A stretch of DNA of 64,000 bases, from assembly GCF_028867935.1 (NCBI RefSeq), contig NZ_JAPQNS010000003.1, positions 310,001 through 374,000 on the forward strand. The letters are read 5' to 3'. The notes beneath the pieces are model-generated. The model did no database searches, had not been told where the DNA came from, and saw nothing but the letters and a program-made list of their open reading frames with translations. This document shows, piece after piece, positions 1 through 64,000 of the stretch (position 1 is the stretch's first letter; every line of letters begins with the position of its first letter). Origin of the DNA: Flavobacterium sp. SUN052. Lineage in GTDB: Bacteria > Bacteroidota > Bacteroidia > Flavobacteriales > Flavobacteriaceae. The position numbers were made by a program, and so were the translations under genes.

Positions 1-1
1 G

Positions 2-1015
2 TGGGTTTCGCCCCAGAAAAATGTAAATGGTAAAACTGCCATAATCCAGATTGACCGACCTAAACCTGAGGATTTGGCCGAGGCCCAGTTTCAGTACATT
101 AAAAAGTACGTTACTGATTTCGAAACAGCACTTGCGGGCGCAAACTTCCGCGACCCTGCCACTGGCTATCGGCGTTATATGGATGAGGAATCAATCATCG
201 ACTATGTGCTGATAACGGAAGTTTGCCGTAATGTGGATGGGTACCGGCTCAGCACGTTCTTTTATAAAGACAAAGACAGCAAAGGAGGGAAACTGATTAT
301 GGGCCCAATCTGGGACTACAACCTAGCGTATGGCAATGCCGATTATTGCGACGGCAACAAGTCGGAGGGGTGGGAATACAATTTTAATCGAGTTTGCCCT
401 GGGGATGGCTTTAGTCAGCCGTTCTGGTGGGAACGGTTTTTTCAGGACCCTGACTTTACTGCCAAACTGGGGTTGCGCTACAAGGCGCTGCGTCAGACCG
501 TGCTGTCCACCAACCGTATTCATGCCTACATTGACTCGTCGGCCAAAAGCCTGACTGAGTCTCGAATCCGTAACTTTACGCGCTGGCCAGTAATTGGCCA
601 GTATGTGTGGCCAAACGGGTATGTAGGCAGAACGTATGAGGACGATGTGGCGTATCTGAAAGAATGGATTGGAAAGCGCCTGATCTGGATGGATGCAGCA
701 ATGCCACTAGTTGGTAACTCGATACTGGCTATCGAACCAGATCCAACCAATACACTCTCGTTAACGGTTGGCCCAGTCCCCATGGCCGAAACCGCTACAA
801 TCCGGTATCGGCTCGATAAACGGGCTGATGTAAATCTTTCACTAACTGATGTAACGGGCAGAGCTATATTTGTGCTCGAAAAACCTGGCCAACCGGCGGG
901 TGAATACGAATACGTTCTGGACAATAATCAGATGCCGTCTACGTCAGGAATATATATGCTGAAACTCCAGACTGACGGATACTTGAAAGCCACTCGAAAG
1001 GTAGTTAAGCAGTAA
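2..1015 (+). CDS. CotH kinase-like secreted protein with T9SS sorting domain, 5' end missing
   Basis: The reading frame is open from base 2 with no start codon, so the gene is cut by the left window edge; the TTG at 74 is only an internal codon. The visible part looks like the C-terminal half of a CotH-kinase-family protein (spore-coat CotH-type secreted kinase fold), with the stretch [15 protein letters not shown] around residues 100-115 of the visible frame; in this family such an Asp-containing GP(I/V)WDxD-type motif is typical. The last ~85 residues (from about base 750) form a beta-rich tail with [18 protein letters not shown] and a basic end (KATRKVVKQ), the pattern of a type A T9SS C-terminal sorting domain. 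It is therefore probably secreted and surface-attached or released by T9SS. Substrate unknown. The family call rests on remembered motifs and is good but not certain. Confidence 0.75.
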
Positions 1016-1019
1016 AAAA

Positions 1020-1361
1020 ATGACCCCCGAAACCATCTCCTGGGCTGACTTTGAAAAAGTAGATATGCGGGTAGGCACCATCACTGCCGCGCAACTATTT
1101 GCCAAAGCCCGCAAACCAGCCTACCAGCTTACTATTGACTTCGGACCGCTGGGAATTCGCCAATCTTCGGCACAGATTACTACGCTGTACCAACCCGATG
1201 AGCTGGTTGGAAAGCAGGTGATTGCGGTGGTGAATTTCCCTCCCAAACAGATTGCCAACTTTATGAGCGAATGTTTGGTGATGGGTTCAGTAGGAGAAGA
1301 TGGGACCGTAACGCTTTTACAACCTGAACGCCCGGTCGAAAATGGCCTGCGGATTGGGTAA
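1020..1361 (+). CDS. csaA: CsaA-like tRNA-binding domain protein
   Basis: 113 residues, the full length of the CsaA family (about 110). It is a single EMAP/tRNA-binding OB-fold. Seen motifs: [12 protein letters not shown] at the N-terminus, [12 protein letters not shown], the SSAQIT stretch, [18 protein letters not shown] and LVMG near the middle, and a C-terminal [12 protein letters not shown]. These are the standard CsaA blocks. CsaA homologues bind tRNA and have been described as export-related chaperones in Bacillus; the role here is inferred. The ATG at 1020 follows the upstream stop by only four bases, so it may be co-transcribed with the preceding gene. Confidence 0.9.
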
Positions 1362-1365
1362 GTTG

Positions 1366-1393
1366 ATGAATAATGCACAATGAATAATTACAA
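1366..1393 (+). repeat. Degenerate 14-bp tandem repeat in the intergenic gap
   Basis: ATGAATAATGCACA (1366-1379) is followed directly by the related ATGAATAATTACAA (1380-1393). It looks like the remnant of an A/T-rich tandem intergenic repeat. It carries the upstream ATG at 1380, which argues that this ATG is repeat sequence rather than the translation start of the next gene. Confidence 0.45.
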
Positions 1394-1400
1394 CTTGGAT

Positions 1401-3464
1401 ATGAAAAAAATCCTGTCACTTGGAATCGCTCTTACGCTCTTCCATTCTTACGCTTTCTCGCAAAGCCGACCTATGACAGAGGATGATTATTACCGCATAG
1501 TAACCTTGCCCGTACCCGAAAATGTCAGTCTGGAAGTAGGTGGTTTAGCCCCTCTGCCCGACGGGCGTTTGGCGGCCTGTACTCGCCGGGGCGATGTGTG
1601 GTTAATTGGCAACCCCTACATGCAGGGAAGCCGGATGCCGACATACAAGAAATTCGCGACCGGCATGCACGAACCACTGGGCCTGATGTGGCACCCAAAA
1701 GGGTATTTGCTGTGTACGCAGCGGGGCGAAGTAACGAAACTGATCGACAACGATGGCGATGAGGTGGCCGACGAATACAAATCGTTTTATAAGTGGCCAT
1801 TATCGGGGAATTACCACGAATACAGCTACGGCCCGGTGCTGTTGCCCGATGGCGATATGGTTATCACCCTCAACCTCGACTGGGTTGGCCGGGGTGCCAG
1901 TTTAGCCAAGTGGCGCGGCTGGATGCTCAAGCTGAACGAAAAAGGCGAAATGACGCCTTGGGCTACGGGTCTCCGGTCGCCAGCGGGTTTCACCGCACTG
2001 CGTGACGGAAGCATTTTTTACGGCGAAAATCAGGGCGACTGGGTTGGTTCTGGCCGGGTAACGCATTTGGAGAAAGGTGATTTTGCCGGAAACCCGGCTG
2101 GTTTGCGCTGGACAAGCGAAGCCGGTTCTCCCTTGTCGCTCAAGCCCCAGGATGTTCCAAGCACGGGTAAGCCGATGTATGAGGTGGCAAAAACAGTGAA
2201 GAACCTGAAAGTTCCGGCGGTCTGGTTCCCGCACACGCTGATGGGGATTTCGACCTCCGATATTAAAGAAGATACGACACGCGGAGCATTTGGGCCGTTT
2301 GATGGACAGTTGTTCGTGGGTGATCAGGGTCACAGCAAAGTAATGCGTATGACCCTCGAAAAGGTGAATGGCGAATGGCAGGGTGCCTGCTTCCCTTTCC
2401 GTGAGGGCTTGCAATCGGGTATTTTGCGCATGGTTTGGGGTCAGGATGGCTCCATGTTTGTAGGTATGACAAGCCGGGGCTGGGCCTCAACCGGTAAATC
2501 TCCATACGGTATTCAACGGTTGGTGTGGACAGGTAAGGTGCCGTTTGAAATGAAAACCATTTCGTCGCGCCCCGATGGGTTCGAAGTGACCTTTACACTA
2601 CCCGTCGACCGCAAAACGGGTGAAGACCCGAACTCGTACAGCCTCAACAGCTTTACATATAAGTATCACCAAACCTACGGCAGCCCGATCGAGGACGCCC
2701 GCGCCGTTCCAATTCGGGGGGTAGTTTTGTCCGCCGATGGCATGTCAGCCCGTATCGTGGCCGACACGACGCTCAAGCTAGGCTACATTCACGAGGTAAA
2801 AGCCGAAGGCGTTCGGGCTCAATCGGGAAGTTTGCCTCTGTTGCACAACACTGGCTATTATACGCTTAACAACATTGCCCCCGGCGACCGCATCACGAAC
2901 TTACCCGCCCGGCCCGCCAACAACGTTACGGCTTCGGCCAGCACGGGTATGGCTGGGCACAACCATGCCGACATGATGACAACGGCTGGAAAAGGAACGG
3001 ATGCGAAAGCTAAACCGGGAGCGAAGAAACCAGCTGCCGCCAGCGTGAGTGCGAAACGCCTTACCGAACAGCCAGCAGATTGGACAAATGGACCCGATCA
3101 GACCGTTACGATCAGTACTAAACCGGGTCTCAAATTCGATACCGAACAGGTTCAGGTTAAAGCGGGCAGTCGGGTTAAGTGGGTATTCAACAACAACGAC
3201 GATATGTTGCATAACTGCGTGATTGTAAAGCCCGGTGCTGCCGATAAAGTTGGCAACGCAGCAATGCGCTTAAATCTGAATGGGGCAAAAATGAACTATG
3301 TCCCTGTACTGCCCGAGGTAGTGTATCATACCAATATTCTGCAACCTGAATCGTCTGAGAGCATCTATTTCGTAGCTCCCACCGAGCCGGGCGACTATAC
3401 GTTCGTGTGTACGTTTCCGGGGCATCACACCCTGATGCAGGGCACGCTGAAAGTGACGAAGTGA
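1401..3464 (+). CDS. Secreted beta-propeller dehydrogenase-like protein with C-terminal azurin/auracyanin-type cupredoxin domain
   Basis: The ATG at 1401 is chosen because it begins a clean signal peptide (MKKILSLGIALTLFHSYAFSQ); the ATG at 1380 lies in a degenerate repeat. Residues about 25-380 resemble the sorbosone/glucose-dehydrogenase-like beta-propeller (repeated blades such as LAPLPDGRLAA, EPLGLMWHPKG, SYGPVLLPDGDM, GQLFVGDQGHSKV). Residues about 390-500 form a beta-sandwich region. A Gly/Ala/Lys-rich linker follows, then an ~120-residue cupredoxin: His in NNNDDMLHN and the C-TFPG-H-HTL-M cluster at the end reproduce the azurin ligand spacing (Cys, His, Met plus an upstream His). Together this suggests a periplasmic or surface redox enzyme with its own copper electron acceptor; substrate and cofactor are not visible. 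A strong 19-bp hairpin follows the stop. Confidence 0.85.
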   Translation: MKKILSLGIALTLFHSYAFSQSRPMTEDDYYRIVTLPVPENVSLEVGGLAPLPDGRLAACTRRGDVWLIGNPYMQGSRMPTYKKFATGMHEPLGLMWHPKGYLLCTQRGEVTKLIDNDGDEVADEYKSFYKWPLSGNYHEYSYGPVLLPDGDMVITLNLDWVGRGASLAKWRGWMLKLNEKGEMTPWATGLRSPAGFTALRDGSIFYGENQGDWVGSGRVTHLEKGDFAGNPAGLRWTSEAGSPLSLKPQDVPSTGKPMYEVAKTVKNLKVPAVWFPHTLMGISTSDIKEDTTRGAFGPFDGQLFVGDQGHSKVMRMTLEKVNGEWQGACFPFREGLQSGILRMVWGQDGSMFVGMTSRGWASTGKSPYGIQRLVWTGKVPFEMKTISSRPDGFEVTFTLPVDRKTGEDPNSYSLNSFTYKYHQTYGSPIEDARAVPIRGVVLSADGMSARIVADTTLKLGYIHEVKAEGVRAQSGSLPLLHNTGYYTLNNIAPGDRITNLPARPANNVTASASTGMAGHNHADMMTTAGKGTDAKAKPGAKKPAAASVSAKRLTEQPADWTNGPDQTVTISTKPGLKFDTEQVQVKAGSRVKWVFNNNDDMLHNCVIVKPGAADKVGNAAMRLNLNGAKMNYVPVLPEVVYHTNILQPESSESIYFVAPTEPGDYTFVCTFPGHHTLMQGTLKVTK

Positions 3465-3481
3465 TTTTAAGTCATACTTTG

Positions 3482-3526
3482 TAAACAAAAACCAGTTTAG
3501 CACATCACTAAACTGGTTTTTGTTTA
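3482..3526 (+). terminator. 19-bp perfect hairpin terminator
   Basis: Arms 3482-3500 and 3508-3526 are exact inverted repeats around a 7-base loop; the 3' arm carries the T run (GGTTTTTGTTTA). It closes the azurin-fusion gene and isolates it from mazEF. Confidence 0.85.
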
Positions 3527-3537
3527 TGGTTAAATTT

Positions 3538-3567
3538 TTGAACTAAGTGTAAGTTTGAGTACGTTTG
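3538..3567 (+). promoter_or_regulatory. Bacteroidota-type promoter of mazEF
   Basis: TTG at 3538-3540 (-33 element), 19 bases, then TACGTTTG at 3560-3567, an exact TAnnTTTG -7 element. A second overlapping match, TAAGTTTG, lies at 3550-3557. The predicted transcript would start near 3572, about 20 bases before the mazE ATG. Confidence 0.65.
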
Positions 3568-3576
3568 TAATTACAA
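3565..3576. promoter_or_regulatory. 12-bp palindrome, candidate MazE(F) operator
   Basis: TTGTAATTACAA is a perfect 12-bp palindrome that overlaps the end of the -7 element and the predicted transcription start. AbrB-fold antitoxins bind palindromes at their own promoter, so autoregulation is a fair inference. Confidence 0.5.
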
Positions 3577-3591
3577 CGTAATAACATTTTT

Positions 3592-3834
3592 ATGCATTTA
3601 GCCGTCGTATCTATTGGGAACTCGAAGGGTATTCGGATTCCTAAAACCATTTTGGATAAATACCAAATTGGTGATGTTGTTGATGTTGAAATGCGTGACG
3701 ATGCATTGGTTTTACGACCTATTCGTAAACCACGTGATGGTTGGGAAGAAGCTTTTCAGGCAATGCACCAAAACGGCGATGATAAATTGCTGATTCCTGA
3801 TTTGTTTGAAGACGAAACCTGGGAAACATGGTGA
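3592..3834 (+). CDS. mazE: MazE-type AbrB-fold antitoxin
   Basis: 80 residues, normal for MazE. The N-terminal ~45 residues are the SpoVT/AbrB swapped-hairpin DNA-binding fold: VVSIGNSKGIRIPKTILDKY, then GDVVDVEMRDDALVLRPI. The rest (KPRDGWEEAFQ... IPDLFEDETWETW) is the acidic, aromatic tail that in MazE proteins wraps the toxin. The stop overlaps the mazF start by 7 bp (3828-3834), so antitoxin and toxin are translationally coupled. The gene has its own promoter and palindrome just upstream. Confidence 0.93.
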   Translation: MHLAVVSIGNSKGIRIPKTILDKYQIGDVVDVEMRDDALVLRPIRKPRDGWEEAFQAMHQNGDDKLLIPDLFEDETWETW

Positions 3835-4151
3835 TTGGTCAATTCGATGTTGTATTAGTCAACCTAGATCCAACAATGGGCAGCGAGGTGAAAAAAACGC
3901 GTCCTTGCGCTGTTCTTTCACCAAACGAAATGAACCGTCAGCTCAACACACTGATCATTGCCCCTATGACTTCAACATCTAAGCCCTACCCGTCTCGTGT
4001 TCAGGTCGAATCGGGTGGGCGTGTTGGTTGGGTAGTGATTGATCAAATCAGGACTATTGATCGCCAGCGGGTTATAAAGATTTTAGGGGTGTTATCGGGA
4101 AATGAGGCCAAGCTTATAAAGCAAGTGGTCAAAGAACTTTTAGTTGATTAA
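3828..4151 (+). CDS. mazF: MazF/PemK-type endoribonuclease toxin
   Basis: 107 residues, the usual MazF length. Family blocks are all present: GQFDVVLVNLDPTMGSEVKKTRPCAVLS at the N-terminus (Gly-Asp/Glu-Val/Lys-K-TRP core with the catalytic-region Arg), LIIAPMTST in the middle, and GWVVIDQIRTIDRQRVIK toward the end. MazF toxins cleave single-stranded mRNA at short motifs and are neutralised by MazE. The sequence looks intact, so the module is probably functional. Starts inside the mazE stop region (ATG at 3828). Confidence 0.94.
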   Translation: MVIGQFDVVLVNLDPTMGSEVKKTRPCAVLSPNEMNRQLNTLIIAPMTSTSKPYPSRVQVESGGRVGWVVIDQIRTIDRQRVIKILGVLSGNEAKLIKQVVKELLVD

Positions 4152-4154
4152 GTA

Positions 4155-4673
4155 TTGAAATCGCTCATTCTCAGTTTGCTGGTAGTTTTTATTGTGTCAT
4201 TGGGCTCCCGCGCCCAAATACCCTCCTTTCAATCAATTCCACCCCATCTAGAGCGGATTGAGCAGGCTCCCGGCTCAACTATTTTGGGTACTACTTTTTT
4301 TTACAAAGGACGCCGGTTAAACTCCCCATTTTCGATGGAGGTTCCCATGCTGGAATTGAATGACCCCGTAGCGAACCGGCATTTCAAACAATTCAGGACT
4401 TGGACAACGGTGGGTCGCCTTACTGGGCTGGCTTCGGTAGCCTATGTATTGTTTAACCGGACGCCAAACCAGCAAACAAGGCGTGCCGTATATTTTGGAT
4501 CGTTGGTGGCATCAGTGGGATTCACAATGCTCAGCAATTACCAGGTCAATAAGGCAGTAAGGCGTTACAATGCTGTGGTAGGTACACCCAGAGTGGGCCT
4601 TATGATGATGCCAACGGAGTACAATGCTACTGTTGTGGGGGTAGGTATGGTCGTCCCTTTTCGGGGGGAATGA
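4155..4673 (+). CDS. Small secreted or outer-membrane-associated protein of unknown function
   Basis: 172 residues from a TTG start three bases after the mazF stop; no ATG gives a signal peptide, whereas the TTG frame begins with a good one (KSLILSLLVVFIVSLGSRAQ). After the signal peptide come a Pro/Ser-rich stretch, then a segment with a hydrophobic patch (GRLTGLASVAYVLFNR and AVYFGSLVASVGFTML) that could be one or two membrane helices, ending with MMPTEYNATVVGVGMVVPF. I do not recognise the family. Its tight spacing to mazF may mean read-through transcription rather than a functional link. Confidence 0.6.
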   Translation: MKSLILSLLVVFIVSLGSRAQIPSFQSIPPHLERIEQAPGSTILGTTFFYKGRRLNSPFSMEVPMLELNDPVANRHFKQFRTWTTVGRLTGLASVAYVLFNRTPNQQTRRAVYFGSLVASVGFTMLSNYQVNKAVRRYNAVVGTPRVGLMMMPTEYNATVVGVGMVVPFRGE

Positions 4674-4769
4674 TAGTACGGGTTATCTTAAAAGCTTATT
4701 AAACCTATTTATTAAGTATAGTTATTGTTGTCATGATAGTAAATTTAGCGGCCAAAATTTATACTATAA

Positions 4770-6275
4770 ATGATTTCATCGCTTGAAACAACAGACAATC
4801 TACTGAATAACGTCTTTAATGCTTCGCTAAATGGGATAGTGGTATTTGAGGCCGTACGGAATATTGAGCAAGAAATCGTTGACTTTCGGTACATTTTTGT
4901 GAATGAAGCTGCTCGGAAGCAGGCCCCAATATTAAAAGCGACTACAATTGGCATGACCCGCCGGGAAGTGCTGCCAGAATCGGATTTTTTACGGGCCCAC
5001 TCACTTTGCCAGATGGTCTTACTCACGGGTCAGTCGCATCAGGGAGAGCGATACTACCCGATTATGGATGAGTGGTTTAACACTCATTTTGCTCGTCTTG
5101 ACGACAATCGGTTAGTGGTTACCTTTATTAACATTACTTCTTTTAAGAAGGCTGTTGTGACGCAGCAACAAGAAGCCGAACTGTTTCAAAGTATACTAGA
5201 GACAACAGTAAATCCGGTGGTAGTTGGCATACCTATTTTGCAGGGTGGAGAAATCATCGATTTCAGCGTCGTTCTCTTCAACCAGGCGGCCCAGAAAGCC
5301 TGGCTCTTTGGCTCAGGATTGGCTGTAGGATCAATCACTGCTGATTTGTTACCACTGCCCGAACGTGATCATTTGTTAGCCGTACTTCGGAAAGCTTACG
5401 TAACATCAGAAAGTCAACGGTTTCAATACCGTTATCCCAATACTGATAATTGGTTTAGCCTGACGGTACAGCGATTTAATCAGGGCGTAATTCTGAACGC
5501 CACCGACATTACCGAGGAGAGGCAACAGCAGAATATACTTCGCCAAATGAACCTCGATCTTCGGCAATCGAACGAGAATCTGCAACAGTTTGCCTATATC
5601 GCTTCACACGATTTGCAGGAGCCTCTCCGTAAAATTCATTCGTTCGGTAATTTGTTACAAACGCAGTTTGGCAGTCGGCTCGGTCCCGATGGTAGCGACA
5701 TTATTCAGCGGATGCAAGCCGCTTCGGGCCGGATGACAACGCTGATTCGCGACTTGCTGACGTATTCGCGGCTAACTACGCATCGGGAGCCATTCAGTCC
5801 GGTTTCATTGGGACGGATACTCGATGAAATTATTGAGGATATCGATCCACTACTGCTGGATGGGAAGGCAACCGTCGATTGTAAGGAGTTGCCCACTGTA
5901 CCGGGCGATGCCAGTCAACTCCGGCAACTATTTCAGAATCTGATTGTTAACGCCGTTACGTTTCGTCATGCCGACCGTCCGGCTTACATTAGTGTTCGAT
6001 GCCGTACCCTGGAGAGTGATGAGGTGCCGACAGGTCTATCATCTCAACAACACTACGTTGAAATTAGCGTAACTGACAATGGCATTGGATTTGAAGAACG
6101 ATATACAGACCGAATTTTCCAGATGTTTCAGCGCTTGCATGGCCGGAGTCAGTACAGCGGCACGGGTGTCGGGTTGGCTATTTGTAAACGAGTAGTTGAG
6201 AATCACCAAGGTAGTATTACAGCCACCAGCACTCCGGGCGAGGGAGCAACATTTAGGGTGATACTTCCGATTTGA
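4770..6275 (+). CDS. PAS-domain sensor histidine kinase (soluble)
   Basis: 501 residues without a membrane segment. Two PAS-like regions (residues ~1-125 and ~130-250) precede a short coiled coil (QQQNILRQMNLDLRQSNENLQQ). The dimerisation/phosphoacceptor helix carries ASHDLQEPLRKI at about residue 278 (H-box). The catalytic HATPase_c domain shows the N-box (QNLIVNAVTF), the G1 box (VTDNGIGF) and the G2 box (GTGVGLAICKRVVENH). Members of this group are cytoplasmic PAS kinases, often signalling through unlinked response regulators; no regulator gene is adjacent. The ligand or cofactor of the PAS domains is not evident. Confidence 0.93.
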   Translation: MISSLETTDNLLNNVFNASLNGIVVFEAVRNIEQEIVDFRYIFVNEAARKQAPILKATTIGMTRREVLPESDFLRAHSLCQMVLLTGQSHQGERYYPIMDEWFNTHFARLDDNRLVVTFINITSFKKAVVTQQQEAELFQSILETTVNPVVVGIPILQGGEIIDFSVVLFNQAAQKAWLFGSGLAVGSITADLLPLPERDHLLAVLRKAYVTSESQRFQYRYPNTDNWFSLTVQRFNQGVILNATDITEERQQQNILRQMNLDLRQSNENLQQFAYIASHDLQEPLRKIHSFGNLLQTQFGSRLGPDGSDIIQRMQAASGRMTTLIRDLLTYSRLTTHREPFSPVSLGRILDEIIEDIDPLLLDGKATVDCKELPTVPGDASQLRQLFQNLIVNAVTFRHADRPAYISVRCRTLESDEVPTGLSSQQHYVEISVTDNGIGFEERYTDRIFQMFQRLHGRSQYSGTGVGLAICKRVVENHQGSITATSTPGEGATFRVILPI

Positions 6276-6372
6276 GATGACATCTCGTTCAGAAAGATGC
6301 CATCTGGTAAAGTCGGTACACTAGAGATAACCGCAGGGGCGGCCCCGATTTTTCTGAACAAGATGTCATCTC
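6274..6372. repeat. Inverted-repeat element with AGATGNCATCT units
   Basis: Arms 6274-6295 and 6351-6372 are 22-bp inverted repeats with one mismatch. Each arm holds a near-perfect palindrome AGATG(A/T)CATCT (6275-6285, 6361-6371) and a third unit, AGATGCCATCT, lies at 6295-6305. The centre has a small GC hairpin (GGGC-G-GCCC). The left arm includes the last two bases of the kinase stop codon. The 13-mer CAAGATGTCATCT of the right arm recurs at 21600-21612, so this is probably a dispersed family. It may also act as a terminator, though no T run follows. Confidence 0.7.
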
Positions 6373-6388
6373 GATAGTATCTTGCAGC

Positions 6389-7255
6389 ATGGAAATTTTG
6401 CTTACGGCTGCCATCATTAGCTACATCGTTTACCTGCGCTATTATGCTGACTTTAGCACAAAAGCGGATAGGGAGCGAACACAGTTGCAACGCGGAATCG
6501 ATTTGTACAATACCAATCAGTTAGAAGCCGCTCAACACTATTTCAGTCAGCAGATTCAGGAACACCCCAAGCAAAGCATTGCTTATTTATACCGGGCACG
6601 TTGTCGGCGCGAATTAGGCGATCTAAGTGGAGCCCTGGCCGACCTCCGAATGGGCGAGAGCTATGACGATACCGTTGCCGATATTCATGTAGAAATTGGC
6701 CGAATCCTATACGACCAACGCGACTTTGCGGCTGCTTTTACGGAGTTTGATAAGGCCGTTTTTCACTCGCAGGGGCAGGAAGCAATGCCGTATTACTGGC
6801 GAGGCCTTGCCCGGCAAAAGCTTGATCAGCCTGCTGAAGCCCAGGCGGATCTGGAAAAGGCCACCACGCTCGAACAAACCCCTCACGAAACGCCCTCCAG
6901 TACGCCAGTTCCTACCTCATTTTTCGATCGGCGGTTGCTGACGAATGCCGCCTTTGTGCTCTTTAACAGCCTGATGTTGTTATATGCGATTAAGTTGTCG
7001 CCAGTTATTCATGGCCCCTATTTAATGGCCGCCGTTTCAGCAGCGGCTATTGGTTTTGCCGAACCGCGCAAAGGCTGGTTTCTGGCCATTTTGCAGGTTG
7101 TCTCCATCTTAGTGGGCTATTATGTATTTACCGAAACACCAACTAATGGGGGTAAGCGCGAGCTGGAAGCATTCAACCTCTACGGTTCTATCGGGCTAAC
7201 GTTTGTGGGAAGTTTCATCGGTAGCATTTTAAAGCGGGCAATGCGCGCACGTTGA
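6389..7255 (+). CDS. TPR-repeat protein with C-terminal membrane region
   Basis: 288 residues. One N-terminal membrane helix (MEILLTAAIISYIVYLRYY) is followed by about three tetratricopeptide repeats (residues ~30-165: GIDLYNTNQLEAAQHYFSQ, AYLYRARCRRELGDLSGA, VEIGRILYDQRDFAAAFTEF, YYWRGLARQKLDQPAEAQADLEKA). The last ~100 residues contain three or four hydrophobic helices (FVLFNSLMLLYAIKL, GPYLMAAVSAAAIGFA, WFLAILQVVSILVGYYVF, IGLTFVGSFIGSIL). A membrane-anchored protein-interaction role is inferred; no specific partner can be named. Confidence 0.8.
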   Translation: MEILLTAAIISYIVYLRYYADFSTKADRERTQLQRGIDLYNTNQLEAAQHYFSQQIQEHPKQSIAYLYRARCRRELGDLSGALADLRMGESYDDTVADIHVEIGRILYDQRDFAAAFTEFDKAVFHSQGQEAMPYYWRGLARQKLDQPAEAQADLEKATTLEQTPHETPSSTPVPTSFFDRRLLTNAAFVLFNSLMLLYAIKLSPVIHGPYLMAAVSAAAIGFAEPRKGWFLAILQVVSILVGYYVFTETPTNGGKRELEAFNLYGSIGLTFVGSFIGSILKRAMRAR

Positions 7256-7334
7256 AGGAATTTTATCTTTTAGTGCTCAGTATCAGTAAAGGTGGCATCT
7301 CTGCCTTATTTTCGTCAACCTAATCGTATAATTC

Positions 7335-8720
7335 ATGAAACAACCTGTTCTTAACACAGTCCGATCTATCGGAACGCTTCTGTTTTCAATACTTCTTGCT
7401 CCGGCTTTTTCCCAGGAAATAGTCAACCGAGATCCGCAAATTGTGCAGATGCTGAGCGAAATGTCTACCGATAGTCTTCGTGCCCACATCGATGGATTAG
7501 TTCGGTTCGGCACTCGCAATACGCTGAGTTCACTGAACAGTACCGCCACACGGGGCATTACGCCCGCCCGGCAGTGGGTACTGCGCAAGTTCGAACAGTA
7601 TGCCAAACAGTCGGGTGGTCGGCTTACGGCCAAGCTTGATACCTGGACGTTGCCCGCCGACGGTCGGCGCGTAAACCAACCCACCGAGATTGCTAACGTG
7701 ATGGCTACACTGAAAGGTACCGATCCAACTGATACCCGTATTTTTATGGTGCAGGGCCACATCGACAGCCGCGCTACCAACGTAATGAGCACTTCGGTGG
7801 ATGCACCAGGAGCTAACGACGATGGGTCTGGTACGGCCGCTGTGATTGAACTGTGCCGGGTAATGAGCAAGTATTCGTTCCCAGCCACCATTGTGTTTGT
7901 AGCCGTCAGTGGTGAAGAACAGGGTCTTTTAGGAGCCGAGCACCTCGCTGAGAAGGCTGTGCAGGAGAAATGGGACCTCGAAGCACTGCTCAACAACGAT
8001 ATTATGGGCAGCAACAATAGCTCAGAAACCCGCATTATCGACAATACACGGCTACGAGTATTCAGCGAGGGGCTACCAGCTGTCCTGCTTAAAGACACCA
8101 CTGGACGGATAGGGCAGATCAGGCAGTTTGGAACCGAGAACGACGGAAAAACGCGTACTCTGGCTCGCTATTTTAAAGAAGTAGGCGAGCGCTACGTAGA
8201 TAATCTGGAAGTGGTCATGATCTATCGCAACGACCGTTACCTGCGCGGGGGTGACCATACGCCTTTTGTCAATCGCGGGTTTGCGGCCGTTCGAATCACC
8301 GAAATGAACGAGAATTACGAGCATCAACACCAGAACGTACGGAATGAAGCAGGGGTAGAGTACGGTGATTTAGCCAAGTTTATGGACTTCGATTATCTCC
8401 GCAAAAATACGGGTGTGAACCTCGCGACACTGGCAAACCTCGCCAAGTCTCCCACTGTTCCGCAAAACGTAACCGTCGATGTACGTAACCTGACCAACTC
8501 AACAGTGCTGTACTGGCAAGCTCCCAAAGTCGGTAAAGTGCGTGGGTATTACGTGTTGATGCGTGAGACGCATATGCCGTTCTGGCAAAAGAAATTCTAT
8601 ACGACCAAACTCGGCATGACGATTCCCTACTCAAAAGACAACTATTACTTTGCTGTGCAGGCCGTTAGTGAAGAGGGCAATGAGAGTTTACCGGTGTTAC
8701 CTGTTCCAAACTTGAGGTAG
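7335..8720 (+). CDS. Secreted M28-family zinc peptidase with C-terminal Fn3-like domain
   Basis: 461 residues. Signal peptide at residues 1-26 (cleavage near AFSQE). The peptidase core has the di-zinc ligands of M28 aminopeptidases: QGHIDS (His), GANDDGSG (bridging Asp), SGEEQGLLG (catalytic Glu and zinc Glu), LNNDIMG (Asp), and GGDHTPFVNRGF (His). A fibronectin type III-like module follows (about residues 370-461, VPQNVTVDVRNLTNSTVLYWQAP). The protein is expected in the periplasm or outside the cell, trimming peptides. No T9SS tail was seen. Followed by a bidirectional terminator. Confidence 0.92.
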   Translation: MKQPVLNTVRSIGTLLFSILLAPAFSQEIVNRDPQIVQMLSEMSTDSLRAHIDGLVRFGTRNTLSSLNSTATRGITPARQWVLRKFEQYAKQSGGRLTAKLDTWTLPADGRRVNQPTEIANVMATLKGTDPTDTRIFMVQGHIDSRATNVMSTSVDAPGANDDGSGTAAVIELCRVMSKYSFPATIVFVAVSGEEQGLLGAEHLAEKAVQEKWDLEALLNNDIMGSNNSSETRIIDNTRLRVFSEGLPAVLLKDTTGRIGQIRQFGTENDGKTRTLARYFKEVGERYVDNLEVVMIYRNDRYLRGGDHTPFVNRGFAAVRITEMNENYEHQHQNVRNEAGVEYGDLAKFMDFDYLRKNTGVNLATLANLAKSPTVPQNVTVDVRNLTNSTVLYWQAPKVGKVRGYYVLMRETHMPFWQKKFYTTKLGMTIPYSKDNYYFAVQAVSEEGNESLPVLPVPNLR

Positions 8721-8730
8721 TGGCATTCAG

Positions 8731-8760
8731 GAGGTAAGCGCAACTCCCAGCGCTTACCTC
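8731..8760. terminator. Bidirectional hairpin terminator between convergent genes
   Basis: 11-bp perfect stem GAGGTAAGCGC (8731-8741) / GCGCTTACCTC (8750-8760), 8-base loop, followed by TTTT on the plus side. It sits between the M28 peptidase gene and the convergent glycosyltransferase gene. Confidence 0.8.
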
Positions 8761-8762
8761 TT

Positions 8763-9509
8763 TTAACGAATATCCGAGTACAAACGCTTCAGGCGTTCGG
8801 GTGAGACGCCGATACCCCATAAAAAGCCAATAGTCAGAAACGTGGCATTGGCGCGCCAAAATCCCCACTTGGCCACCCGCCGGTCCGACGATTCGACCAG
8901 CCTATTCACCTGCCGAATCCGACCAAAGCGAACTAGTTTCAGCAGTAGATCGGCTTCTTCCATAATCGGCATATCATCGCGATACCCACCACAAGCCAGA
9001 AACTGCTCGCGTCGGCAGAAAATAACCTGATCACCAAACAATAGACGAGCCCCTTTCGCAAAGAATAAGTAAGGCCGAAACAGCAAGGGTGCGTAGTAGC
9101 TTTTAATGTAATTGTGGAATGAGGTTAGCCAGCGCGTTTGTAGCGGCCCGCGCATAATGGAGATAAAACCACCGGCAGCAACCTTTCGATTCATCAGTGT
9201 TTGGGTGATCACGGCAAGTGCGTCATCGGGCAGGTTCGTGTCGGCGTGCAGAAAACACAACAGCGAGCCGGTAGCCTGTTCAACAGCCCGGTTCATCTGG
9301 CAGGCTCGACCAGCATCAGGGCATTCAATCAGATGCAGATTTGGAAGTAATAGCTGCCACTCCTGTACTATAGCTCGGGTGTTATCGGTACTGCCACCAT
9401 CGGCCACAATTACCTCAACGGGCGCGGGGTACAAGCTTTGAATCATCCGCAAGGTGCGGGGTAAAGCGTGTTCTTCGTTGAGTGTGGGAATGATAATGGT
9501 TACGGGCAT
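8763..9509 (-). CDS. TIGR04283-type family 2 glycosyltransferase
   Basis: 248 residues from the ATG at 9509 (MPVTIIIPTLNEE); nine codons further upstream are open, but they fall in repeat-like sequence and are not needed for the fold. GT-A glycosyltransferase motifs: IIPTLNEE, VEVIVADGGSTDNT, a DxD-like LHADTNLP, and LACGGYRDDMPIMEEADLLLKL. The combination DGGSTDNT plus GRACQMNRAV plus LHADT is typical of the TIGR04283 group, found near arsenosugar or thiol metabolism genes in other bacteria; nothing of that kind is adjacent here. The C-terminus has a hydrophobic segment (NATFLTIGFLWGIGV) that may anchor it to the membrane. Confidence 0.85.
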   Translation of the reverse strand: MPVTIIIPTLNEEHALPRTLRMIQSLYPAPVEVIVADGGSTDNTRAIVQEWQLLLPNLHLIECPDAGRACQMNRAVEQATGSLLCFLHADTNLPDDALAVITQTLMNRKVAAGGFISIMRGPLQTRWLTSFHNYIKSYYAPLLFRPYLFFAKGARLLFGDQVIFCRREQFLACGGYRDDMPIMEEADLLLKLVRFGRIRQVNRLVESSDRRVAKWGFWRANATFLTIGFLWGIGVSPERLKRLYSDIR

Positions 9510-9510
9510 A

Positions 9511-9545
9511 TACAGTGAGCAGTTATCAGTAAGCAACCAGTAGTA
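9511..9545. repeat. Fragment of an ACTG-rich interspersed repeat
   Basis: The stretch holds GTGAGCAGTTATCAGT followed by AAGCAACCAGTAG, a composition shared with the longer element at 27348-27510 and with the element inside the permease gene at 31757-31862. Weak evidence when taken alone. Confidence 0.35.
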
Positions 9546-9642
9546 ATTCGGTAAGTATGTGGTGGCCGTTTAATGCAAAAACCCTTTGCCTGATACATTG
9601 TTAGAGATTCAGATCGGGTAGACTGTCCCCGCTTATTTGTTC

Positions 9643-11196
9643 ATGTTCCGTTTTATTCCGGGCGTTCTGCTCAAACAACTTTATACCCGCAATAGTCTTC
9701 GCAATACGCCCGACGGGGTCATGTTTTCGCTGAAAAACCGATTGGCCGATGCCCGGTTCACGGGGCTGCAACAAGCCAGCATTGACGGAAAAAGCTATGA
9801 CACCGATACATTTATGCTCGAACTTGAAGGCGATGAACCCGTTGCCGTGCGCGATGTCTCGCCCGCAAAACCACTCGCTTTTCCCTTGCGTCGATCCGTT
9901 CGGGTATTGGCCAAAGGTATGCATCTGGAGCCAGGAACCCATCAACTGAGCATTACACTGCATACCCAACCGTTTGGACTGCTTACCATTAACGTAGACG
10001 ATACCTTACAGATAGCTGAACCAGAGCCGGTCCCAGTGGACCAAATACCCCGTTCGTCGGTTGCCGATTATGCGCCAGAGGCTGTTGACAAACGCCGGGT
10101 ATTCATGCAGGATTACACAGGTACGAGGCCCCATCACCTGACTCAGCAATCGTTTGATCCTGAGGTGATAAAAGGAAATTGCGAAAACTTCGTGGGAATT
10201 GCTCAGGTGCCAATCGGATTGGCGGGGCCACTGCGTATCAACGGCGAACATGCTCAGGGAGAGTTTTTAATTCCGCTTGCCACAACGGAGGGTACACTGG
10301 TTGCCAGTTACAATCGGGGGATGAAACTGATCAACTTAAGTGGGGGAGTGCTGTGTACAGTTCAGGACGATGGCATGCAACGAGCTCCCGTTTTTCAGTT
10401 TGCCGATGCCCGTAAAGCCCGTGATTTTGTGCGTTGGATAGAGCAAAATCATCCGCTGCTGGCCGCCGAAGCCGAAAGTACCTCCCAGTACGCCAAGCTC
10501 CTTTATGTGGACAGTTACCTCAATGGTAAGCTGGCGTTTCTTCGGTTTGGTTATTCCACGGGTGATGCTGCCGGGCAAAATATGGTTAGTAAAGCTACGC
10601 TGGCTGCCTGCAACTACATTCTGCAACAGTACGAAGGGATCGAGCACTTTTTTCTGGAGTCGAACATGGCGACGGATAAAAAGCCATCCCAGATCAACAT
10701 GTTGCAATCTCGCGGGAAGCGGGTTACAGCCGAGGTCAGAATTCCGCGCGAATTATTGATTCGGGAGTTACAGGTAGAGCCTGAGCAACTGGATCGGCAC
10801 GCTCGTATCGGAAATGTAGGAGCGAGGTTGGCTGGAACCAACAACAACGGGCTGCACTCGGTGAATGGCTTGGCTGCGCTGTTTATTGCCACCGGGCAGG
10901 ATGTTGCTTGTCTGGCTGAGTCGTCGGCCTGTATTGCTTTTTCCGAAATAACTCCAGAAGGTGATTTGTATGGGTCGGTAACCCTGCCTTCACTCATTGT
11001 GGCTACGCACGGGGGCGGAACCGGTCTGCCTACGCAACGCGAGTGCCTTGAACTGATGGGCTGTTACGGGGCAGGACAAGTAAACAAACTCGCCGAAATT
11101 ACAGCGGGGGTAGTGGCTGCTGGTGAACTGTCTTTAGCCGCTGCCATCTCCTCGCTCGACTGGGTGTCGAGTCATGAAAAAATGGGCAGAAAGTAA
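9643..11196 (+). CDS. Hydroxymethylglutaryl-CoA reductase with an extra N-terminal beta-rich domain
   Basis: 517 residues from the ATG at 9643 (a TTG two codons earlier is possible). Residues about 140-517 are the HMG-CoA reductase catalytic domain, which makes mevalonate from HMG-CoA with NAD(P)H: ENFVGIAQVPIGLAGPL (~181), TTEGTLVASYNRG (~213, catalytic Glu), GDAAGQNMVS, DKKPSQIN (~345, catalytic Lys), GQDVAC (~418, Asp), THGGGTGLPTQRE (~455), and a final SHEKMGR carrying the catalytic-region His. All key residues are present. The first ~125 residues (LRNTPDGVMFSLKNRL... AVRDVSPAKPLAFPL) are not part of a normal reductase; they resemble the small beta-sandwich subunit of C-glycoside deglycosidases (DUF6379-like), from memory. 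No other mevalonate gene is nearby, and the window carries the MEP-pathway gene dxs. Confidence 0.9.
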   Translation: MFRFIPGVLLKQLYTRNSLRNTPDGVMFSLKNRLADARFTGLQQASIDGKSYDTDTFMLELEGDEPVAVRDVSPAKPLAFPLRRSVRVLAKGMHLEPGTHQLSITLHTQPFGLLTINVDDTLQIAEPEPVPVDQIPRSSVADYAPEAVDKRRVFMQDYTGTRPHHLTQQSFDPEVIKGNCENFVGIAQVPIGLAGPLRINGEHAQGEFLIPLATTEGTLVASYNRGMKLINLSGGVLCTVQDDGMQRAPVFQFADARKARDFVRWIEQNHPLLAAEAESTSQYAKLLYVDSYLNGKLAFLRFGYSTGDAAGQNMVSKATLAACNYILQQYEGIEHFFLESNMATDKKPSQINMLQSRGKRVTAEVRIPRELLIRELQVEPEQLDRHARIGNVGARLAGTNNNGLHSVNGLAALFIATGQDVACLAESSACIAFSEITPEGDLYGSVTLPSLIVATHGGGTGLPTQRECLELMGCYGAGQVNKLAEITAGVVAAGELSLAAAISSLDWVSSHEKMGRK

Positions 11197-11197
11197 A

Positions 11198-11226
11198 AAG
11201 GCAGTGAGCGAGCCGCTCACTGCCTT
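11198..11226. terminator. Bidirectional hairpin terminator
   Basis: 13-bp perfect stem AAGGCAGTGAGCG (11198-11210) / CGCTCACTGCCTT (11214-11226) with a 3-base loop, between the HMG-CoA reductase gene and the convergent small membrane-protein gene. The A run on the left serves the minus strand. Confidence 0.8.
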
Positions 11227-11238
11227 GTCGTTTATTCG

Positions 11239-11673
11239 TTAAAACCAGCCCGCGCCAAGCCCTCGGAATGGCCAGGGAATCATTGCCAGAATAATGAGTA
11301 ATCCTAAACCCATAAAAATTGCCACTGTTTTATGTTTGTTCATGGCTCCGCTCATGCGCTTCGAACGGGAGTAGCCTATCGTCACTAGAACAATGGCAAT
11401 GAGCATACCAACGAGGTGCTCTACGGTGTAAAATCGATACACCTTGTCGCTCATGAGATCGAAGTTGACTTTGGGGCTCATAAAGTACAGCGCCAGGCCC
11501 AATACCAATTGCGTATGCACCGAAATGAGGGTAAATAAATACAGTTTACGGTTCGATTCGGTGAAACTGGAGCGTTTTTGCCAGCGGCTCACGGCGGTGC
11601 CAACAGCAGCTAATAGCAATAAGAGGGCAATCCAGCGTAGACCTGAGTGGGCATGAACTAATCCGGAATACAT
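11239..11673 (-). CDS. Small four-helix membrane protein (cytochrome b-like)
   Basis: 144 residues from the ATG at 11673 (MYSGLVHAHSGLRW). A longer frame reaches 11733 but would overlap the start of the divergent gene, so the shorter start is preferred. Four membrane helices are visible: WIALLLLLAAVGTAV, LYLFTLISVHTQLVLGLALYF, TVEHLVGMLIAIVLVTIGY and VAIFMGLGLLIILAMIP. His residues in or near the helices (HAHSGLRW, SVHTQ, VEHLVG) are compatible with haem b binding, and such proteins are often annotated as cytochrome b-like in Bacteroidota; haem binding is inference only. Confidence 0.75.
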   Translation of the reverse strand: MYSGLVHAHSGLRWIALLLLLAAVGTAVSRWQKRSSFTESNRKLYLFTLISVHTQLVLGLALYFMSPKVNFDLMSDKVYRFYTVEHLVGMLIAIVLVTIGYSRSKRMSGAMNKHKTVAIFMGLGLLIILAMIPWPFRGLGAGWF

Positions 11674-11731
11674 ACGTTTTGGGGCTAATGATTTATAGTT
11701 TCGACTGAGTGCCAAATGTACAGCATCTACC

Positions 11732-12034
11732 ATGATTCTTTTTAATATTACCTACAGCATTGACCCAAAAATTGAGCGCGACTGGCTCAAGTGGATGAAA
11801 GCCGAGTATTTGCCAATGGTTGAATCGACTATGCTCGCTACCAATGTTAAAGTTCTGAAATTGCTTACCGAGCTGGATAATGGGGCTGTGACGTATTCCC
11901 TTCAAATTTTCTTTATGGCGATGGAGAATTTTCTGACCTACCATCATACCTTCGCCGATGACCATCAACTAAAAGTGGATGAGTTATTTGCTAATCAATA
12001 CGCCACCTTCCGAACACTGCTGGAAGAGGTATAG
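11732..12034 (+). CDS. DUF4286 family protein
   Basis: 100 residues, the usual size of this Bacteroidota family. It begins MILFNITYSIDPKIERDWLKWMKAEYLP, where the opening NxTYxI and the W...WM...YLP pattern are characteristic, and ends with LKVDELFANQYATFRTLLEEV. The fold is predicted to be ferredoxin-like (antibiotic-biosynthesis-monooxygenase-like dimer). The function is not known. Divergent from the membrane-protein gene, with about 58 bases between the chosen starts. Confidence 0.85.
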   Translation: MILFNITYSIDPKIERDWLKWMKAEYLPMVESTMLATNVKVLKLLTELDNGAVTYSLQIFFMAMENFLTYHHTFADDHQLKVDELFANQYATFRTLLEEV

Positions 12035-12191
12035 CTATTCGATGAATAAGTAAATCTCTTTTAGTAGACAAAAATCGCCTGTTTTGGTACCACTTGCTGG
12101 TTTTGTTGAGATTAGCATACGTACTAGTCTTCTACTACACCTCTTTGTTTGTTAATTAGTGTCGATTTAGTACTCACTATAAATTCACGTT

Positions 12192-14264
12192 ATGGACAGT
12201 TATCGTCTCATCCCGGCGTGGGCGAGACGGGGCCTTGTGGCAGCGGTATGTAGCGGATTGATTGCCTCGTTTTTCACACCAGTACTAGCACAAATTGCCA
12301 TAACGTTTCCGCTCCCCCGGACGGTTATTCAGCGCAACAATGCCAACCAGGCCCAGATGTGGGTAGTTGGCCAATGTCCCCCTAACACAACCCGAATCGA
12401 GGTTTCGCTATCGGCAACGGTGCCGGGTGGTGGAAGCACATCTGCGGGTTATTTAGTACTCGACAGCAACCCGGTCAATGGGCGCTTTCGGGGCCAGGTT
12501 CAGGTACTAGGCGGTTGGTATCACCTTGATATTCGGGCTATGCAAGGTGCAACCGTATTAGACACAAAACGGGTAACGCCCGTTGGCGTAGGGGAGGTGT
12601 TTGCCGTGGCTGGCCAGTCGAACGGGCAGGGAGTTTTGCCAAACCGGAATACCGTTCCGGCTACCGACGATCGAGTGGTTGGTGTGCCCCACTACAATGC
12701 CACCGATACTATTCGGCTTCCGCTGCCTCCTGTTTTTGAGAGCATTACCACCGAGGGTGTGATTGGTCCGCGCGGACTCACCAGTTGGTGCTGGGGAGTT
12801 TTAGGCGATTCGCTGGCAAAACGCCTGAATGTACCCATCGCTTTTTACAACACGGCCTGGTCGGGAACGGCAATCCGTAATTGGCGCGAAAGCATTACGC
12901 AGGACAGCACCGCCACGTCGTGGGGTGAGTTTTTCAGGCCAAAAATGCCGTATGCTAACCTCAAGCGAGTTTTGCAGGACTATGTAACCTTAACAGGGCT
13001 TCGGGCGGTTTTGTGGCATCAGGGCGAGGCCGAATATTATGACACCGACCCAATGGCCCCAAATTATTACAATGACTTACGATTTATAATTGCCAAAAGC
13101 CGAGCCGATGCCGGATACGCCGACCTACCCTGGATGGTAGCACGAGCATCTATCGACATGTTCACCCGTACGTTGTACCCCTCAATGCGGTATGAGCCTG
13201 TCTGGAATCAGCAAACACAGGTGATTCAGACAACCAGCCGGGTTTTTTATGGCCCCGATACGGACCCGCTTGGTATTCCCCGGACGGATGGGGTACACCT
13301 TAGTGGAAACGGGCTAATTGAAGTAGCCAATGCCTGGAGTGCCGCCATGACCACTGACTTTTTCAACGCGGCCGTACCGCTTCTCCCGCAGCCTATTTTG
13401 CCCACAGTTGATTTAGAATTATCCGGCTCAGGCAGCAAACGGGTAGTGGGCGTAGGCGAAGATATGGTCGTCACCTTTACGCTGTCAAATAAAGGCCAAA
13501 ATACGGCGTCGGGTATTCGGGTGCGTTGTCAGCTTCCCAATAATCTACGATGCGTCAATCCGGGCGGGTTTGTTCTTCGCAACGGACAACTACTTTATAC
13601 TATCACCGACAACTTTACACCGGGAGGTATCACAACCCTGCCTTTTGTAGTACGGCCCCTTGTCAATGGTACGTTCCGAGTGGCGGCTGAGATCATTCGT
13701 AGCGATCAGTTAGACGAAGATTCACGGCCCAATACCAGCTTTGCCGACGGTCAGGACGACAGGGCCTGGGTCGATTTCCGAACCACCGAATCAAGCGCAG
13801 CGGTGTTTGAGTCTCCCATTTCTGTAAATGCCGTTATACTGCCTCCCGTAGCCAGTAATCAGCCTATTCCTGATCCGAACGGGGCTGATCTTAGTTTGCA
13901 AATCGCAAGTGATCGTCTGGTAGCCGCAGTTGGGCAACCCATTCGGGTGTCGTTAGTAATCACCAATCGGGGTGGCTCAGCAGCGCCCAACGTTTTGGTG
14001 AACTGTGCCATAACTGCTAATATCAATGCGTTTACGAGTCCGAATATGGCGCTTAACGGTCAAACCGCCAGCGGAACCATTACCAGTATTCCTGCCGGGG
14101 AATCGGCTGTACTTTGGTTTCAGGTCAGCGCCAGTGGAGCCGGTACCCCTTTGTTTTTGGCTCAAATTAGTGGATCATCAACTCCTGATTCAGATTCCAC
14201 TCCCAATAACGGCTTCACTAATGGCGAAGATGATACTGCTCAGGTGAGTATCCGGGTTCAGTAG
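12192..14264 (+). CDS. Secreted SGNH/sialate O-acetylesterase-like protein with two DUF11/CARDB-type domains
   Basis: 690 residues. Long signal peptide, residues 1-34. The N-terminal beta region leads into an SGNH esterase of the SASA type: GQSNGQG at ~141 (block I, catalytic Ser), a Gly/Asn-containing AFYNTAWSGTAIRNW, WHQGEAEYY at ~275, and TDGVHLSGNG at ~364 (Asp-x-x-His of block V). This arrangement occurs in enzymes removing O-acetyl groups from sialic acids or plant polysaccharides. Two beta-sandwich repeats follow (about 405-530 and 560-690), each opening VDLELSGSGSKRVVGVGEDM or ADLSLQIASDRLVAAVGQPI and closing with an Asp-rich DSRPNTSFADGQDD / DSTPNNGFTNGEDD motif, probably calcium-binding. 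No T9SS sorting tail was seen. Substrate unknown. Confidence 0.85.
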   Translation: MDSYRLIPAWARRGLVAAVCSGLIASFFTPVLAQIAITFPLPRTVIQRNNANQAQMWVVGQCPPNTTRIEVSLSATVPGGGSTSAGYLVLDSNPVNGRFRGQVQVLGGWYHLDIRAMQGATVLDTKRVTPVGVGEVFAVAGQSNGQGVLPNRNTVPATDDRVVGVPHYNATDTIRLPLPPVFESITTEGVIGPRGLTSWCWGVLGDSLAKRLNVPIAFYNTAWSGTAIRNWRESITQDSTATSWGEFFRPKMPYANLKRVLQDYVTLTGLRAVLWHQGEAEYYDTDPMAPNYYNDLRFIIAKSRADAGYADLPWMVARASIDMFTRTLYPSMRYEPVWNQQTQVIQTTSRVFYGPDTDPLGIPRTDGVHLSGNGLIEVANAWSAAMTTDFFNAAVPLLPQPILPTVDLELSGSGSKRVVGVGEDMVVTFTLSNKGQNTASGIRVRCQLPNNLRCVNPGGFVLRNGQLLYTITDNFTPGGITTLPFVVRPLVNGTFRVAAEIIRSDQLDEDSRPNTSFADGQDDRAWVDFRTTESSAAVFESPISVNAVILPPVASNQPIPDPNGADLSLQIASDRLVAAVGQPIRVSLVITNRGGSAAPNVLVNCAITANINAFTSPNMALNGQTASGTITSIPAGESAVLWFQVSASGAGTPLFLAQISGSSTPDSDSTPNNGFTNGEDDTAQVSIRVQ

Positions 14265-14284
14265 TTAAGGTTCGTAGGTAACAA

Positions 14285-14317
14285 AAAAAGTCCAGCAAGA
14301 TGATTGCTGGACTTTTT
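14285..14317. terminator. Bidirectional hairpin terminator
   Basis: 14-bp perfect stem AAAAAGTCCAGCAA (14285-14298) / TTGCTGGACTTTTT (14304-14317) with loop GATGA. It has A and T runs on both sides and lies between the esterase gene and the convergent skp gene. Confidence 0.88.
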
Positions 14318-14336
14318 ACTGAAATCGTTACTGATC

Positions 14337-14984
14337 TTAGTTCTTCTTCGGAGCTGGAGCCGTTGTTGTGGCTGGGGGAGTAGTACCAGCCGCTGTTTTC
14401 GGAGCAGGGGTAATACCCATTTTCTTCAATACCAGATCCGTGATGTTGTTGTCTTCAGGGGCATAAAGCAGAATTACTGCCGTACCTGCTCCTGCATCAA
14501 GATTGAAAACGTAGTTGTAGCCATTTTCTTTAGCAGTAGCATCTACGTTCTTCTGAATCTTCTGAATTACTGGGTTCACCAACTGCTGATACTTGTTCTG
14601 CAATTGGGCATCGGCGTTGCGCTGAAATTCCTGAAAACGACCTTGCAGACCCTGCAATTCTTTTTCACGATCAGCCCGGATTACTTCCGACATCTGAGCA
14701 GCCCCTTTTTCGTAGGCAGCTAATTTGTCCTGAAACTCCTTTTCTAAACGCTTGGCTTCGTTTTCTAACTGCGTTTTTTGAATTGTCAACTGGTTCTGAA
14801 TTTCTTTCGCTTCAGGAACCTGCGACAACAAATAATCCATGCTTGTATACCCTAACTTCAGGGGACCTGGCGCGGCTGCGGCAGGGGCCGATGCGGCCGG
14901 GGCTGAAGCTTGGGCTTGTGCCTGAGCGTTGATACCACCGAACAACAGAGCGGCTACGAACGCCATGACAATGTTTTTCTTCAT
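14337..14984 (-). CDS. skp: OmpH/Skp-family periplasmic chaperone (second copy)
   Basis: 215 residues. Signal peptide at residues ~1-24 (MAFVAALLFGGINAQAQAQA), an Ala/Pro-rich spacer, then the OmpH fold: LKLGYTSMDYLLSQVPEAKEIQNQL, a long charged coiled coil (residues ~70-155, LEKEFQDKLAAYEKG... REKELQGLQGRFQEF), and a C-terminal beta strand (NYVFNLDAGAGTAVILLYAPEDNNITDLVLKKMGI). The C-terminus is Thr/Pro/Ala-rich. Skp proteins hold unfolded outer-membrane proteins in the periplasm for delivery to BamA. Last gene of the uppS-bamA-skp-skp run; 19 bases separate it from the first copy, and a strong terminator follows. Confidence 0.92.
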   Translation of the reverse strand: MKKNIVMAFVAALLFGGINAQAQAQASAPAASAPAAAAPGPLKLGYTSMDYLLSQVPEAKEIQNQLTIQKTQLENEAKRLEKEFQDKLAAYEKGAAQMSEVIRADREKELQGLQGRFQEFQRNADAQLQNKYQQLVNPVIQKIQKNVDATAKENGYNYVFNLDAGAGTAVILLYAPEDNNITDLVLKKMGITPAPKTAAGTTPPATTTAPAPKKN

Positions 14985-15003
14985 TTGACTAGTTGTTTGT
15001 AAT

Positions 15004-15603
15004 TTATTTAGGTTTTGCGGTTGATTGCGTTGCTGGTGCAGCCTGGCCGGCTGCTGGAGTTGTGCTCTTCTGCTTGGCTTCAGTATCTAACCCCATCTCT
15101 TCCATCACGTAGTCGGTGTAGTCGTGTTTGGGGTTTGTATAGAGCATTACAAAATCGCTGGCTTTGTCGAAGATGAAATCAAGTTTTTTCTGAGCAATTA
15201 CCTTTTCCAATGCTCGGTTTATCCGGTCCATCGGAATCTTGATGAGTTCTTTCTTCTTCAGAAACAACTGCCCCTCGTATCCGAAAATCTTATTGTTGTA
15301 CTCGCGCACTTCGCGCTCTTTGTCACTAATGATACGCTGACGTTCCCGCTTCATGTCGTCAGTGAGCAAAATCTCTTCAGCCTGATAAGCCCGCTGAAGC
15401 TTTTCGATTTCGGCGTTTTTATCTAAAATCTCTTTTGACCATTTATCGGCAAACTTGTCAATTTCGCTTAGCGACTTCTGGTACTCAGGCGTTTTGCTAA
15501 GAATAAATTCTGTGTCAATGTAGCCAAACTTTTGTGCCGATGCCGTCGATGCGCCAAAAAGAGAACACAAAAGTAACAAAAAGAGTCCTTTTTTCATGCG
15601 CAT
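15004..15603 (-). CDS. skp: OmpH/Skp-family periplasmic chaperone (first copy)
   Basis: 199 residues from the ATG at 15603 (MRMKKGLFLLLL); an ATG two codons later (15597) is equally plausible, and a longer frame to 15630 adds non-signal residues. Signal peptide ends near ASTASAQ. Mature part: KFGYIDTEFILSKTPEYQKSLSEIDKFADKW, coiled coil ~50-130, and LDFIFDKASDFVMLYTNPKHDYTDYVMEEMGLD, the family's closing strand and helix. The tail is low-complexity. It differs clearly from the second copy, so the pair is an old duplication that may have split clients, as is usual for tandem ompH genes in Bacteroidota. Confidence 0.92.
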   Translation of the reverse strand: MRMKKGLFLLLLCSLFGASTASAQKFGYIDTEFILSKTPEYQKSLSEIDKFADKWSKEILDKNAEIEKLQRAYQAEEILLTDDMKRERQRIISDKEREVREYNNKIFGYEGQLFLKKKELIKIPMDRINRALEKVIAQKKLDFIFDKASDFVMLYTNPKHDYTDYVMEEMGLDTEAKQKSTTPAAGQAAPATQSTAKPK

Positions 15604-15730
15604 TTTATGGAGGTTTAACGGTCTATCCATTTATATCAGTTGGATAATCGAGCGACTGGATGGTTTAATTTCAACCACAAAACCAGTCTCACCCAGCCGC
15701 CGATTATTTTCTTTAAAACGTTATAGGGTA

Positions 15731-15790
15731 CTGGATATTGGACATTGGATGCTGGATGTTTGCCCAGGATACAGTATCCAGTGTCCAATA
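15731..15790. repeat. Heptamer tandem repeat with inverted arm
   Basis: Four head-to-tail heptamers of the pattern YTGGAYR run from 15731 to 15758 (CTGGATA, TTGGACA, TTGGATG, CTGGATG). The complementary arm TATCCAGTGTCCAATA is at 15775-15790, matching the first two units in reverse with one mismatch. It lies in the operon gap between bamA and skp, so its RNA would fold into a hairpin between the two reading frames. Confidence 0.65.
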
Positions 15791-15794
15791 GATC

Positions 15795-18377
15795 TTATCG
15801 AATCTGCTGGCCAATGGTGAAGTGGAACTGACCCGTATTTGCTTTCTGTACGCCAGGGATGGCGTCGAAACCCCAGCCGTAATCGATACCGATCAGACCA
15901 AAGGCTGGCATGAAAATACGCGCTCCAACACCCGCCGACCGCTTAATGTCGAATGGGTTGAACTGTTTGTAGCTGCCCCAGTTGTTACCACCTTCCACAA
16001 AACCCAGCACGAAGATTGTTGCCGATGGGTTTAGCGAAACGGGGTAACGAAGCTCACTCACAAACTTGTTATAAACAACCCCACCCTGACTTGTTACGCC
16101 GGAGGTAACCGTCCGGTTATTGTCAGCGGTGTAAACCTGCCGGTCAGGATAACCGCGTAGACCTACGATGTCTTGTGCAAGGGCAAACACCCCCTGTCCT
16201 GCCAAACCTGAGCCACCCAGTACGAATCGCTCGAATGGGCCAATCTCGGTCCGTTTTGTGTAGTTGCCAAGGAAGCCCATGTGTGCACGAGCGCTCAACA
16301 CTAGTTTCCCAACCACTGTCTGATACCAGGTAGCATCAAACATCCATTTGTGGTACTCAACAAACTTATACCGATCTACGGCGTCAGGTTTGAAATCCTT
16401 CGGACGGAAGATAGAGTAAGGCGGTGTGAATGAACCACTGACTGTGAACGCTGAACCCGAGCGAGGGAACTGCGGATTGTCGATGCTATTGCGCGAAAGC
16501 GTGGTATTGAACGTAAAGTTGTTCGAGATACCGTTGTTATAACCATTACCGAACAGGGCAATGTTGTTCAGGTTGTACCGCTGGTACGTGAGCGAGTGGC
16601 TAAGCGAGAAAAAGTCATCAGGACGCTTCAACTGTCGTCCCAGACCCACCGTTACAGCAAGGTTCTTGTAGTCACCCGTTGCTACGGCGTTCCGCGATCC
16701 ACTGTAGTAAAAGTCAGCGCCGTACTGCCGGTAAACCGTGCTACTGATGCTCACCGAAAGAGCGTTCGGCTTGCGGCCACCCAACCACGGTTCCACAAAA
16801 GAAAGCGAATACGTCTGGAACTGCTTTCCGTTGGCCTGGAATCGGATGGACACACGCTGACCGTCGCCCGCTGGTAGGGGGCGCCAGGCGTTCCAGTTGG
16901 TAATATTACGGGCTGAGAAGTTGTTGAACGTTAGACCAAGGGTACCGACAAAGCCAATGAAGCCACCCCAACCACCCGATAGTTCGATCTGGTCAGACGG
17001 TTTTTCCTCAACGGTGTATTCAATATCTACCGTACCGTCGCCCTGTGGTTGTGGGTTGATGCCAATTTTCTCAGGATCGAAATAACCGAGGGTCGCCAAT
17101 TCGCGCTGTGTACGAATCAGGTTTGTTTTCGAGAATTTCTGACCTGGCAACGTTCTGATCTGACGCATTACCACGTGATCGCTAGTTTTGGTATTACCGT
17201 TCAGAATCACGCGATTGATGGTAGCCTGCTTTCCTTCGAAAACCCGAATTTCCAAATCAATAGAGTCGCCTTCAATGGCTTTTTCAATGGCCTGAGCATT
17301 ATAATACAGGTAGCCATCATCCATGTACACCGAACTTAAGTCTTGCCCAGGATCGCCATTCAGGCGTTTCTCCAAGTCTTCGGTATTATAAATATCACCT
17401 TTCTTGAGACCCAACACCTCACGAAGTTTATCGGCGGTGTACAAATAGTTACCTTCAAAATCGATATTACGGATATAATACCGGGTGCCTTCATTCAGGT
17501 TCATTACCAGATCAATAGTGTTGCCGCCGTTGTTGATAATAGAATCCGATTCGATGGTTGCATCGCGGTAGCCAAGCTTGTTATAATAGGCAATGAGCTT
17601 CTGCTTGTCTTCTTCGTATTTTTTCGGAACGAACTTCGAAGGGGTAAACACCCGGCCAAAGCGCATTTCTTTAGTGCTCTTCATTTTGAGTCGCACCTTG
17701 CTTTCGTCTACTTCGCTACGTCCGTTGAGGGCAATCTGGCGAATCTTTACTTTCTGACCTTTATCCACCAGTACGCGCATGGTTGCGTTATTGCGGGCGC
17801 TGTCAGGAATAACGGTCGTTTTTACTTTGGTATTCAGGTAGCCCTTGTCCATGAAGAACTTCCGAACGGCCAGTTGGGTATTTTTAGATACCGTTGGGGT
17901 AATCACGCGGCCTAAGTTCAGTTTGATTTTGTCCTTCAGCGATTCTTGTTCCCCTTTTTTGATACCCGTGAAGTTCACCTTCATCAGACGGGGCCGGTCT
18001 TTCACCTGGAACGACAGGAACACTTTATTTTCGGCTACGTTGGTGGCGAATAACTCAACGTCGTCCAGCAAACCTGACTCCATCAATTTTCGGATCGACG
18101 AGCCAATGGCGTCGCCTGGAATGCGCACTTTGTCGCCCACTTTGAGGCCCGTTAATGAAACCAGTGAATTTGGATCAAGGTAACGGGTCCCTGTTACAGT
18201 GAGTCCGCCGATTTCGTATTCTTTTGGATCGGCGTAGTTGGTTAAATCAACAGTAGAAGCAGGTGCCGGGGCCGTGGGAATTCCCGCGCCAATACGCACC
18301 TGAGCCGACACGGAAGCGGGCAGCACTACAGCCATACACACAATGGCTCCCAAGACGACGGTTAAAAGGTGTTTCAA
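15795..18377 (-). CDS. bamA: BamA outer-membrane protein assembly factor
   Basis: 860 residues, within the range for BamA in this phylum. Signal peptide 1-25 (IVCMAVVLPASVSAQ). POTRA repeats fill about residues 50-440 (EIGGLTVTGTRYLDPNSLVSLTGL, LMKVNFTGIKKGEQESLK, VKIRQIALNGRSEVDESKV, YIRNIDFEGNYLYTADKL, ATINRVILNGNTKTSDHVVMRQI). The 16-stranded barrel follows, with SGGWGGFIG at its start and the late motif VRGYPDRQ-like GLRGYPDRQVY (~730), the conserved (V/L)RG(F/Y) element of loop 6. It ends with FHFTIGQQIR, a typical beta-signal-like terminal strand. It inserts outer-membrane proteins. The gene is flanked by uppS and two skp genes, the conserved Bacteroidota order. Confidence 0.96.
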   Translation of the reverse strand: MKHLLTVVLGAIVCMAVVLPASVSAQVRIGAGIPTAPAPASTVDLTNYADPKEYEIGGLTVTGTRYLDPNSLVSLTGLKVGDKVRIPGDAIGSSIRKLMESGLLDDVELFATNVAENKVFLSFQVKDRPRLMKVNFTGIKKGEQESLKDKIKLNLGRVITPTVSKNTQLAVRKFFMDKGYLNTKVKTTVIPDSARNNATMRVLVDKGQKVKIRQIALNGRSEVDESKVRLKMKSTKEMRFGRVFTPSKFVPKKYEEDKQKLIAYYNKLGYRDATIESDSIINNGGNTIDLVMNLNEGTRYYIRNIDFEGNYLYTADKLREVLGLKKGDIYNTEDLEKRLNGDPGQDLSSVYMDDGYLYYNAQAIEKAIEGDSIDLEIRVFEGKQATINRVILNGNTKTSDHVVMRQIRTLPGQKFSKTNLIRTQRELATLGYFDPEKIGINPQPQGDGTVDIEYTVEEKPSDQIELSGGWGGFIGFVGTLGLTFNNFSARNITNWNAWRPLPAGDGQRVSIRFQANGKQFQTYSLSFVEPWLGGRKPNALSVSISSTVYRQYGADFYYSGSRNAVATGDYKNLAVTVGLGRQLKRPDDFFSLSHSLTYQRYNLNNIALFGNGYNNGISNNFTFNTTLSRNSIDNPQFPRSGSAFTVSGSFTPPYSIFRPKDFKPDAVDRYKFVEYHKWMFDATWYQTVVGKLVLSARAHMGFLGNYTKRTEIGPFERFVLGGSGLAGQGVFALAQDIVGLRGYPDRQVYTADNNRTVTSGVTSQGGVVYNKFVSELRYPVSLNPSATIFVLGFVEGGNNWGSYKQFNPFDIKRSAGVGARIFMPAFGLIGIDYGWGFDAIPGVQKANTGQFHFTIGQQIR

Positions 18378-18403
18378 TGTATTTGTAGTTAGGGGCTATT
18401 CGC

Positions 18404-19141
18404 CTATTTCACAAGTTGTTCACTGGTTTTGCCAAACCGGCGTTCGCGGTTCTGGTAACTCAAAATAGCCTCGTATAAATGTGGCTTTCTGAAATCGGGC
18501 CATAACACGTCGGGCATATATAATTCAGAATAAGCTAGTTGCCACAGTAAAAAGTTGCTGATTCGCATCTCGCCACTTGTTCTGATGATCAACTCCGGAT
18601 CGGGCATGTTGCGAGTTGTCAGATACTGACCGAAGGTCTGTTCGTTGATCGCATCTGACGACATGGTTCCTGCCTTTACCTCCTCCGCAATTTTCCGAAC
18701 GGCTTCGATAATTTCCCAACGACCACTATAGCTTAGCGCCAGCACCAGCACCAGTCCCGTGTTTTGCTCCGTGGCCTGCATGGCCTCACGCAACTCACGT
18801 TGACAGTCGTTGGGCAGGCTTTCAGTATGGCCAATTGTTGCTAGCCGCACGTTGTTATCCATGAGCGTTTTCATTTCGCCCCGAATCGTGTGAACTAGCA
18901 GCTGCATGAGTGCATCGACTTCAAATTTTGGTCGATTCCAATTCTCAGTCGAGAAGGCGTACAACGTCAGGTATTTAATACCCAACTCAGCACATCCTTC
19001 TGTTGCTTCCCGCACGGCCTTTATGGCGTTGCGGTGTCCAAACACCCTGGCTGCTCCCTGCTGCTTTGCCCAGCGTCCGTTTCCGTCCATGATAACGGCT
19101 ATGTGCTGAGGCAGATTGCCTGGGTCAATGTCCTCCTTCAT
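18404..19141 (-). CDS. uppS: Isoprenyl transferase (undecaprenyl diphosphate synthase family)
   Basis: 245 residues, standard length. cis-Prenyltransferase motifs are intact: HIAVIMDGNGRWAKQQG (catalytic Asp), GHRNAIKAVREATEGCAELGIKYLTLYAFSTENWNRP, LALSYSGRWEI, and PDPELIIRTSGEMRISNFLLWQLAYSELY near the end. The product makes the C55 lipid carrier used for peptidoglycan and surface glycan assembly; in this window the Pse-type glycan operon would draw on the same carrier. First gene of the run leading to bamA. Confidence 0.96.
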   Translation of the reverse strand: MKEDIDPGNLPQHIAVIMDGNGRWAKQQGAARVFGHRNAIKAVREATEGCAELGIKYLTLYAFSTENWNRPKFEVDALMQLLVHTIRGEMKTLMDNNVRLATIGHTESLPNDCQRELREAMQATEQNTGLVLVLALSYSGRWEIIEAVRKIAEEVKAGTMSSDAINEQTFGQYLTTRNMPDPELIIRTSGEMRISNFLLWQLAYSELYMPDVLWPDFRKPHLYEAILSYQNRERRFGKTSEQLVK

Positions 19142-19463
19142 GCAGAAACCCTACTTTTAAGATTAATTAACAAGCAGTTGCGTCATTCGCTTCTGCCTGA
19201 AATGAAAGGGCAAAAGTACATAAAATATACGGCCAATTGAAACACTCAGTTTCACTACCAGTTAAATAGAGTTTAGGCCTTAAACAAAGGGGTATTTTGT
19301 GAAGCAGATTAGTTACTTATGAAGACTTTTTAGGTATTAACAATTGGCTGTACGCTTGCCTCTTCCACATAAATCAACCTTTTTTTTGATGATTACACAA
19401 TTTTCGACAGCATTAGCACCTTTTTTGTATAGAGGTTTACTATAACCGAAAACAATCCTGATT
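19142..19463. promoter_or_regulatory. Divergent intergenic region with a -7 box for uppS
   Basis: 322 bases between divergent uppS and the fasciclin gene. On the minus strand TACTTTTG (plus 19211-19218) matches TAnnTTTG, about 70 bases before the uppS ATG; no well-spaced -33 TTG was found. A small hairpin TGAAAC-ACTCA-GTTTCA lies around 19238-19254. No convincing box was found for the plus-strand gene, and no other gene is visible here. Confidence 0.4.
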
Positions 19464-20426
19464 ATGCGTCCCATCTCACATATTTTACGCACTGTACTAG
19501 TTTGCTGCTTACTGGCTGGGCTGTTTATTAGTTGCAACAAAGACAAAGAAGAAGCCACTCCCAAATCGGCAAGTGATCTGATTCAGGAAGACCCCTCGTT
19601 TACGTTGCTACGGGCGGCTGTGTTGCGGGCTAACTTTGCGGATGCGCTCAAAGCGGCCAACTTGACCATTTTTGCTCCCAATGACGATGCCTTCAAAGCC
19701 GCCGGTTACGCAGATGTAGCGTCTATCAATGCGCTACCGGCAGCGACCGTGGAGCAAATTCTGAAATACCATGTATTTAATGGCATTGTTAAATCGGATG
19801 CTCCACAATTGAGCACCAACACCCCAGTGCAGTCAATTGGTGGTGGCACTGCTTACATTACCAAAACAACCAGCGGTAGCGCTGCCGGGCTAACTATCAA
19901 CGGCGCTCGTGTTACAAAGGCAGACCAGGAAGTATCGAACGGTATTGTTCATACTATTGATCGGGTGTTGCTGCCAACGGCAACAACAATCATGAGCGCA
20001 CTTCAGTCGGACCCAGCGAATTTTTCACTGGTGGTTGCAGCAATCAATCGGATTCCGACGCTGGCTGTTCAGTTAAGTACTTCGGCGACAACGCAACCCG
20101 TCACGATTTTTGTGCCTGATAATGCGGCTTTTGCGGCTGCGGGTTCGCCACTAACCAACCTGGCGGCTATCAATGCGGCTACGCTCACAACCTTGTCAAG
20201 TATATTGGGGTATCATGCTACGCTTGGCACTCTTTTCTCTAATCAGCTAACCGCTGGTCAACTGACTTCGCTGAACCCCACTGCGGCTAAACTGACGGTG
20301 GTTATCACCAATAATGTGCCTACCATAAAAGGCAACCAGAACACAACGGCGGCCACCATAAAACGGGCTGATATTGTGGCAAACAATGGTATTATACACG
20401 TGGTTAGCCAAGTGCTAAAACCATGA
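19464..20426 (+). CDS. Fasciclin (FAS1) double-domain lipoprotein
   Basis: 320 residues. Lipoprotein signal: hydrophobic helix then LFISC with the lipid-carrying Cys at ~28 followed by NKDKEE. Two FAS1 domains: residues ~40-175 (FADALKAANLTIFAPNDDAFKAAG, ILKYHVFNGIV, VSNGIVHTIDRVLLP) and ~180-320 (FSLVVAAINRI, VTIFVPDNAAFAAAG, LGYHATLGTLFSNQLTAGQ, NNGIIHVVSQVLKP). FAS1 proteins act in adhesion on the cell surface. The stop overlaps the next start by 4 bp (ATGA), so the two genes are translationally coupled. Confidence 0.93.
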   Translation: MRPISHILRTVLVCCLLAGLFISCNKDKEEATPKSASDLIQEDPSFTLLRAAVLRANFADALKAANLTIFAPNDDAFKAAGYADVASINALPAATVEQILKYHVFNGIVKSDAPQLSTNTPVQSIGGGTAYITKTTSGSAAGLTINGARVTKADQEVSNGIVHTIDRVLLPTATTIMSALQSDPANFSLVVAAINRIPTLAVQLSTSATTQPVTIFVPDNAAFAAAGSPLTNLAAINAATLTTLSSILGYHATLGTLFSNQLTAGQLTSLNPTAAKLTVVITNNVPTIKGNQNTTAATIKRADIVANNGIIHVVSQVLKP

Positions 20427-21499
20427 CGGTCAAAAAAATAATGCTGATTTTACTGGGAGTCGTTCTGACCATTGCGTTGGGTGGAGTATTGTTTGGTGTT
20501 TCTATTTCGGCACCGCGCTACAAAGGGCCAGTGACCGATCATTTTGATGGTACTGATTTTCATAACCTACCCGATGCGAATAGGCAACCGGTTAATTCGA
20601 AAGGGTTCCGGGAGGTAATAGGCTGGCTACTCCACCGCGAGCGTACCCAGCCCTGGGATGGTTACCACAACGATCCGCCCGGTCCTGCACCTGCGCCCCG
20701 CGTCATGGGCGACTCGGTGCGGGTCACGTTCGTGAATCATGCCACAGTTTTGCTACAGTTCGACGGTCTGAATGTAATAACCGATCCTGTTTATTACGAT
20801 CGGGTAGGGCCAGTGCAGTTTGCAGGTATTAAACGAAATCGGCCACCTGGCATCCGGTTCGAGGACTTGCCCAAAATTGATATTCTGCTGCTAAGTCATA
20901 ACCACTGGGATCATTTAGACATCGAAACGGTACAGAAGCTTTGTCAACGCGACGCGCCAAAAGTGTTTTGTACGTTGGGTGTGAAAGAATTTCTGGAATC
21001 GAAAGGATGCCGAAATGTGACGGAGATGGATTGGCGACAGTCAACTCCGTTCAATCGAAACACGACTATTCATTGCGTTCCAGCCCAGCATTTTTCAGGC
21101 CGCGGGCTGCTCGACCGATTTGGTACGTTGTGGGCGGGATTCATCATCGACAGTAAAGTGGCTGGTAAGCTCTATTTCGTGGGCGACACGGGCTACGGTC
21201 CATTTCTTAAGAAAATCGGTGATGAATTTGGCCCGCTTCGATTAGCGCTGATCCCAATTGGTGCTTACAAACCCGAATGGTTTATGTCGCCCATCCACTG
21301 CTCACCCGACCAGGCCGTACAGATTCACAAAGATGTGAAGGCCGAACAAAGCGTCGCTATTCACTTTGGCACATTCCCAATGGCCGACGACGGTGAGCGC
21401 GAACCGGTTGATGTTCTCCAAAAAGCCCTTCGAGAACAACAAATTGACCCCTTAAAATTCAAAGCTTTACGCAATGGCGAAAGCGTTGATGTGAACTAA
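20423..21499 (+). CDS. Membrane-anchored metallo-beta-lactamase-fold hydrolase (NAPE-PLD/UlaG-like)
   Basis: 358 residues. N-terminal membrane anchor (IMLILLGVVLTIALGGVLFGVSI). The metal-binding MBL motifs are HATVLLQFDGLNVITDPVYYDR, LLSHNHWDHLDI (HxHxDH type: His-Asn-His-Trp-Asp-His), VPAQHFSGR, FVGDTGYGP (Asp), IHFGTF (last His). The pattern matches N-acyl-phosphatidylethanolamine phospholipase D-like proteins widespread in bacteria; the true substrate is unknown. The active site faces the periplasm if the anchor is as read. Coupled to the fasciclin gene by a 4-bp overlap. Confidence 0.9.
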   Translation: MTVKKIMLILLGVVLTIALGGVLFGVSISAPRYKGPVTDHFDGTDFHNLPDANRQPVNSKGFREVIGWLLHRERTQPWDGYHNDPPGPAPAPRVMGDSVRVTFVNHATVLLQFDGLNVITDPVYYDRVGPVQFAGIKRNRPPGIRFEDLPKIDILLLSHNHWDHLDIETVQKLCQRDAPKVFCTLGVKEFLESKGCRNVTEMDWRQSTPFNRNTTIHCVPAQHFSGRGLLDRFGTLWAGFIIDSKVAGKLYFVGDTGYGPFLKKIGDEFGPLRLALIPIGAYKPEWFMSPIHCSPDQAVQIHKDVKAEQSVAIHFGTFPMADDGEREPVDVLQKALREQQIDPLKFKALRNGESVDVN

Positions 21500-21580
21500 T
21501 TCGCAATTTTTTTTGGAGTATTCCAACGCCTTTGCATCAAAATGGGTCATTGAAACGTATTTAGTATGTTGGTGTTCGGT

Positions 21581-21614
21581 CAGATGGTACCTTATCAAGC
21601 AAGATGTCATCTGG
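21581..21614. repeat. Copy of the AGATGTCATCT interspersed element
   Basis: CAGATG (21581) and CATCTG (21608-21613) bracket a short AT-rich centre. The 13-mer CAAGATGTCATCT at 21600-21612 is identical to 6359-6371 in the element after the histidine kinase gene. Probably another copy or half-copy of the same family. Confidence 0.5.
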
Positions 21615-21641
21615 CAGACTATCCAGCCAAACATTAACTCT

Positions 21642-22589
21642 ATGTCAATGAACCGTTTTTTTGGGTTTTTTCTTACAGCAGCCGTTATGGCCGTTGGTTT
21701 GCAATCGTGTATGCAGGGTGATATTGTGGATTCTAATGTTGCTGCTGCCGAAAATGATGCTAGTATCAAACAATACATTTCGCAGAACCCCGGAACAACC
21801 ACTGCTCCGCTTAATTATACAACCAATGGCACGGGGATGTATTACGCTATAACAAAGCCAAACCCAACCGGTAAACGACCGTCAACGGGTGAAGAGGTAA
21901 CGTTTGCCTATACGCTTTACAATCTTCAGAATCAGGCATTAGATAGCTCGAAGGCGGGTAACTTGCCCTTTTTCACGTTTGGTTTAAATTCGCTTCTGGC
22001 TGGTTTGCAGGAAGGCATTGCATCGCTGCGGGAGGGAGAGAAAGCACGTTTGTTAATTCCTTCTTATCTGGCCTACGGTAGCCAGGCTCAAACAACATTC
22101 ACCCTACCGGCCAATTCACCCATTCGAATTGATGTAGAGTTGGTAAGCTCCCGCACCGAGGAACAGCAAATTACAAATTACATTAACTCAACTGCACTGA
22201 CCAGTTCGTTGTCGCTCACTGCGCCACCCACCAATATTCAACAATCAACGAGCGGACTTCGGCTTATCAAAACCGTCACGAACCCAACTGGGTCCACGAT
22301 TTCCTCGGGTCAATCGGTAACGGTAAATTACGCGGGGCAAACCCTACGGGCCGTAACTCCATTTGACAAGAGCACCGATGGAACATTTTCGTTTACCCTT
22401 GGGCGTAACCAACTGATTCCTGGTTTTGAAGAGGGCGTGTTGCAAATGCGAGTGGGCGAAAAAGCAACGCTGGTGTTTCCGTCTTCTATTGGATACGGTA
22501 CCAATGGAGCCCGAAACTCAAATGGGGTGTATGTCATTCTGCCTTATGCTCCACTTCGATTCGATATTGAAGTAATTAACGCTAAGTAG
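21642..22589 (+). CDS. Double-domain FKBP-type peptidyl-prolyl isomerase lipoprotein
   Basis: 315 residues from the ATG at 21642 (MSMNRFFGFF); the open frame upstream to 21513 crosses a repeat and has no signal sequence. Lipobox LQSC at ~24-27. Domain 1 (residues ~70-180: TGEEVTFAYTLYNLQNQALDSS, GLQEGIASLREGEKARLLIPSYLAYG) and domain 2 (~215-315: SGQSVTVNYAGQTL, LIPGFEEGVLQMRVGEKATLVFPSSIGYG) are both FKBP folds with the conserved GxxEG and P(S)xxxYG blocks. It probably assists folding of exported proteins, lipid-anchored in the cell envelope. Followed by a hairpin with a cUUCGg loop. Confidence 0.9.
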   Translation: MSMNRFFGFFLTAAVMAVGLQSCMQGDIVDSNVAAAENDASIKQYISQNPGTTTAPLNYTTNGTGMYYAITKPNPTGKRPSTGEEVTFAYTLYNLQNQALDSSKAGNLPFFTFGLNSLLAGLQEGIASLREGEKARLLIPSYLAYGSQAQTTFTLPANSPIRIDVELVSSRTEEQQITNYINSTALTSSLSLTAPPTNIQQSTSGLRLIKTVTNPTGSTISSGQSVTVNYAGQTLRAVTPFDKSTDGTFSFTLGRNQLIPGFEEGVLQMRVGEKATLVFPSSIGYGTNGARNSNGVYVILPYAPLRFDIEVINAK

Positions 22590-22650
22590 TTTTACGGTAA
22601 CAAAAATGTTATTAAGTAATCATCTATAAATCAGGGATTTAAGTGAATTG

Positions 22651-22677
22651 AAAAGAGGACTTCGGTTCTCTTTTTTT
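22651..22677 (+). terminator. Terminator with cUUCGg tetraloop
   Basis: AAAAGAGGAC (22651-22660), loop TTCG, then GTTCTCTTTT (22665-22674) with one G-T wobble, followed by more T. The C(TTCG)G closure is the extra-stable tetraloop. It ends the FKBP transcript. Confidence 0.85.
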
Positions 22678-22829
22678 ATTTTTAGCGAGGATTTGGGCCA
22701 TTGGCTCAGTAAGCGACTTTTTTAATAGAATCAAAAATCCGTTTACGACTGGAACCCGTTGATATGGTTGTCTGCCCGGAAGTTGGGCGGTGCTTACCAA
22801 TATCTCTTTTCGTTTATTTCTTTTCGTTC

Positions 22830-23564
22830 ATGGAAAACAAGACTAATCTACTTATCCGGCCCAAGACAGTGGATTCGGATAGCCGCCGTCGATTTCTGCG
22901 TTATGCAGGCTTCACGGCTGTCACGGCCACCACTATCCTAGCGGCTTGTGAAAATGCTACAATGGAGCCATCTACAATGGGTGGAGCTGGTGCTCGTGTA
23001 GCAGCCGACGGATCAATCGACCTCGGATCAGGCGATGTAGGCATCCTCAACTATGCATACGCTTTGGAGCAATTAGAGTACGCATTTTACGCGCAGGTGA
23101 TTGCAACTCCCTATGCAGGGATGAGCGACATGGAGCGCAGTATCCTGACTGACATTCGCAACCACGAAAAAGCGCACCGCGATTTCTTCAAAGCAGCGTT
23201 AGGTGGTGCCGCGATTCCAGCCCTGAATGCCAATTTCGGCGCCATTAATTTCGGCGATCGCAATTCAGTGTTGACTACAGCCCGCACGTTTGAAGACCTC
23301 GGCGTATCGGCTTACAACGGCGCTGGTAAATTGTTGAGCGATGGTAACAACCTGTCAACAGCTGGTAAAATTGTTTCGGTAGAAGCTCGTCACGCGGCCA
23401 TTATCCGCGAACTGCTGTCACCGTTCACCACGTCTTTCGCAGGTGATGATGTCGTAACAAGCGACACTGGCCTCGATGTAGTAAATATGCCTGGTACTGT
23501 TCTGGCGGCCGCTCAAGCGTTTGTAGTAGAACGCATTACGGCTAGCAATCTTCCAACAATGTAA
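22830..23564 (+). CDS. Tat-exported ferritin-like domain lipoprotein
   Basis: 244 residues from the ATG at 22830 (MENKTNLLIRP); an earlier frame start would place a non-signal hydrophobic stretch in front of the Tat motif. A twin-arginine motif SRRRFLRYAG precedes a hydrophobic helix and ends in LAAC, so a Tat-exported lipoprotein is likely. The ferritin-like four-helix domain (PF13668 type) shows di-iron-style ligands: LEQLEYAFY, RNHEKAHRDFF, FEDLGVSAY and SVEARHAAIIREL. Iron or other metal binding is inferred from these. A 12-base gap separates it from a paralogous partner. Confidence 0.88.
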   Translation: MENKTNLLIRPKTVDSDSRRRFLRYAGFTAVTATTILAACENATMEPSTMGGAGARVAADGSIDLGSGDVGILNYAYALEQLEYAFYAQVIATPYAGMSDMERSILTDIRNHEKAHRDFFKAALGGAAIPALNANFGAINFGDRNSVLTTARTFEDLGVSAYNGAGKLLSDGNNLSTAGKIVSVEARHAAIIRELLSPFTTSFAGDDVVTSDTGLDVVNMPGTVLAAAQAFVVERITASNLPTM

Positions 23565-23576
23565 TTCTGAACAGCC

Positions 23577-24350
23577 ATGAATCTGCAAAACTTATTTAAT
23601 GCCCTAGAAAACGTAGACGCAGAAATCTACGAACGCGTGAAACACGTTTCGCGCCGTCAACTGTTCAGTTTTGGAAAAAAAGCTGCTTTGGTAGCTGCTC
23701 CTCTGGCCGTTGCTTCATCACTCAACAAAGCTTACGGACAGTCGATGCCCGACCGCACTGTTGAAGTACTCAAATTCGCGCTTCTGTTGGAGTATCTGGA
23801 AGACGAATTTTACCGTACAGGTCTGAACACGGCTGGTCTTATTCCAGCTCAGGACCGTCCGATCTTTTCACAAATCAGCAAGCACGAAGCGTCGCACGTA
23901 GCCCTGCTGAAAACAGCACTGGGTAATGCCGCTGATCCAAAGCCTACGTTTGACTTTACGGCTCGTGGTGCTTTTCCAACGGTATTCTCAAACTACGATA
24001 CGTTCAAAACACTGGCTCAGGCGTTCGAAGACACTGGTGTACGGGCCTACAAAGGTCAGGCTCCTATGTTGATGGTGAATGATCCTGTTCTTGAAATTGC
24101 ACTACGTATTCACTCAGTAGAAGCTCGTCACGCAGCACGGGTTCGGATGTTACGTGGCATGAAAGGCTGGATTTCGGGTATGGAAGGCTTCCCAGGTGCG
24201 GTTTACGCGGGTGAGCAGGCTACCAACGAGCGCGAAGTGAACGTACCAGGTATCTCAGGCATCTCAGCTATGAACGTATCGGAGAGCTTCGATGAGCCAC
24301 TGACAAAAGATCAGGTATTGGCTATTGCTATTCAATTCGTCAAAGCATAG
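23577..24350 (+). CDS. Tat-exported ferritin-like domain protein (paralogue of the preceding gene)
   Basis: 257 residues. VSRRQLFSFGKKA at ~25 is a twin-arginine signal, followed by a hydrophobic stretch and a cleavage-like KAYGQ. The helical domain repeats the ligand pattern of its neighbour: LLEYLEDEFYR, SKHEASHVALLKTAL, FEDTGVRAY and SVEARHAARVRML. It has no lipobox, unlike its partner, so one protein may be anchored and the other soluble or bound to it. Such tandem pairs are common in Cytophagales; their function is not established. Confidence 0.88.
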   Translation: MNLQNLFNALENVDAEIYERVKHVSRRQLFSFGKKAALVAAPLAVASSLNKAYGQSMPDRTVEVLKFALLLEYLEDEFYRTGLNTAGLIPAQDRPIFSQISKHEASHVALLKTALGNAADPKPTFDFTARGAFPTVFSNYDTFKTLAQAFEDTGVRAYKGQAPMLMVNDPVLEIALRIHSVEARHAARVRMLRGMKGWISGMEGFPGAVYAGEQATNEREVNVPGISGISAMNVSESFDEPLTKDQVLAIAIQFVKA

Positions 24351-24371
24351 GTTAAGATTGTTTTCCGTTTT

Positions 24372-24402
24372 GCAAAGCCGCCTGATTTTCGGGCGGCTTT
24401 GC
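24372..24402. terminator. Hairpin terminator between convergent genes
   Basis: 11-bp perfect stem GCAAAGCCGCC (24372-24382) / GGCGGCTTTGC (24392-24402), followed by TATTTTA. It lies between the ferritin-like gene and convergent recF. Confidence 0.8.
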
Positions 24403-24418
24403 TATTTTACCCCCTAAC

Positions 24419-25573
24419 CTATCCGCCAACTTCAAAAAACCGTACGTCGGCTTTGACCGATTCCAACAGTTGGCGGGTGCGTTCGGGGCGGGCATCGGTA
24501 ATAAATAACTGGCCAAAAGTATCACGCTCCATTAGCTCGATCAGTTTGCCAATACGTCGGTCGTCGAGTTTGTCGAAGATGTCGTCTAACAACAAAATGG
24601 GCTTGATCTTTTTTTCGGCCTGCAACTGATCGAATTGGGCCATTTTGAGAGCAATCACGAATGTCTTTTGCTGGCCCTGTGAACCGAACTTCTTAAGTGG
24701 TATCGGACCTGCATCCCGGCTTGCAATTGTAAACAGATAATCGTCTTTGTGAACCCCCATTGTGGTTCGTTGCAATACTGCGTCGCGCCGACGAAAATGC
24801 CGGAACTCTTCCCTGAAGCCCGGCTTACCCACCTCCGATTCATAGGTAATATCAACCCCCTCTCGGGCTTCACTCATAAATGAATAATGCCGACAGAAAG
24901 CAGGTAAGAACTCCTGCACAAACCGCTGGCGTCGGTCGTGGATACGCTCGGCCAAATCGAGTAGCGGTTCATCATAGGTATCGAGGAGGTCATTATCAAT
25001 CTGAATTCCGGAACGCCGGTCCGAATCAGCAAATAGTTTAAGCAGACTATTACGCTGTTTCAAAACTTGCTGATAGGCCAGATAATTGCGCAGATAGTCG
25101 GGGTCAAGTTGCGAGAGTACACCATCAAAAAAATGCCGCCGGTCTTCGGAGTGTTCGCGAACAAGGTCGGTGTCGTTGGGAGCCATTAGCACAACGGGGA
25201 ACCGACCAATGTGCTCGCTGACGCGCTCATACGGTTTTTTGTCGGCTAAAACGGTTTTGCGCTGCCCCTTTTGCAGGCTAATTGTAATCTGAACGGATGG
25301 CGAGTGCCGGTGGGGTTCGGGTTCACTGTCAGGAGTAAGCTCCGTGATTACAAACGATCCATCAATGATAAAAAAATCAGCCTCGTGGTTGATGTTCAGC
25401 GTATCCTGACTGTGGAATGCACTTTTAGTTAGTGACAAAAAATAGACAGCGTCAAGCAGGTTGGTTTTGCCACTTCCATTGGGCCCTACAATCACATTCA
25501 CCTGCCGCCCAAACTGAAATCGAGCGTCTTCGTAGCTTTTGAAATTCGTAAGGCTGAGTTTTTCTAAATGCAT
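24419..25573 (-). CDS. recF: DNA replication and repair protein RecF
   Basis: 384 residues from the ATG at 25573 (MHLEKLSLTNFKSYEDARF). Walker A GPNGSGKTN at ~34, then LLDAVYFLSLTKSAF; the ABC signature region GSQGQQKTFVIALKMAQF at ~305; Walker B PILLLDDIFDKLDDRRI at ~335; D-loop and a closing FITDARPERT. These are the RecF blocks in order. RecF with RecO and RecR loads RecA at gaps. In Cytophagales recF commonly stands apart from dnaA/dnaN, as here. A -7 box TAACTTTG (plus 25648-25655, minus strand) lies about 75 bases upstream. Confidence 0.96.
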   Translation of the reverse strand: MHLEKLSLTNFKSYEDARFQFGRQVNVIVGPNGSGKTNLLDAVYFLSLTKSAFHSQDTLNINHEADFFIIDGSFVITELTPDSEPEPHRHSPSVQITISLQKGQRKTVLADKKPYERVSEHIGRFPVVLMAPNDTDLVREHSEDRRHFFDGVLSQLDPDYLRNYLAYQQVLKQRNSLLKLFADSDRRSGIQIDNDLLDTYDEPLLDLAERIHDRRQRFVQEFLPAFCRHYSFMSEAREGVDITYESEVGKPGFREEFRHFRRRDAVLQRTTMGVHKDDYLFTIASRDAGPIPLKKFGSQGQQKTFVIALKMAQFDQLQAEKKIKPILLLDDIFDKLDDRRIGKLIELMERDTFGQLFITDARPERTRQLLESVKADVRFFEVGG

Positions 25574-25647
25574 CAATAAGATTCGATAATCGTTTTATGC
25601 TTAATTTCGCGCCGTTATTCGGCCATCGTTCCCTGCTTATTAAGCAA

Positions 25648-25655
25648 CAAAGTTA
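25648..25655 (-). promoter_or_regulatory. Candidate -7 box for recF
   Basis: On the minus strand TAACTTTG matches TAnnTTTG. No TTG was found at the expected 19-21 base spacing, so support is partial. Confidence 0.35.
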
Positions 25656-25764
25656 CCCAAAGCCCTGTTCCGCTAATACTGATTCAGGAACAGTAACTTC
25701 AGAAGTATAAAGTCAACAAAAAGCGGCCTTAAACGCCGGTTAGCCAGCATACGAAACAACCACT

Positions 25765-26781
25765 ATGGCAAGCAAAAAGCAGGCACCCGCCAAAACCCAG
25801 CATCCGAAAGAGCGGTACATGTACTGGTACGAGTCGATGCAGTTGCAACGGAAATTTGAAGAAAAAGCAGGTCAGCTCTATGGCCAGCAGAAAATCAAGG
25901 GTTTTTGTCACCTTTACATCGGGCAGGAAGCCTGTTCGTCGGGGTCTTATTCGGCCCTGACCAAAGACGATAAGTGGATCACGGCCTACCGCGACCATGG
26001 TATCCCTCTGGCCCTCGGCTCTGATCCCAAAGCGGTTATGGCTGAGTTGTTTGCCAAACAAACGGGTTCCTCAAAAGGGAAAGGGGGCTCCATGCACATC
26101 TTCGACAAATCGGTGAACTTTGTGGGTGGTCACGGTATCGTGGGCGCTCAGATTCCGATGGGGGCTGGGATCGCTTTTGCCGAAAAGTACAACAAGACCA
26201 AAAACCTTTGCATCTGTTTCTTCGGAGACGGAGCCACGCGGCAGGGGGCCCTTCACGAAGCCTTCAACATGGCAATGACCTGGAAGTTGCCAGTCATTTT
26301 TGTGGTTGAAAACAACGGCTACGCCATGGGAACATCAGTAGCGCGGACCTCGAACGTAACCGAGCTGTACACCCTCGGCGAATCGTACGATATGCCATCG
26401 GAACCTGTTGATGCAATGGACGTTGAAGCGGTTCACGAAGCAGTAAGCCGGGCTGCTGAACGCGCTCGCGCTGGCGACGGGCCAACGTATCTGGAATTCC
26501 GTACGTATCGCTACCGGGGACACTCTATGTCGGACCCGCAGAAGTACCGCACCAAAGAAGAAGTGGAGCAGTATAAGCAGCGCGACCCGGTAGAATCGGT
26601 GAAGGCAAAAATTCTGGAACTGGGCCTGGCTACCGAAGAGGAACTAGCTGCAATTGACCAGAAGATTAAAGCGACTGTAGACGAGTCGGTTAAGTTTGCT
26701 GAAGAGTCGCCTTATCCACCTGCTGAAGAAGCGTTCAAAGACGTTTATATGCAGAAGGATTATCCGTATCTGATGGAATAA
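25765..26781 (+). CDS. pdhA: Pyruvate dehydrogenase E1 component, alpha subunit
   Basis: 338 residues. Thiamine-diphosphate enzyme motifs: GQEACSSGSYSAL, TAYRDHGIPLALG, GKGGSMHIFDKSVNFVGGHGIVG, then the TPP/Mg site GDGATRQGALHEAFNMA with VENNGYAMGTS. The phosphorylation-loop region TYRYRGHSMSDPQKYRTKEE is conserved. It converts pyruvate to hydroxyethyl-TPP and acetyl-dihydrolipoamide together with E1-beta. No E1-beta or E2 gene is next to it, so the complex is encoded at dispersed loci, which is common in this phylum. Convergent with the next gene at 7 bases, with no hairpin between them. Confidence 0.95.
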   Translation: MASKKQAPAKTQHPKERYMYWYESMQLQRKFEEKAGQLYGQQKIKGFCHLYIGQEACSSGSYSALTKDDKWITAYRDHGIPLALGSDPKAVMAELFAKQTGSSKGKGGSMHIFDKSVNFVGGHGIVGAQIPMGAGIAFAEKYNKTKNLCICFFGDGATRQGALHEAFNMAMTWKLPVIFVVENNGYAMGTSVARTSNVTELYTLGESYDMPSEPVDAMDVEAVHEAVSRAAERARAGDGPTYLEFRTYRYRGHSMSDPQKYRTKEEVEQYKQRDPVESVKAKILELGLATEEELAAIDQKIKATVDESVKFAEESPYPPAEEAFKDVYMQKDYPYLME

Positions 26782-26788
26782 GATTAGG

Positions 26789-27337
26789 TTAGATTTCTTT
26801 CGGAATCTCCAACTGCCTGGCGTAATGCGCCGGGCAGTTTGCGTATATACGACCTAGCAGCGTGTTTATATCGTCCAGGAATTCGATATGGTAATCGGAG
26901 TCGAGTTTCAGGAGTTTTTTTAGCACCTGATCGGTGCGTTTAGCGATGTATTGAGCGCATTTGTCGGTGCGGGAGTTGTAGGTCCGAAGCTGATCAGGGC
27001 GTTCCTCGAAAAAACTGTTGAGCATATACAGGCCAAGTTCAACTTCGCCGTACTTGTCCTTGGTCACTTTCAGGTGCCGGGTTATGTAGCCGCTGATTGT
27101 GCGCATATCCATCATAATCCAGCCGGCCGAATCCTGTTTCAGCCGAACCGTTCGGTCAATGAACTCCCGAATAATAAGCCGCCGTTCGTCTACGGTTTGG
27201 CCGTGTTCGATCAATTCAAACTCAAGCCGCTCCACCAACAGGGCATCTTTAGCGACTAATTTAAGCAGTAGTTTATCCTTTTCCTTTTCAGGAAGCCGCG
27301 TAATGGCGTGTTTCAGGTCGGGAGTAATTGCGGGCAT
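26789..27337 (-). CDS. Conserved protein of unknown function (deoxyuridine/helical-bundle-like)
   Basis: 182 residues. MPAITPDLKHAITRLPEKEKDKLLLKLVAKDALLVERLEFELIE is a helical, highly charged start, and the rest is also predicted helical (DERRLIIREFIDRTV, DMRTISGYITRHLKVTKDKYGEVELGLYMLNSFFEE, CAQYIAKRTDQVLKKLLKLDSDYHIEFLDDINTLLGRIY). No signal peptide or membrane segment. I do not recognise a named family. The sequence reads like a cytoplasmic all-helical protein conserved in Cytophagales; no function is assigned. Confidence 0.65.
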   Translation of the reverse strand: MPAITPDLKHAITRLPEKEKDKLLLKLVAKDALLVERLEFELIEHGQTVDERRLIIREFIDRTVRLKQDSAGWIMMDMRTISGYITRHLKVTKDKYGEVELGLYMLNSFFEERPDQLRTYNSRTDKCAQYIAKRTDQVLKKLLKLDSDYHIEFLDDINTLLGRIYANCPAHYARQLEIPKEI

Positions 27338-27347
27338 GTTTACAACG

Positions 27348-27510
27348 AACAGGTGTCAGCTAACAGCCAACAATTTTTCAGAGGTAGTTGGTATTTCTGG
27401 CACGAACTATAGCTGTAAAAGTACATACTGAATCCATACGATGAACAGTAAGTAGTGATGTACTGTTTTCTAGGTAGTCACTAGCTGATTGCTGTTGGCT
27501 GATAACTGTT
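27348..27510. repeat. Inverted-repeat element of the ACTG-rich family in a divergent promoter gap
   Basis: Arms at 27348-27367 (AACAGGTGTCAGCTAACAGC) and 27491-27510 (GCTGTTGGCTGATAACTGTT) are inverted repeats with 17 of 20 matches. They fill the gap between the divergent genes at 27337 and 27520. Composition resembles the element inside the permease gene at 31757-31862. The right arm ends 9 bases before the epimerase ATG. Confidence 0.55.
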
Positions 27511-27519
27511 ACTTGTAAA

Positions 27520-28440
27520 ATGACCATACTTATTACAGGAGGGACTGGCTCAATTGGCCGCCGACTCGTTGAACTGTTACAGGCCAAAGGCTATTCTGTT
27601 TCTTTGTTGAGCCGTTCTAACAAACCCGTTCCAGGTGTTCAAGTGTATCAGTGGGACGTAAAAACAAATCAAATTGATACGCAGGCTATCGCTAACGCCG
27701 ATGCCATTATTCATCTGGCTGGAGCAGGTATTGCCGACGAGCGGTGGTCGGATTCCCGCAAACGTGAAATTCTTGAGAGCCGTACTCAGTCAACGGCTTT
27801 GCTGGCTCAGGCGCTTCAACGAACACCTAACCAGGTCCGTACGTTTGTGTCGTCGTCGGCTATTGGCTACTACGGGGGGGATACCGGCGACCGACCGGTA
27901 ACCGAATCAAGCCCGGCTGGGACAGATTTTTTAGCTCAGGTGACACGGGCCTGGGAGCGGTCGGTGGATGAAATTGCGGCCATCAAAACCAACAGCCTTC
28001 CTATTCGTACCGTTCGTATTCGCACGGGTGTGGTACTGACCATGGCAGGTGGTGCCTTGCCCAAACTGGCTCAACCGATTCGATTAGGAGCTGGTGCGCC
28101 TATAGGCACGGGACAACAATATATTTCCTGGATTCACGTGGACGATATTTGCCGGATGTATATTCAGGCCCTCGAAACAGAGTCGTGGCAGGGGGCTTAC
28201 AATGGTGTTGCTCCCGGTCCTGTTACCAACGAGGAGTTGACTCGCCAAATTGCTGATGTGTTGAACCGTCCACTGATTTTGCCCAGGATTCCGGCATTCG
28301 CCATCAAATTGGCTTTCGGCGAACTTGCTGTCACGGTTTTAGGAAGTAGTCTGGTGCTAAACAAACGAATTGCCAATGAGACTACATTCCAATACCAGTT
28401 TCCGAAGTTGAAAGAGGCTCTAGAGGATTTGTTGCTGTGA
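27520..28440 (+). CDS. TIGR01777-family NAD-dependent epimerase/dehydratase-like protein
   Basis: 306 residues. Extended short-chain dehydrogenase fold: MTILITGGTGSIGRRLVELL nucleotide-binding start, DAIIHLAGAGIADERWSDSRKREILESRTQST (the TIGR01777 signature region), FVSSSAIGYYGGD with the Tyr of the active site, and a C-terminal DUF1731-like domain (WIHVDDICRMY, PVTNEELTRQIADVLNRPLILPRIPAFAIKLAFGE). Related to YfcH and SulA. Substrate is not known. Confidence 0.92.
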   Translation: MTILITGGTGSIGRRLVELLQAKGYSVSLLSRSNKPVPGVQVYQWDVKTNQIDTQAIANADAIIHLAGAGIADERWSDSRKREILESRTQSTALLAQALQRTPNQVRTFVSSSAIGYYGGDTGDRPVTESSPAGTDFLAQVTRAWERSVDEIAAIKTNSLPIRTVRIRTGVVLTMAGGALPKLAQPIRLGAGAPIGTGQQYISWIHVDDICRMYIQALETESWQGAYNGVAPGPVTNEELTRQIADVLNRPLILPRIPAFAIKLAFGELAVTVLGSSLVLNKRIANETTFQYQFPKLKEALEDLLL

Positions 28441-28501
28441 CGAAACCGTATTTTTTCTTGGAATCATACTAGTTGACCTCGTCAATACTGTAACTTCGGC
28501 A

Positions 28502-28509
28502 TATATTTG
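28502..28509 (+). promoter_or_regulatory. -7 box for the thiolase gene
   Basis: TATATTTG, an exact TAnnTTTG match, lies 42 bases before the ATG. The nearest TTG (28473-28475) is 26 bases away, longer than usual, so the -33 element is uncertain. Confidence 0.45.
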
Positions 28510-28550
28510 GCATATAGTAGTATGCACGCATACCAACAAGCTAATCAATC

Positions 28551-29759
28551 ATGACAGACGCTTTTATCTATGACGCCGTTCGGACCCCGCGTGGTCGCGG
28601 CAAGAGCGATGGATCGCTCCACGATGTGCAGCCTATTCAGCTCCTGACCAGCGTTTTGGTGAACCTGCGCGATCGTAATAACCTCGATACCAGTTTAATC
28701 GATGACGTGATTATGGGTTGCGTTACGCCCGTAGGCGAGCAAGGTGCCGACATTGCCCGGACGGCAGTGCTCGAAGCGGGTTATGCCGAATCAGTAGCCG
28801 GGGTACAACTGAACCGGTTTTGTTCGTCGGGTTTAGAGGCTATCAACATGGCTGCTGCTTACGTTATGTCGGGGCAGGTAGATGCTATAATAGCCGGTGG
28901 CGTGGAGTCGATGTCGCGAGTGCCGATGGGAACCGATGGCGGGGCTTTGTTTATGAATCCTCAGATTGTGGCCCGGCATAATGTAGTTCCACAGGGTATT
29001 TCGGCCGATCTTATTGCTACTAAATACGGCTACTCGCGTGCTGATGTAGATGCGTTTGCGGCTGAGTCGTACCGACGAGCGGTGGAGGCTCAGGCGAACA
29101 ATCGATTTGAGAAGACGCTGGTACCGCTTAAAGACGAAATTGGCATTACCGTTTTGGACCGCGACGAGGGCGTTCGGCCTGGAACCACAGCAGAAAGCCT
29201 GGGTAAACTAAAACCTGCTTTTGAGATGATGGGACAAATGGGCCTCGACGCGCTGGCACTGCTGAAATATGCGGAATACAACAAGATAAACCACGTTCAC
29301 CATGCTGGCAATTCGTCGCAAATTGTAGACGGCTCGGCGGGGGTGTTGATTGGCAGTAAAGAATTTGGCGAGAAAGCGGGGCTAAAACCACGCGCCCGTA
29401 TCAAGGCCTTCGCTATTGTAGGTTCAGAACCGACCATCATGCTTACGGGGCCAATTCCAGCCGCTCGTAAAGTGCTGAAAAAAGCGGGCATGAACATCAG
29501 CGACATCGATTTGTTTGAGGTTAATGAGGCTTTTGCCGCCGTACCGATGCTGTTTATGGAGGAACTGGGCGTCGACCACAGCCAGGTAAACGTCAATGGT
29601 GGGGCCATTGCACTGGGGCATCCGCTGGGAGCCACAGGCGCAATTATCTCTGCTACACTTTTAGACGAAATGGAGCGCACGGGCAAGCAATTCGGCCTGT
29701 CGACGCTTTGTATTGGTGGGGGAATGGGCATCGCCACGATTTTCGAGCGGGTTAAATAG
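28551..29759 (+). CDS. Acetyl-CoA C-acyltransferase (thiolase)
   Basis: 402 residues. Thiolase family with all catalytic elements: nucleophilic Cys in [14 protein letters not shown] (~90), [12 protein letters not shown], the C-terminal His block [18 protein letters not shown] (~355) and the last Cys in [15 protein letters not shown] (~388). It cleaves 3-ketoacyl-CoA in beta-oxidation or works in the reverse direction; the FadA/3-ketoacyl-CoA thiolase grouping is more likely than acetoacetyl-CoA synthesis from the sequence around [25 protein letters not shown]. No fadB-like partner is adjacent. A 12-bp hairpin follows. Confidence 0.94.
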
Positions 29760-29762
29760 AGG

Positions 29763-29791
29763 ATAGGAACGCGGATTATCCGCGTTCCTAT
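29763..29791. terminator. Hairpin between convergent thiolase and permease genes
   Basis: 12-bp perfect stem ATAGGAACGCGG (29763-29774) / CCGCGTTCCTAT (29780-29791) with loop ATTAT. No strong T run follows, so it may act as a weak bidirectional terminator. Confidence 0.7.
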
Positions 29792-29798
29792 TCAACTA

Positions 29799-31085
29799 TC
29801 ATAAGATCCGCCGATTATTATGCCGGAACATATCGGGCCAGGCGCCAAGCGGATCTAAAACGACAACTCGGGCGTTGGGCAGCTCTGGTAGCCACAGAGA
29901 TTTGTTCTGAGCAGATGGCCAGACCAATTGGCGATAAATTTCGCGCCCACTGCCGTCTAAAACTACCAACGGCATCGCGTCGGCCGGAAGTTGTGGCGTG
30001 AGAGTGCCGAATCCATTATCGACCCATTTACTGCTGTTTAATTTTACAATAATGCCGTCGCCTGTACGGGCAATATTGTCAATTGAGGCATCAAATACGG
30101 GTCGTTCAGTAAGGTATGCGGTTAGAAAATGGAGCGAATCGGGTAGAGCGTTTGCCAAGTGTTGCACAAAAGCTGCCGAGGTGAGTGAAACCGGTTTTCC
30201 TGCATGAGCTATTTGCCCGGCTTCTGCCGAACGGAAAAATTGTCCGATACTCAGACTAAGCGGTTTATCGCCCCATACCTCACCGATGCTACTGAACATC
30301 AACGCTCCTCGGTCGCGTTCAACATAAGACAACCCGCTTGATTGAGCCAGAGTTGGTTCAAAGGCAGCTGCTAAACGGCGTTGCTGTTCGTAATGTTTGC
30401 TGCGTTGGGCCAGTCGCTCGCGGAACTTATCTGCTCCAAAGTGCTCCTTCACGGCTTGCAACGCCAGATATTCTACCAAACTATTTTCGACGAGACCAGA
30501 CCCCGGTGCAAATTGAGGATTTGTCCATTGTTTCAAGACTTCACGGGTAGCTACGTAAAAGAGGTAATCCAACTGGTTCGGGTGGCGCATGTCGGCCATC
30601 CAGCCTTCGGTTTCAGTCAGGCGAATTTGACCCGGGATTGAGCGAGTGTTTTCTAGGGTAGATGGTACTTCGGTCAGGGTGAGTTGCTTGTAGGGGTATG
30701 GCCCAAAGAGAGTCGTACCTCGCCGGAGAGCATCCGAAACCGCATTCTGCCAAATCGCGACAGTTTCCTCATGGTGGTAACGAATGATAAGTGCAATCGT
30801 CCTTTGGCCAACTTTTACAGCCAATGTTTTTGTTTGCAGAACCTGCGGTTCGGTAGCTGCCCAGGCTTGTTTAGTTTGACTGAGCAATACCTCTTTATTA
30901 TCAAAATGCTGTTGGCCGATAAACAATTGCCCTAGTGCAAGCAACATAGCAAAGCCACTTAATGCTACCGTATAGTGCCACGAAAAGTGCTGTTTCAGTT
31001 GGTGGACGCGTTCAGAAAAAGTTACAATAACACCCCGATTGTACCCCAACAACGCTATTGTTACGAATAGTCCGGCTGTAGCCAT
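29799..31085 (-). CDS. C-terminal part of an ABC-2 permease/M1-peptidase-like protein, separated from its front half by a TGA
   Basis: 428 residues as a separate frame starting with ATG at 31085, but in the same frame as the upstream gene, from which it is divided only by TGA at 31107-31109. The join reads YGAFSLA, stop, WTFAGVWMATAGLF, which continues a membrane helix, so the ATG at 31085 is likely internal. Two hydrophobic helices lie near the start, then a large periplasmic domain related to gluzincin peptidases. At the usual HExxH site the sequence is TREVLKQW (30531-30545 covers REVLK): Glu is kept but both His are replaced (R and K). The third-ligand region VENSLVEYLALQ retains Glu. Peptidase activity is therefore not expected. 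The gene is probably either a split pseudogene or a sequencing error. Confidence 0.7.
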   Translation of the reverse strand: MATAGLFVTIALLGYNRGVIVTFSERVHQLKQHFSWHYTVALSGFAMLLALGQLFIGQQHFDNKEVLLSQTKQAWAATEPQVLQTKTLAVKVGQRTIALIIRYHHEETVAIWQNAVSDALRRGTTLFGPYPYKQLTLTEVPSTLENTRSIPGQIRLTETEGWMADMRHPNQLDYLFYVATREVLKQWTNPQFAPGSGLVENSLVEYLALQAVKEHFGADKFRERLAQRSKHYEQQRRLAAAFEPTLAQSSGLSYVERDRGALMFSSIGEVWGDKPLSLSIGQFFRSAEAGQIAHAGKPVSLTSAAFVQHLANALPDSLHFLTAYLTERPVFDASIDNIARTGDGIIVKLNSSKWVDNGFGTLTPQLPADAMPLVVLDGSGREIYRQLVWPSAQNKSLWLPELPNARVVVLDPLGAWPDMFRHNNRRIL

Positions 31086-31106
31086 CCAGACTCCCGCAAA
31101 GGTCCA

Positions 31107-32726
31107 TCAAGCTAAGCTAAAAGCTCCATAGCCAGTTAGTTCTGAATACGAATCTGTCCCCGGCAACCATCCGTAAAGCCACTGCCCCGCCGATGCATAA
31201 CCGAAGCGAGGTGCGAGTAGCACTACCATTAGCAACACCACTGAGACGACATGGCTCGCTAGTCGGTGGTTTATCAGAACAGCTACTGAAAATGCCAGTG
31301 AGATCCATTGACTGTAGCTGAGAAGAGCATCTAAGCCAAAATCAAGAGCGTAGAGTTTCCAGTCAATTGAGTGCGATCCGATCAGCAGCTGGATTACAAC
31401 ACTTGTTGCAGTCAGTGATAAAGCTACTAAAACCGCTATACCAATCATCGCGACTAGTTTGGCTAGCATGATTACCGCAGTGGAGGTTGGTGTTGAATCG
31501 TAGATGGGCCAGATATCCACCGTTCGCTCTCGGAAGATTAATTCACCTGAAAAAACCATCAGAAACAGGCCCACATAAATTGCCAGTGGCTCGCGGAGGG
31601 CAGTCAGCTGGGCCGTTGTGAGCAGCATTGGAAAGTCAGCGTTGGTGTTGAGAACGGTAACAAATATTACCAGCAATAGAACTAAGAAAGCTACTACAAC
31701 TTGAAAAGCGGTCTGCTTGACCAAACCCAAAAACTCATGCCGAGCGAGAAGCAACCAACAGGGAACAGTGAGTGGTGAGCAGCTGACAGTTGATGGGAGA
31801 TAATTAGAAATACTGTTCACTGTTGTCTGCTCACTGTTGACTGAAACACTGTTAACTGCCTTACGTCCACTAAACCTCATAAACGAAAAATGCCGCTCGG
31901 CTTGGGCGATCAGCCCGAACGATAAGCCCAACCAAAGCCCCCTATTAATAAACAACATGGCTGGATATTCTAGATAACCCACGTTTTTGTTAGTAATAGA
32001 CATCAGTGTCACTCCATCGCGCACCATACCGACCCCAAATGGATCGAGTAGTAGCACTAAATCAGCGGGTAAATCGTCGCCAACGGATAAGCTTGACAAT
32101 AAGAAATACAGCACCATTGCGAACATGGCGATATAAGCGCCACTCATCTGGCGGGTAAAAACCGTAGCCGAAAAGGTAATGCTGACAATGATGAACAGGT
32201 TCTGAACGAGCAACGTAAAGAACCCGTCGAGTAGTTGCCCAATTGGAATAGGACCGGTAATGCCATCGACAAAAAGCGGTACGGCTAACGTGCCAAGTGG
32301 GTAGGCCAGTGCCAATACGAAAACTGATAGTAACGTTCCGAGCAGTTTGCCGAGAAAATACTCACGGTCGGCAACGGGGGTGGCATAGGCGTAATCAGCA
32401 ACTTTGTATTCGAGGTCTTTGGTCAGCGCCTGACCGGCCAGCAAACAAGCAACTACGGTCAAAATGAGCCCCGGCGAGGCCAGCACAAGGTAAGCATTGG
32501 CCGCAGCATTGAGCCACACCAACCGACTGCCAAACTGATTCTGAGCACCCAGCCCGTACCAGATTCCCTGTCCAAAAATGAGCAATGCATACAGCCACGT
32601 AATGGGCCTGGCAAACTGATACCGAAACTCAAAGCGGATGAGATGTAGAAGTAACAAGAGCGTAGGTCGTTTAGGGATTGAGTGGCCGCTGTTGCTGCGA
32701 GACGCTGCAATATAAACGGTTGCCAA
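31107..32726 (-). CDS. ABC-2 type permease, N-terminal part of a gene interrupted by TGA
   Basis: 539 residues with at least ten hydrophobic helices in two blocks (about residues 35-275 and 325-535), as in ABC transporter permease/M1 aminopeptidase fusions (FEFRYQFARPITWLYALLIFGQ, EFLGLVKQTAFQVVVAFLVLLLVIF, GELIFRERTVDIWPIYDSTP). No ATG fits the N-terminus; the TTG at 32726 directly follows the lysC stop in the same frame, and the true start may be a later TTG. Residues ~286-320 (rich in NSVSVNSEQTTVNS-type Ser/Asn/Thr) come from an interspersed repeat lying in frame between the two helix blocks. The frame ends at TGA 31107-31109, and the next codons carry on the protein. No ABC ATPase gene is in the window. 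Confidence 0.75.
   Translation of the reverse strand: MATVYIAASRSNSGHSIPKRPTLLLLLHLIRFEFRYQFARPITWLYALLIFGQGIWYGLGAQNQFGSRLVWLNAAANAYLVLASPGLILTVVACLLAGQALTKDLEYKVADYAYATPVADREYFLGKLLGTLLSVFVLALAYPLGTLAVPLFVDGITGPIPIGQLLDGFFTLLVQNLFIIVSITFSATVFTRQMSGAYIAMFAMVLYFLLSSLSVGDDLPADLVLLLDPFGVGMVRDGVTLMSITNKNVGYLEYPAMLFINRGLWLGLSFGLIAQAERHFSFMRFSGRKAVNSVSVNSEQTTVNSISNYLPSTVSCSPLTVPCWLLLARHEFLGLVKQTAFQVVVAFLVLLLVIFVTVLNTNADFPMLLTTAQLTALREPLAIYVGLFLMVFSGELIFRERTVDIWPIYDSTPTSTAVIMLAKLVAMIGIAVLVALSLTATSVVIQLLIGSHSIDWKLYALDFGLDALLSYSQWISLAFSVAVLINHRLASHVVSVVLLMVVLLAPRFGYASAGQWLYGWLPGTDSYSELTGYGAFSLA
31757..31862. repeat. ACTG-rich palindromic repeat inside the permease reading frame
   Basis: The segment contains units like AACAGTGAGTGGTGAGCAGCTGACAGTT on one side and several ACTGTT/ACTGTTGACTG units on the other, forming an imperfect inverted repeat. 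It matches in style the intergenic elements at 9511-9545 and 27348-27510 but here is translated without a stop as a ~35-residue Ser/Asn/Thr-rich loop. Confidence 0.55.
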
Positions 32727-33977
32727 TCAAGGTGCTACAACCAACTGCACTGTATAGCGGCTTTTTTGCTCTAACAACAATTTCTTGTCAATCAAGACCC
32801 GGTCAATGGTGGCCTGGTCGTAGTACCGGATTGTGATGAGTTCGAGCCCTTCATTATAGTTGACACGGAACGTTTGCCGAAGCGTGTTCAAGAGTGCTGG
32901 AACACGATCGGGGTTGGTATCAACGACAACAGAGAAGCTGATAGCTGTATTCTGCATCAGGTTGATTTTGACACCTGCTGCCGCAAACTGACCGAAAATC
33001 TGGCTTAGGTTATCTTCCGCGATGAATGAAAAATCGTTGGGGTGCAGCGAGATAAGCGTTTGGTTTACTTTGAAAATAAACGAAGGTATCGGCAACCGGT
33101 CCTTAAAATTCCCAATGACGGTTCCGGGCGCATCAGGTTTCAAGAATGAGCGGACATACAACGGAATCCCCTTATTCTGGAGCGGTTTGATGGTTTTGGG
33201 GTGAATAACCGTCGCGCCGTAATAGGCTAGCTCAATGGCATCCTGGTAAGTCAGGCGTTCGAGCAAAACGGTCTCATCAAAGTATTTTGGATCGGCGTTG
33301 AGCACGCCCGGCACATCTTTCCAGATCGTAACGCTTTCTGCATCTAGGCAATAGGCGAAAATGGCAGCGGTGTAATCAGATCCTTCGCGGCCCAGCGTAG
33401 TCGTAAGGCCCGTGCCAGCAGCCTGCCCAATAAAGCCCTGGGTGATAAAAATGCCGCCAATTTCACGTTCATTCACAAACGAGCGAATGGCTCGTTGCGT
33501 CTGTTCCCAATCGACCTTACCCTCGCGAAATGTTGCGTCGGTGATTACAAGCTGACGAGCATCAGCCCAGTTGGCCCCGCAATATGCCGCTACAATTTGG
33601 GTGGAGAGGATTTCTCCCACCGATACAATCTGGTCGTATAATTGGTCGAATGGGCCACTGGGGTTTTGCTTAAGAATAGTATCCATCCACATGAAGGTGC
33701 CATAAGCCCCCCTGAACGTCATAGGCCAGTCGGGACCAGCCAACTCACGCATAATAGTTTCGTGGTACTGTTGTACGGTTTGCCAATGGGCAACGGCCTC
33801 GTCAGGTTTATTATCGGAGTAAGAGCGGGCTACCAGTTCGAGCGCATTGGTTGTTTTACCCATTGCCGACACAACCACAACCAATCCATTTCCGACTTGC
33901 TCCTGACAAATTTCAGCCAGATTCCGTACACCAGCAGCATCTTTGACTGATGCCCCACCAAACTTGAAAACCTTCAT
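32727..33977 (-). CDS. lysC: Aspartate kinase (monofunctional)
   Basis: 416 residues. KFGGASVKDAAGVRNL at the N-terminus (KFGG), TTTLGREGSDYTAAIFAYCLDAESVTIWKDVPGVLNADPKYF (substrate and ATP-binding block), AYYGATVIHPKTIKPLQNKGIPLYVRSF, then C-terminal ACT domains (~300-416, FIFKVNQTLISLHPNDFSFIAED, NLMQNTAISFSVVVDTN) for allosteric control by lysine or threonine. It phosphorylates aspartate as the first step toward lysine, threonine and methionine. It has no fused homoserine dehydrogenase. Its stop is immediately followed in frame by the TTG of the permease gene; a terminator separates it from dxs upstream. Confidence 0.95.
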   Translation of the reverse strand: MKVFKFGGASVKDAAGVRNLAEICQEQVGNGLVVVVSAMGKTTNALELVARSYSDNKPDEAVAHWQTVQQYHETIMRELAGPDWPMTFRGAYGTFMWMDTILKQNPSGPFDQLYDQIVSVGEILSTQIVAAYCGANWADARQLVITDATFREGKVDWEQTQRAIRSFVNEREIGGIFITQGFIGQAAGTGLTTTLGREGSDYTAAIFAYCLDAESVTIWKDVPGVLNADPKYFDETVLLERLTYQDAIELAYYGATVIHPKTIKPLQNKGIPLYVRSFLKPDAPGTVIGNFKDRLPIPSFIFKVNQTLISLHPNDFSFIAEDNLSQIFGQFAAAGVKINLMQNTAISFSVVVDTNPDRVPALLNTLRQTFRVNYNEGLELITIRYYDQATIDRVLIDKKLLLEQKSRYTVQLVVAP

Positions 33978-33991
33978 AATTTTAAAAAATA

Positions 33992-34054
33992 GACAGGATT
34001 ACAGGATAAGACAGATTTCAGTGAAGAAATCCTGCCTTATCCTGTAATCCTGTC
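33992..34054 (-). terminator. Terminator built from an ACAGGATTACAGGATA-type repeat
   Basis: Arms 33992-34010 and 34036-34054 are 19-bp perfect inverted repeats with internal ACAGGAT repetition. On the minus strand the hairpin is followed by CTATTTTTTAAAATT, so it terminates dxs just before lysC. The arm sequence is of the dispersed kind common in Bacteroidota genomes (from memory). Confidence 0.8.
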
Positions 34055-34066
34055 GAAAAAACTTTG

Positions 34067-36001
34067 CTAAATAACCACTTTCCGGCCTGCAAAGAGTAGC
34101 TCCTTCACGGCATTGGCGATGCCTTCGGGGTCGAAACCGCATTCGCGGTGTAGTTCGATTTGCTCGCCATGCTCAATGATGGCATCGGGAATGCCCAGCC
34201 GTTTAATGCGGGAAGTGTAGCCGTGTTCGGCCATAAATTCGAGAATTGCTGACCCAAAACCACCCATCAGACAGCCATCTTCAACGGTTAACACGCGATC
34301 AAAACGGCTGAAAATCTGGTGTAGTAATGCTTCATCAAGCGGCTTTACGTAGCGCATATCGAAGTGGGCGGGGTTAATGCCTTCTTTGGCTAGTAGGCCA
34401 GATGCCTGCACGGCATAATTGCCAATATGACCAAGGGTCAGAATCGCCACATCTTCGCCATCCTGAACGAGTCTGCCTTTACCAATTTCCTGTTTTTCGA
34501 GCGGGGTACGCCAGTTAGGCATCACGCCTTCGCCCCGTGGGTACCGGATGGTGAAGGCCTGCTTTCCCTGCTGTACCTCGGCAGATGCGGCTGTAAACAT
34601 CATATTGCGGAGCTCCTGCTCATTCATGGGCGAAGCCACAATCATGTTTGGAATGCACCGCATGTACGCAATATCGTAGGCGCCGTGGTGCGTTGGTCCG
34701 TCAGCTCCGGCAAAACCAGCCCGGTCAAGGCAGAAAATCACGGGTAACTCCTGAATGCACACATCATGAACGACCTGGTCATAGGCACGTTGCATAAACG
34801 TGGAGTAGATGTTACAAAACACTACCTCACCCCGCGTAGCCATGCCGGCTGAGAACGTTACGGCATGTTGCTCGGCAATACCCACGTCGAAAGCCCGGTC
34901 TGGCATGGCTTTCATCATAATATTCATCGACGAACCCGATGGCATAGCAGGCGTAACGCCCACAATTTTGGCGTTTTGCTCGGCTAACTCAACCAGTGTA
35001 TTGCCAAACACATCCTGATACTTAGGAGGCTGGGGTTTGTCGTAAATTTTCTTTTTGATTTCGCCCGTCACTTTATCGAACAAACCCGGTGCGTGCCACT
35101 TTGTCTGATCTTTCTCGGCAGGACCATAGCCCTTGCCTTTCACGGTCAGCACGTGCAGCAGTTTGGGGCCAGGAATATGCTTAAGGTCTTCCAGAACACT
35201 CGTCAGATGGTCAATGTCATGACCGTCGATTGGGCCGAAATAGCGAAGGTTTAATGACTCAAACAAATTGCTCTGCTCCAGCAACGATGACTTCACACCC
35301 GACTGAACCTGAGAAACAAGTTCCTGAGCTGTTTTGCCCAGTTTGTTCATTTTGCCTAACAGATTCCACACCTCGTCTTTCACCTTGTTATAGGTCTGTG
35401 AGGTGGTAATGTCAGTCAGGTATTCGCGCAGGGCACCCACATTAGGGTCGATGCTCATGTTGTTGTCGTTTAGCACGATCAACAAATTTGCATCCGTAGA
35501 ACCAGCGTGATTCATGCCTTCAAAGGCTTCTCCGGCGGTCATAGAACCGTCGCCAATCACCGCAATGTGCTGACGCTGGTTATTGCCTTCTAGTTTGGAA
35601 GCCACGGCCATGCCCAAAGCGGCCGAAATGGACGTGGATGAGTGGCCTACGCCGAAGGTATCGTAAGGGCTTTCTTTACGCTTCGGAAAGCCCGAAATGC
35701 CTTTATAAAAGCGGTTGGTATGGAAAACGTCGCGCCGACCAGTCAGGATTTTATGCCCATAAGCCTGGTGTCCTACGTCCCAAACCAACTGATCGTCGGG
35801 TGTATTATAGATGTAATGGAGGGCAACAGTTAACTCAACTACGCCAAGGCTCGCCCCAAAGTGACCACCATACACGGAAACGTTGTCGATAATAAACTGA
35901 CGAAGCTGATCACAAACTTTGGGAAGGTCTGCTTTGTCGATCCGGCGTAAATCGTCGGGAGAATTGATAGTGGCAAGTAAGTTGCCGGGGGTAATCAGCA
36001 T
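34067..36001 (-). CDS. dxs: 1-deoxy-D-xylulose-5-phosphate synthase
   Basis: 644 residues. Key blocks in order: GGHFGASLGVVELTVALHYI (His of the active site), WDVGHQAYGHKILTGRR, GVGHSSTSISAALGMAVASKLEG, GDGSMTAGEAFEGMNHAG (TPP/Mg site), GPIDGHDIDHL, HVLTVKGKGYGPAE, the transketolase-like domain with DVGIAEQHAVTFSAGMA, and CLDRAGFAGADGPTHHGAYDIAYMRCIPNM. It condenses pyruvate and glyceraldehyde-3-phosphate, the entry step of the MEP route to isoprenoids, so isoprenoid precursors (also for UppS) can be made without mevalonate. This makes the HMG-CoA reductase gene in the same window notable. Confidence 0.97.
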   Translation of the reverse strand: MLITPGNLLATINSPDDLRRIDKADLPKVCDQLRQFIIDNVSVYGGHFGASLGVVELTVALHYIYNTPDDQLVWDVGHQAYGHKILTGRRDVFHTNRFYKGISGFPKRKESPYDTFGVGHSSTSISAALGMAVASKLEGNNQRQHIAVIGDGSMTAGEAFEGMNHAGSTDANLLIVLNDNNMSIDPNVGALREYLTDITTSQTYNKVKDEVWNLLGKMNKLGKTAQELVSQVQSGVKSSLLEQSNLFESLNLRYFGPIDGHDIDHLTSVLEDLKHIPGPKLLHVLTVKGKGYGPAEKDQTKWHAPGLFDKVTGEIKKKIYDKPQPPKYQDVFGNTLVELAEQNAKIVGVTPAMPSGSSMNIMMKAMPDRAFDVGIAEQHAVTFSAGMATRGEVVFCNIYSTFMQRAYDQVVHDVCIQELPVIFCLDRAGFAGADGPTHHGAYDIAYMRCIPNMIVASPMNEQELRNMMFTAASAEVQQGKQAFTIRYPRGEGVMPNWRTPLEKQEIGKGRLVQDGEDVAILTLGHIGNYAVQASGLLAKEGINPAHFDMRYVKPLDEALLHQIFSRFDRVLTVEDGCLMGGFGSAILEFMAEHGYTSRIKRLGIPDAIIEHGEQIELHRECGFDPEGIANAVKELLFAGRKVVI

Positions 36002-36303
36002 GATCTATCGTCGGAATCGTTGTGTTACAACAACTAACGCGAATGTATGAATGTTTCTCTCGGTTGTGATTCAAACCGTAAGTAACAACGAAGATACGGC
36101 AGAAATAGGATAAAACGAATAATTGAGACCGTTCAGGCGAGGTATTGAGTTAACGCGCAGGTCTGATTACTTGAAATAGCAGAATGAGTTGAAAATTGTT
36201 CATTTAAATAGGGGAATTAACCAAGCCCCACGTTAAGGAGTTAACAGAGTCAACAAACACGCATAAACCACAGCGTCAACAACTGTAACAACTAGCAACG
36301 ATT
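36002..36303. other. Intergenic region between divergent dxs and the acidic-protein gene
   Basis: About 300 bases with no convincing reading frame. A short dyad GTTGT/ACAAC lies near 36020-36035, and two GAGTTAAC units appear around 36147 and 36238. I found no exact TAnnTTTG box on either strand with correct spacing, so the promoters of dxs and the plus-strand gene remain undefined. Confidence 0.4.
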
Positions 36304-36693
36304 ATGGAAAATACCAACAATTCCGACCAACAACGGGTCGATCAGAACACCGGTGGGCCTCTGGAAGGAATGTCGCCCCAGTTCACTAATATGCCCGGCA
36401 ACGACGTAAACGAAGATTCGGCGATTTATGCTGATCTGGGTATAGACGGTCAGCCCAACAATATGAACCCCGGTTCGGAAGAAGCGTCGGATACAATTCT
36501 ATATACCGACAACATGACTGCGCGCAACGCTACCGATAACGTGTCGAACAGCTTTGACGATGAACTGCCGGAAGACGAATTGCTTTTAGACGAAGAAGTA
36601 GATCGGCTAAACGATACGGACGTCGATATGGACCCGGACGAACTCCGGGAGGAGCGCGAAAACGACGATAAAGACAGCTATCTGGCTTACTAA
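36304..36693 (+). CDS. Small acidic protein of unknown function
   Basis: 129 residues, very rich in Asp, Glu and Asn, especially the C-terminal third (DELPEDELLLDEEVDRLN, DVDMDPDELREERENDDKD). No signal peptide, membrane helix or known domain is seen. Low hydrophobicity suggests a largely disordered cytoplasmic protein. It overlaps the end of the convergent transporter gene by 4 bp and no terminator lies between them. Similar acidic proteins occur in Cytophagales without a known role. Confidence 0.65.
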   Translation: MENTNNSDQQRVDQNTGGPLEGMSPQFTNMPGNDVNEDSAIYADLGIDGQPNNMNPGSEEASDTILYTDNMTARNATDNVSNSFDDELPEDELLLDEEVDRLNDTDVDMDPDELREERENDDKDSYLAY

Positions 36694-37583
36694 CCCAAAA
36701 CAACAATCAGTGCGGCTCCTGCCACCATCACACTTGCTCCGATAAGCTTGGGTAAAATATAGCGTTCGCCAAAAAACTGATAGCCAAACAGAACGCTCAA
36801 TAGAGCCGACGTTTGAAACAGGGCCAGTGCGTAGCCAACCTGAGTGCCATCAAAAGCGATATTGGTAGAAACCTGCATAAGGCCAATGGCCAGAAACAAA
36901 AATAGACACGTTGCCCGTTGCGCCCACAAGATCCGTAGTTGATCGGTGCAGCGGGCTCGTTGCGTTATCAGCACCCAACTCAACGAAATGACAAAACCCA
37001 ACAAACACCAATAGGAGAAAGCCGTTTCGGGTGAACTGGCAACAATCGCTTTTTTCAGAAACACACCGTCGATAGCTGAACACAGTAACGCCAAAACGCG
37101 AAGGCGGACATCGGGCCGTTTAAAAACCGATAGCGAGAACGTTGTTGGCTGGTCGGGCTGACGAAGTACAATATAACTGCCAACCACAATGAGCACGATG
37201 CCTGCAAGCCCGGCTTCTGTTGGAATCTCTCCCAACAATAAAAGCCCCACAAACATACTAACAACAGCTTTGTAAGCATTAATTGGTCCTAGAACCGAGA
37301 GGTCGCCAATTTTCATGGCGCTAACCAGAAATACATTCCCCAGTACAGAGAGGACAGCACAGATCAGCATGTTCGTCCAGAAGTCCTCGGTTAAATGGCT
37401 GAGCGATGATAGTGGGACAAAGGAGAGGCACATGAGCGACAAAAAACCGTATGTTGCTGTGGTTATAAAAATTGGCTCAGCGGATAACCCTGTTAGTTGT
37501 TTCTGGAAAACGTTGGCGAGTGGATTGGCCACAATGCGAACCAGAATAGCCAGAGAGGTGAGCGAAATAACGAATGATAGCAT
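36690..37583 (-). CDS. EamA/DMT-family membrane transporter
   Basis: 297 residues with about ten membrane helices arranged as two EamA halves (residues ~1-140 and ~150-297). In the first half, NAYKAVVSMFVGLLLLGEIPTEAGLAGIVLIVVGSYIVL; in the second, the matching QTSALLSVLFGYQFFGERYILPKLIGASVMVAGAALIVV, each with the typical Glu followed by a helix. Drug/metabolite exporters of this family move amino acids or small metabolites; the substrate is not evident. Converges with the acidic-protein gene at a 4-bp overlap. Confidence 0.88.
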   Translation of the reverse strand: MLSFVISLTSLAILVRIVANPLANVFQKQLTGLSAEPIFITTATYGFLSLMCLSFVPLSSLSHLTEDFWTNMLICAVLSVLGNVFLVSAMKIGDLSVLGPINAYKAVVSMFVGLLLLGEIPTEAGLAGIVLIVVGSYIVLRQPDQPTTFSLSVFKRPDVRLRVLALLCSAIDGVFLKKAIVASSPETAFSYWCLLGFVISLSWVLITQRARCTDQLRILWAQRATCLFLFLAIGLMQVSTNIAFDGTQVGYALALFQTSALLSVLFGYQFFGERYILPKLIGASVMVAGAALIVVLG

Positions 37584-37682
37584 AAGCAGGGTGGGGCAAA
37601 ACGAATCTATCAGCCTGTCTGTGCAAGATATTCAAAAAATGAATCGTTAATTTCACAACAAACAGTTACCAGCTCTCTCTGC

Positions 37683-38984
37683 ATGACCAATCGACTTGTT
37701 CGTTGTACTTTATTGATTCTGTCCGCTTTGGCAGCTCAACAGGCAATAGCTCAGCCGCTCCAAACGGCCGATGTCAATTACGACACTCACATTCAAACAG
37801 TATTACTGTATCCAGCTATCGGTGGCGATATGACAACGCCCGGCCGTACGCTGAATCCACCGGTAGTTGAAGTCAACACAGATAGCCCGCTGGCGCTGGA
37901 ATTTGATGATATGACCGGCGATTATCGCCCTTATCGCGCCAAACTTGTGCATTGCAACGCCGACTGGCAGAAATCGGTCCTGAACGACATCGAGTTCACT
38001 TATGAGTACAATGATTACCCCATCACTGATTATCAGGTGTCGCTCGGCACCAAAGTTCAGTATTATCATTACCGGTTTCAGGTGCCGAAGGTGAAACTGC
38101 CGGGCAATTATATTCTCGTAGTTGTTGATGAACGCAACCCCCGCCGACTCATTTTGTCGCGCCGGTTCAGCACCTTCCAGAACAAAGTAAATGTGGGAGC
38201 AACCGTGCAGTTTTCAAGCAGTCCAGAGCGGCAATTTCGGGACCAGCAGATTGATCTGGTACTGAATTATCGGGGTTATCAGGTGATTTCGCCCCAGGAT
38301 GATTTCAAGATCGTTATTCGCCAGAATTACCGCGACGATAAGATCCTTACGAACCTGAAACCAACCAACGTGCGGGGGTTCGACCAGGTGCTAGAATACC
38401 GCTTGTTCGATTTGAGCAATACAATTGGGGGAGGTAACGAGTACCGTTTTTTTGATACCCGTACCGTGATCTCTCGGGCAAACTATGTGGACCGTATTGT
38501 GCCCCGTGAAGACAAAACAACGGCATACATACAAACTGATCAGCCCCGAAGTTCGGGCGGCTATTTTCAACTGGACGATTTCAACGGGCGATACGTAATC
38601 GACCACCGCGAAACCCAGAATGGTAGCGTCAGTGCCGATTATATCGAAACAATATTTACATTAAAAGTCCCCGAACTATCTGATGGTGAAGTATACGTAA
38701 ACGGCGGTTTCAACAGCTGGCGCTTTGATGATCGTAACCGCATGACCTACGACCCTGGTTTGGGAGCCTATCGGGCAGCCATCATGCTCAAACAAGGTGT
38801 TTATAACTACGATTATGCCGTGGCCCGTAACAGCCCTCAAGCGTTTGTCGATGAATCGCTGTTAGAGGGCAATTTCTCCCAAACCGAGAACGACTACGAA
38901 GTATTCGTTTATCACCGTCCCCCCGCTGGCCGTGCCGACCAACTGGTTTCGTACCGGAAAGTGAGCTTTGGGAAGCGGAGATAA
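37683..38984 (+). CDS. DUF5103 family protein, T9SS plug
   Basis: 433 residues with a signal peptide (LLILSALAAQQAIAQ). The mature N-terminal part (DVNYDTHIQTVLLYPAIGG, SPLALEFDDMTGDYRPYRAKLVHCNADWQKSVLNDIEF, NPRRLILSRRFSTFQNKV) is the DUF5103 pattern. In Flavobacterium johnsoniae the protein of this family was found as the Plug that seals the periplasmic side of the SprA translocon; the assignment here is by family. The C-terminal segment (GEVYVNGGFNSWRFDDRNRMTYD) resembles a carbohydrate-binding-like Ig fold. It agrees with the T9SS tail on the CotH-like protein. Confidence 0.88.
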   Translation: MTNRLVRCTLLILSALAAQQAIAQPLQTADVNYDTHIQTVLLYPAIGGDMTTPGRTLNPPVVEVNTDSPLALEFDDMTGDYRPYRAKLVHCNADWQKSVLNDIEFTYEYNDYPITDYQVSLGTKVQYYHYRFQVPKVKLPGNYILVVVDERNPRRLILSRRFSTFQNKVNVGATVQFSSSPERQFRDQQIDLVLNYRGYQVISPQDDFKIVIRQNYRDDKILTNLKPTNVRGFDQVLEYRLFDLSNTIGGGNEYRFFDTRTVISRANYVDRIVPREDKTTAYIQTDQPRSSGGYFQLDDFNGRYVIDHRETQNGSVSADYIETIFTLKVPELSDGEVYVNGGFNSWRFDDRNRMTYDPGLGAYRAAIMLKQGVYNYDYAVARNSPQAFVDESLLEGNFSQTENDYEVFVYHRPPAGRADQLVSYRKVSFGKRR

Positions 38985-38988
38985 AATG

Positions 38989-39034
38989 AATTAAACTGAA
39001 CGGGGCAGCAAGCGCGGCCCCGTTCAGTTTAATT
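38989..39034. terminator. Bidirectional hairpin terminator
   Basis: 17-bp perfect stem AATTAAACTGAACGGGG (38989-39005) / CCCCGTTCAGTTTAATT (39018-39034) with a 12-base loop, between the T9SS plug gene and convergent ychF. The right arm overlaps the ychF stop codon. Confidence 0.82.
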
Positions 39035-40133
39035 ATGCGCTGTGTAAAAACTCCATAATATCGCCGTCCTGCACAACGTACTCTTTACCTTCTACTGCTA
39101 GCTTTCCGGCTTCGCGCACTCCCGCTTCTGTTTTGAACTGAGCAAAATCAGGCAGTTTCATTACCTGAGCGCGAATAAACTTCCGCTCGAAATCAGAGTG
39201 AATAACGCCTGCTGCCTGGGGAGCTTTCCATCCCCGGTGAATGGTCCAGGCGCGAACCTCTTTTACCCCCGCCGTGAAATACGTAATCAGTCCTAGTAAG
39301 CGGTACGATTCTTTTATCAGCTTGCTCAAGCCAGATTCGGTCAGGCCGTATTCGCCAAGGAATAATTCACGCTCGTCAGGGTCTTCCATTTCTGCAATCT
39401 GCGATTCGATTCCGGCGCTGATAATCACTACTTCAGCACCTTCATCGGCAACGGCAGCTTTCAGCTTTTCAGAATATTGATTGCCATTGGGCAAAGACCC
39501 TTCGTCAACGTTAGCTACGTAGATAACCGGTTTCACGGTAAGCAGGTCAATGTCGCCAATAGCATCTTCACGGGCTTCGGGTGAAATCTGCACCGCTCTA
39601 GCGCTTTTGCCAGCTTCGAGCGCCGATTTATACAATTTCAACGTTTCGAGGTCAGCCTTGGCTCTAGCGTCGCCCGCCCGGGCTGCCCGCTCAATTTTCT
39701 GAATTTTTTTCTCGACCGAATCCAGATCTTTCAGTTGCAGCTCAGCGTCGATAATTTCTTTGTCAAAAACTGGGTCAACCCGGCCTTCCACGTGAACAAT
39801 GTTCTCGTCTTCGAAACACCGGATGACGTGAACAATCGCATCGACTTCGCGAATATTAGCCAGAAACTTATTGCCCAGCCCGGCACCCGTGCTTGCTCCT
39901 TTTACCAGCCCGGCAATATCTACAAACTCAATAATGGTTGGCACCACCCGCTGCGGTTTTACTAATCCTTCAAGAGTATCTAGACGCTCGTCGGGAACAG
40001 TAACCACACCCACATTGGGTTCAATCGTGCAAAACGGATAGTTAGCAGCTTCGGCTTTACCGCTCGAAATAGCATTAAATAAGGTCGACTTACCTACGTT
40101 TGGCAAGCCCACGATTCCACATTGAAGACCCAT
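39033..40133 (-). CDS. ychF: YchF/Obg-family redox-regulated ATPase
   Basis: 366 residues. G1 P-loop GLPNVGKSTLFNAISSGKAEAANYPFCTIEPN at the start, G3 DIAGLVKGASTGAGLGNKFL (~67), the altered G4 region YVANVDEGSLPNG (Asn-x-x-Glu, as in ATP-using YchF), a helical domain (~120-200), and a C-terminal TGS domain (FTAGVKEVRAWTIHRGWKAPQAAGVIHSDFERKFIRAQV). YchF binds ribosomes and affects translation and stress responses. It is transcribed from a clear promoter at 40237-40267, with a repeat hairpin in the leader. Confidence 0.96.
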   Translation of the reverse strand: MGLQCGIVGLPNVGKSTLFNAISSGKAEAANYPFCTIEPNVGVVTVPDERLDTLEGLVKPQRVVPTIIEFVDIAGLVKGASTGAGLGNKFLANIREVDAIVHVIRCFEDENIVHVEGRVDPVFDKEIIDAELQLKDLDSVEKKIQKIERAARAGDARAKADLETLKLYKSALEAGKSARAVQISPEAREDAIGDIDLLTVKPVIYVANVDEGSLPNGNQYSEKLKAAVADEGAEVVIISAGIESQIAEMEDPDERELFLGEYGLTESGLSKLIKESYRLLGLITYFTAGVKEVRAWTIHRGWKAPQAAGVIHSDFERKFIRAQVMKLPDFAQFKTEAGVREAGKLAVEGKEYVVQDGDIMEFLHSA

Positions 40134-40140
40134 AAGATAC

Positions 40141-40225
40141 AGAGTGAAAGAGCAAAAGAGTGAATAAGTGGTTAGCGATGCAGTAGTTTATCTGCCGCTG
40201 GTCCACCCTTTTACTCTTTCACTCT
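40141..40225. repeat. GAGTGAAAGAG inverted repeat in the ychF leader
   Basis: Arms 40141-40162 and 40204-40225 match as inverted repeats in 20 of 22 bases. The arms are heptamer-like tandem units (AGAGTGAA, AGAGCAA, AGAGTG). Related runs appear near 47305-47330 and 59090-59165. Lies between the ychF start and its predicted transcription start, so it is part of the leader RNA. Confidence 0.6.
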
Positions 40226-40236
40226 TTAATTTTTTA

Positions 40237-40267
40237 CAAAACTACAACCTCAACGTCGGACAACAAA
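40237..40267 (-). promoter_or_regulatory. Promoter of ychF
   Basis: On the minus strand TTTG (plus 40264-40267), 19 bases, then TAGTTTTG (plus 40237-40244), an exact -33/-7 pair of the Bacteroidota primary sigma factor. Predicted start near 40230, giving a leader of about 95 bases that includes the inverted repeat. Confidence 0.65.
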
Positions 40268-40295
40268 AAAGCCTCTGGCGAAGTGCCGAGGCTTT
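40268..40295 (-). terminator. Terminator of the DUF3276 gene
   Basis: Stem AAAGCCTC (40268-40275) / GAGGCTTT (40288-40295) followed, on the minus strand, by TTTGTTG. It abuts the ychF promoter, so the two minus-strand genes are transcribed separately. Confidence 0.65.
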
Positions 40296-40337
40296 GGAGT
40301 TCAGGAATGGTCAGATTGGAAAGCTGAGTTGGCGAAG

Positions 40338-40658
40338 CTAGTCCCATTTGAGTTCAGTGCCGACCTCGTTGGGCTCATCGCGTTGGGAAAACTGAGAAAA
40401 ATCAACATCAGGCATTAAATCACTCTTCACATAATCGATGGTCTCCTGAAGGGCTTCTATGAACTTGTCAAAGTCTTCTTTATACAAGAACATCTTATGC
40501 TTTTCGTAGGTAAAACCCTCACCTTGCGGATGTCGGCGGCTTTCGGTAATGGTTAAGTAAAAGTCGTTACCGCGTGTTGACTTTACATCGAAAAAATAAG
40601 TGCGTTTGCCTGCTCGCACTCGCTTTGAGTAAATCTTTTCTTTCTCTCGTTCGTCCAC
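40338..40658 (-). CDS. DUF3276 PUR-alpha-family nucleic-acid-binding protein
   Basis: 106 residues. The single PUR repeat reads KIYSKRVRAGKRTYFFDVKSTRGNDFYLTITESRR with KHKMFLYKEDFDKFIEALQETIDYVKSDL following. This is the bacterial PUR-alpha fold, which dimerises and binds single-stranded DNA or RNA; the Borrelia homologue BpuR is the studied case. Conserved across Bacteroidota and probably a housekeeping RNA/DNA-binding regulator. The acidic C-terminus (DVDFSQFSQRDEPNE) is disordered-looking. Its terminator overlaps the ychF promoter region. Confidence 0.9.
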   Translation of the reverse strand: MDEREKEKIYSKRVRAGKRTYFFDVKSTRGNDFYLTITESRRHPQGEGFTYEKHKMFLYKEDFDKFIEALQETIDYVKSDLMPDVDFSQFSQRDEPNEVGTELKWD

Positions 40659-40808
40659 AATCAGTGAGGTTTAAGCAGTCGTACCAAACGCCAAAGTAAA
40701 CGTAATAGTATTAGGAAGAAAAGAAACTTATCAACTAAATTTTCAGACCGTTTTGGACCACACAATAAGGAAAAGCAGGAGGCCTGTTTCACTAACCAGT
40801 CTGCTTAA

Positions 40809-40839
40809 TTGACTGGCATTTTTTTTGTTCGTATATTTG
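40809..40839 (+). promoter_or_regulatory. Promoter of the rlpA-like gene with a structured leader
   Basis: TTG at 40809-40811, 20 bases, then TATATTTG at 40832-40839: a consensus pair. The transcript should start near 40844. The leader contains a nested hairpin: AGTGGT (40869-40874) with ACCACT (40097-plus 40800 = 40897-40902) and TGTAGA (40874-40879) with TCTACA (40886-40891). ATG is at 40931. Confidence 0.65.
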
Positions 40840-40930
40840 TGGGGTCGGAATTGCACAATTTAGGGAGGAGTGGTGTAGAGTAGATTCTACAGAACAACCA
40901 CTTCTATTTTCTCACCAAACCATACACTGT

Positions 40931-41371
40931 ATGAATGTGATAATGTCCCTGATGCTGCTTTTCAGCACTATCAAACCGACAGAGGCCTCTACAGGCTTCA
41001 TACAGAAGGGTAAGGCATCTTTTTACGCTTCAAAATTTAATGGTCGTAAGACGTCTTGTGGCGAACGTGTTGATGCAGACGCGTTTGAAGGTGCCCACCG
41101 AACGCTACCATACAATACAATGGTTGAGATTACAAATCTCGCCAACAACCGGTCTGTTATTGTACGAATCAATGACCGGGGTCCATTTTCAAAAGGCCGC
41201 ATCTTAGATGTAACCCACGCGGCCGCAAAAGCACTTGGCATGATCCAGCGGGGCGTGGCCAATGTTAAAATCCGGGTAGTAGGTCGCAACGGTGTTGTTG
41301 CTCTTGCCCCAGTGCTTGCGGAACCAACGGCTCAACTTCTACCTATTCTGGAGCCCGTTGCCCGTTTCTAA
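40931..41371 (+). CDS. rlpA: RlpA-like septal ring lytic transglycosylase-family protein
   Basis: 146 residues. A short hydrophobic start (MNVIMSLMLLFSTIKPTEAS) is probably a signal peptide. The double-psi beta-barrel shows KGKASFYASKFNGRKTSCGERVDADAFEGAHRTLPYNTMVEITNLANNRSVIVRINDRGPFSKGRILDV-type blocks; key elements are the GxxTxxGE, AAHRTLP and RxNDRGPF motifs and DVTHAAAKALG at ~100. No SPOR domain follows, unlike the E. coli protein. The family includes peptidoglycan-cleaving enzymes acting on naked glycan strands; activity here is inferred. Confidence 0.92.
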   Translation: MNVIMSLMLLFSTIKPTEASTGFIQKGKASFYASKFNGRKTSCGERVDADAFEGAHRTLPYNTMVEITNLANNRSVIVRINDRGPFSKGRILDVTHAAAKALGMIQRGVANVKIRVVGRNGVVALAPVLAEPTAQLLPILEPVARF

Positions 41372-41379
41372 ATTCAGTA

Positions 41380-41541
41380 CGCAAACGGGAGTTTGCGGTG
41401 TGGTTTTCCGGGGGCTCGCTTTTGTTGATGCGCGATCCGGGTGGTGAATTAGATTCACGCTACACGTTTTTTTCGAGACCGTTCGGCTCTAAATCGCCCA
41501 GAAACCGTTTGTGCAATTCCGGTGGGCGCGAGCCGAACGGT
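41380..41541 (+). promoter_or_regulatory. Two dyads in the rlpA-DUF58 gap
   Basis: A hairpin CGCAAAC-GGGA-GTTTGCG (41380-41397) follows rlpA. A second, larger dyad ACCGTTCGGCTC (41478-41489) / GAGCCGAACGGT (41530-41541) ends in TTTTTT, so it can act as a terminator or attenuator 21 bases before the DUF58 ATG at 41562. An upstream ATG frame from 41511 runs through this dyad but is not needed for the protein fold. Confidence 0.55.
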
Positions 41542-41561
41542 TTTTTCGTTATATTGACATC

Positions 41562-42473
41562 ATGAAGCAGCAACTCAATTTAGCCCAGATTCGGGAATAT
41601 GGTAATGTAGAATTTCTGGCCCGGCAAATGGTCGAAGGATTCATTACTGGCTTACATAAATCACCTTTCCACGGGTTTTCGGTTGAGTTTGCCGAGCACA
41701 GGCTTTATAATACTGGGGAAACTACCCGACACATCGACTGGAAAGTATTTGGGAAAACCGAAAAACTCTTTGTAAAGCGGTACGAAGAAGAAACTAACCT
41801 CCGGTGTCATCTGCTGGTTGATACCTCGTCGTCAATGTATTATCCCGAAAAAAATTACGGGAAACTGACGTTCAGCGTGATGGCAGCTGGTTGCCTGGCC
41901 TATATGCTTCAACGCCAGAAAGATGCGGTGAGTCTAACCACTTTTGCGGATGCTATAGATATGCAGACGCCTGTGAAGTCTACGCCCTCGCACGTTCACA
42001 AGCTATTTGCAAACCTCAACGATCTGATGCAGCAGCCCAAAGTGCCACGTAAAACGTCGGCAGCAGAAGTAATTCATCAGATTGCGGAGAAGATCAATAA
42101 ACGGTCGCTGGTGATCATTTTCAGCGATATGTTTGAAAATTCGGAGAAGTCAGAAGCGCTCTTTTCGGCCCTCCAGCACTTACGGCATAACCTGCATGAA
42201 GTACTGGTGTTCCACGTTACCGACAAGAAAACAGAAGAAGATTTCGCTTTTGATGAGCGACCCTACGAATTTATTGACCTCGAAACAGGGGAGAAAGTAA
42301 AGCTGCAGCCGGGCCAAATTCGCAGCTCGTATCAGGAAGCAGTCAAATCGTACTTTTCCGAGTTGAAACTCCGCTGCGGTCAGTATAAAATTGATTTCAT
42401 AGAAGCTGACATCGCCCGGGGCTTCGATCAGATTCTTAGTTCGTATTTGGTGAAACGAACAAAAATGAAGTAG
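41562..42473 (+). CDS. DUF58 family protein (MoxR-associated, VWA-like)
   Basis: 303 residues from the ATG at 41562 (MKQQLNLAQIREYGNVEFLARQMVEGF). FHGFSVEFAEHRLYNTGETTRHIDWKVFGKTEKLFVKRYEEETNLRCHLLVDTSSSMYYP is the classic DUF58 core, with the DxSxS metal site (DTSSSM, ~100). The rest is a VWA-like fold (LVIIFSDMFENSE, EVLVFHVTDKKTEEDFAFDERPYEFIDLETGEKVKLQPGQIR). DUF58 proteins usually work with a MoxR AAA+ ATPase; none is adjacent, so its partner must be elsewhere. A strong terminator follows. Confidence 0.92.
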   Translation: MKQQLNLAQIREYGNVEFLARQMVEGFITGLHKSPFHGFSVEFAEHRLYNTGETTRHIDWKVFGKTEKLFVKRYEEETNLRCHLLVDTSSSMYYPEKNYGKLTFSVMAAGCLAYMLQRQKDAVSLTTFADAIDMQTPVKSTPSHVHKLFANLNDLMQQPKVPRKTSAAEVIHQIAEKINKRSLVIIFSDMFENSEKSEALFSALQHLRHNLHEVLVFHVTDKKTEEDFAFDERPYEFIDLETGEKVKLQPGQIRSSYQEAVKSYFSELKLRCGQYKIDFIEADIARGFDQILSSYLVKRTKMK

Positions 42474-42496
42474 GAGCGACCGACAGGAATAGAGCT

Positions 42497-42559
42497 AAAA
42501 GGAGAACGGGATTGCTGGCGCTCATCTACAGAGTGCGCCAGCAATCCCGTTCTCCTTTT
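42497..42559. terminator. 25-bp perfect hairpin terminator
   Basis: Arms 42497-42521 and 42535-42559 are exact 25-bp inverted repeats with a 13-base loop, AAAA at one end and TTTT at the other, so it serves both the DUF58 gene and the convergent TlpA gene. Confidence 0.9.
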
Positions 42560-42567
42560 TATGCTTT

Positions 42568-44037
42568 TTATTTTCCTGCTTTTGGCTCTTTTTGAGCCGT
42601 TGTTGGTGTTTTGGCGGCTTGTTGGCGTTTGTAGAACTCAATGAAGTCACCCACCTGTTCTGCTGGGAGTGGTGGACGGGCAATGATCCGACGCTCCTTA
42701 TCTAACACATACACCGTTGGCGTTGTGAACACGTCATACTGGTGGCGGAAATCCGTGCGGAAATTATAGTCGTAGCCGTTGGCCCAGCTTTGGATATTAA
42801 ATTCACGGATGAATTTCTTCCAGTTATCTGGGCTAGTGTTGCCTACGGGCACAGCGAGTATCTGTACACTTTTGTTTTTTATCGTATCAGTGTACTTTTT
42901 CAATTCTGGAACGGCTTTCCGGCAATGTCCGCAATCAACATCATACAGAAAGACCACCAGGTAATCGGCTTTAATACCTGCATAGTTGATTGGCCGCTGC
43001 AAGGTATCGCTCACCGAAAGTGGGGGTAACACTTTACCAATCAATAAAGGCTTCATGGTTGTTACTTTCTCTTTCACCTTAGCTAGAGCCGTCGAGTCGG
43101 TCAATGGCATAATACCGGTCAGGTAATACTTCTCGGCCATGTGGATGAATACACCATCGGTTCCCAATACTTTGGGCCGCTCGTATTCACTGGTGATCCA
43201 GTAAATCGTATACAGATTCATCTCCTTGTTAGGCTTCGTTTTCTCAGCCAAAAAGTCGGCTGATTTAATCAATGAATCTGATTGTTGTACGGTAAGCTCC
43301 TTAATGTAACGCTCCAACTTACGCTGATAAATTGGCGTCAGCAGAAAACGCTCATCGGTCAAATCGAAGCCATCCCAGTAATGGGCTTTGTAATAATTGA
43401 ATGTCCAGAGTGAGTCGGGGCGACCGTTAGCCGCTTTTGGTGCTTCAGGAACATCCGGCTCGGCAGCTGCTTCGAGCAATTTAGCCGCAAACATACCCTT
43501 GTTAGCCTTGATGAAATTAACCCGAAAGTCATTAGCTTTTTTGGACAGTTCAGCCTGCTGTTTACTGAATAAGGCAGAAGAAACAGCATCGTTACGCAAT
43601 TTCTTTTGCACTTCGATGGCTTGGGCTTCGTCGTAGAGAGCGGCTAACGACTGCTGATATTCGTAAAATTTTTCGTTCTCTTTAGAGCCTGTTACCTTCA
43701 TCGCTTTGATGAAGCTAGCCGTATCGGTAACGAATGAGAATGATTGATTATCATCTACAATAACCTCCATGTACCGCTGTTTGGGGGTCAGAACAAGATA
43801 CAGACCCTGAGGCAACGCTTTTTTGCCCTCAAACACAAAGCGGCCTTCACCGTCCATTTTGGCCGTATCTTTCGGGATGTATTGCGAACCGGAGCGATAC
43901 CAGTGGGCCAGTACAATAGACGAATCGCGGAGGCCTTTAACCTGACCACTGATTCGGTATGGTTTATCGGTGGATTGGGCGAGTAGGGCTGTTGCGGACA
44001 ACATAACCAGAAACGCCATACAGAATACTTTTTTCAT
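42568..44037 (-). CDS. DUF4369/TlpA-like thioredoxin-fold protein (periplasmic)
   Basis: 489 residues. Signal peptide (MAFLVMLSATALLAQ). N-terminal DUF4369 domain (YRISGQVKGLRDSSIVLAHW... GRFVFEGKKALPQGLYLVLTP, residues ~27-110), a helical middle (DUF5106-like, ~120-330), then a C-terminal thioredoxin fold with the redox site DVDCGHCRKAVPELKK (Cys-Gly-His-Cys, ~378) and cis-Pro TTPTVYVLDK (~447). It probably reduces or oxidises periplasmic disulfides, as TlpA/ResA-like proteins do; the client is unknown. On the minus strand a TAAATTTG box occurs at 44084-44091, about 47 bases before the ATG, without a clear -33. Confidence 0.92.
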   Translation of the reverse strand: MKKVFCMAFLVMLSATALLAQSTDKPYRISGQVKGLRDSSIVLAHWYRSGSQYIPKDTAKMDGEGRFVFEGKKALPQGLYLVLTPKQRYMEVIVDDNQSFSFVTDTASFIKAMKVTGSKENEKFYEYQQSLAALYDEAQAIEVQKKLRNDAVSSALFSKQQAELSKKANDFRVNFIKANKGMFAAKLLEAAAEPDVPEAPKAANGRPDSLWTFNYYKAHYWDGFDLTDERFLLTPIYQRKLERYIKELTVQQSDSLIKSADFLAEKTKPNKEMNLYTIYWITSEYERPKVLGTDGVFIHMAEKYYLTGIMPLTDSTALAKVKEKVTTMKPLLIGKVLPPLSVSDTLQRPINYAGIKADYLVVFLYDVDCGHCRKAVPELKKYTDTIKNKSVQILAVPVGNTSPDNWKKFIREFNIQSWANGYDYNFRTDFRHQYDVFTTPTVYVLDKERRIIARPPLPAEQVGDFIEFYKRQQAAKTPTTAQKEPKAGK

Positions 44038-44212
44038 GCAGAGTAATACAGTTTTATCGGATAGCCGAAGCGGTTGGTAACCACAAATTTAGGATATAAT
44101 CAGTATTGCTGGATGTAAGAGGAAAGACAATAAAAGAAAGACTTCTGGCTACCATGAAACGTGAAATTGTCATTCTTCGTGCATCCTGTGTTATTCGACC
44201 AAAAATCACGCC

Positions 44213-45001
44213 ATGTTCTACTTCTTTTCAAAAACGCTTTTTTACTTGCTTACACCCGCCGGATGGGTGTTTTTTGCCCTGCTAGGCGCTGTATTTCTCC
44301 GTAGTGCGCGTTGGAAACGACGGTTTACAATAGCTTCTTTAATTTTGTTTTGGCTACTGGGAAATGGTCCGATCCAAAATGAAGCTATACGGCTCTGGGA
44401 AGTAGAGCCCGCTGTTTTACAACCTAAATCATCGTCAGAATCGTCCCGCGTGGCTGTTGTACTTACGGGGGGCATGATCAACGGCCTCTATAAACCAACA
44501 CCAATCAGACCTGTTTTGTCCCACGAAGGCGACCGGGCCGCGCAGGCGCTATGGCTTTACAAAACCGGACAAGTACAAAAAATAATTGTTAGCGGTGGTC
44601 AGGGTAATTTGTCGTTTCAGACGCCCAGTGAAGTTGACGAAGGCCAGATGGTGAGGGTTTTTCTGGAAACGGGAGGAGTGCCGGCCACCGACATTGTGCT
44701 GGAAAACGCGTCGAAAAACACGTATGAAAATGCTCAGTTTTCGAGCCGGGTATTACGTCAGCAATTCCGAACGGATAGGTGTGTGCTTGTCACGTCTGCA
44801 TTACACATGCGCCGGGCCGAAGCCTGCTTTCGGAAACAGGGCTTAACTGTTATTCCGTGGTCGGCTGCTCAGCTGAGCGAACGCCGGGCAGTTGCTCCTG
44901 GGGCTTACTTGCTCCCCAATGAAAAATCGTTCCACGACGCCCATACCCTGATTCGGGAAGTTGTGGGATATGTAACGTATTGGTTTACGGGGTATTTATA
45001 A
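44213..45001 (+). CDS. YdcF/DUF218-family membrane protein
   Basis: 262 residues. Two N-terminal membrane helices (LFYLLTPAGWVFFALLGAVFL and FTIASLILFWLLGN). The DUF218 domain follows: VAVVLTGGMINGLY, DRAAQALWLYKTGQVQKIIVSGGQ, ASKNTYENAQFSSRVL, CVLVTSALHMRRAEACFRKQGLTVIPW (~200), and a last helix. The family includes ElyC and SanA of E. coli, linked to envelope integrity and undecaprenyl-linked precursors, so a cell-envelope role is inferred. Confidence 0.9.
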   Translation: MFYFFSKTLFYLLTPAGWVFFALLGAVFLRSARWKRRFTIASLILFWLLGNGPIQNEAIRLWEVEPAVLQPKSSSESSRVAVVLTGGMINGLYKPTPIRPVLSHEGDRAAQALWLYKTGQVQKIIVSGGQGNLSFQTPSEVDEGQMVRVFLETGGVPATDIVLENASKNTYENAQFSSRVLRQQFRTDRCVLVTSALHMRRAEACFRKQGLTVIPWSAAQLSERRAVAPGAYLLPNEKSFHDAHTLIREVVGYVTYWFTGYL

Positions 45002-45011
45002 AGCAAATCAA

Positions 45012-45053
45012 AAAGGAGGCTGACGCAAGCCTTGGTACGTGTTAGCCTCCTTT
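45012..45053. terminator. Bidirectional terminator
   Basis: Stem AAAGGAGGCTGAC (45012-45024) / GTTAGCCTCCTTT (45041-45053) with one G-T wobble, between the YdcF gene and convergent pfkA. The 12-mer GGCTGACGCAAG also appears in the terminator at 59108-59154. Confidence 0.8.
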
Positions 45054-45059
45054 CTGACT

Positions 45060-46037
45060 CTACACAGAAAGTATCTTGACCATCCGCAGCAAATCTTCAT
45101 TGATCGGTTTGGGAAGCCGAATGGTATCGCGGAATGGTGTGTAAACAAGCTCATTGTTGATCACGCCCGCCATCACATTTTTCTGGCCATCCATAAGGCC
45201 CTCCAATGCGCCAAGGCCCAGACGGCTGGCTAAAATACGATCGTAGGCCGTTGGAATACCACCCCGTTGGATGTGGCCCAGGGTGGTTACGCGCATATCA
45301 ATTTCGGCGTCGTTGATTTGTTTGCGGATCTTTTCGGCTACTTCAACAGCATTGCCTTCTTCTTCGCCTTCAGCGACCACGATAATCGACGATGACTTTT
45401 GACGGCTCCAGCCCTGTTTCAGCACGTTAACCACTTCGCTGATGGGAGTTAGTACTTCGGGGACCATTACCATTTCGGCTCCGCCCGCAATACCCGACTG
45501 AATGGCGATGTAGCCCGAGTCGCGGCCCATTACTTCGATAAAAAAGATGCGGTCGTGCGAGTCGGCGGTATCGCGTATTTTATCGATGGCTTCGAGGGCC
45601 GTGTTTACCGCCGTATCGAAACCAATGGTATGGTCAGTACCGTAGAGATCATTATCAATTGTGCCGGGTGCTCCTACGGTTGGAATACCGTATTCATCGT
45701 AGAAAATAGTTGCCCCCGTAAATGTCCCGTTTCCCCCAATGGCAACCAGACCTTCAATGCCAAATTTTTGCAGTTGGTCGAAGGCTTTTTTGCGACCTTC
45801 GGGAGTCATAAATTCCTTACTCCGGGCCGACTTCAAAATAGTCCCTCCTCGCTGCACAATGTTGCTCACCGAGTGGGATGTCATCTGAAATATATCGCCG
45901 TTTATCATTCCATTGTACCCCCGGCGGATGCCAAATACTTCGATTCCGTGGTAGACGGCCCCCCGGACAACAGCCCGGATACAAGCATTCATTCCCGGAG
46001 CATCGCCACCAGAGGTAAATACAGCGATTCGTTTCAT
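45060..46037 (-). CDS. pfkA: ATP-dependent 6-phosphofructokinase
   Basis: 325 residues, standard for bacterial PfkA. Conserved blocks: TSGGDAPGMNACIRAVVRG, GIRRGYNGMINGD, GGTILKSARS, VGAPGTIDNDLYGTDHTIGFDTAVNTALEAI (catalytic Asp pair in TIDND), EVMGRDSGYIA, and TVLGHIQRGG-like TTLGHIQRGGIPTAYDRILA. It phosphorylates fructose-6-phosphate in glycolysis. Odd point: the nucleotide/metal loop, GGDGS in E. coli, reads GGNGTFTGA here, replacing the Asp of that loop by Asn; the base sequence supports AAC. A minus-strand -7 box TAAATTTG lies at 46100-46107. Confidence 0.94.
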   Translation of the reverse strand: MKRIAVFTSGGDAPGMNACIRAVVRGAVYHGIEVFGIRRGYNGMINGDIFQMTSHSVSNIVQRGGTILKSARSKEFMTPEGRKKAFDQLQKFGIEGLVAIGGNGTFTGATIFYDEYGIPTVGAPGTIDNDLYGTDHTIGFDTAVNTALEAIDKIRDTADSHDRIFFIEVMGRDSGYIAIQSGIAGGAEMVMVPEVLTPISEVVNVLKQGWSRQKSSSIIVVAEGEEEGNAVEVAEKIRKQINDAEIDMRVTTLGHIQRGGIPTAYDRILASRLGLGALEGLMDGQKNVMAGVINNELVYTPFRDTIRLPKPINEDLLRMVKILSV

Positions 46038-46099
46038 AGGTTAAGCCAATTTTTTATAGAAAAGGTCTAATTCAGCCAACAACTGTACCGTTGCAACCC

Positions 46100-46107
46100 C
46101 AAATTTA
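46100..46107 (-). promoter_or_regulatory. -7 box of pfkA
   Basis: TAAATTTG on the minus strand, an exact TAnnTTTG match about 63 bases before the pfkA ATG. The -33 partner is weak: a TTTCG-like site lies 23 bases further on. Confidence 0.4.
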
Positions 46108-46172
46108 TAGGCATTCTTCTGGAAAAAGCACGAAACGCCAACTTATCCCCCGTTTTGAATGAAAAATTAACT

Positions 46173-47312
46173 CTAACATAAACTGGCAATCTCCTCATAT
46201 GCCTGTTTTACATAGTCTTGCAACCGACCAGAAAGTTGTTCGGCTTTTTGTTTGTACTGCAAAATCAGTGGCTTACTCAGGCTTTTATAAAAACTCACAA
46301 CTTGCTCATCGATATTGCCTTCTGCGTCAATAAAAAAGGCAGCATCACGTAGTAGTACATAACTGTCGCTGTCAGAACCTCCGCAGAACAGGATTGGCGA
46401 ACCCGAACCAATGGCGCTCATCGCTTTTGACGGCACTGCAATATGGGTCCATTCAGGCAACAGACTCACCAACTGAATATCGAGATAATGCAGCTGGCTA
46501 CGCGGAATATTGGAAAGACAAATGATGCCTTCAAGACCTTTGGCCAGCGTCAGGATCTCATCAGCTTTGGTACCGTACAGGGCCAGTACCAACCTAAAAC
46601 GAGTAGGGTCAAGATTCTGTACAATGCTTTTAAGAAACTCTGCCGAATGAGCCTGGCCAATATTGCCAGCATAGCCGAGGTAAATAAACTCGTCACGTTT
46701 GGATCGCCAGTGTGGCCTATTTAGATCGCGATCTTGGTGCATCAATACCCCGCACGGCAACACGGTTGTGGGTATCTCGTGGCCATATTTAGCCAAAATG
46801 TGTGCGGCTTGCCGGGGTCCAAGAGCAATGAGTCGTTCGGGAGCGTTGCGGTATGTTTGCCGGATTACCCACTGATAAATTGGGTTTGTAGAACTGACTT
46901 TTCCTTCAGCGGCAAAACCTTCGGGGAATAGATCCATTGACCAGAGCCAGTAAGGCGTTTTGCTTAACAATAACGAGGCCCAAAACGGTAACATTGGCGG
47001 GCTGGTCATAATCAACAGCGGTCCTTTGCGAACCTTCAGGGCTTTGCGAATCAGGAAAAAACCATCCAATAAACCCGCTAACAAGCGAATCAAGCCATTT
47101 TTTCCCTCATAGATTGTTTTGACCGCGTGCGTTTCACCTACAGGTTGCCGCACGGCCCCACCACCGTCGTAGGTCCGGTCAATGTGCACCACCACCACCT
47201 CGATACCATGCTGCTCGATCAGATAGCGAGCCAAATCCCAGGCCGATTCGCCTGTTATTCCCGGATTGGGCGGATAATGACGGTTGACGATGGTTATGTT
47301 TCGCTTTTTCAC
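46173..47312 (-). CDS. Family 4 glycosyltransferase (WcaI-like)
   Basis: 379 residues, GT-B fold. N-terminal acceptor side: ITIVNRHYPPNPGITGESAWDLARYL; C-terminal donor side: YLGYAGNIGQAHSAEFLKSIVQ, LVLALYGTKADEIL and VPSKAMSAIGSGSPILFCGGSDSDSY (the SKxxSAxxSG nucleotide-sugar region). These blocks resemble the WcaI/colanic-acid type enzymes. It is the last gene of the glycan operon, overlapping the preceding glycosyltransferase by 4 bp, so the two probably add successive sugars to the same surface glycan. Confidence 0.88.
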   Translation of the reverse strand: MKKRNITIVNRHYPPNPGITGESAWDLARYLIEQHGIEVVVVHIDRTYDGGGAVRQPVGETHAVKTIYEGKNGLIRLLAGLLDGFFLIRKALKVRKGPLLIMTSPPMLPFWASLLLSKTPYWLWSMDLFPEGFAAEGKVSSTNPIYQWVIRQTYRNAPERLIALGPRQAAHILAKYGHEIPTTVLPCGVLMHQDRDLNRPHWRSKRDEFIYLGYAGNIGQAHSAEFLKSIVQNLDPTRFRLVLALYGTKADEILTLAKGLEGIICLSNIPRSQLHYLDIQLVSLLPEWTHIAVPSKAMSAIGSGSPILFCGGSDSDSYVLLRDAAFFIDAEGNIDEQVVSFYKSLSKPLILQYKQKAEQLSGRLQDYVKQAYEEIASLC

Positions 47313-48571
47313 CCTTTCACTCTTTGATAGAGTTCAATATGTTTTTTGGCCACGTTCTCCTCCGAATAGTGCGTTTCGGCGAAACTACGGGCGTTTTGAC
47401 GTAATTGGGTTGGGTCTGGGTGTTTCAGTATGAAGACCAGCCCGTTGGCCAATTTCTGAGCCGAACTAACATCAGCCAGATAACCCGTTTGGAAGTGCCT
47501 GATCATTTCGGGAATACCACCGGTTCGGAAACCAACAACTGGCGTGCCGCACGAGAGTGATTCGAGAATGGTGTTTGGCAGGTTGTCTTCCAGTGAAGGC
47601 ACCACCAGTGCATCCGCAGCATTATAAGCGGCTACAATTTCGGCGTCATTAGTCAATACACCCAATTGACGAATAGGGTAGGGGAGAGCTGACATCGTGT
47701 CGATTTGCCCCTTGCCGAAGACCAGAATTTCGGGCTTAAGATCAGGGTATTGCTCATGCAATAAAGTCAGCGCGTCGGCAAAATACTGAAAGCCCTTACG
47801 CGGATCGGTCGTGTTGAAACTGCCAAACAAGAGCCGAGGCTGGTTTAAATCAGTCAGGCCAAACCGGCTGAGGGCAGCCTGTTTGTCAATTGGTCGAAAC
47901 ACCGACTGATCAAGGGTATTGGGAATGGTGCTGACCGGAAACCACTCCAATAACTGACTGCTTTCGGCCTCTTGTGCCATCCATCGACTTGGTGTCACGA
48001 TGTGAAGGTTGGTATCCGGTTTTAAAATGGCCGCTTTTTGGGCAAATACCCGCGCAGACAGATCGTTGGGACCCGGCTTTCGCAGGTAAGGACACTGACC
48101 GCATTGAGTCAGGAAACGAGTGCAGCCGCGTGTATAATGACATCCTCCCGTAAAGGCCCATTGGTCGTGCAAAGTCCAGAAGATGGGTTTTCCCAGACGA
48201 ACCAGTTTTCTCAGGCCATCCAGCGACAGAAAGCCGAAATTTGTCCAGTGGAGGTGTAGTATATCGGCCTCAAGTATGGCCGGATGATGACTCAGATTAG
48301 CCCCGATGGTGGCTGGGGAAAAATGAAACCGAACGGATTTGTCTTTCTCATACGGCACAAACGAAAGCCGGTCGAGCGCAAATCGGGCCGTCGCCCATTT
48401 CCGATCTAAAAGATTGTCAGCCAGTCCAAAAACTCCCGGCTCTGGCCTGGCTACCTGCTCTACCACCAACGAACTGTCTGCTCCAGCCTTTTGCAAGGCA
48501 CGGTGTAACCGGGTGGCGGCAACGCCCGCTCCCCCGTTTAGGTGATAGGTACTAAGCAGGGCGACTTTCAT
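47309..48571 (-). CDS. Family 4 glycosyltransferase with Cys-rich insert
   Basis: 420 residues. GT-B fold with STYHLNGGAGVAATRLHRAL at the start, the motif TLHDQWAFTGGCHYTRGC followed by more Cys residues (CGQCPYL; four Cys in a knot-like insert, ~150-170, typical of this subgroup), LFGSFNTTDPRKGFQYFADAL, and VPSLEDNLPNTILESLSCGTPVVGFRTGGIPEMI (donor site, E-x7-E). Overlaps the FkbM methyltransferase gene and the next glycosyltransferase gene by 4 bp each, so the three are translationally coupled. Confidence 0.9.
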   Translation of the reverse strand: MKVALLSTYHLNGGAGVAATRLHRALQKAGADSSLVVEQVARPEPGVFGLADNLLDRKWATARFALDRLSFVPYEKDKSVRFHFSPATIGANLSHHPAILEADILHLHWTNFGFLSLDGLRKLVRLGKPIFWTLHDQWAFTGGCHYTRGCTRFLTQCGQCPYLRKPGPNDLSARVFAQKAAILKPDTNLHIVTPSRWMAQEAESSQLLEWFPVSTIPNTLDQSVFRPIDKQAALSRFGLTDLNQPRLLFGSFNTTDPRKGFQYFADALTLLHEQYPDLKPEILVFGKGQIDTMSALPYPIRQLGVLTNDAEIVAAYNAADALVVPSLEDNLPNTILESLSCGTPVVGFRTGGIPEMIRHFQTGYLADVSSAQKLANGLVFILKHPDPTQLRQNARSFAETHYSEENVAKKHIELYQRVKG

Positions 48572-49374
48572 TCGCGGTATGCAAATACATTCAGTTGCAA
48601 ATCCATCACGTCGTTGCCTTTGTAGCGACGTACTATGAATGGGCGAACACGGTGCTGATTGGTATCGACGTAATACCGGAAGCCATTGGCCTCAAGCATC
48701 GATAAAATACCCGCCAGTGCTTGTGGATGCCCGAAGTACGAATGGTATTCAATAAACATGTTTCGAACGTTGCCAAGCGCATCGTGACAGTCGGCCAGTA
48801 CATCGGCCTCGGCTCCTTCAATATCCATTTTGAGCATATCAATACGCAGTTCACGAAGCAGGTAATCGCGGAGCCGGACAGAAGGAACGTGTTGTCGGCC
48901 TTCGGCGCTATACATTGATCCAGCATCGGCTTCGCCCGCCCCGAAATCAACACCATCGGCATTTATCCACACCGCTTTGTTGATAAGTTCTACATTGTGG
49001 ATAGAATTTGCTTGTAAATTGTTAGCCAGCACTTTACCCACACCGGGGTCTGCTTCGAAAGCTACAATGCGAGCGGTTGGGTAGTGCTGCCGAAAATAAG
49101 CGATACTCATGCCTATGTTGGCCCCGCAATCGTAAATGACAGGTGTCGCTTCACGAGTCTCAAACCGATAAAATTCGTCCGTGAAAATTTCCTTGTATTG
49201 CCAAGCGAACGACAGCCCATCAATTACCTGAAACCGAAACGGGCCCACCGAAGCCTGAAACGGCTTGTTACGTGGCCGGTCGGCGTAGCGCAGCAACAGC
49301 CACAGAAACTGCCGTCCGCCCGCTGTTTCGAGCGATCGGAAAAGGTCTTTAAAGAGAAAACGGAGTAGTCGCAT
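48568..49374 (-). CDS. FkbM family methyltransferase
   Basis: 268 residues. SAM-binding Rossmann core: PVIYDCGANIGMSIAYFRQHYPTARIVAFEADPGVGKVLANNL (motif I D-C-G-A-N-I-G, then the acidic loop FEAD), ELINKAVWINAD, LRIDMLKMDIEGAEADVL (motif with D-I-E-G-A-E) and the C-terminal MFIEYHSYF. FkbM enzymes O-methylate sugars and natural products; here it may methylate the surface glycan. It is separated from the flippase gene by a 17-bp-arm repeat but overlaps the glycosyltransferase gene downstream. Confidence 0.92.
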   Translation of the reverse strand: MRLLRFLFKDLFRSLETAGGRQFLWLLLRYADRPRNKPFQASVGPFRFQVIDGLSFAWQYKEIFTDEFYRFETREATPVIYDCGANIGMSIAYFRQHYPTARIVAFEADPGVGKVLANNLQANSIHNVELINKAVWINADGVDFGAGEADAGSMYSAEGRQHVPSVRLRDYLLRELRIDMLKMDIEGAEADVLADCHDALGNVRNMFIEYHSYFGHPQALAGILSMLEANGFRYYVDTNQHRVRPFIVRRYKGNDVMDLQLNVFAYRE

Positions 49375-49382
49375 TTGATTTT

Positions 49383-49469
49383 ATTAACCGCAAAGACGCA
49401 AAGGTAGGCGCAAGGAGCGGTAAGAATTCTTCACAACCACTTGGCGAGCTTGGCGTCTTTGCGGTTAAT
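49383..49469. repeat. AACCGCAAAGACGC inverted repeat that supplies the flippase stop codon
   Basis: Arms 49383-49399 (ATTAACCGCAAAGACGC) and 49453-49469 are 17-bp perfect inverted repeats. The TAA stop of the flippase gene (49465-49467) lies inside the right arm. The arm sequence is of a kind that recurs between genes in many bacteria (from memory). Confidence 0.75.
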
Positions 49470-50952
49470 CTTTAAGTTTTTTCCAGACCCCCGTTACCAT
49501 CTGATTCAGGTCAGGCGAGAGTTTCAGACCAATGATTAAACCGCCAAACAAAATAGTGATGAAGGTCGAGCGAACCGCGACATCGGCTACCACCCGAACT
49601 GTACCCGTGCCGTAGGGAAACTGAACAGATAGCCACCAAACCACGGCGCCTACCAGCAATACCACCCCAAAGCGCCACGAAAAAGGCTGCATTCGGAAGG
49701 CAAACCAGACAAATACCGTTCGTACAAAGTTATACAGTGCTGTCACAAAAGCTGCCCCCACTGCCGCCCCATTGATGCCGTAACGCGGAATTAACCAGGC
49801 ATTCACGCTGATGGTTACGACAAGCAGGCCAATAAAAAAAGCCGAATCGTAAGCGTAATAGCGGGAGGTGGCCAGAATAACGCCGTTTACACCCGTGGCC
49901 ATGTCAATGAGTTTGCCCAGGCCAATCCAGAGCACCACGTAATAACCGGCTTCGTACCCGGCCGGAAGCCATTGGAATACATTGGGTAGGTTGGCTGCAA
50001 TGCCCACAAACACTAAACAGCCAATAATGAGCTGGTTGAGGCAGCTTCGGGCATACACATCGGCAATGTGGGCGGTATCATTGCGTTTCCAGGCATCGGC
50101 AATAATTGTCCCGGCTACTTTATAGAGAGAAGCCGCTGGCAAGGCAATCACTGACCCGAAATAGGCCGTAATGGTGTAAATACCCGTATTTTTCAATCCC
50201 GACGAGTCATTAACCATAATGCTGCCAATGCTCAGAATGGCATTAGATGATAAAGCGGTTAGCAGGGAAAGAGTAGCGTACCGGATAATTTGCTTTCGTA
50301 GTTCGGGCTTTACCGACAGGAAGCTGGGATTTAGTGAGAACCCGTGCTTTTGTGACACCCGAATGCCCATCAGAACTGCTGGAGTGAGGAAAGCAGCCAT
50401 CCAGCCCAACATAAACTGGTGAAAATTAAGCCATCCTAATCCATAGGCGATGATTGCCGCCAGAATGACCAGACGATTGATGAACTGTTGGTAGAGCGTT
50501 CCCGGAACGGTATCGTAGAGTAACTTGGCGTAGTTATCAAAAACATTGAACGCAACCGTAAATAATGTGAGCGGGATAAGCCAGTAATAATAATCGACAA
50601 ATAGTGACGACTTTTTGATGTTTCGCTCAACAATCCACGGTTGAAAAGCCACCAGCAGAGCCGCGCAAAACAATACGCCGGTAAGTGTGGTGAGCATACT
50701 GAGCAGCAGATAACCATTGTGTTGCCGGTCGTGATCGCGGAAGTAGGGGAAATAGCGTCCGCCCGCCCCGTTTAGGCCAAGGTTGGAGAACTGCGCCAAC
50801 ACCACCGCCCACGACAGCAATAGCCCAGTTAGGCCAACCTGAGCGGGAGTCAGCAATTTTGGAAATAGTAATCCCTGGGTAATAAATCCTACCCCGGTGC
50901 CCGCATACGCAAAAACGGAACTTAAAATGGTCTGGCGCTTGATAATGCCCAT
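49465..50952 (-). CDS. Oligosaccharide flippase (Wzx/MATE-fold)
   Basis: 495 residues from the ATG at 50952, which overlaps the pseI stop as TAATG; six upstream codons in the frame are open but would run further into pseI. About 12-14 membrane helices run the whole length (ILSSVFAYAGTGVGFITQGLLFPKLL, LLLSMLTTLTGVLFCAALLVAF and so on). This is the polysaccharide-transporter fold that turns lipid-linked oligosaccharides across the inner membrane. It ends GVWKKLKD just before the stop in the repeat arm. The neighbouring pse genes suggest a pseudaminic-acid-containing substrate. Confidence 0.92.
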   Translation of the reverse strand: MGIIKRQTILSSVFAYAGTGVGFITQGLLFPKLLTPAQVGLTGLLLSWAVVLAQFSNLGLNGAGGRYFPYFRDHDRQHNGYLLLSMLTTLTGVLFCAALLVAFQPWIVERNIKKSSLFVDYYYWLIPLTLFTVAFNVFDNYAKLLYDTVPGTLYQQFINRLVILAAIIAYGLGWLNFHQFMLGWMAAFLTPAVLMGIRVSQKHGFSLNPSFLSVKPELRKQIIRYATLSLLTALSSNAILSIGSIMVNDSSGLKNTGIYTITAYFGSVIALPAASLYKVAGTIIADAWKRNDTAHIADVYARSCLNQLIIGCLVFVGIAANLPNVFQWLPAGYEAGYYVVLWIGLGKLIDMATGVNGVILATSRYYAYDSAFFIGLLVVTISVNAWLIPRYGINGAAVGAAFVTALYNFVRTVFVWFAFRMQPFSWRFGVVLLVGAVVWWLSVQFPYGTGTVRVVADVAVRSTFITILFGGLIIGLKLSPDLNQMVTGVWKKLKD

Positions 50953-52001
50953 TACCCTATGTGGGCCCAACTCAAGGCTGTGCCCGCTTGTATATCCTGA
51001 CTGGCTACGTGCCCCAATACCTGCTCGTAATAACGTGTGTGAAGTCCGTTGGCCGGGCGTATGCTGCGAACATTGGCTGAAGTGAATGGTTCGCCCGCTT
51101 TAATGTTGTTGACCACGTAGAGCGATCGCTTAAATTGTAAGCTGTTTTGCTCTTTAGCAGTGAGGGTATAATTAACCCGCCCCATCGCCAGAAATGCCCG
51201 TTCTGTTTCGACAACAAGGTTTTTGAGTTCGTCGGGTTCTAGTGAGAAAGCAGAATCGACACCCCCATCGGCCCGGCGGAGGGTGACGTGTTTTTCCAGG
51301 ACAACCGCACCCAGAGCCACGGCTGCCACGGCTGCACCAATGCCCATAGTATGGTCTGAAAGGCCAACTGGCACATTGAATAATTCGCGCATGTGCGGAA
51401 TAGTGTGTAGGTTGGTGCTTTCGGGTGTAGCCGGATAGGTACTTGTGCATTTGAGCAGCACCAGATCGCGGCAACCGTTGGCCCGCAACACCTTCACCGA
51501 TTCGTCAAGGTCGGCAACGGAGGCAACCCCGGTGCTCATAATAACAGGTTTACCCGTTTGGGCTACCCGTTTGAGCAAAATATGGTCGGTGTTTTCAAAC
51601 GAGGCAATCTTGTACAAGGGAACATCGAGCGATTCCAGAAAATCGACGGCTGTGGTGTCGAATGGTGAGCTGAACGCGATCATTCCCCGCTTGCGGGCAT
51701 GGTCGAAAATCGGTTTATGCCATTCCCAGGGTGTATAAGCCTCCTTGTAGAGCTTGTACAGATTTTTATCGGCCCAAAGCGACTGATTATCCCGAATATA
51801 AAACTCCTCCGATGAACCGTTGAACGTAATCGTGTCGGGCGTGTAGGTCTGGAGCTTAAGGGCCTGAGCACCGGTATCGGCCACGGCATCGACAATTTCC
51901 AAAGCGCGTTCGAGCGATTGATTATGGTTGCCCGACATCTCGGCGATCACGAAGGGCCTATGATGGGAGCTAATGGTATGATGAGCTATTTGAATAGACA
52001 T
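50952..52001 (-). CDS. pseI: Pseudaminic acid synthase (NeuB family)
   Basis: 349 residues from the ATG at 52001 (MSIQIAHHTISSHHRPF); 41 upstream codons would overlap the acetyltransferase gene further. NeuB/PseI TIM barrel: FVIAEMSGNHNQSLERALEIVDAVADTGAQALKLQTYTPDTIT (PseI-like N-terminus; NeuB enzymes differ there), FDTTAVDFLESLDVPLYKIAS, ILLKRVAQTGKPVIMSTGV, LLKCTSTYPATPESTNLHTIPHM and VGLSDHTMGIGAAVAAVALGA, then a C-terminal SAF antifreeze-like domain (KRSLYVVNNIKAGEPFTSANVRSIRPANG). It condenses 2,4-diacetamido-trideoxy-altrose with phosphoenolpyruvate. Overlaps the acetyltransferase gene by 32 bp. Confidence 0.9.
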   Translation of the reverse strand: MSIQIAHHTISSHHRPFVIAEMSGNHNQSLERALEIVDAVADTGAQALKLQTYTPDTITFNGSSEEFYIRDNQSLWADKNLYKLYKEAYTPWEWHKPIFDHARKRGMIAFSSPFDTTAVDFLESLDVPLYKIASFENTDHILLKRVAQTGKPVIMSTGVASVADLDESVKVLRANGCRDLVLLKCTSTYPATPESTNLHTIPHMRELFNVPVGLSDHTMGIGAAVAAVALGAVVLEKHVTLRRADGGVDSAFSLEPDELKNLVVETERAFLAMGRVNYTLTAKEQNSLQFKRSLYVVNNIKAGEPFTSANVRSIRPANGLHTRYYEQVLGHVASQDIQAGTALSWAHIG

Positions 52002-52455
52002 AGACTGCAGACTGAACCCCAAATTTACCGCTTTTGTGCGAGAACGTGAACCCGGCCCGTTCAAACGATCGCACGGAAGCCAGGTTGTCTGGTCTGATGT
52101 AAGCGTGAATGGGTAAAGCATCATCGGAAAAGTGGGCTTGAGACGCTTCTACAGCGGTCAGAATCATAGTAACGGCCAGCCCCTGCCCCCGAAAGGAGCT
52201 ATCCAGTGAAATACCAATGATTATTTCCTCGCCAAGCTGTTCCAGTCGAACCTGCCCAACGGGAACTTGTTGCTGATTCTCAAACACCAGCAAGAGGGTG
52301 TTTGGGTCAGTAATTTTGCGGGCAAACCAGGTTGTATGCTTCTCCCACGAAATAAGGTCGGTTTTGAATGACTGCTGCCGGGTGACAGGGTCATTTGCCC
52401 AATCGAAGTAGAGCTGAACGTCGGTTGGTTGGGCAGGGCGAGCGATTAAGCGCAT
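51970..52455 (-). CDS. pseH: GNAT acetyltransferase, probable PseH
   Basis: 161 residues. GNAT fold: MRLIARPAQPTDVQLYFDWANDPVTRQQSFKTDLISWEKHTTWF (the WANDPxxRxxSF start seen in PseH-like proteins), VPVGQVRLEQLGEEIIIGISLDSSFRGQGLAVTMI (CoA loop R-G-Q-G-L), NLASVRSFERAGF. Position between pseG and pseI supports N-acetylation of the 4-amino sugar in pseudaminic acid synthesis. It overlaps both neighbours (10 and 32 bp). Confidence 0.85.
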   Translation of the reverse strand: MRLIARPAQPTDVQLYFDWANDPVTRQQSFKTDLISWEKHTTWFARKITDPNTLLLVFENQQQVPVGQVRLEQLGEEIIIGISLDSSFRGQGLAVTMILTAVEASQAHFSDDALPIHAYIRPDNLASVRSFERAGFTFSHKSGKFGVQSAVYVYSNSSSYH

Positions 52456-53474
52456 AGTCGATTGAATAAAGCCCGGAAGCGTTCGGGCGATTGACCATCG
52501 AAGAAACGGCGCTGGTTGTCAACCATAAACTGTCGGGTTTCAGCATATTTCATAGATGTGCCAATCTGGAAACCCCTATGAATGTCGTTAATAGACAGGG
52601 CAGAAAGTAATACACTGGCCAGATTTCTTCCCATTAAGAAAAAAGCCAAATTTATCTGATTGTCAGCCGTTTGAACAGCAATCAGCGGACGACCAATACT
52701 GCACACTTCGTAGGCTACTGTGCTACAGGCTGTTATAGCTAGCTGACATTTGGTTAATTCAGCTACCATCTGTTCGGCCGTCAGGTTCGACAGAAGGTGA
52801 AGATGTTTAAACTGACTTTGCATGGCCTCAATGGCTGGTCGGTTGGCCTGAAGCGGACCAACTACAATATGAATGCGCCACTCTTGATTTGCCTGTTTAA
52901 AGCAGCCTCGTAAGCTATTCAGCACCTTAATAGACGTATTACTGGGATCGGCTCCACCAAGGCTTATAAATATGGTTCCTTCTGCCGGGGTTGGGGTTGA
53001 TGATTGAAAAAAAGCAGGCCGCAACAGGGCATAATTGGACCCTAAATAGAATTGCGTATACGCTTCGGCCTGATAATCGTTTGGGGTAATTCCACCAGCA
53101 TGATTTATAACTACGTCAGCTACTTGATGACCCATTACCAAGTCATCAATAAAAACCAGTGCCCTTGCCCGTAGCCGAACGGCACGCTGAAAATCTGTGT
53201 CGAAGGAGTAACCGTCTAACACCACTACATCGTCGGCTCCAATACTAGCTAAAAAATCGCCTGGCTCATTTGTCGCCAAAGCCACAACATCAACTCCTTT
53301 CTCCTCGATCAACTTAACAACTTCTGGCGCGGGCTGCACAATGGCAAACCGACGGTTATATTCTGCGCCAAGCATTTCGGCCAGCGCCAGACATCGCATC
53401 ACGTGGCCCAGCCCGATTTGTGGGTTGCCATCAGCCCGGAAGAGTATGGATCGAGTTGTGTTCGTAGTTGCCAT
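52446..53474 (-). CDS. pseG: PseG, UDP-2,4-diacetamido-2,4,6-trideoxy-beta-L-altropyranose hydrolase
   Basis: 342 residues. MurG-like GT-B fold: ILFRADGNPQIGLGHVMRCLALAEML at the N-terminus (GxGHxxRC with the His at the active site), VVLDGYSFDTDFQ, LVFIDDLVMGHQVADVVINHAGG, TIFISLGGADPSNTS and ITACSTVAYEVCSIGRPLIAVQTADNQ in the C-terminal UDP side. This pattern is PseG. It removes UDP before condensation by PseI. Overlaps the acetyltransferase gene by 10 bp, and lies four bases downstream of pseF. Confidence 0.92.
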   Translation of the reverse strand: MATTNTTRSILFRADGNPQIGLGHVMRCLALAEMLGAEYNRRFAIVQPAPEVVKLIEEKGVDVVALATNEPGDFLASIGADDVVVLDGYSFDTDFQRAVRLRARALVFIDDLVMGHQVADVVINHAGGITPNDYQAEAYTQFYLGSNYALLRPAFFQSSTPTPAEGTIFISLGGADPSNTSIKVLNSLRGCFKQANQEWRIHIVVGPLQANRPAIEAMQSQFKHLHLLSNLTAEQMVAELTKCQLAITACSTVAYEVCSIGRPLIAVQTADNQINLAFFLMGRNLASVLLSALSINDIHRGFQIGTSMKYAETRQFMVDNQRRFFDGQSPERFRALFNRLCA

Positions 53475-53478
53475 AGGT

Positions 53479-54171
53479 TTAGTGAGCGTTTCCGATTTTC
53501 CATTTGAACTCGGCTACTTTCCAGTCTTCCTCGGTATCGATGTCGTGCGCTTGCATTTCGGAGATCACAAGACCTCCTGAATTAGCACTAATTATTTTGC
53601 GGCTTTCGATGAGAGGTGCAGTTTTAAAAAGGTAAAACTGCCCTGCGTCGTGGTACGCTTTTTCCAAGTCCTGCGAGCGAGTGAACTGATATTCGGGTTG
53701 CAACCACCGCACTCCCCCCGAAGCATCTAAACCTACCGCCCGCTGAATGGGAAACCCAAACGCCTGCACTGGATAAACGGTATCAAACGATTCGGCTGTC
53801 AGTTTCTCAAACGCCTGCTGGAGTAGAGCTGCCGTTACGAAGGGCGAGGTTGGATACAGGCAACAGCCAAAATCAAAATGCTGGTTAAGCTGTTTATAAT
53901 CAGCTAACACCTCAAGCAAAACATCGGTAGTTGTGGCAAAGTCATCGGCATTTTGTGCACTTCGTACGAAGGGGACAGAGGCCCCTAAGCTACGGGATAC
54001 TTCTGCAATTTCGGCATCGTCAGTTGAGACCATCACTTCCTCGAACAGACCCGATTGGAGGGCCGCTTCGATAGCATAGGCGATAATTGGCTTGCCGAGG
54101 AATGGTCGGATGTTTTTGCGCGGAATGCGTTTGCTGCCTCCTCGGGCCGTGATAATGGCGACGTTGCTCAT
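53479..54171 (-). CDS. pseF: Pseudaminic acid cytidylyltransferase
   Basis: 230 residues from the ATG at 54171 (MSNVAIITARGGSKRIPRKNIRPF); a TTG three codons earlier is an alternative. CMP-sugar synthetase motifs: ITARGGSKRIPRKN (CTP loop), FLGKPIIAYAIEAAL, EVMVSTDDAEIAEVSR, GCCLYPTSPF, FPIQRAV, DAGQFYLF and AHDIDTEEDWKVAE (C-terminal metal Asp pair). It activates pseudaminic acid as CMP-Pse. First gene of the operon; a TATCTTTG box ends 6 bases before the ATG. Confidence 0.92.
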   Translation of the reverse strand: MSNVAIITARGGSKRIPRKNIRPFLGKPIIAYAIEAALQSGLFEEVMVSTDDAEIAEVSRSLGASVPFVRSAQNADDFATTTDVLLEVLADYKQLNQHFDFGCCLYPTSPFVTAALLQQAFEKLTAESFDTVYPVQAFGFPIQRAVGLDASGGVRWLQPEYQFTRSQDLEKAYHDAGQFYLFKTAPLIESRKIISANSGGLVISEMQAHDIDTEEDWKVAEFKWKIGNAH

Positions 54172-54177
54172 AGTTGA

Positions 54178-54185
54178 CAAAGATA
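54178..54185 (-). promoter_or_regulatory. Candidate -7 box at the pse operon start
   Basis: On the minus strand TATCTTTG, an exact TAnnTTTG match, ends six bases before the pseF ATG (54171). If used, transcription would begin almost at the start codon and the message would be leaderless. No well-spaced -33 TTG was found. For the divergent gene a one-mismatch box CAACTTTG (54215-54222) with TTG 21 bases upstream (54191) is equally close to its ATG. Confidence 0.4.
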
Positions 54186-54226
54186 GAACGTTGTGGTGTT
54201 CCTTATACTTTCCCCAACTTTGCAGT

Positions 54227-56014
54227 ATGTCTGTTTATCGCCTAATTGACTGGAAATACGAACGCCCGTACATCATCGGTTCTTTACTGATTTTGTTTGT
54301 ACTCTATTCGCCTTACTGGCTGCTCGGCCAGAATGCGTACTTTTTGATCCACGATTTTCTGGACGATTCGTCGTATAACTTCGGCCCGCTGGTGTTGTCG
54401 GGACAAGCGTTCAATTTCGGCCCCGATGCTACTGTACCGAATATCATGAACGGTTTGCCACGCGCTGGCATGCATTCCGGCTTGTATGCGTCGGTGTGGT
54501 TTTTTGCCATTCTGCCGCCTTTCTGGGCTATCCTAATCAATTTTCTACTGGTTCACTCACTGGGGTTTGTGGGTATGTATGCCCTTATGTGCACGTATAT
54601 TCTGAATGGTTCTGGCGTGGGTCCTTCCGGTGTAAACGCGCCCGATGAGCGTTTGCTGGCGGCTGGTGTGGCCATGATTTTTGCGCTCATTCCAACTTAC
54701 ACAAACTACGGCTTGTCGGTGATGGGGCAGCCAATGTTGCTGCTGGCTTTTCTGAATCTGCTTAATCGTAGGGCTGGCTGGGGGAGCTGGGTTATTATTT
54801 TGGCTTTTCCATTTTACTCGTTTTTAGTTCGGTCGGGTCTGTATGTATTGGTGGGGCTGGGTATTCTTGGTCTCGTTGACATGATCCGAAATCGGTATTT
54901 CGTTAAAGCATATTGGCTGGGCCTTTTTCTGTTCGCTGGCATTTATGTCTTGGTCGACTTTCCAATGATCGGCGCGTATCTGGGAAATCAATTTGTGTCG
55001 CATCGCAGTGAGTATGATCCCGCTTTATTGATTTCGTCGAGTTTTGTTGGGAACCTGAAAAACATCGTGCTGCTGTTTATACAGGGCCAATATCACGCTG
55101 GAATTTTTTGCCCTGCTCTAATTGTCGTGTTGTGGGTGTGGTGGTTTATCCAAGCCAAACAGAAAATGGCTCTGCCTTTCTGGATTATGGGTGCTATTGT
55201 GGTTATCTGCCTGCTGCACGGCCTATATCCATTACTGATTACCCGTTCGGGCATTCCCCAGCGCTTGCTTACCATTTTTCAACTCGATCGATTTTATTTT
55301 CTATTGCCATTATTATGGATGTTAATGCTGGGGAGGCTGCAAAACCCCACCCCAACCCCTCCCCGTAAGGGAGGGACTAATGCCAAGAGTTTTTTTAGCC
55401 CCTCCCTTACGGGGAGGGGTTGGGGTGGGGTTTTGTTCTTGCAACTCCTCCTCACTCTCGCGCTCAACAAAGAATGGATAGCCAATACCCGAACGCTAGT
55501 AGGGCTTGGTCGCCCGGACCGCCAACCATCGTACCGCGCCTTTTTCGCAGAAGCCTTGTTCGATCGAATCAAAACAACCTTGCCTAGTACTCCCGCTGAT
55601 TACCGCGTTGTCAGTGTTGGGATGCATCCGATTATCGCTCAAACCAACGGTTTTTATACGCTGGATAGCTACCAGAATAATTATCCATTGCCTTACAAAC
55701 ATCAGTTTCGCCAGATAATGGCCGCCGAATGGGCCAAGCCTGAAGCTCACCTGATCCAGCCCTATTTCGATGCTTATGGGAATCGTTGTTACGTTTTTCC
55801 TTCTGAACTCCGCATGGACTGCCTCATTGGTAAAAGGGAAAATCGTGTTGTCAACGACTTACAGTTTGATAATTCAGCGTTTCGGGCGATGGGAGGACGG
55901 TATATTTTCTCGGCGGTGGCCATAAAAAATGCCGCCAGTTTGGGGTGGCGGCAAGTGGGTATTTTCAATGACTCGTTAAGCTATTGGCGAATCTGGGTGT
56001 ATGAAGTTAACTAG
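54227..56014 (+). CDS. Large multi-pass membrane protein, DUF6044-like, with an in-frame repeat insertion
   Basis: 595 residues from the ATG at 54227 (MSVYRLIDWKYERPYIIGS); the open frame to 54092 runs into the divergent pseF gene. About 10 membrane helices. The first periplasmic loop (LLGQNAYFLIHDFLDDSSYNFGPLVLSG) with NIMNGLPRAGMHSGLY is like the acceptor loop of GT-C proteins and DUF6044 membrane proteins. The segment at about residues 372-403 (NPTPTPPRKGG... SPSLTGRGWGG) is coded by an interspersed palindrome (55341-55434) placed between two helices. The gene diverges from the pse operon, so a role in the same surface glycan is possible but unproven. Confidence 0.75.
   Translation: MSVYRLIDWKYERPYIIGSLLILFVLYSPYWLLGQNAYFLIHDFLDDSSYNFGPLVLSGQAFNFGPDATVPNIMNGLPRAGMHSGLYASVWFFAILPPFWAILINFLLVHSLGFVGMYALMCTYILNGSGVGPSGVNAPDERLLAAGVAMIFALIPTYTNYGLSVMGQPMLLLAFLNLLNRRAGWGSWVIILAFPFYSFLVRSGLYVLVGLGILGLVDMIRNRYFVKAYWLGLFLFAGIYVLVDFPMIGAYLGNQFVSHRSEYDPALLISSSFVGNLKNIVLLFIQGQYHAGIFCPALIVVLWVWWFIQAKQKMALPFWIMGAIVVICLLHGLYPLLITRSGIPQRLLTIFQLDRFYFLLPLLWMLMLGRLQNPTPTPPRKGGTNAKSFFSPSLTGRGWGGVLFLQLLLTLALNKEWIANTRTLVGLGRPDRQPSYRAFFAEALFDRIKTTLPSTPADYRVVSVGMHPIIAQTNGFYTLDSYQNNYPLPYKHQFRQIMAAEWAKPEAHLIQPYFDAYGNRCYVFPSELRMDCLIGKRENRVVNDLQFDNSAFRAMGGRYIFSAVAIKNAASLGWRQVGIFNDSLSYWRIWVYEVN
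55341..55434. repeat. 35-bp perfect inverted repeat (CCCCACCCCAACCCC type) in the coding sequence
   Basis: Arms 55341-55375 and 55400-55434 are identical in reverse over 35 bases, spaced by 24. The C-rich arm starts AAAACCCCACCCCAACCCCT and contains CCCCGTAAGGGAGGG. It is read in frame as a Pro/Gly/Arg-rich loop in a membrane protein. Such C-rich elements are dispersed in Cytophagales genomes (from memory). Confidence 0.85.
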
Positions 56015-56021
56015 GTGTTCA

Positions 56022-57161
56022 TTAGCCAATTGCCCGCCCTAAATCTTCAATCAGATCGTCAACGTCTTCAATGCCAACGCTTAACCGGATGAGGGTATCT
56101 TTCAGGCCGTTGGCTTCCCGTTCGGCCTTTGGGATGCTGGCGTGGGTCATGCTGGCCGGGTGCGTACACAACGACTCAACGCCCCCCAGCGACTCGCCCA
56201 GGGAGAATACTTCGAAGCTTTCCATCACTTTGGTGGCTTCGGGCAACGAATCGCCAACCAGTTCAAAGGAAACCATGCCGCCAAAACCACGCATCTGCCG
56301 TTTGGCGAGCTCATGGCCAGGATGGTCGGGTAGGCCGGGATAATATACCTTGCTTACTTTGGGATGCTGTTGCAAATACGCAGCCACGCGTTGGGCATTC
56401 TGACAATGCCGCTCCATGCGAACGTGCAGAGTTTTAATGCCCCGCAAAGCCAGAAAACAGTCTTGCGGGCCCGGTACTGCCCCGCAGGCATTCTGAATGA
56501 ATTTTAGTCGGCTGGCAGTGTCGTCGTCATTCGTGACAATGGCCCCCATCACCGTGTCGGAGTGGCCTCCTATGTATTTGGTCACTGAATGCACTACGAT
56601 GTCGGCCCCCAAATCGAGCGGATTTTGCAGGTAAGGGGAAGCAAACGTATTATCGACTACCAACGTGATACCCTTAGCCTGGGTAATCTGGGCAATGGCG
56701 GCAATATCCACTATTCTGAGCAACGGATTGGTTGGGGTTTCGATCCAGACCATGCGTGTTTGCTCAGTCAGGGCGGTTTCCAGATTAGCCGGGTTGTCGA
56801 GCGAAACGAACTTGAATTTCAGACCAAAATCCTGAAACACACGAACCATAATGCGGTAGGTGCCGCCGTACAGGTCGCTGCTTGCAATAATCTCGTCGCC
56901 AGGTTTGAACAACTTCAAAATAGCGTCGGTCGCCCCCAACCCCGAAGCATAACAAATGCCATACTTTCCGTTTTCAAGCGCGGCCAGATTGTCTTGCAGC
57001 GCGTCGCGAGTGGGGTTTTGAGTACGGGCATATTCGTAGCCTTTATGCTTGCCCGGCGACTCCTGCACATAAGTCGACGTCTGGTAAATGGGCGTCATGA
57101 TGGCACCCGTTGTTGGGTCGGGATGGACACCCGCGTGTATGGCTTTCGTTCCGAATTTCAT
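56022..57161 (-). CDS. Cystathionine gamma-synthase/lyase-type PLP enzyme
   Basis: 379 residues of the Cys/Met-metabolism PLP family: [31 protein letters not shown] (start), [40 protein letters not shown] (Tyr and Arg of the active site), [62 protein letters not shown] (Lys at ~195 for PLP), [15 protein letters not shown] at the end. It could be cystathionine gamma-synthase (MetB) or gamma-lyase; the sequence alone does not decide between them. The start lies 10 bases upstream of the end of the next gene, so the two may be co-transcribed. Confidence 0.9.
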
Positions 57162-57170
57162 GTTGTGTAT

Positions 57171-58631
57171 CTAAATCTGCACCGCCTGTTGCCGCACCTG
57201 CTCGCCAATGGGGATGTATTGAACGTCTTTGGGGTAGCCAAACAGGTGATTTTCTTTGATCTGTTTCACCACACTTTCAGGAACAATAACTTCCCAGCCA
57301 TCTTCACCATTCTGAATCATTTCCAGAACGTGGTCGGTTGAGATGTGCAGGTTTTCCTCGTTGTAGTCGGTGATGGGTTCGATCTTATCGTTCTGTGTCA
57401 GGTACGTGAACAGCGGGGCTAAATGGTCTGAGACATGGAAATCGTTGCAGGTGTAAATGCTGCCATCGCGCCGAAGCGTGGGATAAATAAACAGCTTTAC
57501 CTTGCGGCTAAACAGTGTGGCAAATGACTCCAGAATACCCCCCGGCAGAAATTCGTAATGGGCCTCATCGAAAATGTATTCGAGGTTAGGGATACCCATG
57601 ATCAAGCCAATTTTGAGCCGGGTTAGCCGAGCCAGATACGCCACAAGTCGGTAATACTCATGGTAATTTGAGATCATTACCGTTTGACCCAGCGAACACA
57701 AAATATCGACCCGATCCAGAAAATCCTTTTCGTCGATACCCGCGTCGCTGGCTTTCAGGTTCTGTAAGGTTAACTCCGACAAAGCAATTACCTTGCTGGG
57801 ATCTACGTCAGCTTCCTCTTTAAACTGCTTCAGGCCGTTTTCGATCATGTCCATGTGGACGTTCGTAACGGGCCGGAGCCGTCCCCGCATCACCAGAATA
57901 TTTTTCTTGTACAGCGCTTCTGAAGGCTGCAAAACTCGTCCATCAGGACCGAAAAGGGCGGCATCCGTGAATCCATTACGCACCAAACGAAGACTCATCA
58001 GGCGATTGTCGACATCGGCAAAATCGGGCCCGTCGAACCGGACCATATCAATTTGAATTCGCTCGGGCGAAAGATCGTCCATTAACGACAGCAACAGGGT
58101 TTCGGGCGACTTTTGGTAGTAAAAACAGCCGTAGATCAGGTTCGTGCCAATGATACCGAGAGCTTGCTGCTGCAACACGTTTTCATTGTCGAGCATTCTG
58201 ACGTGGACAATAACGTCGTTATAGCCGGCCTGTGGATTCACCTGAAACCGGCATCCCAGCCAACCGTGAGCCTCGTTGGTCTTCTGATAATTAAGCGCTA
58301 CTACGGTATTCGCGAAAGCAAAAAACGTGGTATCAGGGCCACGTTTGTCTGCTAAACGCACATTCAGCAGGTTGTATTCACGGTTGAGCATTTTCAGCAG
58401 CCTCGACTCACAAACGTAGCGACCACTGGCTTCTGGACCGTAGATGGCATCGCTAAACGTCATGTCGTAGGCAGAGATCGTTTTCGCAATGGTTCCCGAC
58501 GATCCACCCGCTTTAAAAAACATGGCAGCTGTTTCCTGTCCCGCACCAATCTCGGCAAAAGAGCCGTAAATTTTGCGGTCGAGGTTGATGCGCAATGCCT
58601 TCTGTTTGGTTCCTATATTCTTCTCGTACAT
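57171..58631 (-). CDS. Conserved protein of unknown function, 486 residues
   Basis: A soluble-looking protein with no signal peptide or membrane helix. The opening KQKALRINLDRKIYGSFAEIGAGQETAAMFFKAGGSSGTIAKTISAYDMTFSDAIYG is highly distinctive and I recognise it as a widely conserved family, but I cannot name a proven function. Later parts: ALNYQKTNEAHGWLGCRFQ, VMRGRLRPVTNVHMDMIENGLKQF (~270), TLQNLKASDAGIDEKDFLDRVDILCSLGQTVMISNYHEYYRL (~315-355) and ILMIP-like IGLIMGIPNLEYIFDE. Acidic and aromatic residues are frequent but no catalytic motif stands out. The -7 candidate TAGTTTTG (plus 58667-58674) lies 36 bases before its ATG. A cytoplasmic enzyme is the most that can be said. Confidence 0.75.
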   Translation of the reverse strand: MYEKNIGTKQKALRINLDRKIYGSFAEIGAGQETAAMFFKAGGSSGTIAKTISAYDMTFSDAIYGPEASGRYVCESRLLKMLNREYNLLNVRLADKRGPDTTFFAFANTVVALNYQKTNEAHGWLGCRFQVNPQAGYNDVIVHVRMLDNENVLQQQALGIIGTNLIYGCFYYQKSPETLLLSLMDDLSPERIQIDMVRFDGPDFADVDNRLMSLRLVRNGFTDAALFGPDGRVLQPSEALYKKNILVMRGRLRPVTNVHMDMIENGLKQFKEEADVDPSKVIALSELTLQNLKASDAGIDEKDFLDRVDILCSLGQTVMISNYHEYYRLVAYLARLTRLKIGLIMGIPNLEYIFDEAHYEFLPGGILESFATLFSRKVKLFIYPTLRRDGSIYTCNDFHVSDHLAPLFTYLTQNDKIEPITDYNEENLHISTDHVLEMIQNGEDGWEVIVPESVVKQIKENHLFGYPKDVQYIPIGEQVRQQAVQI

Positions 58632-58682
58632 ACCTCGTCAGGTTGTTGATGCACTAAATTTACGCACAAAACTATAAAACAC

Positions 58683-59093
58683 ATGGTAGCTGCCCACCAG
58701 CATCCCATCACTGATTTGTTATTCGTATACGGCACGCTTATGCAAGGCTTCACCAATCCATATGCCCGCCTACTTCATCAGCAAAGCCGTTTTGTTGGTT
58801 CTGGCCACCTGCCGGGTAAGCTTTACCGAATTTCCTGGTTTCCCGGTGCCGTGCCTGACCCAGCGGCAACATCGCGTATTCACGGCGAAGTGTACCAACT
58901 ACAAACGCCAACTGAAACGCTTCCGATTTTGGATGAGTACGAAGACGTTGCTGCCGATGGGTCCGGTATTTACGTTCGCCGGGCGCTGCCGGTTTGGGTG
59001 GACGACCAACTATTAACGTGCTGGATATATACCTACAACGCATCAACGGCAAAACTGGTGCCGATTGAATCGGGGAGGTGGGAGAAAGAGTGA
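58683..59093 (+). CDS. Gamma-glutamylcyclotransferase (AIG2-like) family protein
   Basis: 136 residues of the GGCT/AIG2-like fold: LLFVYGTLMQGFTNPYARLL (Y-G-T/S-L loop that binds the substrate), GSGHLPGKLYRISWFPGAVPDP, RIHGEVYQLQ and the later LDEYEDV with Tyr and Glu (~85), followed by YVRRALPVWVDDQ and WIYTYN. The Glu of the DEYE motif is the usual catalytic acid. Members release 5-oxoproline from gamma-glutamyl compounds; the particular substrate is unknown. Ends ahead of a strong terminator shared with the S41 protease gene. Confidence 0.9.
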   Translation: MVAAHQHPITDLLFVYGTLMQGFTNPYARLLHQQSRFVGSGHLPGKLYRISWFPGAVPDPAATSRIHGEVYQLQTPTETLPILDEYEDVAADGSGIYVRRALPVWVDDQLLTCWIYTYNASTAKLVPIESGRWEKE

Positions 59094-59107
59094 AGGAGAT
59101 AAAAATC

Positions 59108-59154
59108 GAAAGAGCGGCTGACGCAAGTTTCAAACTCGTGCCAGCCGCTCTTTC
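59108..59154. terminator. Bidirectional hairpin terminator
   Basis: 13-bp perfect stem GAAAGAGCGGCTG (59108-59120) / CAGCCGCTCTTTC (59142-59154). It is flanked by GAAAGAGTGAA-type repeat units on both sides (from about 59085 to 59165), so the terminator may have grown out of a repeat of the family seen at 40141-40225. Confidence 0.8.
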
Positions 59155-59171
59155 ATTATTTCACTCTTTAT

Positions 59172-60623
59172 TTATCTCAACTTCGGCATCCCCGGTTCAA
59201 ACATATTGCCACCCCCGGCCTTGCGGTCAAGTGTTGAGCTAATGCCAAAGATTGTTTTGTTTGGGGTAGCAATGCGCCCTGTTGTAGTTCCAGTGATACG
59301 GCCAATTGCGGTCCGAAGCAATGGCTCGTTGGCAATATCGCCGAGTGGTTGCAACACCAGGTTTTCAAACACAACCTGATCGGGCGCGAAGCCAGCCGTA
59401 TAATCCGACTGATCAAGTTTGTTGAAGGACTTGGCAATGATCGGTTGCAGACCCCAGTTGATTCGGCGAGGAGTACGTTCATCTTCAATTGTGATAGAGC
59501 CTACATTTTTTCCGTACGTCGTATCGCCTACTACCTGAACGGTCATAAAGGGCTTCAAGCCGTTGATAATCAATTCGCTGGCCGAAGCTGTATGGTCGCT
59601 CGTCAACACAAATACACGGCTCAGGTTTGCACCAACGTTCTGTGATTTGTTGGTAAATTTCACCTGAAGATTAGCAAGTGCATTGGCTTTACGATACTCC
59701 GCCATAATTTGGCTGTTCAACTCCTGACGATAAAATATCTCGTTGCTGTTGACGCCTTTACCAATTAAACTGGCCAGGTTACGGGATGCCGATGTAGATC
59801 CACCGGGATTGTACCGGAAGTCAAGAATCAATTCGTTGATACCCTGTGCTTTGAACTTGGCGAATACCGCGTCTACCTTGTTATCATAGGTTGGATCGCT
59901 GAAGCCAGCCGGACCGTTAATAAATTGGTTGTAAACGAAATAACCGATCTTTTTAGCACCAATAGTATAAACCGAATCTTTGAAAACTGGATCTTCGGCC
60001 AGTTGCACAAGATCAAGTGTTTTGGTCACGGGATTCGATACTGTTTGAGCCGTTCCATTAACGGTTACAAATGTGTAAGCCCGGCTTGTTACGTCATTGT
60101 AAAGCAGCGTCGAGTAATTTGACGCGTTTAACGTTTGACCACCTGCTCCGTTGAAAATATCGCCCCGCTTCACACCCGCTTTGGCGGCTGGTGAGTTCGG
60201 TAATACGTACAAAACCCGACCAATAACATTATTTGTACCAGCAGGCCAGAGGTTCAATTGAAACTGCATGCCTGAGGTTTTCTCAATGCCCTGCAACGAA
60301 TTTTTCAGCTCATCGACGCTCTGCTGAATCCACGAGAAACGGTCGCCATCGGGGCGGAGCGTCTTATCCCATTTGTAAAGTATCGACTTGAAAAAATCGT
60401 CAGGTGTCTGGCTCAAGTTCGGACTAGCTGGAATTTTGTCGTTCCAGTAATAGTACGTCCGCATGGAATCCAACGTCCATTGGTTTACTTCCTGATCGGT
60501 GACAGCACCCGTAGCCGTTGTTGTCGTTGGGTCAACCTGTGGGTCTTTACAGGCACTCAAAAGAGAGGCTCCAACGGCTATCGAAAGCACTGCGGGACGC
60601 CAGCGTATTTGTTGTAGAAACAT
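59172..60623 (-). CDS. S41-family carboxy-terminal processing protease lipoprotein
   Basis: 483 residues. Lipobox LLSAC at ~24 followed by KDPQVDPT, so it is a lipoprotein. A tail-specific protease core follows: N-terminal DUF-like part (~40-120), PDZ domain (~130-215, NNVIGRVLYVLPNSPAAKAGVKRGDIFNG), then the S41 domain with LILDFRYNPGGS (~270), VFVLTSDHTASASELIINGLKP (nucleophile Ser in TASASE) and GKNVGS with the catalytic Lys (~380). Catalytic residues look intact. It trims or degrades envelope proteins; target unknown. Confidence 0.93.
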   Translation of the reverse strand: MFLQQIRWRPAVLSIAVGASLLSACKDPQVDPTTTTATGAVTDQEVNQWTLDSMRTYYYWNDKIPASPNLSQTPDDFFKSILYKWDKTLRPDGDRFSWIQQSVDELKNSLQGIEKTSGMQFQLNLWPAGTNNVIGRVLYVLPNSPAAKAGVKRGDIFNGAGGQTLNASNYSTLLYNDVTSRAYTFVTVNGTAQTVSNPVTKTLDLVQLAEDPVFKDSVYTIGAKKIGYFVYNQFINGPAGFSDPTYDNKVDAVFAKFKAQGINELILDFRYNPGGSTSASRNLASLIGKGVNSNEIFYRQELNSQIMAEYRKANALANLQVKFTNKSQNVGANLSRVFVLTSDHTASASELIINGLKPFMTVQVVGDTTYGKNVGSITIEDERTPRRINWGLQPIIAKSFNKLDQSDYTAGFAPDQVVFENLVLQPLGDIANEPLLRTAIGRITGTTTGRIATPNKTIFGISSTLDRKAGGGNMFEPGMPKLR

Positions 60624-60880
60624 GCGAAACTAGGGTGTTGATAAAGGTTGGAGAATATCGTTCAGATACACCTACTCTAAAACGCTTATTGACGTTGCAT
60701 GGTGCGCCGAAACAGGATAATTTCTTATTAAAAATCTCTTTAATCAGTAGGTATAGATACGTATTTGTCTTCTTCTCCGATTCATTGGTTTTAACGCAGC
60801 GAATTATCGAGCTATTGGCCTCAAAATGGCTTTCGTTTTTGAGGAATGAAATCAGAGAAATGTCTGAAGAGTATTCGTCT

Positions 60881-61756
60881 TTACTGGCTATCCCGAAAGG
60901 CTTTGGGCGATACCCCAACATTCTTTTTGAACAAGCGCGTGAAATAGCTGGGATGTTCAAAGTTGAGCAAAAACGCAATTTCGGAAACCGAATACGAGGT
61001 GTGTTTCAGATAGCGCCGGGCCATACTAATCACATAGTCTTGTAACACCTGCGAAGCCGACTTCCCTGCTACCGTCTGGCAAATCCGGTTGAGATGAATG
61101 GGTGTAATATTGAGCTGACTCGCATATTGGCTCAGCGGCCATTTCGACAGATAAAACTTCTTGATCAATTGCTGAAATTCGGCATAATAGCCAATGCTTC
61201 GGCTTTCGGCCTTATAGGTCTCTGTGGGGCGGCCTGATAAGCGATGCAGGTCGATAAAGAGCAAACTTAAATGTGCCTGTAACGCCCGGTTGCGTTCGGG
61301 CAATTCTTCAAATAATTCGTTGTGGATACAACTCACCAAGGTGCTGATTTTGTGGAACGTGGCTGGCTCTTGCTGAGCCGATATGATTTGTAGTTCGCTG
61401 AGGATCTGCAATACCTCAGGCGATGATTTGAATAGTGCATCCACGAAAGAAACGGAAAGGGTTAGCACGCGCCCGGTAGCGTTGGTTGGATATGAAAAAC
61501 CGTGCAGGGTGTTTTCTGGAATCAGCAACAGGCAGGGAATGGGCAACGCGATTGATTGTTCGTTCTGCTTCAGAATTACCTCGCCGGATTCGAGCACAAA
61601 AAGCTGACACAACTGGGTATGCAGGTGCGGCTGAATTTCCCAATTGTAGTTTCGGCTGCGGGTTTCAAGCAATTCACAATGCACGAAATCGGTTAATAGC
61701 GGTCCATCATCCTCGCCGTAAAGCCCATAATTCAGGATTTTTCTGGTTGATTTCAT
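60881..61756 (-). CDS. AraC-family regulator, PobR-like
   Basis: 291 residues. N-terminal cupin-like sensor (residues ~20-160: HLHTQLCQLFVLESGEVILKQNEQSIALPIPCLLLIPENTLHGFSYP with the His pair HLH). C-terminal AraC HTH of two helix-turn-helix units (~200-291: WPLSQYASQLNITPIHLNRICQTVAGKSASQVLQDYVISMARRYL, then YSVSEIAFLLNFEHPSYFTRLFKKNVGVSPKAFR). Divergently arranged with pobA, so it is the likely activator responding to 4-hydroxybenzoate, as PobR-type AraC regulators are; direct evidence is only positional. Confidence 0.9.
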   Translation of the reverse strand: MKSTRKILNYGLYGEDDGPLLTDFVHCELLETRSRNYNWEIQPHLHTQLCQLFVLESGEVILKQNEQSIALPIPCLLLIPENTLHGFSYPTNATGRVLTLSVSFVDALFKSSPEVLQILSELQIISAQQEPATFHKISTLVSCIHNELFEELPERNRALQAHLSLLFIDLHRLSGRPTETYKAESRSIGYYAEFQQLIKKFYLSKWPLSQYASQLNITPIHLNRICQTVAGKSASQVLQDYVISMARRYLKHTSYSVSEIAFLLNFEHPSYFTRLFKKNVGVSPKAFRDSQ

Positions 61757-61799
61757 TCGCTATTCCCGCTACAAGGGCATGTATGATCTGTTTAACTAT

Positions 61800-61878
61800 A
61801 TTATCTACAAGATAATGCACAACTGCCTCATAACCCCTGTTTTCGTAGATTAAAAATAGGGGTTACTTCATTAATCTA
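61800..61878. promoter_or_regulatory. Interlocked inverted repeats in the araC-pobA control region
   Basis: Two perfect dyads interleave: TAACCCCT (61831-61838) with AGGGGTTA (61858-61865), and TAGATTA (61846-61852) with TAATCTA (61872-61878); each has a 19-base spacer. A third dyad ATTATC-TACAA-GATAAT spans 61800-61816. They lie between divergent araC-type and pobA genes and are candidate regulator sites. For pobA a one-mismatch -7 box TGCATTTG occurs near 61962-61969, before the ATG at 61992. Confidence 0.5.
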
Positions 61879-61991
61879 AGAAATTGAATTATGTATGGTT
61901 TGATTTGTGCAAGTAATTATACAATTCCGTTAAGTAGTAATTCCTCAGGAGCGACCATTTTTGCATTTGGAAACGTCATCATCGGACACGC

Positions 61992-63173
61992 ATGAATCAC
62001 AAGACGCAGGTGGGCATTATTGGCGCTGGCCCGGCTGGTTTAACACTGGCCCTGCTGCTCAAACAACAGGGCATCGAATCAGTCATTCTTGAAAACCGCG
62101 ACAGACATTACGTAGAGTCTCGGGTGCGGGCGGGCCTGCTGGAACAGAATACGGTTGATTTATTAACCAGCCTGGGCGTGGCCGACCGGCTGCATCAGGA
62201 GGGATTACAGCACCACGGCGTGTACCTGAGTTTCAACGGTGTTCGCCACCGGGTGCCGTTTCAGGAGCTAACTGGCGGCCGATGCATCACTATCTACGGG
62301 CAGCAGGAGGTGGTAAAAGATCTCATCAAAGCCAATCTCGAACAGAGTACCACTATACTTTTTGAGGCTACTGCGACCCAAATTACTGATCTGGAAACGG
62401 ACGCTCCAATCATTCACTATGAGCAAAATGGTGAGCAGCACACGCTGACCTGTGATTTTGTCGCGGGCTGCGACGGTTATCACGGTATTGGCCGCAAACA
62501 CTTGCCGAAAGGAACCTACAATGAGTTTCGTATCGAATATCCCTTTAGCTGGTTAGGTATTCTGGCCCATGCAAAGCCTAGCTCCGATGAATTGATTTAC
62601 GCGTACCATGAGCGAGGTTTTGCCTTGCATAGTCTACGGTCCGAAACCGTCAGTCGACTGTATCTTCAGGTGGCTAATGACGACCACATCGACAACTGGA
62701 CCGACGAGCAGATCTGGGACGAACTGGAAATCCGGTTGAGTGATGGGGATGATTTTCGACTGAACCGGGGTGAGATTTTCGAGAAAGGAATTACGCCCAT
62801 GCGTAGTTTCATGATTGACACAATGCAGTTTGGTCGTTTGTTCCTGGCTGGTGATGCCGCTCATATTGTGCCACCCACAGGTGGAAAAGGATTGAATCTG
62901 GCCGTAGCCGATGTAAAATTATTAGCCGAAGCGTTGCTCGAACACTATGAAACCGGACAAGACAATCGTCTGACTTCGTATACATCCGATTGTTTGCGTC
63001 GAATCTGGCGAGTGCAGGACTTCTCGAATACAATGACGTATTTGTTTCACAAACAGGCCCCACACGGCTCATTCGAGAACCAGATGCAGCAGGCAAAATT
63101 TGATTATATCCGTCAGTCCACGGCTATGGCGACAACCATCGCCGAGAATTACGTGGGGCTCAAAGACATCTAA
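61992..63173 (+). CDS. pobA: 4-hydroxybenzoate 3-monooxygenase
   Basis: 393 residues, as expected for PobA. FAD-binding GxGxxG motif GIIGAGPAGLTLALLL at the start, RVRAGLLEQNTVDLL and GVYLSFNGVRHRVPF in the substrate part, CDGYHGIGRKHLPK (Asp-Gly motif, ~155), YAYHERGFALHSLRS (~200, where the tyrosine/aromatic pocket of 4-hydroxybenzoate hydroxylase lies), and the FAD ribityl motif GDAAHIVPPTGGKGLNLAVADV (~285). It converts 4-hydroxybenzoate to protocatechuate with NADPH and oxygen. The sequence is followed after 6 bases by pcaD and is divergent from an AraC regulator. Confidence 0.94.
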   Translation: MNHKTQVGIIGAGPAGLTLALLLKQQGIESVILENRDRHYVESRVRAGLLEQNTVDLLTSLGVADRLHQEGLQHHGVYLSFNGVRHRVPFQELTGGRCITIYGQQEVVKDLIKANLEQSTTILFEATATQITDLETDAPIIHYEQNGEQHTLTCDFVAGCDGYHGIGRKHLPKGTYNEFRIEYPFSWLGILAHAKPSSDELIYAYHERGFALHSLRSETVSRLYLQVANDDHIDNWTDEQIWDELEIRLSDGDDFRLNRGEIFEKGITPMRSFMIDTMQFGRLFLAGDAAHIVPPTGGKGLNLAVADVKLLAEALLEHYETGQDNRLTSYTSDCLRRIWRVQDFSNTMTYLFHKQAPHGSFENQMQQAKFDYIRQSTAMATTIAENYVGLKDI

Positions 63174-63179
63174 CGACCT

Positions 63180-64000
63180 ATGGAGTTTATTCGCATTAAC
63201 GGCCGCTCGCTGCATTACGACTATCAGAATACCAGCTCGGCACGCACTTTCGTATTTGTAAATTCGCTGGGTACAGATTTTCGCATCTGGGATGGTGTCG
63301 TCAATATACTGAAGCCGTACGGCTCAATTCTGCGCTTCGATAAACCCGGACATGGGCTGTCGGAGGTTCCTCAGTCGCCCTGTTCGATCAGCGATTACGC
63401 GGCCGATGTAGTTGGTTTGCTCGACGCATTTCAGATTGATACCTGCGTGTTTGTGGGCTTGTCGATTGGAGGTATTATTGGGCAGCGTCTTGCCATATCG
63501 CATCCTGAGCGGATCGAGAAGCTGGTGTTGAGCAATACGGCCCCCAAAATTGGCACGGCTAATGGCTGGAACGACCGCATCGCAACGGTTCAGCAGCAGG
63601 GTATGACGGCAATTTCAGACGGAGTGTTGCAACGCTGGTTTCCAACCGTTTTCCGCGAAACCCACCCAATTGAACTGGCCGGTTATCGGCGCATCATCGA
63701 ACAAACGGCACCCGTTGGCTACGTTCGTGCTTGTGATGCCATTCGCGACGAAGATTTGACGGCTCTGATTCCACAAATCACGCTGCCAACCTTGTGCATC
63801 GGTGGCTCCGACGATCTGGCAACTCCGCCTGAACTGGTGGAGGCAATGGCCAACGCCATACCCAATGCCCGCTACGAACTTATTGCCGGAGCTGGACATA
63901 TTCCGTGTGTGCAGATGCCCGAAACTGTCGCTAGCCTGATTCTCGATTTTATTGGAGAACATGCTTCCGTAGCCCACTCTGATAGCACCTTATACGAGCA
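63180..64000 (+). CDS. pcaD: 3-oxoadipate enol-lactonase, open at the right edge (possible PcaD-PcaC fusion)
   Basis: ATG at 63180, six bases after the pobA stop, and no stop before 64000 (273 codons). The alpha/beta hydrolase fold is plain: MEFIRINGRSLHYDYQN, FVNSLGTDFRIWDGVV, LRFDKPGHGLSE, the nucleophile motif CVFVGLSIGGIIGQ (G-L-S-I-G, ~98), PTLCIGGSDDLATPPE (acid), GAGHIPCVQMPE (His). PcaD hydrolyses beta-ketoadipate enol-lactone. A stand-alone PcaD is about 260 residues and this frame continues past FIGEH with SVAHSDSTLYE, so a fused gamma-carboxymuconolactone decarboxylase (PcaC) domain may follow outside the window. Confidence 0.88.
   Translation, partial: MEFIRINGRSLHYDYQNTSSARTFVFVNSLGTDFRIWDGVVNILKPYGSILRFDKPGHGLSEVPQSPCSISDYAADVVGLLDAFQIDTCVFVGLSIGGIIGQRLAISHPERIEKLVLSNTAPKIGTANGWNDRIATVQQQGMTAISDGVLQRWFPTVFRETHPIELAGYRRIIEQTAPVGYVRACDAIRDEDLTALIPQITLPTLCIGGSDDLATPPELVEAMANAIPNARYELIAGAGHIPCVQMPETVASLILDFIGEHASVAHSDSTLYE

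Follow-up and report, generated by a model that had tools for sequence, protein, structure and literature searches.

How does a C-rich palindrome of 96 bp come to lie, in frame, in the middle of a membrane-protein gene, and what keeps it there? The question is raised by a locus in a stretch of 64,000 nucleotides (the window), where the palindrome, a member of a repeat here called family A, is read through by a gene of the DUF6044 family.

The palindrome and its host gene

The features on which the analysis is based are the following:

54227..56014, + strand: DUF6044 membrane-protein gene, which holds the insert (ORF call, Pfam, alignment with homologues)
55340..55435, + strand: family A palindromic element, 96 bp, encoding QNPTPTPPRKGGTNAKSFFSPSLTGRGWGGVL, residues 417-448 of the 640-aa ORF
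55340..55380, + strand: 5' arm, 41 nt (inverted-repeat search)
55381..55394, no strand: 14-nt spacer between the arms (inverted-repeat search)
55395..55435, - strand: 3' arm, 41 nt (inverted-repeat search)
55357..55375, + strand: inner hairpin of the 5' arm, CCCTCCC-CGTAA-GGGAGGG (sequence)
55400..55419, + strand: inner hairpin or core of the 3' arm, CCCTCCC-TTAC-GGGGAGGGG, the family A core motif (core search)
55411..55430, + strand: G-quadruplex motif GGGGAGGGGTTGGGGTGGGG (motif match only), with its complement in the 5' arm at 55345-55364

The mechanical ORF (54092-56014, + strand) encodes 640 aa from a TTG start at 54092 and is open through the insert; the true start is probably the ATG at 54227 (MSV), according to alignment with homologues. 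A Pfam DUF6044 match covers residues 55-640 (E 5.7e-146), nearly the full length, and the original prediction of a palindrome read in frame inside a membrane-protein gene is thus confirmed along an uninterrupted ORF. A structure search with the protein gave weak matches to STT3/ALG12-type (GT-C) enzymes (best E 9e-4). The arms are 98% complementary, with 36 nt of perfect pairing, one mismatch and four further pairs, so that the 35 bp of perfect arm first reported were slightly short. Each arm contains a smaller hairpin, and the G strand carries the G-quadruplex motif. This palindrome goes well beyond what chance would produce: it has the top score among 40 inverted repeats found in a 464-kb sample of its own genome, and a loose core pattern has a chance expectation of 0.06 in the window.

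The AlphaFold2 model (mean pLDDT 80) has helices at 398-416 and 443-458 and, linking them, a coil at residues 417-442 in which pLDDT falls below 50 at 432-440. The nearest homologue on the tree (P0002, 90% over the kept columns) lacks the insert, and identity to it is 316/363 before the loop and 169/187 after it; because identity after the loop is as high as before, the frame downstream of the insert is still under selection, which agrees with the earlier suggestion that the element is tolerated in frame. Among genome contigs (60 loci), the closest named DUF6044 relatives come from a Cytophagales MAG, a Rudanella MAG and R. paleaurantiibacter. No match to the window was found in Rfam at the gathering threshold, nor to the window element in plasmids and phages (BLAST, low-complexity filter on), and a search of viral contigs for DUF6044 relatives returned none.

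The window has further strong inverted repeats at 33992-34054, 42497-42559, 49383-49469, 6274-6372, 3482-3526 and 38989-39034. Those of the GACAGGATTACAGGAT type are also present in other parts of the 464-kb sample, in which the density of strong inverted repeats is about 86 per Mb.

Dispersed copies of family A and their presence inside genes

The arm is a dispersed repeat, as had been anticipated. The core CCCTCCCNNNNGGGGAGGGG, at up to 3 mismatches, has 70+65 matches in the 8.1-Mb own genome compared with 12+14 for a reversed control (both strands of one near-palindromic arm being often counted), and BLAST with a 116-bp region (E up to 10) returned 86 pieces. The 21 copies inspected vary, but consist roughly of AACCCCACCCC-AACCCCTCCCCGTTAGGGAGGGG followed, after a short spacer, by the arm in inverted form. 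Family A elements pair two hairpin units in inverted orientation across a short spacer and are scattered over the genome in many copies, which is the pattern that defines REPIN/REP elements. In REPIN-RAYT systems, the enzyme thought to mobilise such pairs in trans is encoded by a gene that the repeat flanks. In three relatives, the core at up to 1 mismatch was found 60+57 times (G060, control 1), 4+8 times (G061, control 1) and 7+6 times (G062, control 0), whereas the 12 other genomes (Spirosoma, Emticicia, Hymenobacter and others) gave a single match, in one of them, so that family A looks like a Rudanella-lineage family. These genomes were chosen through their named loci, a first search for relatives having given a protein match in 2 of 60 genomes, one of which was the own genome.

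Two further observations concern this genome and its repeats. The 8.1-Mb Rudanella-like genome is grouped as 'same genus' with 36 smaller genomes (1.8-5.7 Mb), a grouping that looks odd, and no DUF6044 protein match was found among those 36. Some family A copies (L036, L038) seem to be located within a longer palindrome (CGTTGC ... GCAACG farther out), perhaps a composite subfamily.

A total of 35 sites was examined, which includes some core variants (two of these variants, C2 and C7, come from 3-mismatch matches) and mostly leaves out weak BLAST matches (E about 0.07 and above). At 6 of the 35 sites, one long frame runs through the element with coding sequence on both sides:

window: DUF6044 gene, in-frame family A
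L006: glycosyltransferase 2, in-frame family A (Pfam)
L043: MiaB-like, in-frame family A (Pfam)
L126: FAD/Fe-S oxidoreductase, in-frame family A (Pfam)
L034: TMEM260/PMT-like membrane protein, in-frame family A (weak Pfam match)
L135: SelD-like, in-frame family A (Pfam)

Six further sites, located at a likely start or upstream of one (L009, L044, L036, L053, L129, L130), were left out of this genic count. The description of the element as otherwise intergenic is thus correct for most of the sites examined and fails for the six genic ones, whose inserts are presumably translated, to judge from the open frame. The stretch bearing the insert is skipped by solved structure chains in MiaB and SelD. 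The insert is absent from the glycosyltransferase of G060, G061 and G065, and from the TMEM260/PMT-like membrane protein of G060, G062 and G065. The G060 glycosyltransferase retains ACCCC-GAC-GGGTGGGG, possibly a deletion scar, and that of G062 has a longer loop without a clear palindrome (41/200 shuffles). As a separate observation, a tandem ETSDR repeat occupies the membrane-protein loop in G061 (L166, C335), where the own genome has family A.

By a mechanical rule, 2 of the 40 strong inverted repeats of the 464-kb sample lie inside an ORF. One is the window copy; the other, a palindrome at L205, is judged to be upstream of the likely start and is therefore counted as non-genic. Genic placement was more frequent in family A (6/26) than among other palindromes (0/39; Fisher test, p 0.003), a result that hinges on the L205 call and that compares a genome-wide family with a sample made of the window and 20 chosen stretches. 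It had also been proposed that the element is accepted in genes because all of its frames are open. This proposal did not hold: only 4 of the 6 frames are open in the window copy, and the 26 two-armed family members have a mean of 1.69 open frames compared with 1.67 in the 39 other palindromes, so that frame openness was rejected as the cause of genic placement.

In-frame palindromes are known from other bacteria. The Rickettsia palindromic elements are described in PMC10969869 as dispersed, present in frame in unrelated protein genes and translated, and family A is similar to them in being a palindrome in frame inside otherwise conserved genes (the six sites above, checked against relatives or solved structures). 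The resemblance concerns this description, and the present case differs in the host phylum, in having a candidate nuclease partner and in the occupancy of one loop by several families. The account of intragenic GTAG/CGTC REPs in PMC3733652 states that over half of the inserts are dimers or groups, encoding 20-30 residues; family A is likewise a repeat read inside genes, but no GTAG or CGTC was seen at its hairpin foot (by eye).

Loops occupied by unrelated palindromes

The same DUF6044 loop contains other palindromes in relatives. P0001, which outscores P0002 in the database search, has a shortened version of the insert, and P0003 and P0007 have a family C-like palindrome at the peptide level, that of P0003 reading as an entire family C element (LYNVAVLRW...AQRSTATLYI), the DNA counterpart of which occurs in G000, G060 and G062. 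A codon-degenerate palindrome test on peptides gave 0/300 shuffles for the window protein, P0001, P0003, P0004 and P0007, marginal values for P0006 and P0008 (17/300 each) and at least 47/300 for the remaining 6 of the 13 rows. In Rudanella sp. CAN_BIN22, where the gene is split across two contigs and the palindrome is at a contig end, a family B palindrome is located just before the conserved LLLTLALN (DNA level, 0/200 shuffles). Three palindrome families therefore occupy this loop among relatives, and a tree of 17 rows with the loop columns removed requires a minimum of 5 to 8 state changes, the number varying with the coding of decayed inserts. The original prediction had named two outcomes that would speak against a dispersed element, an arm without other copies in the genome and an orthologous loop without palindromy; what was found are many copies of the arm and homologues in which the segment is either missing, as in P0002, or varied, and this favours a dispersed element.

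The predicted RNA folding of the window element is very stable (-99 kcal/mol compared with a shuffle mean of -51, z -11.9), which, together with the G-quadruplex motif, would be in line with a hairpin or G-quadruplex selected as a regulator of DUF6044 mRNA or of its translation. However, the insert is positioned late in the gene, the nearest homologue does without it and others have unrelated inserts, and we regard a regulatory role as very improbable.

A second loop has a similar history. In the FAD/Fe-S oxidoreductase, the own genome has family A, G060 has a purine palindrome with 27-nt arms and Spirosoma arboris (G065) has a C-rich palindrome with 49-nt arms (0/200 shuffles in both), while the G062 loop contains no palindrome (13/200 shuffles). 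Among the homologues of this protein (120 listed, of which 16 loops were unparsed), 23 of the 104 parsed loops are palindromic at no more than 1/200 shuffles, with about one expected. Unrelated palindromes of relatives thus share the same loop in two genes, DUF6044 and the oxidoreductase. For intragenic REPs, PMC3733652 mentions a case in which different REPs were reported at nearly one position, in Xanthomonas recB. The MiaB loop departs from this pattern, no clear palindrome being found there in any of 11 other genomes (five loops tested, best 7/200; one too short; five read by eye). In the oxidoreductase, the loop after RRNTGYA(V/L)D (P0048-P0167) is a strong insertion site in Spirosoma, Fibrella and Rudanella-like proteins, with inserts of many different palindromic or low-complexity types and with loop lengths of 6 to 58 residues.

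Selection that removes gene-breaking insertions would explain why the intragenic survivors sit in loops and in frame. The presence of several unrelated palindromes in one loop could also be explained if inverted repeats were made locally, by hairpin-templated synthesis or template switching and without transposition, the loop being simply the place where they survive. P0001, seemingly shortened symmetrically in both arms (protein level only), would agree with this, as would the lack of target-site duplications, none of which was seen by eye at the 5 loci aligned to relatives; nor was any transposition event seen. Such duplications, and terminal repeats shared with an autonomous DDE transposon, would be expected of a classical MITE. 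Local events, however, do not yield similar copies at many unlinked sites, as are found for families A and B and, at fewer sites, for family C, which makes a local origin quite unlikely. Loops that accept several unrelated palindromes in frame provide natural replicates for the addition of protein segments by mobile DNA and mark insertion-tolerant sites in conserved enzymes.

DUF559 nuclease genes and their proposed part in the movement of C-rich arms

A candidate for what moves family A was found in G060, in which a pair of family A arms spanning 518 bp encloses a DUF559 gene, all in frame within methylmalonyl-CoA mutase. Its flank score is 31, compared with 11 or less in 30 shuffles, and its arm has 23-35 of 37 positions identical to the best arm of the 21 own-genome copies. 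Six G060 stretches with close arm pairs showed no obvious transposase among their ORFs (by eye, first 70 residues), and one of the six was the one holding the DUF559 gene. The own genome carries a DUF559 relic, broken by in-frame stops and enclosed by C-rich arms (about C7:101396-101914; L213, about 1396-1914, minus strand). Against this candidate, the 1.26 Mb (16%) of this genome that were scanned yielded no intact DUF559 gene, and the own-genome core matches listed include no pair of family A arms with the spacing found around DUF559.

A DUF559-containing gene has been placed in the EDxHD homing endonuclease family (PMC9403480), DUF559 is given as a domain frequent in Vsr-like PD-(D/E)XK endonucleases (PMC12907096), and in PMC6712171 it appears as a table entry; the DUF559 passages of these three papers do not mention flanking repeats. 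The nuclease resembles those of the first two papers, but here it is a free-standing gene or an in-frame insert bracketed by C-rich arms, and short gene-less copies are dispersed.

The association was examined outside Bacteroidota in plasmids, where DUF559 was found at 42 places in 39 records, of which 20 places in 10 genera were taken (those in N. gonorrhoeae, E. coli, P. aeruginosa, Lelliottia, Qipengyuania, Novosphingobium and Sphingobium were left out, as were additional places in genera that were represented by then). With a threshold of inverted arms scoring at least 16, and with gene limits in unannotated records set by hand, paired C-rich arms were found at 11 of the 20 genes (Pseudanabaena 2/2, Picosynechococcus 1/2, Deinococcus 4/4, Azospirillum 2/3, Sphingomonas 1/2, Sinorhizobium 1/2), and a strong pair was absent at 9; these 20 genes are not independent, since they come from 10 genera only, with 4 from Deinococcus and 3 from Azospirillum. 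Eight of the nine without strong paired arms have a one-sided C-rich hairpin (by eye, no control). Random positions in 12 of these loci gave 0/240, compared with 6/12 for DUF559 itself. Because random positions are mostly intragenic, the flanks of 55 other annotated genes were added as a control, and in the annotated records paired arms were present at 8 of 12 DUF559 genes and at 1 of 55 other genes. The sole control gene with arms is an IS4-like transposase adjoining DUF559 in S. meliloti, suggesting that the palindrome may just be a landing site for genes. One Deinococcus arm, searched against plasmids, matched 2 records only, with no dispersed copies seen.

Several DUF559 genes are placed as intruders: at three different sites of Deinococcus hpa gene clusters, between sufB and sufC, inside an N6-methylase-type protein next to brxC (in frame), and between paaD and paaZ, where the arms are of 56 nt and Deinococcus sp. 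QL22 has 83 bp and no gene.

The double-hairpin anatomy resembles that of REPINs, and the own genome contains four Y1_Tnp genes, two of which (L057, L059) are located among other hairpin repeats, one of them being family B, dispersed in G000 and G061; family A might then be an ordinary REP/REPIN moved by a RAYT (Y1 HuH transposase) and inserted by chance into genes that tolerated it. However, the exact C-rich arm string was found within about 1.5 kb of none of the four Y1_Tnp loci, no GTAG/CGTC tag was seen at the hairpin foot of the 21 own-genome copies (by eye), and the GTAG held by some G060 arms is in the hairpin loop, not the foot. With all four Y1_Tnp loci lacking the exact arm string, a RAYT was rejected for now as the mobiliser of family A in this genome, and this explanation is considered unlikely. 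As to L057 and L059 themselves (G000 C12:156882-157226 and C12:97361-97537), their RAYT-like Y1_Tnp genes, each among its own hairpin repeats (GGTCGCTAACGCGA and TGTACGGTGGATTTGTAATCCGCCG types), represent separate REP-RAYT pairs of this genome.

The look-alike arms around DUF559 genes in distant bacteria suggest what may move the palindromes. The window element is probably a REPIN/MITE-like passenger, presumably mobilised by DUF559 nucleases and kept in a tolerant loop. According to the mechanism that we propose, family A would have inserted in frame into the inter-helix loop of the DUF6044 protein and have been retained because the loop tolerates about 30 extra residues. The DUF559 protein (Vsr-like, related to homing endonucleases) would move the arms in trans, by analogy with what is thought of RAYTs and REPINs, perhaps through a nick near the hairpin followed by copying by repair, and the short copies would be derivatives that lost the nuclease gene. 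Family A shares with REPIN-RAYT systems the paired inverted hairpins with a short spacer, but the flanked gene encodes a DUF559 Vsr-like nuclease, not a HuH tyrosine transposase. As a whole, the reading of the segment as a dispersed, non-autonomous double-hairpin element (REPIN/MITE-like) of Rudanella-like Bacteroidota, inserted in frame into a loop that tolerates its roughly 30 residues and moved in trans by DUF559, seems to us slightly better than an even bet. The broader proposal, that DUF559 Vsr-like nucleases mobilise a widespread superfamily of C-rich palindromes in several phyla, as a nuclease-based counterpart of REP-RAYT whose short passengers repeatedly colonise tolerant loops in frame and would leave in one loop a record of successive invasions by unrelated palindromes, is a tentative one, to which we give somewhat less than even chances. 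The strong positional association of DUF559 provides a testable candidate mover, no Y1 transposase of the own genome being linked to C-rich palindromes.

Finally, arm-like peptides were observed at one end of 8 of 120 DUF559 proteins, using a loose pattern.
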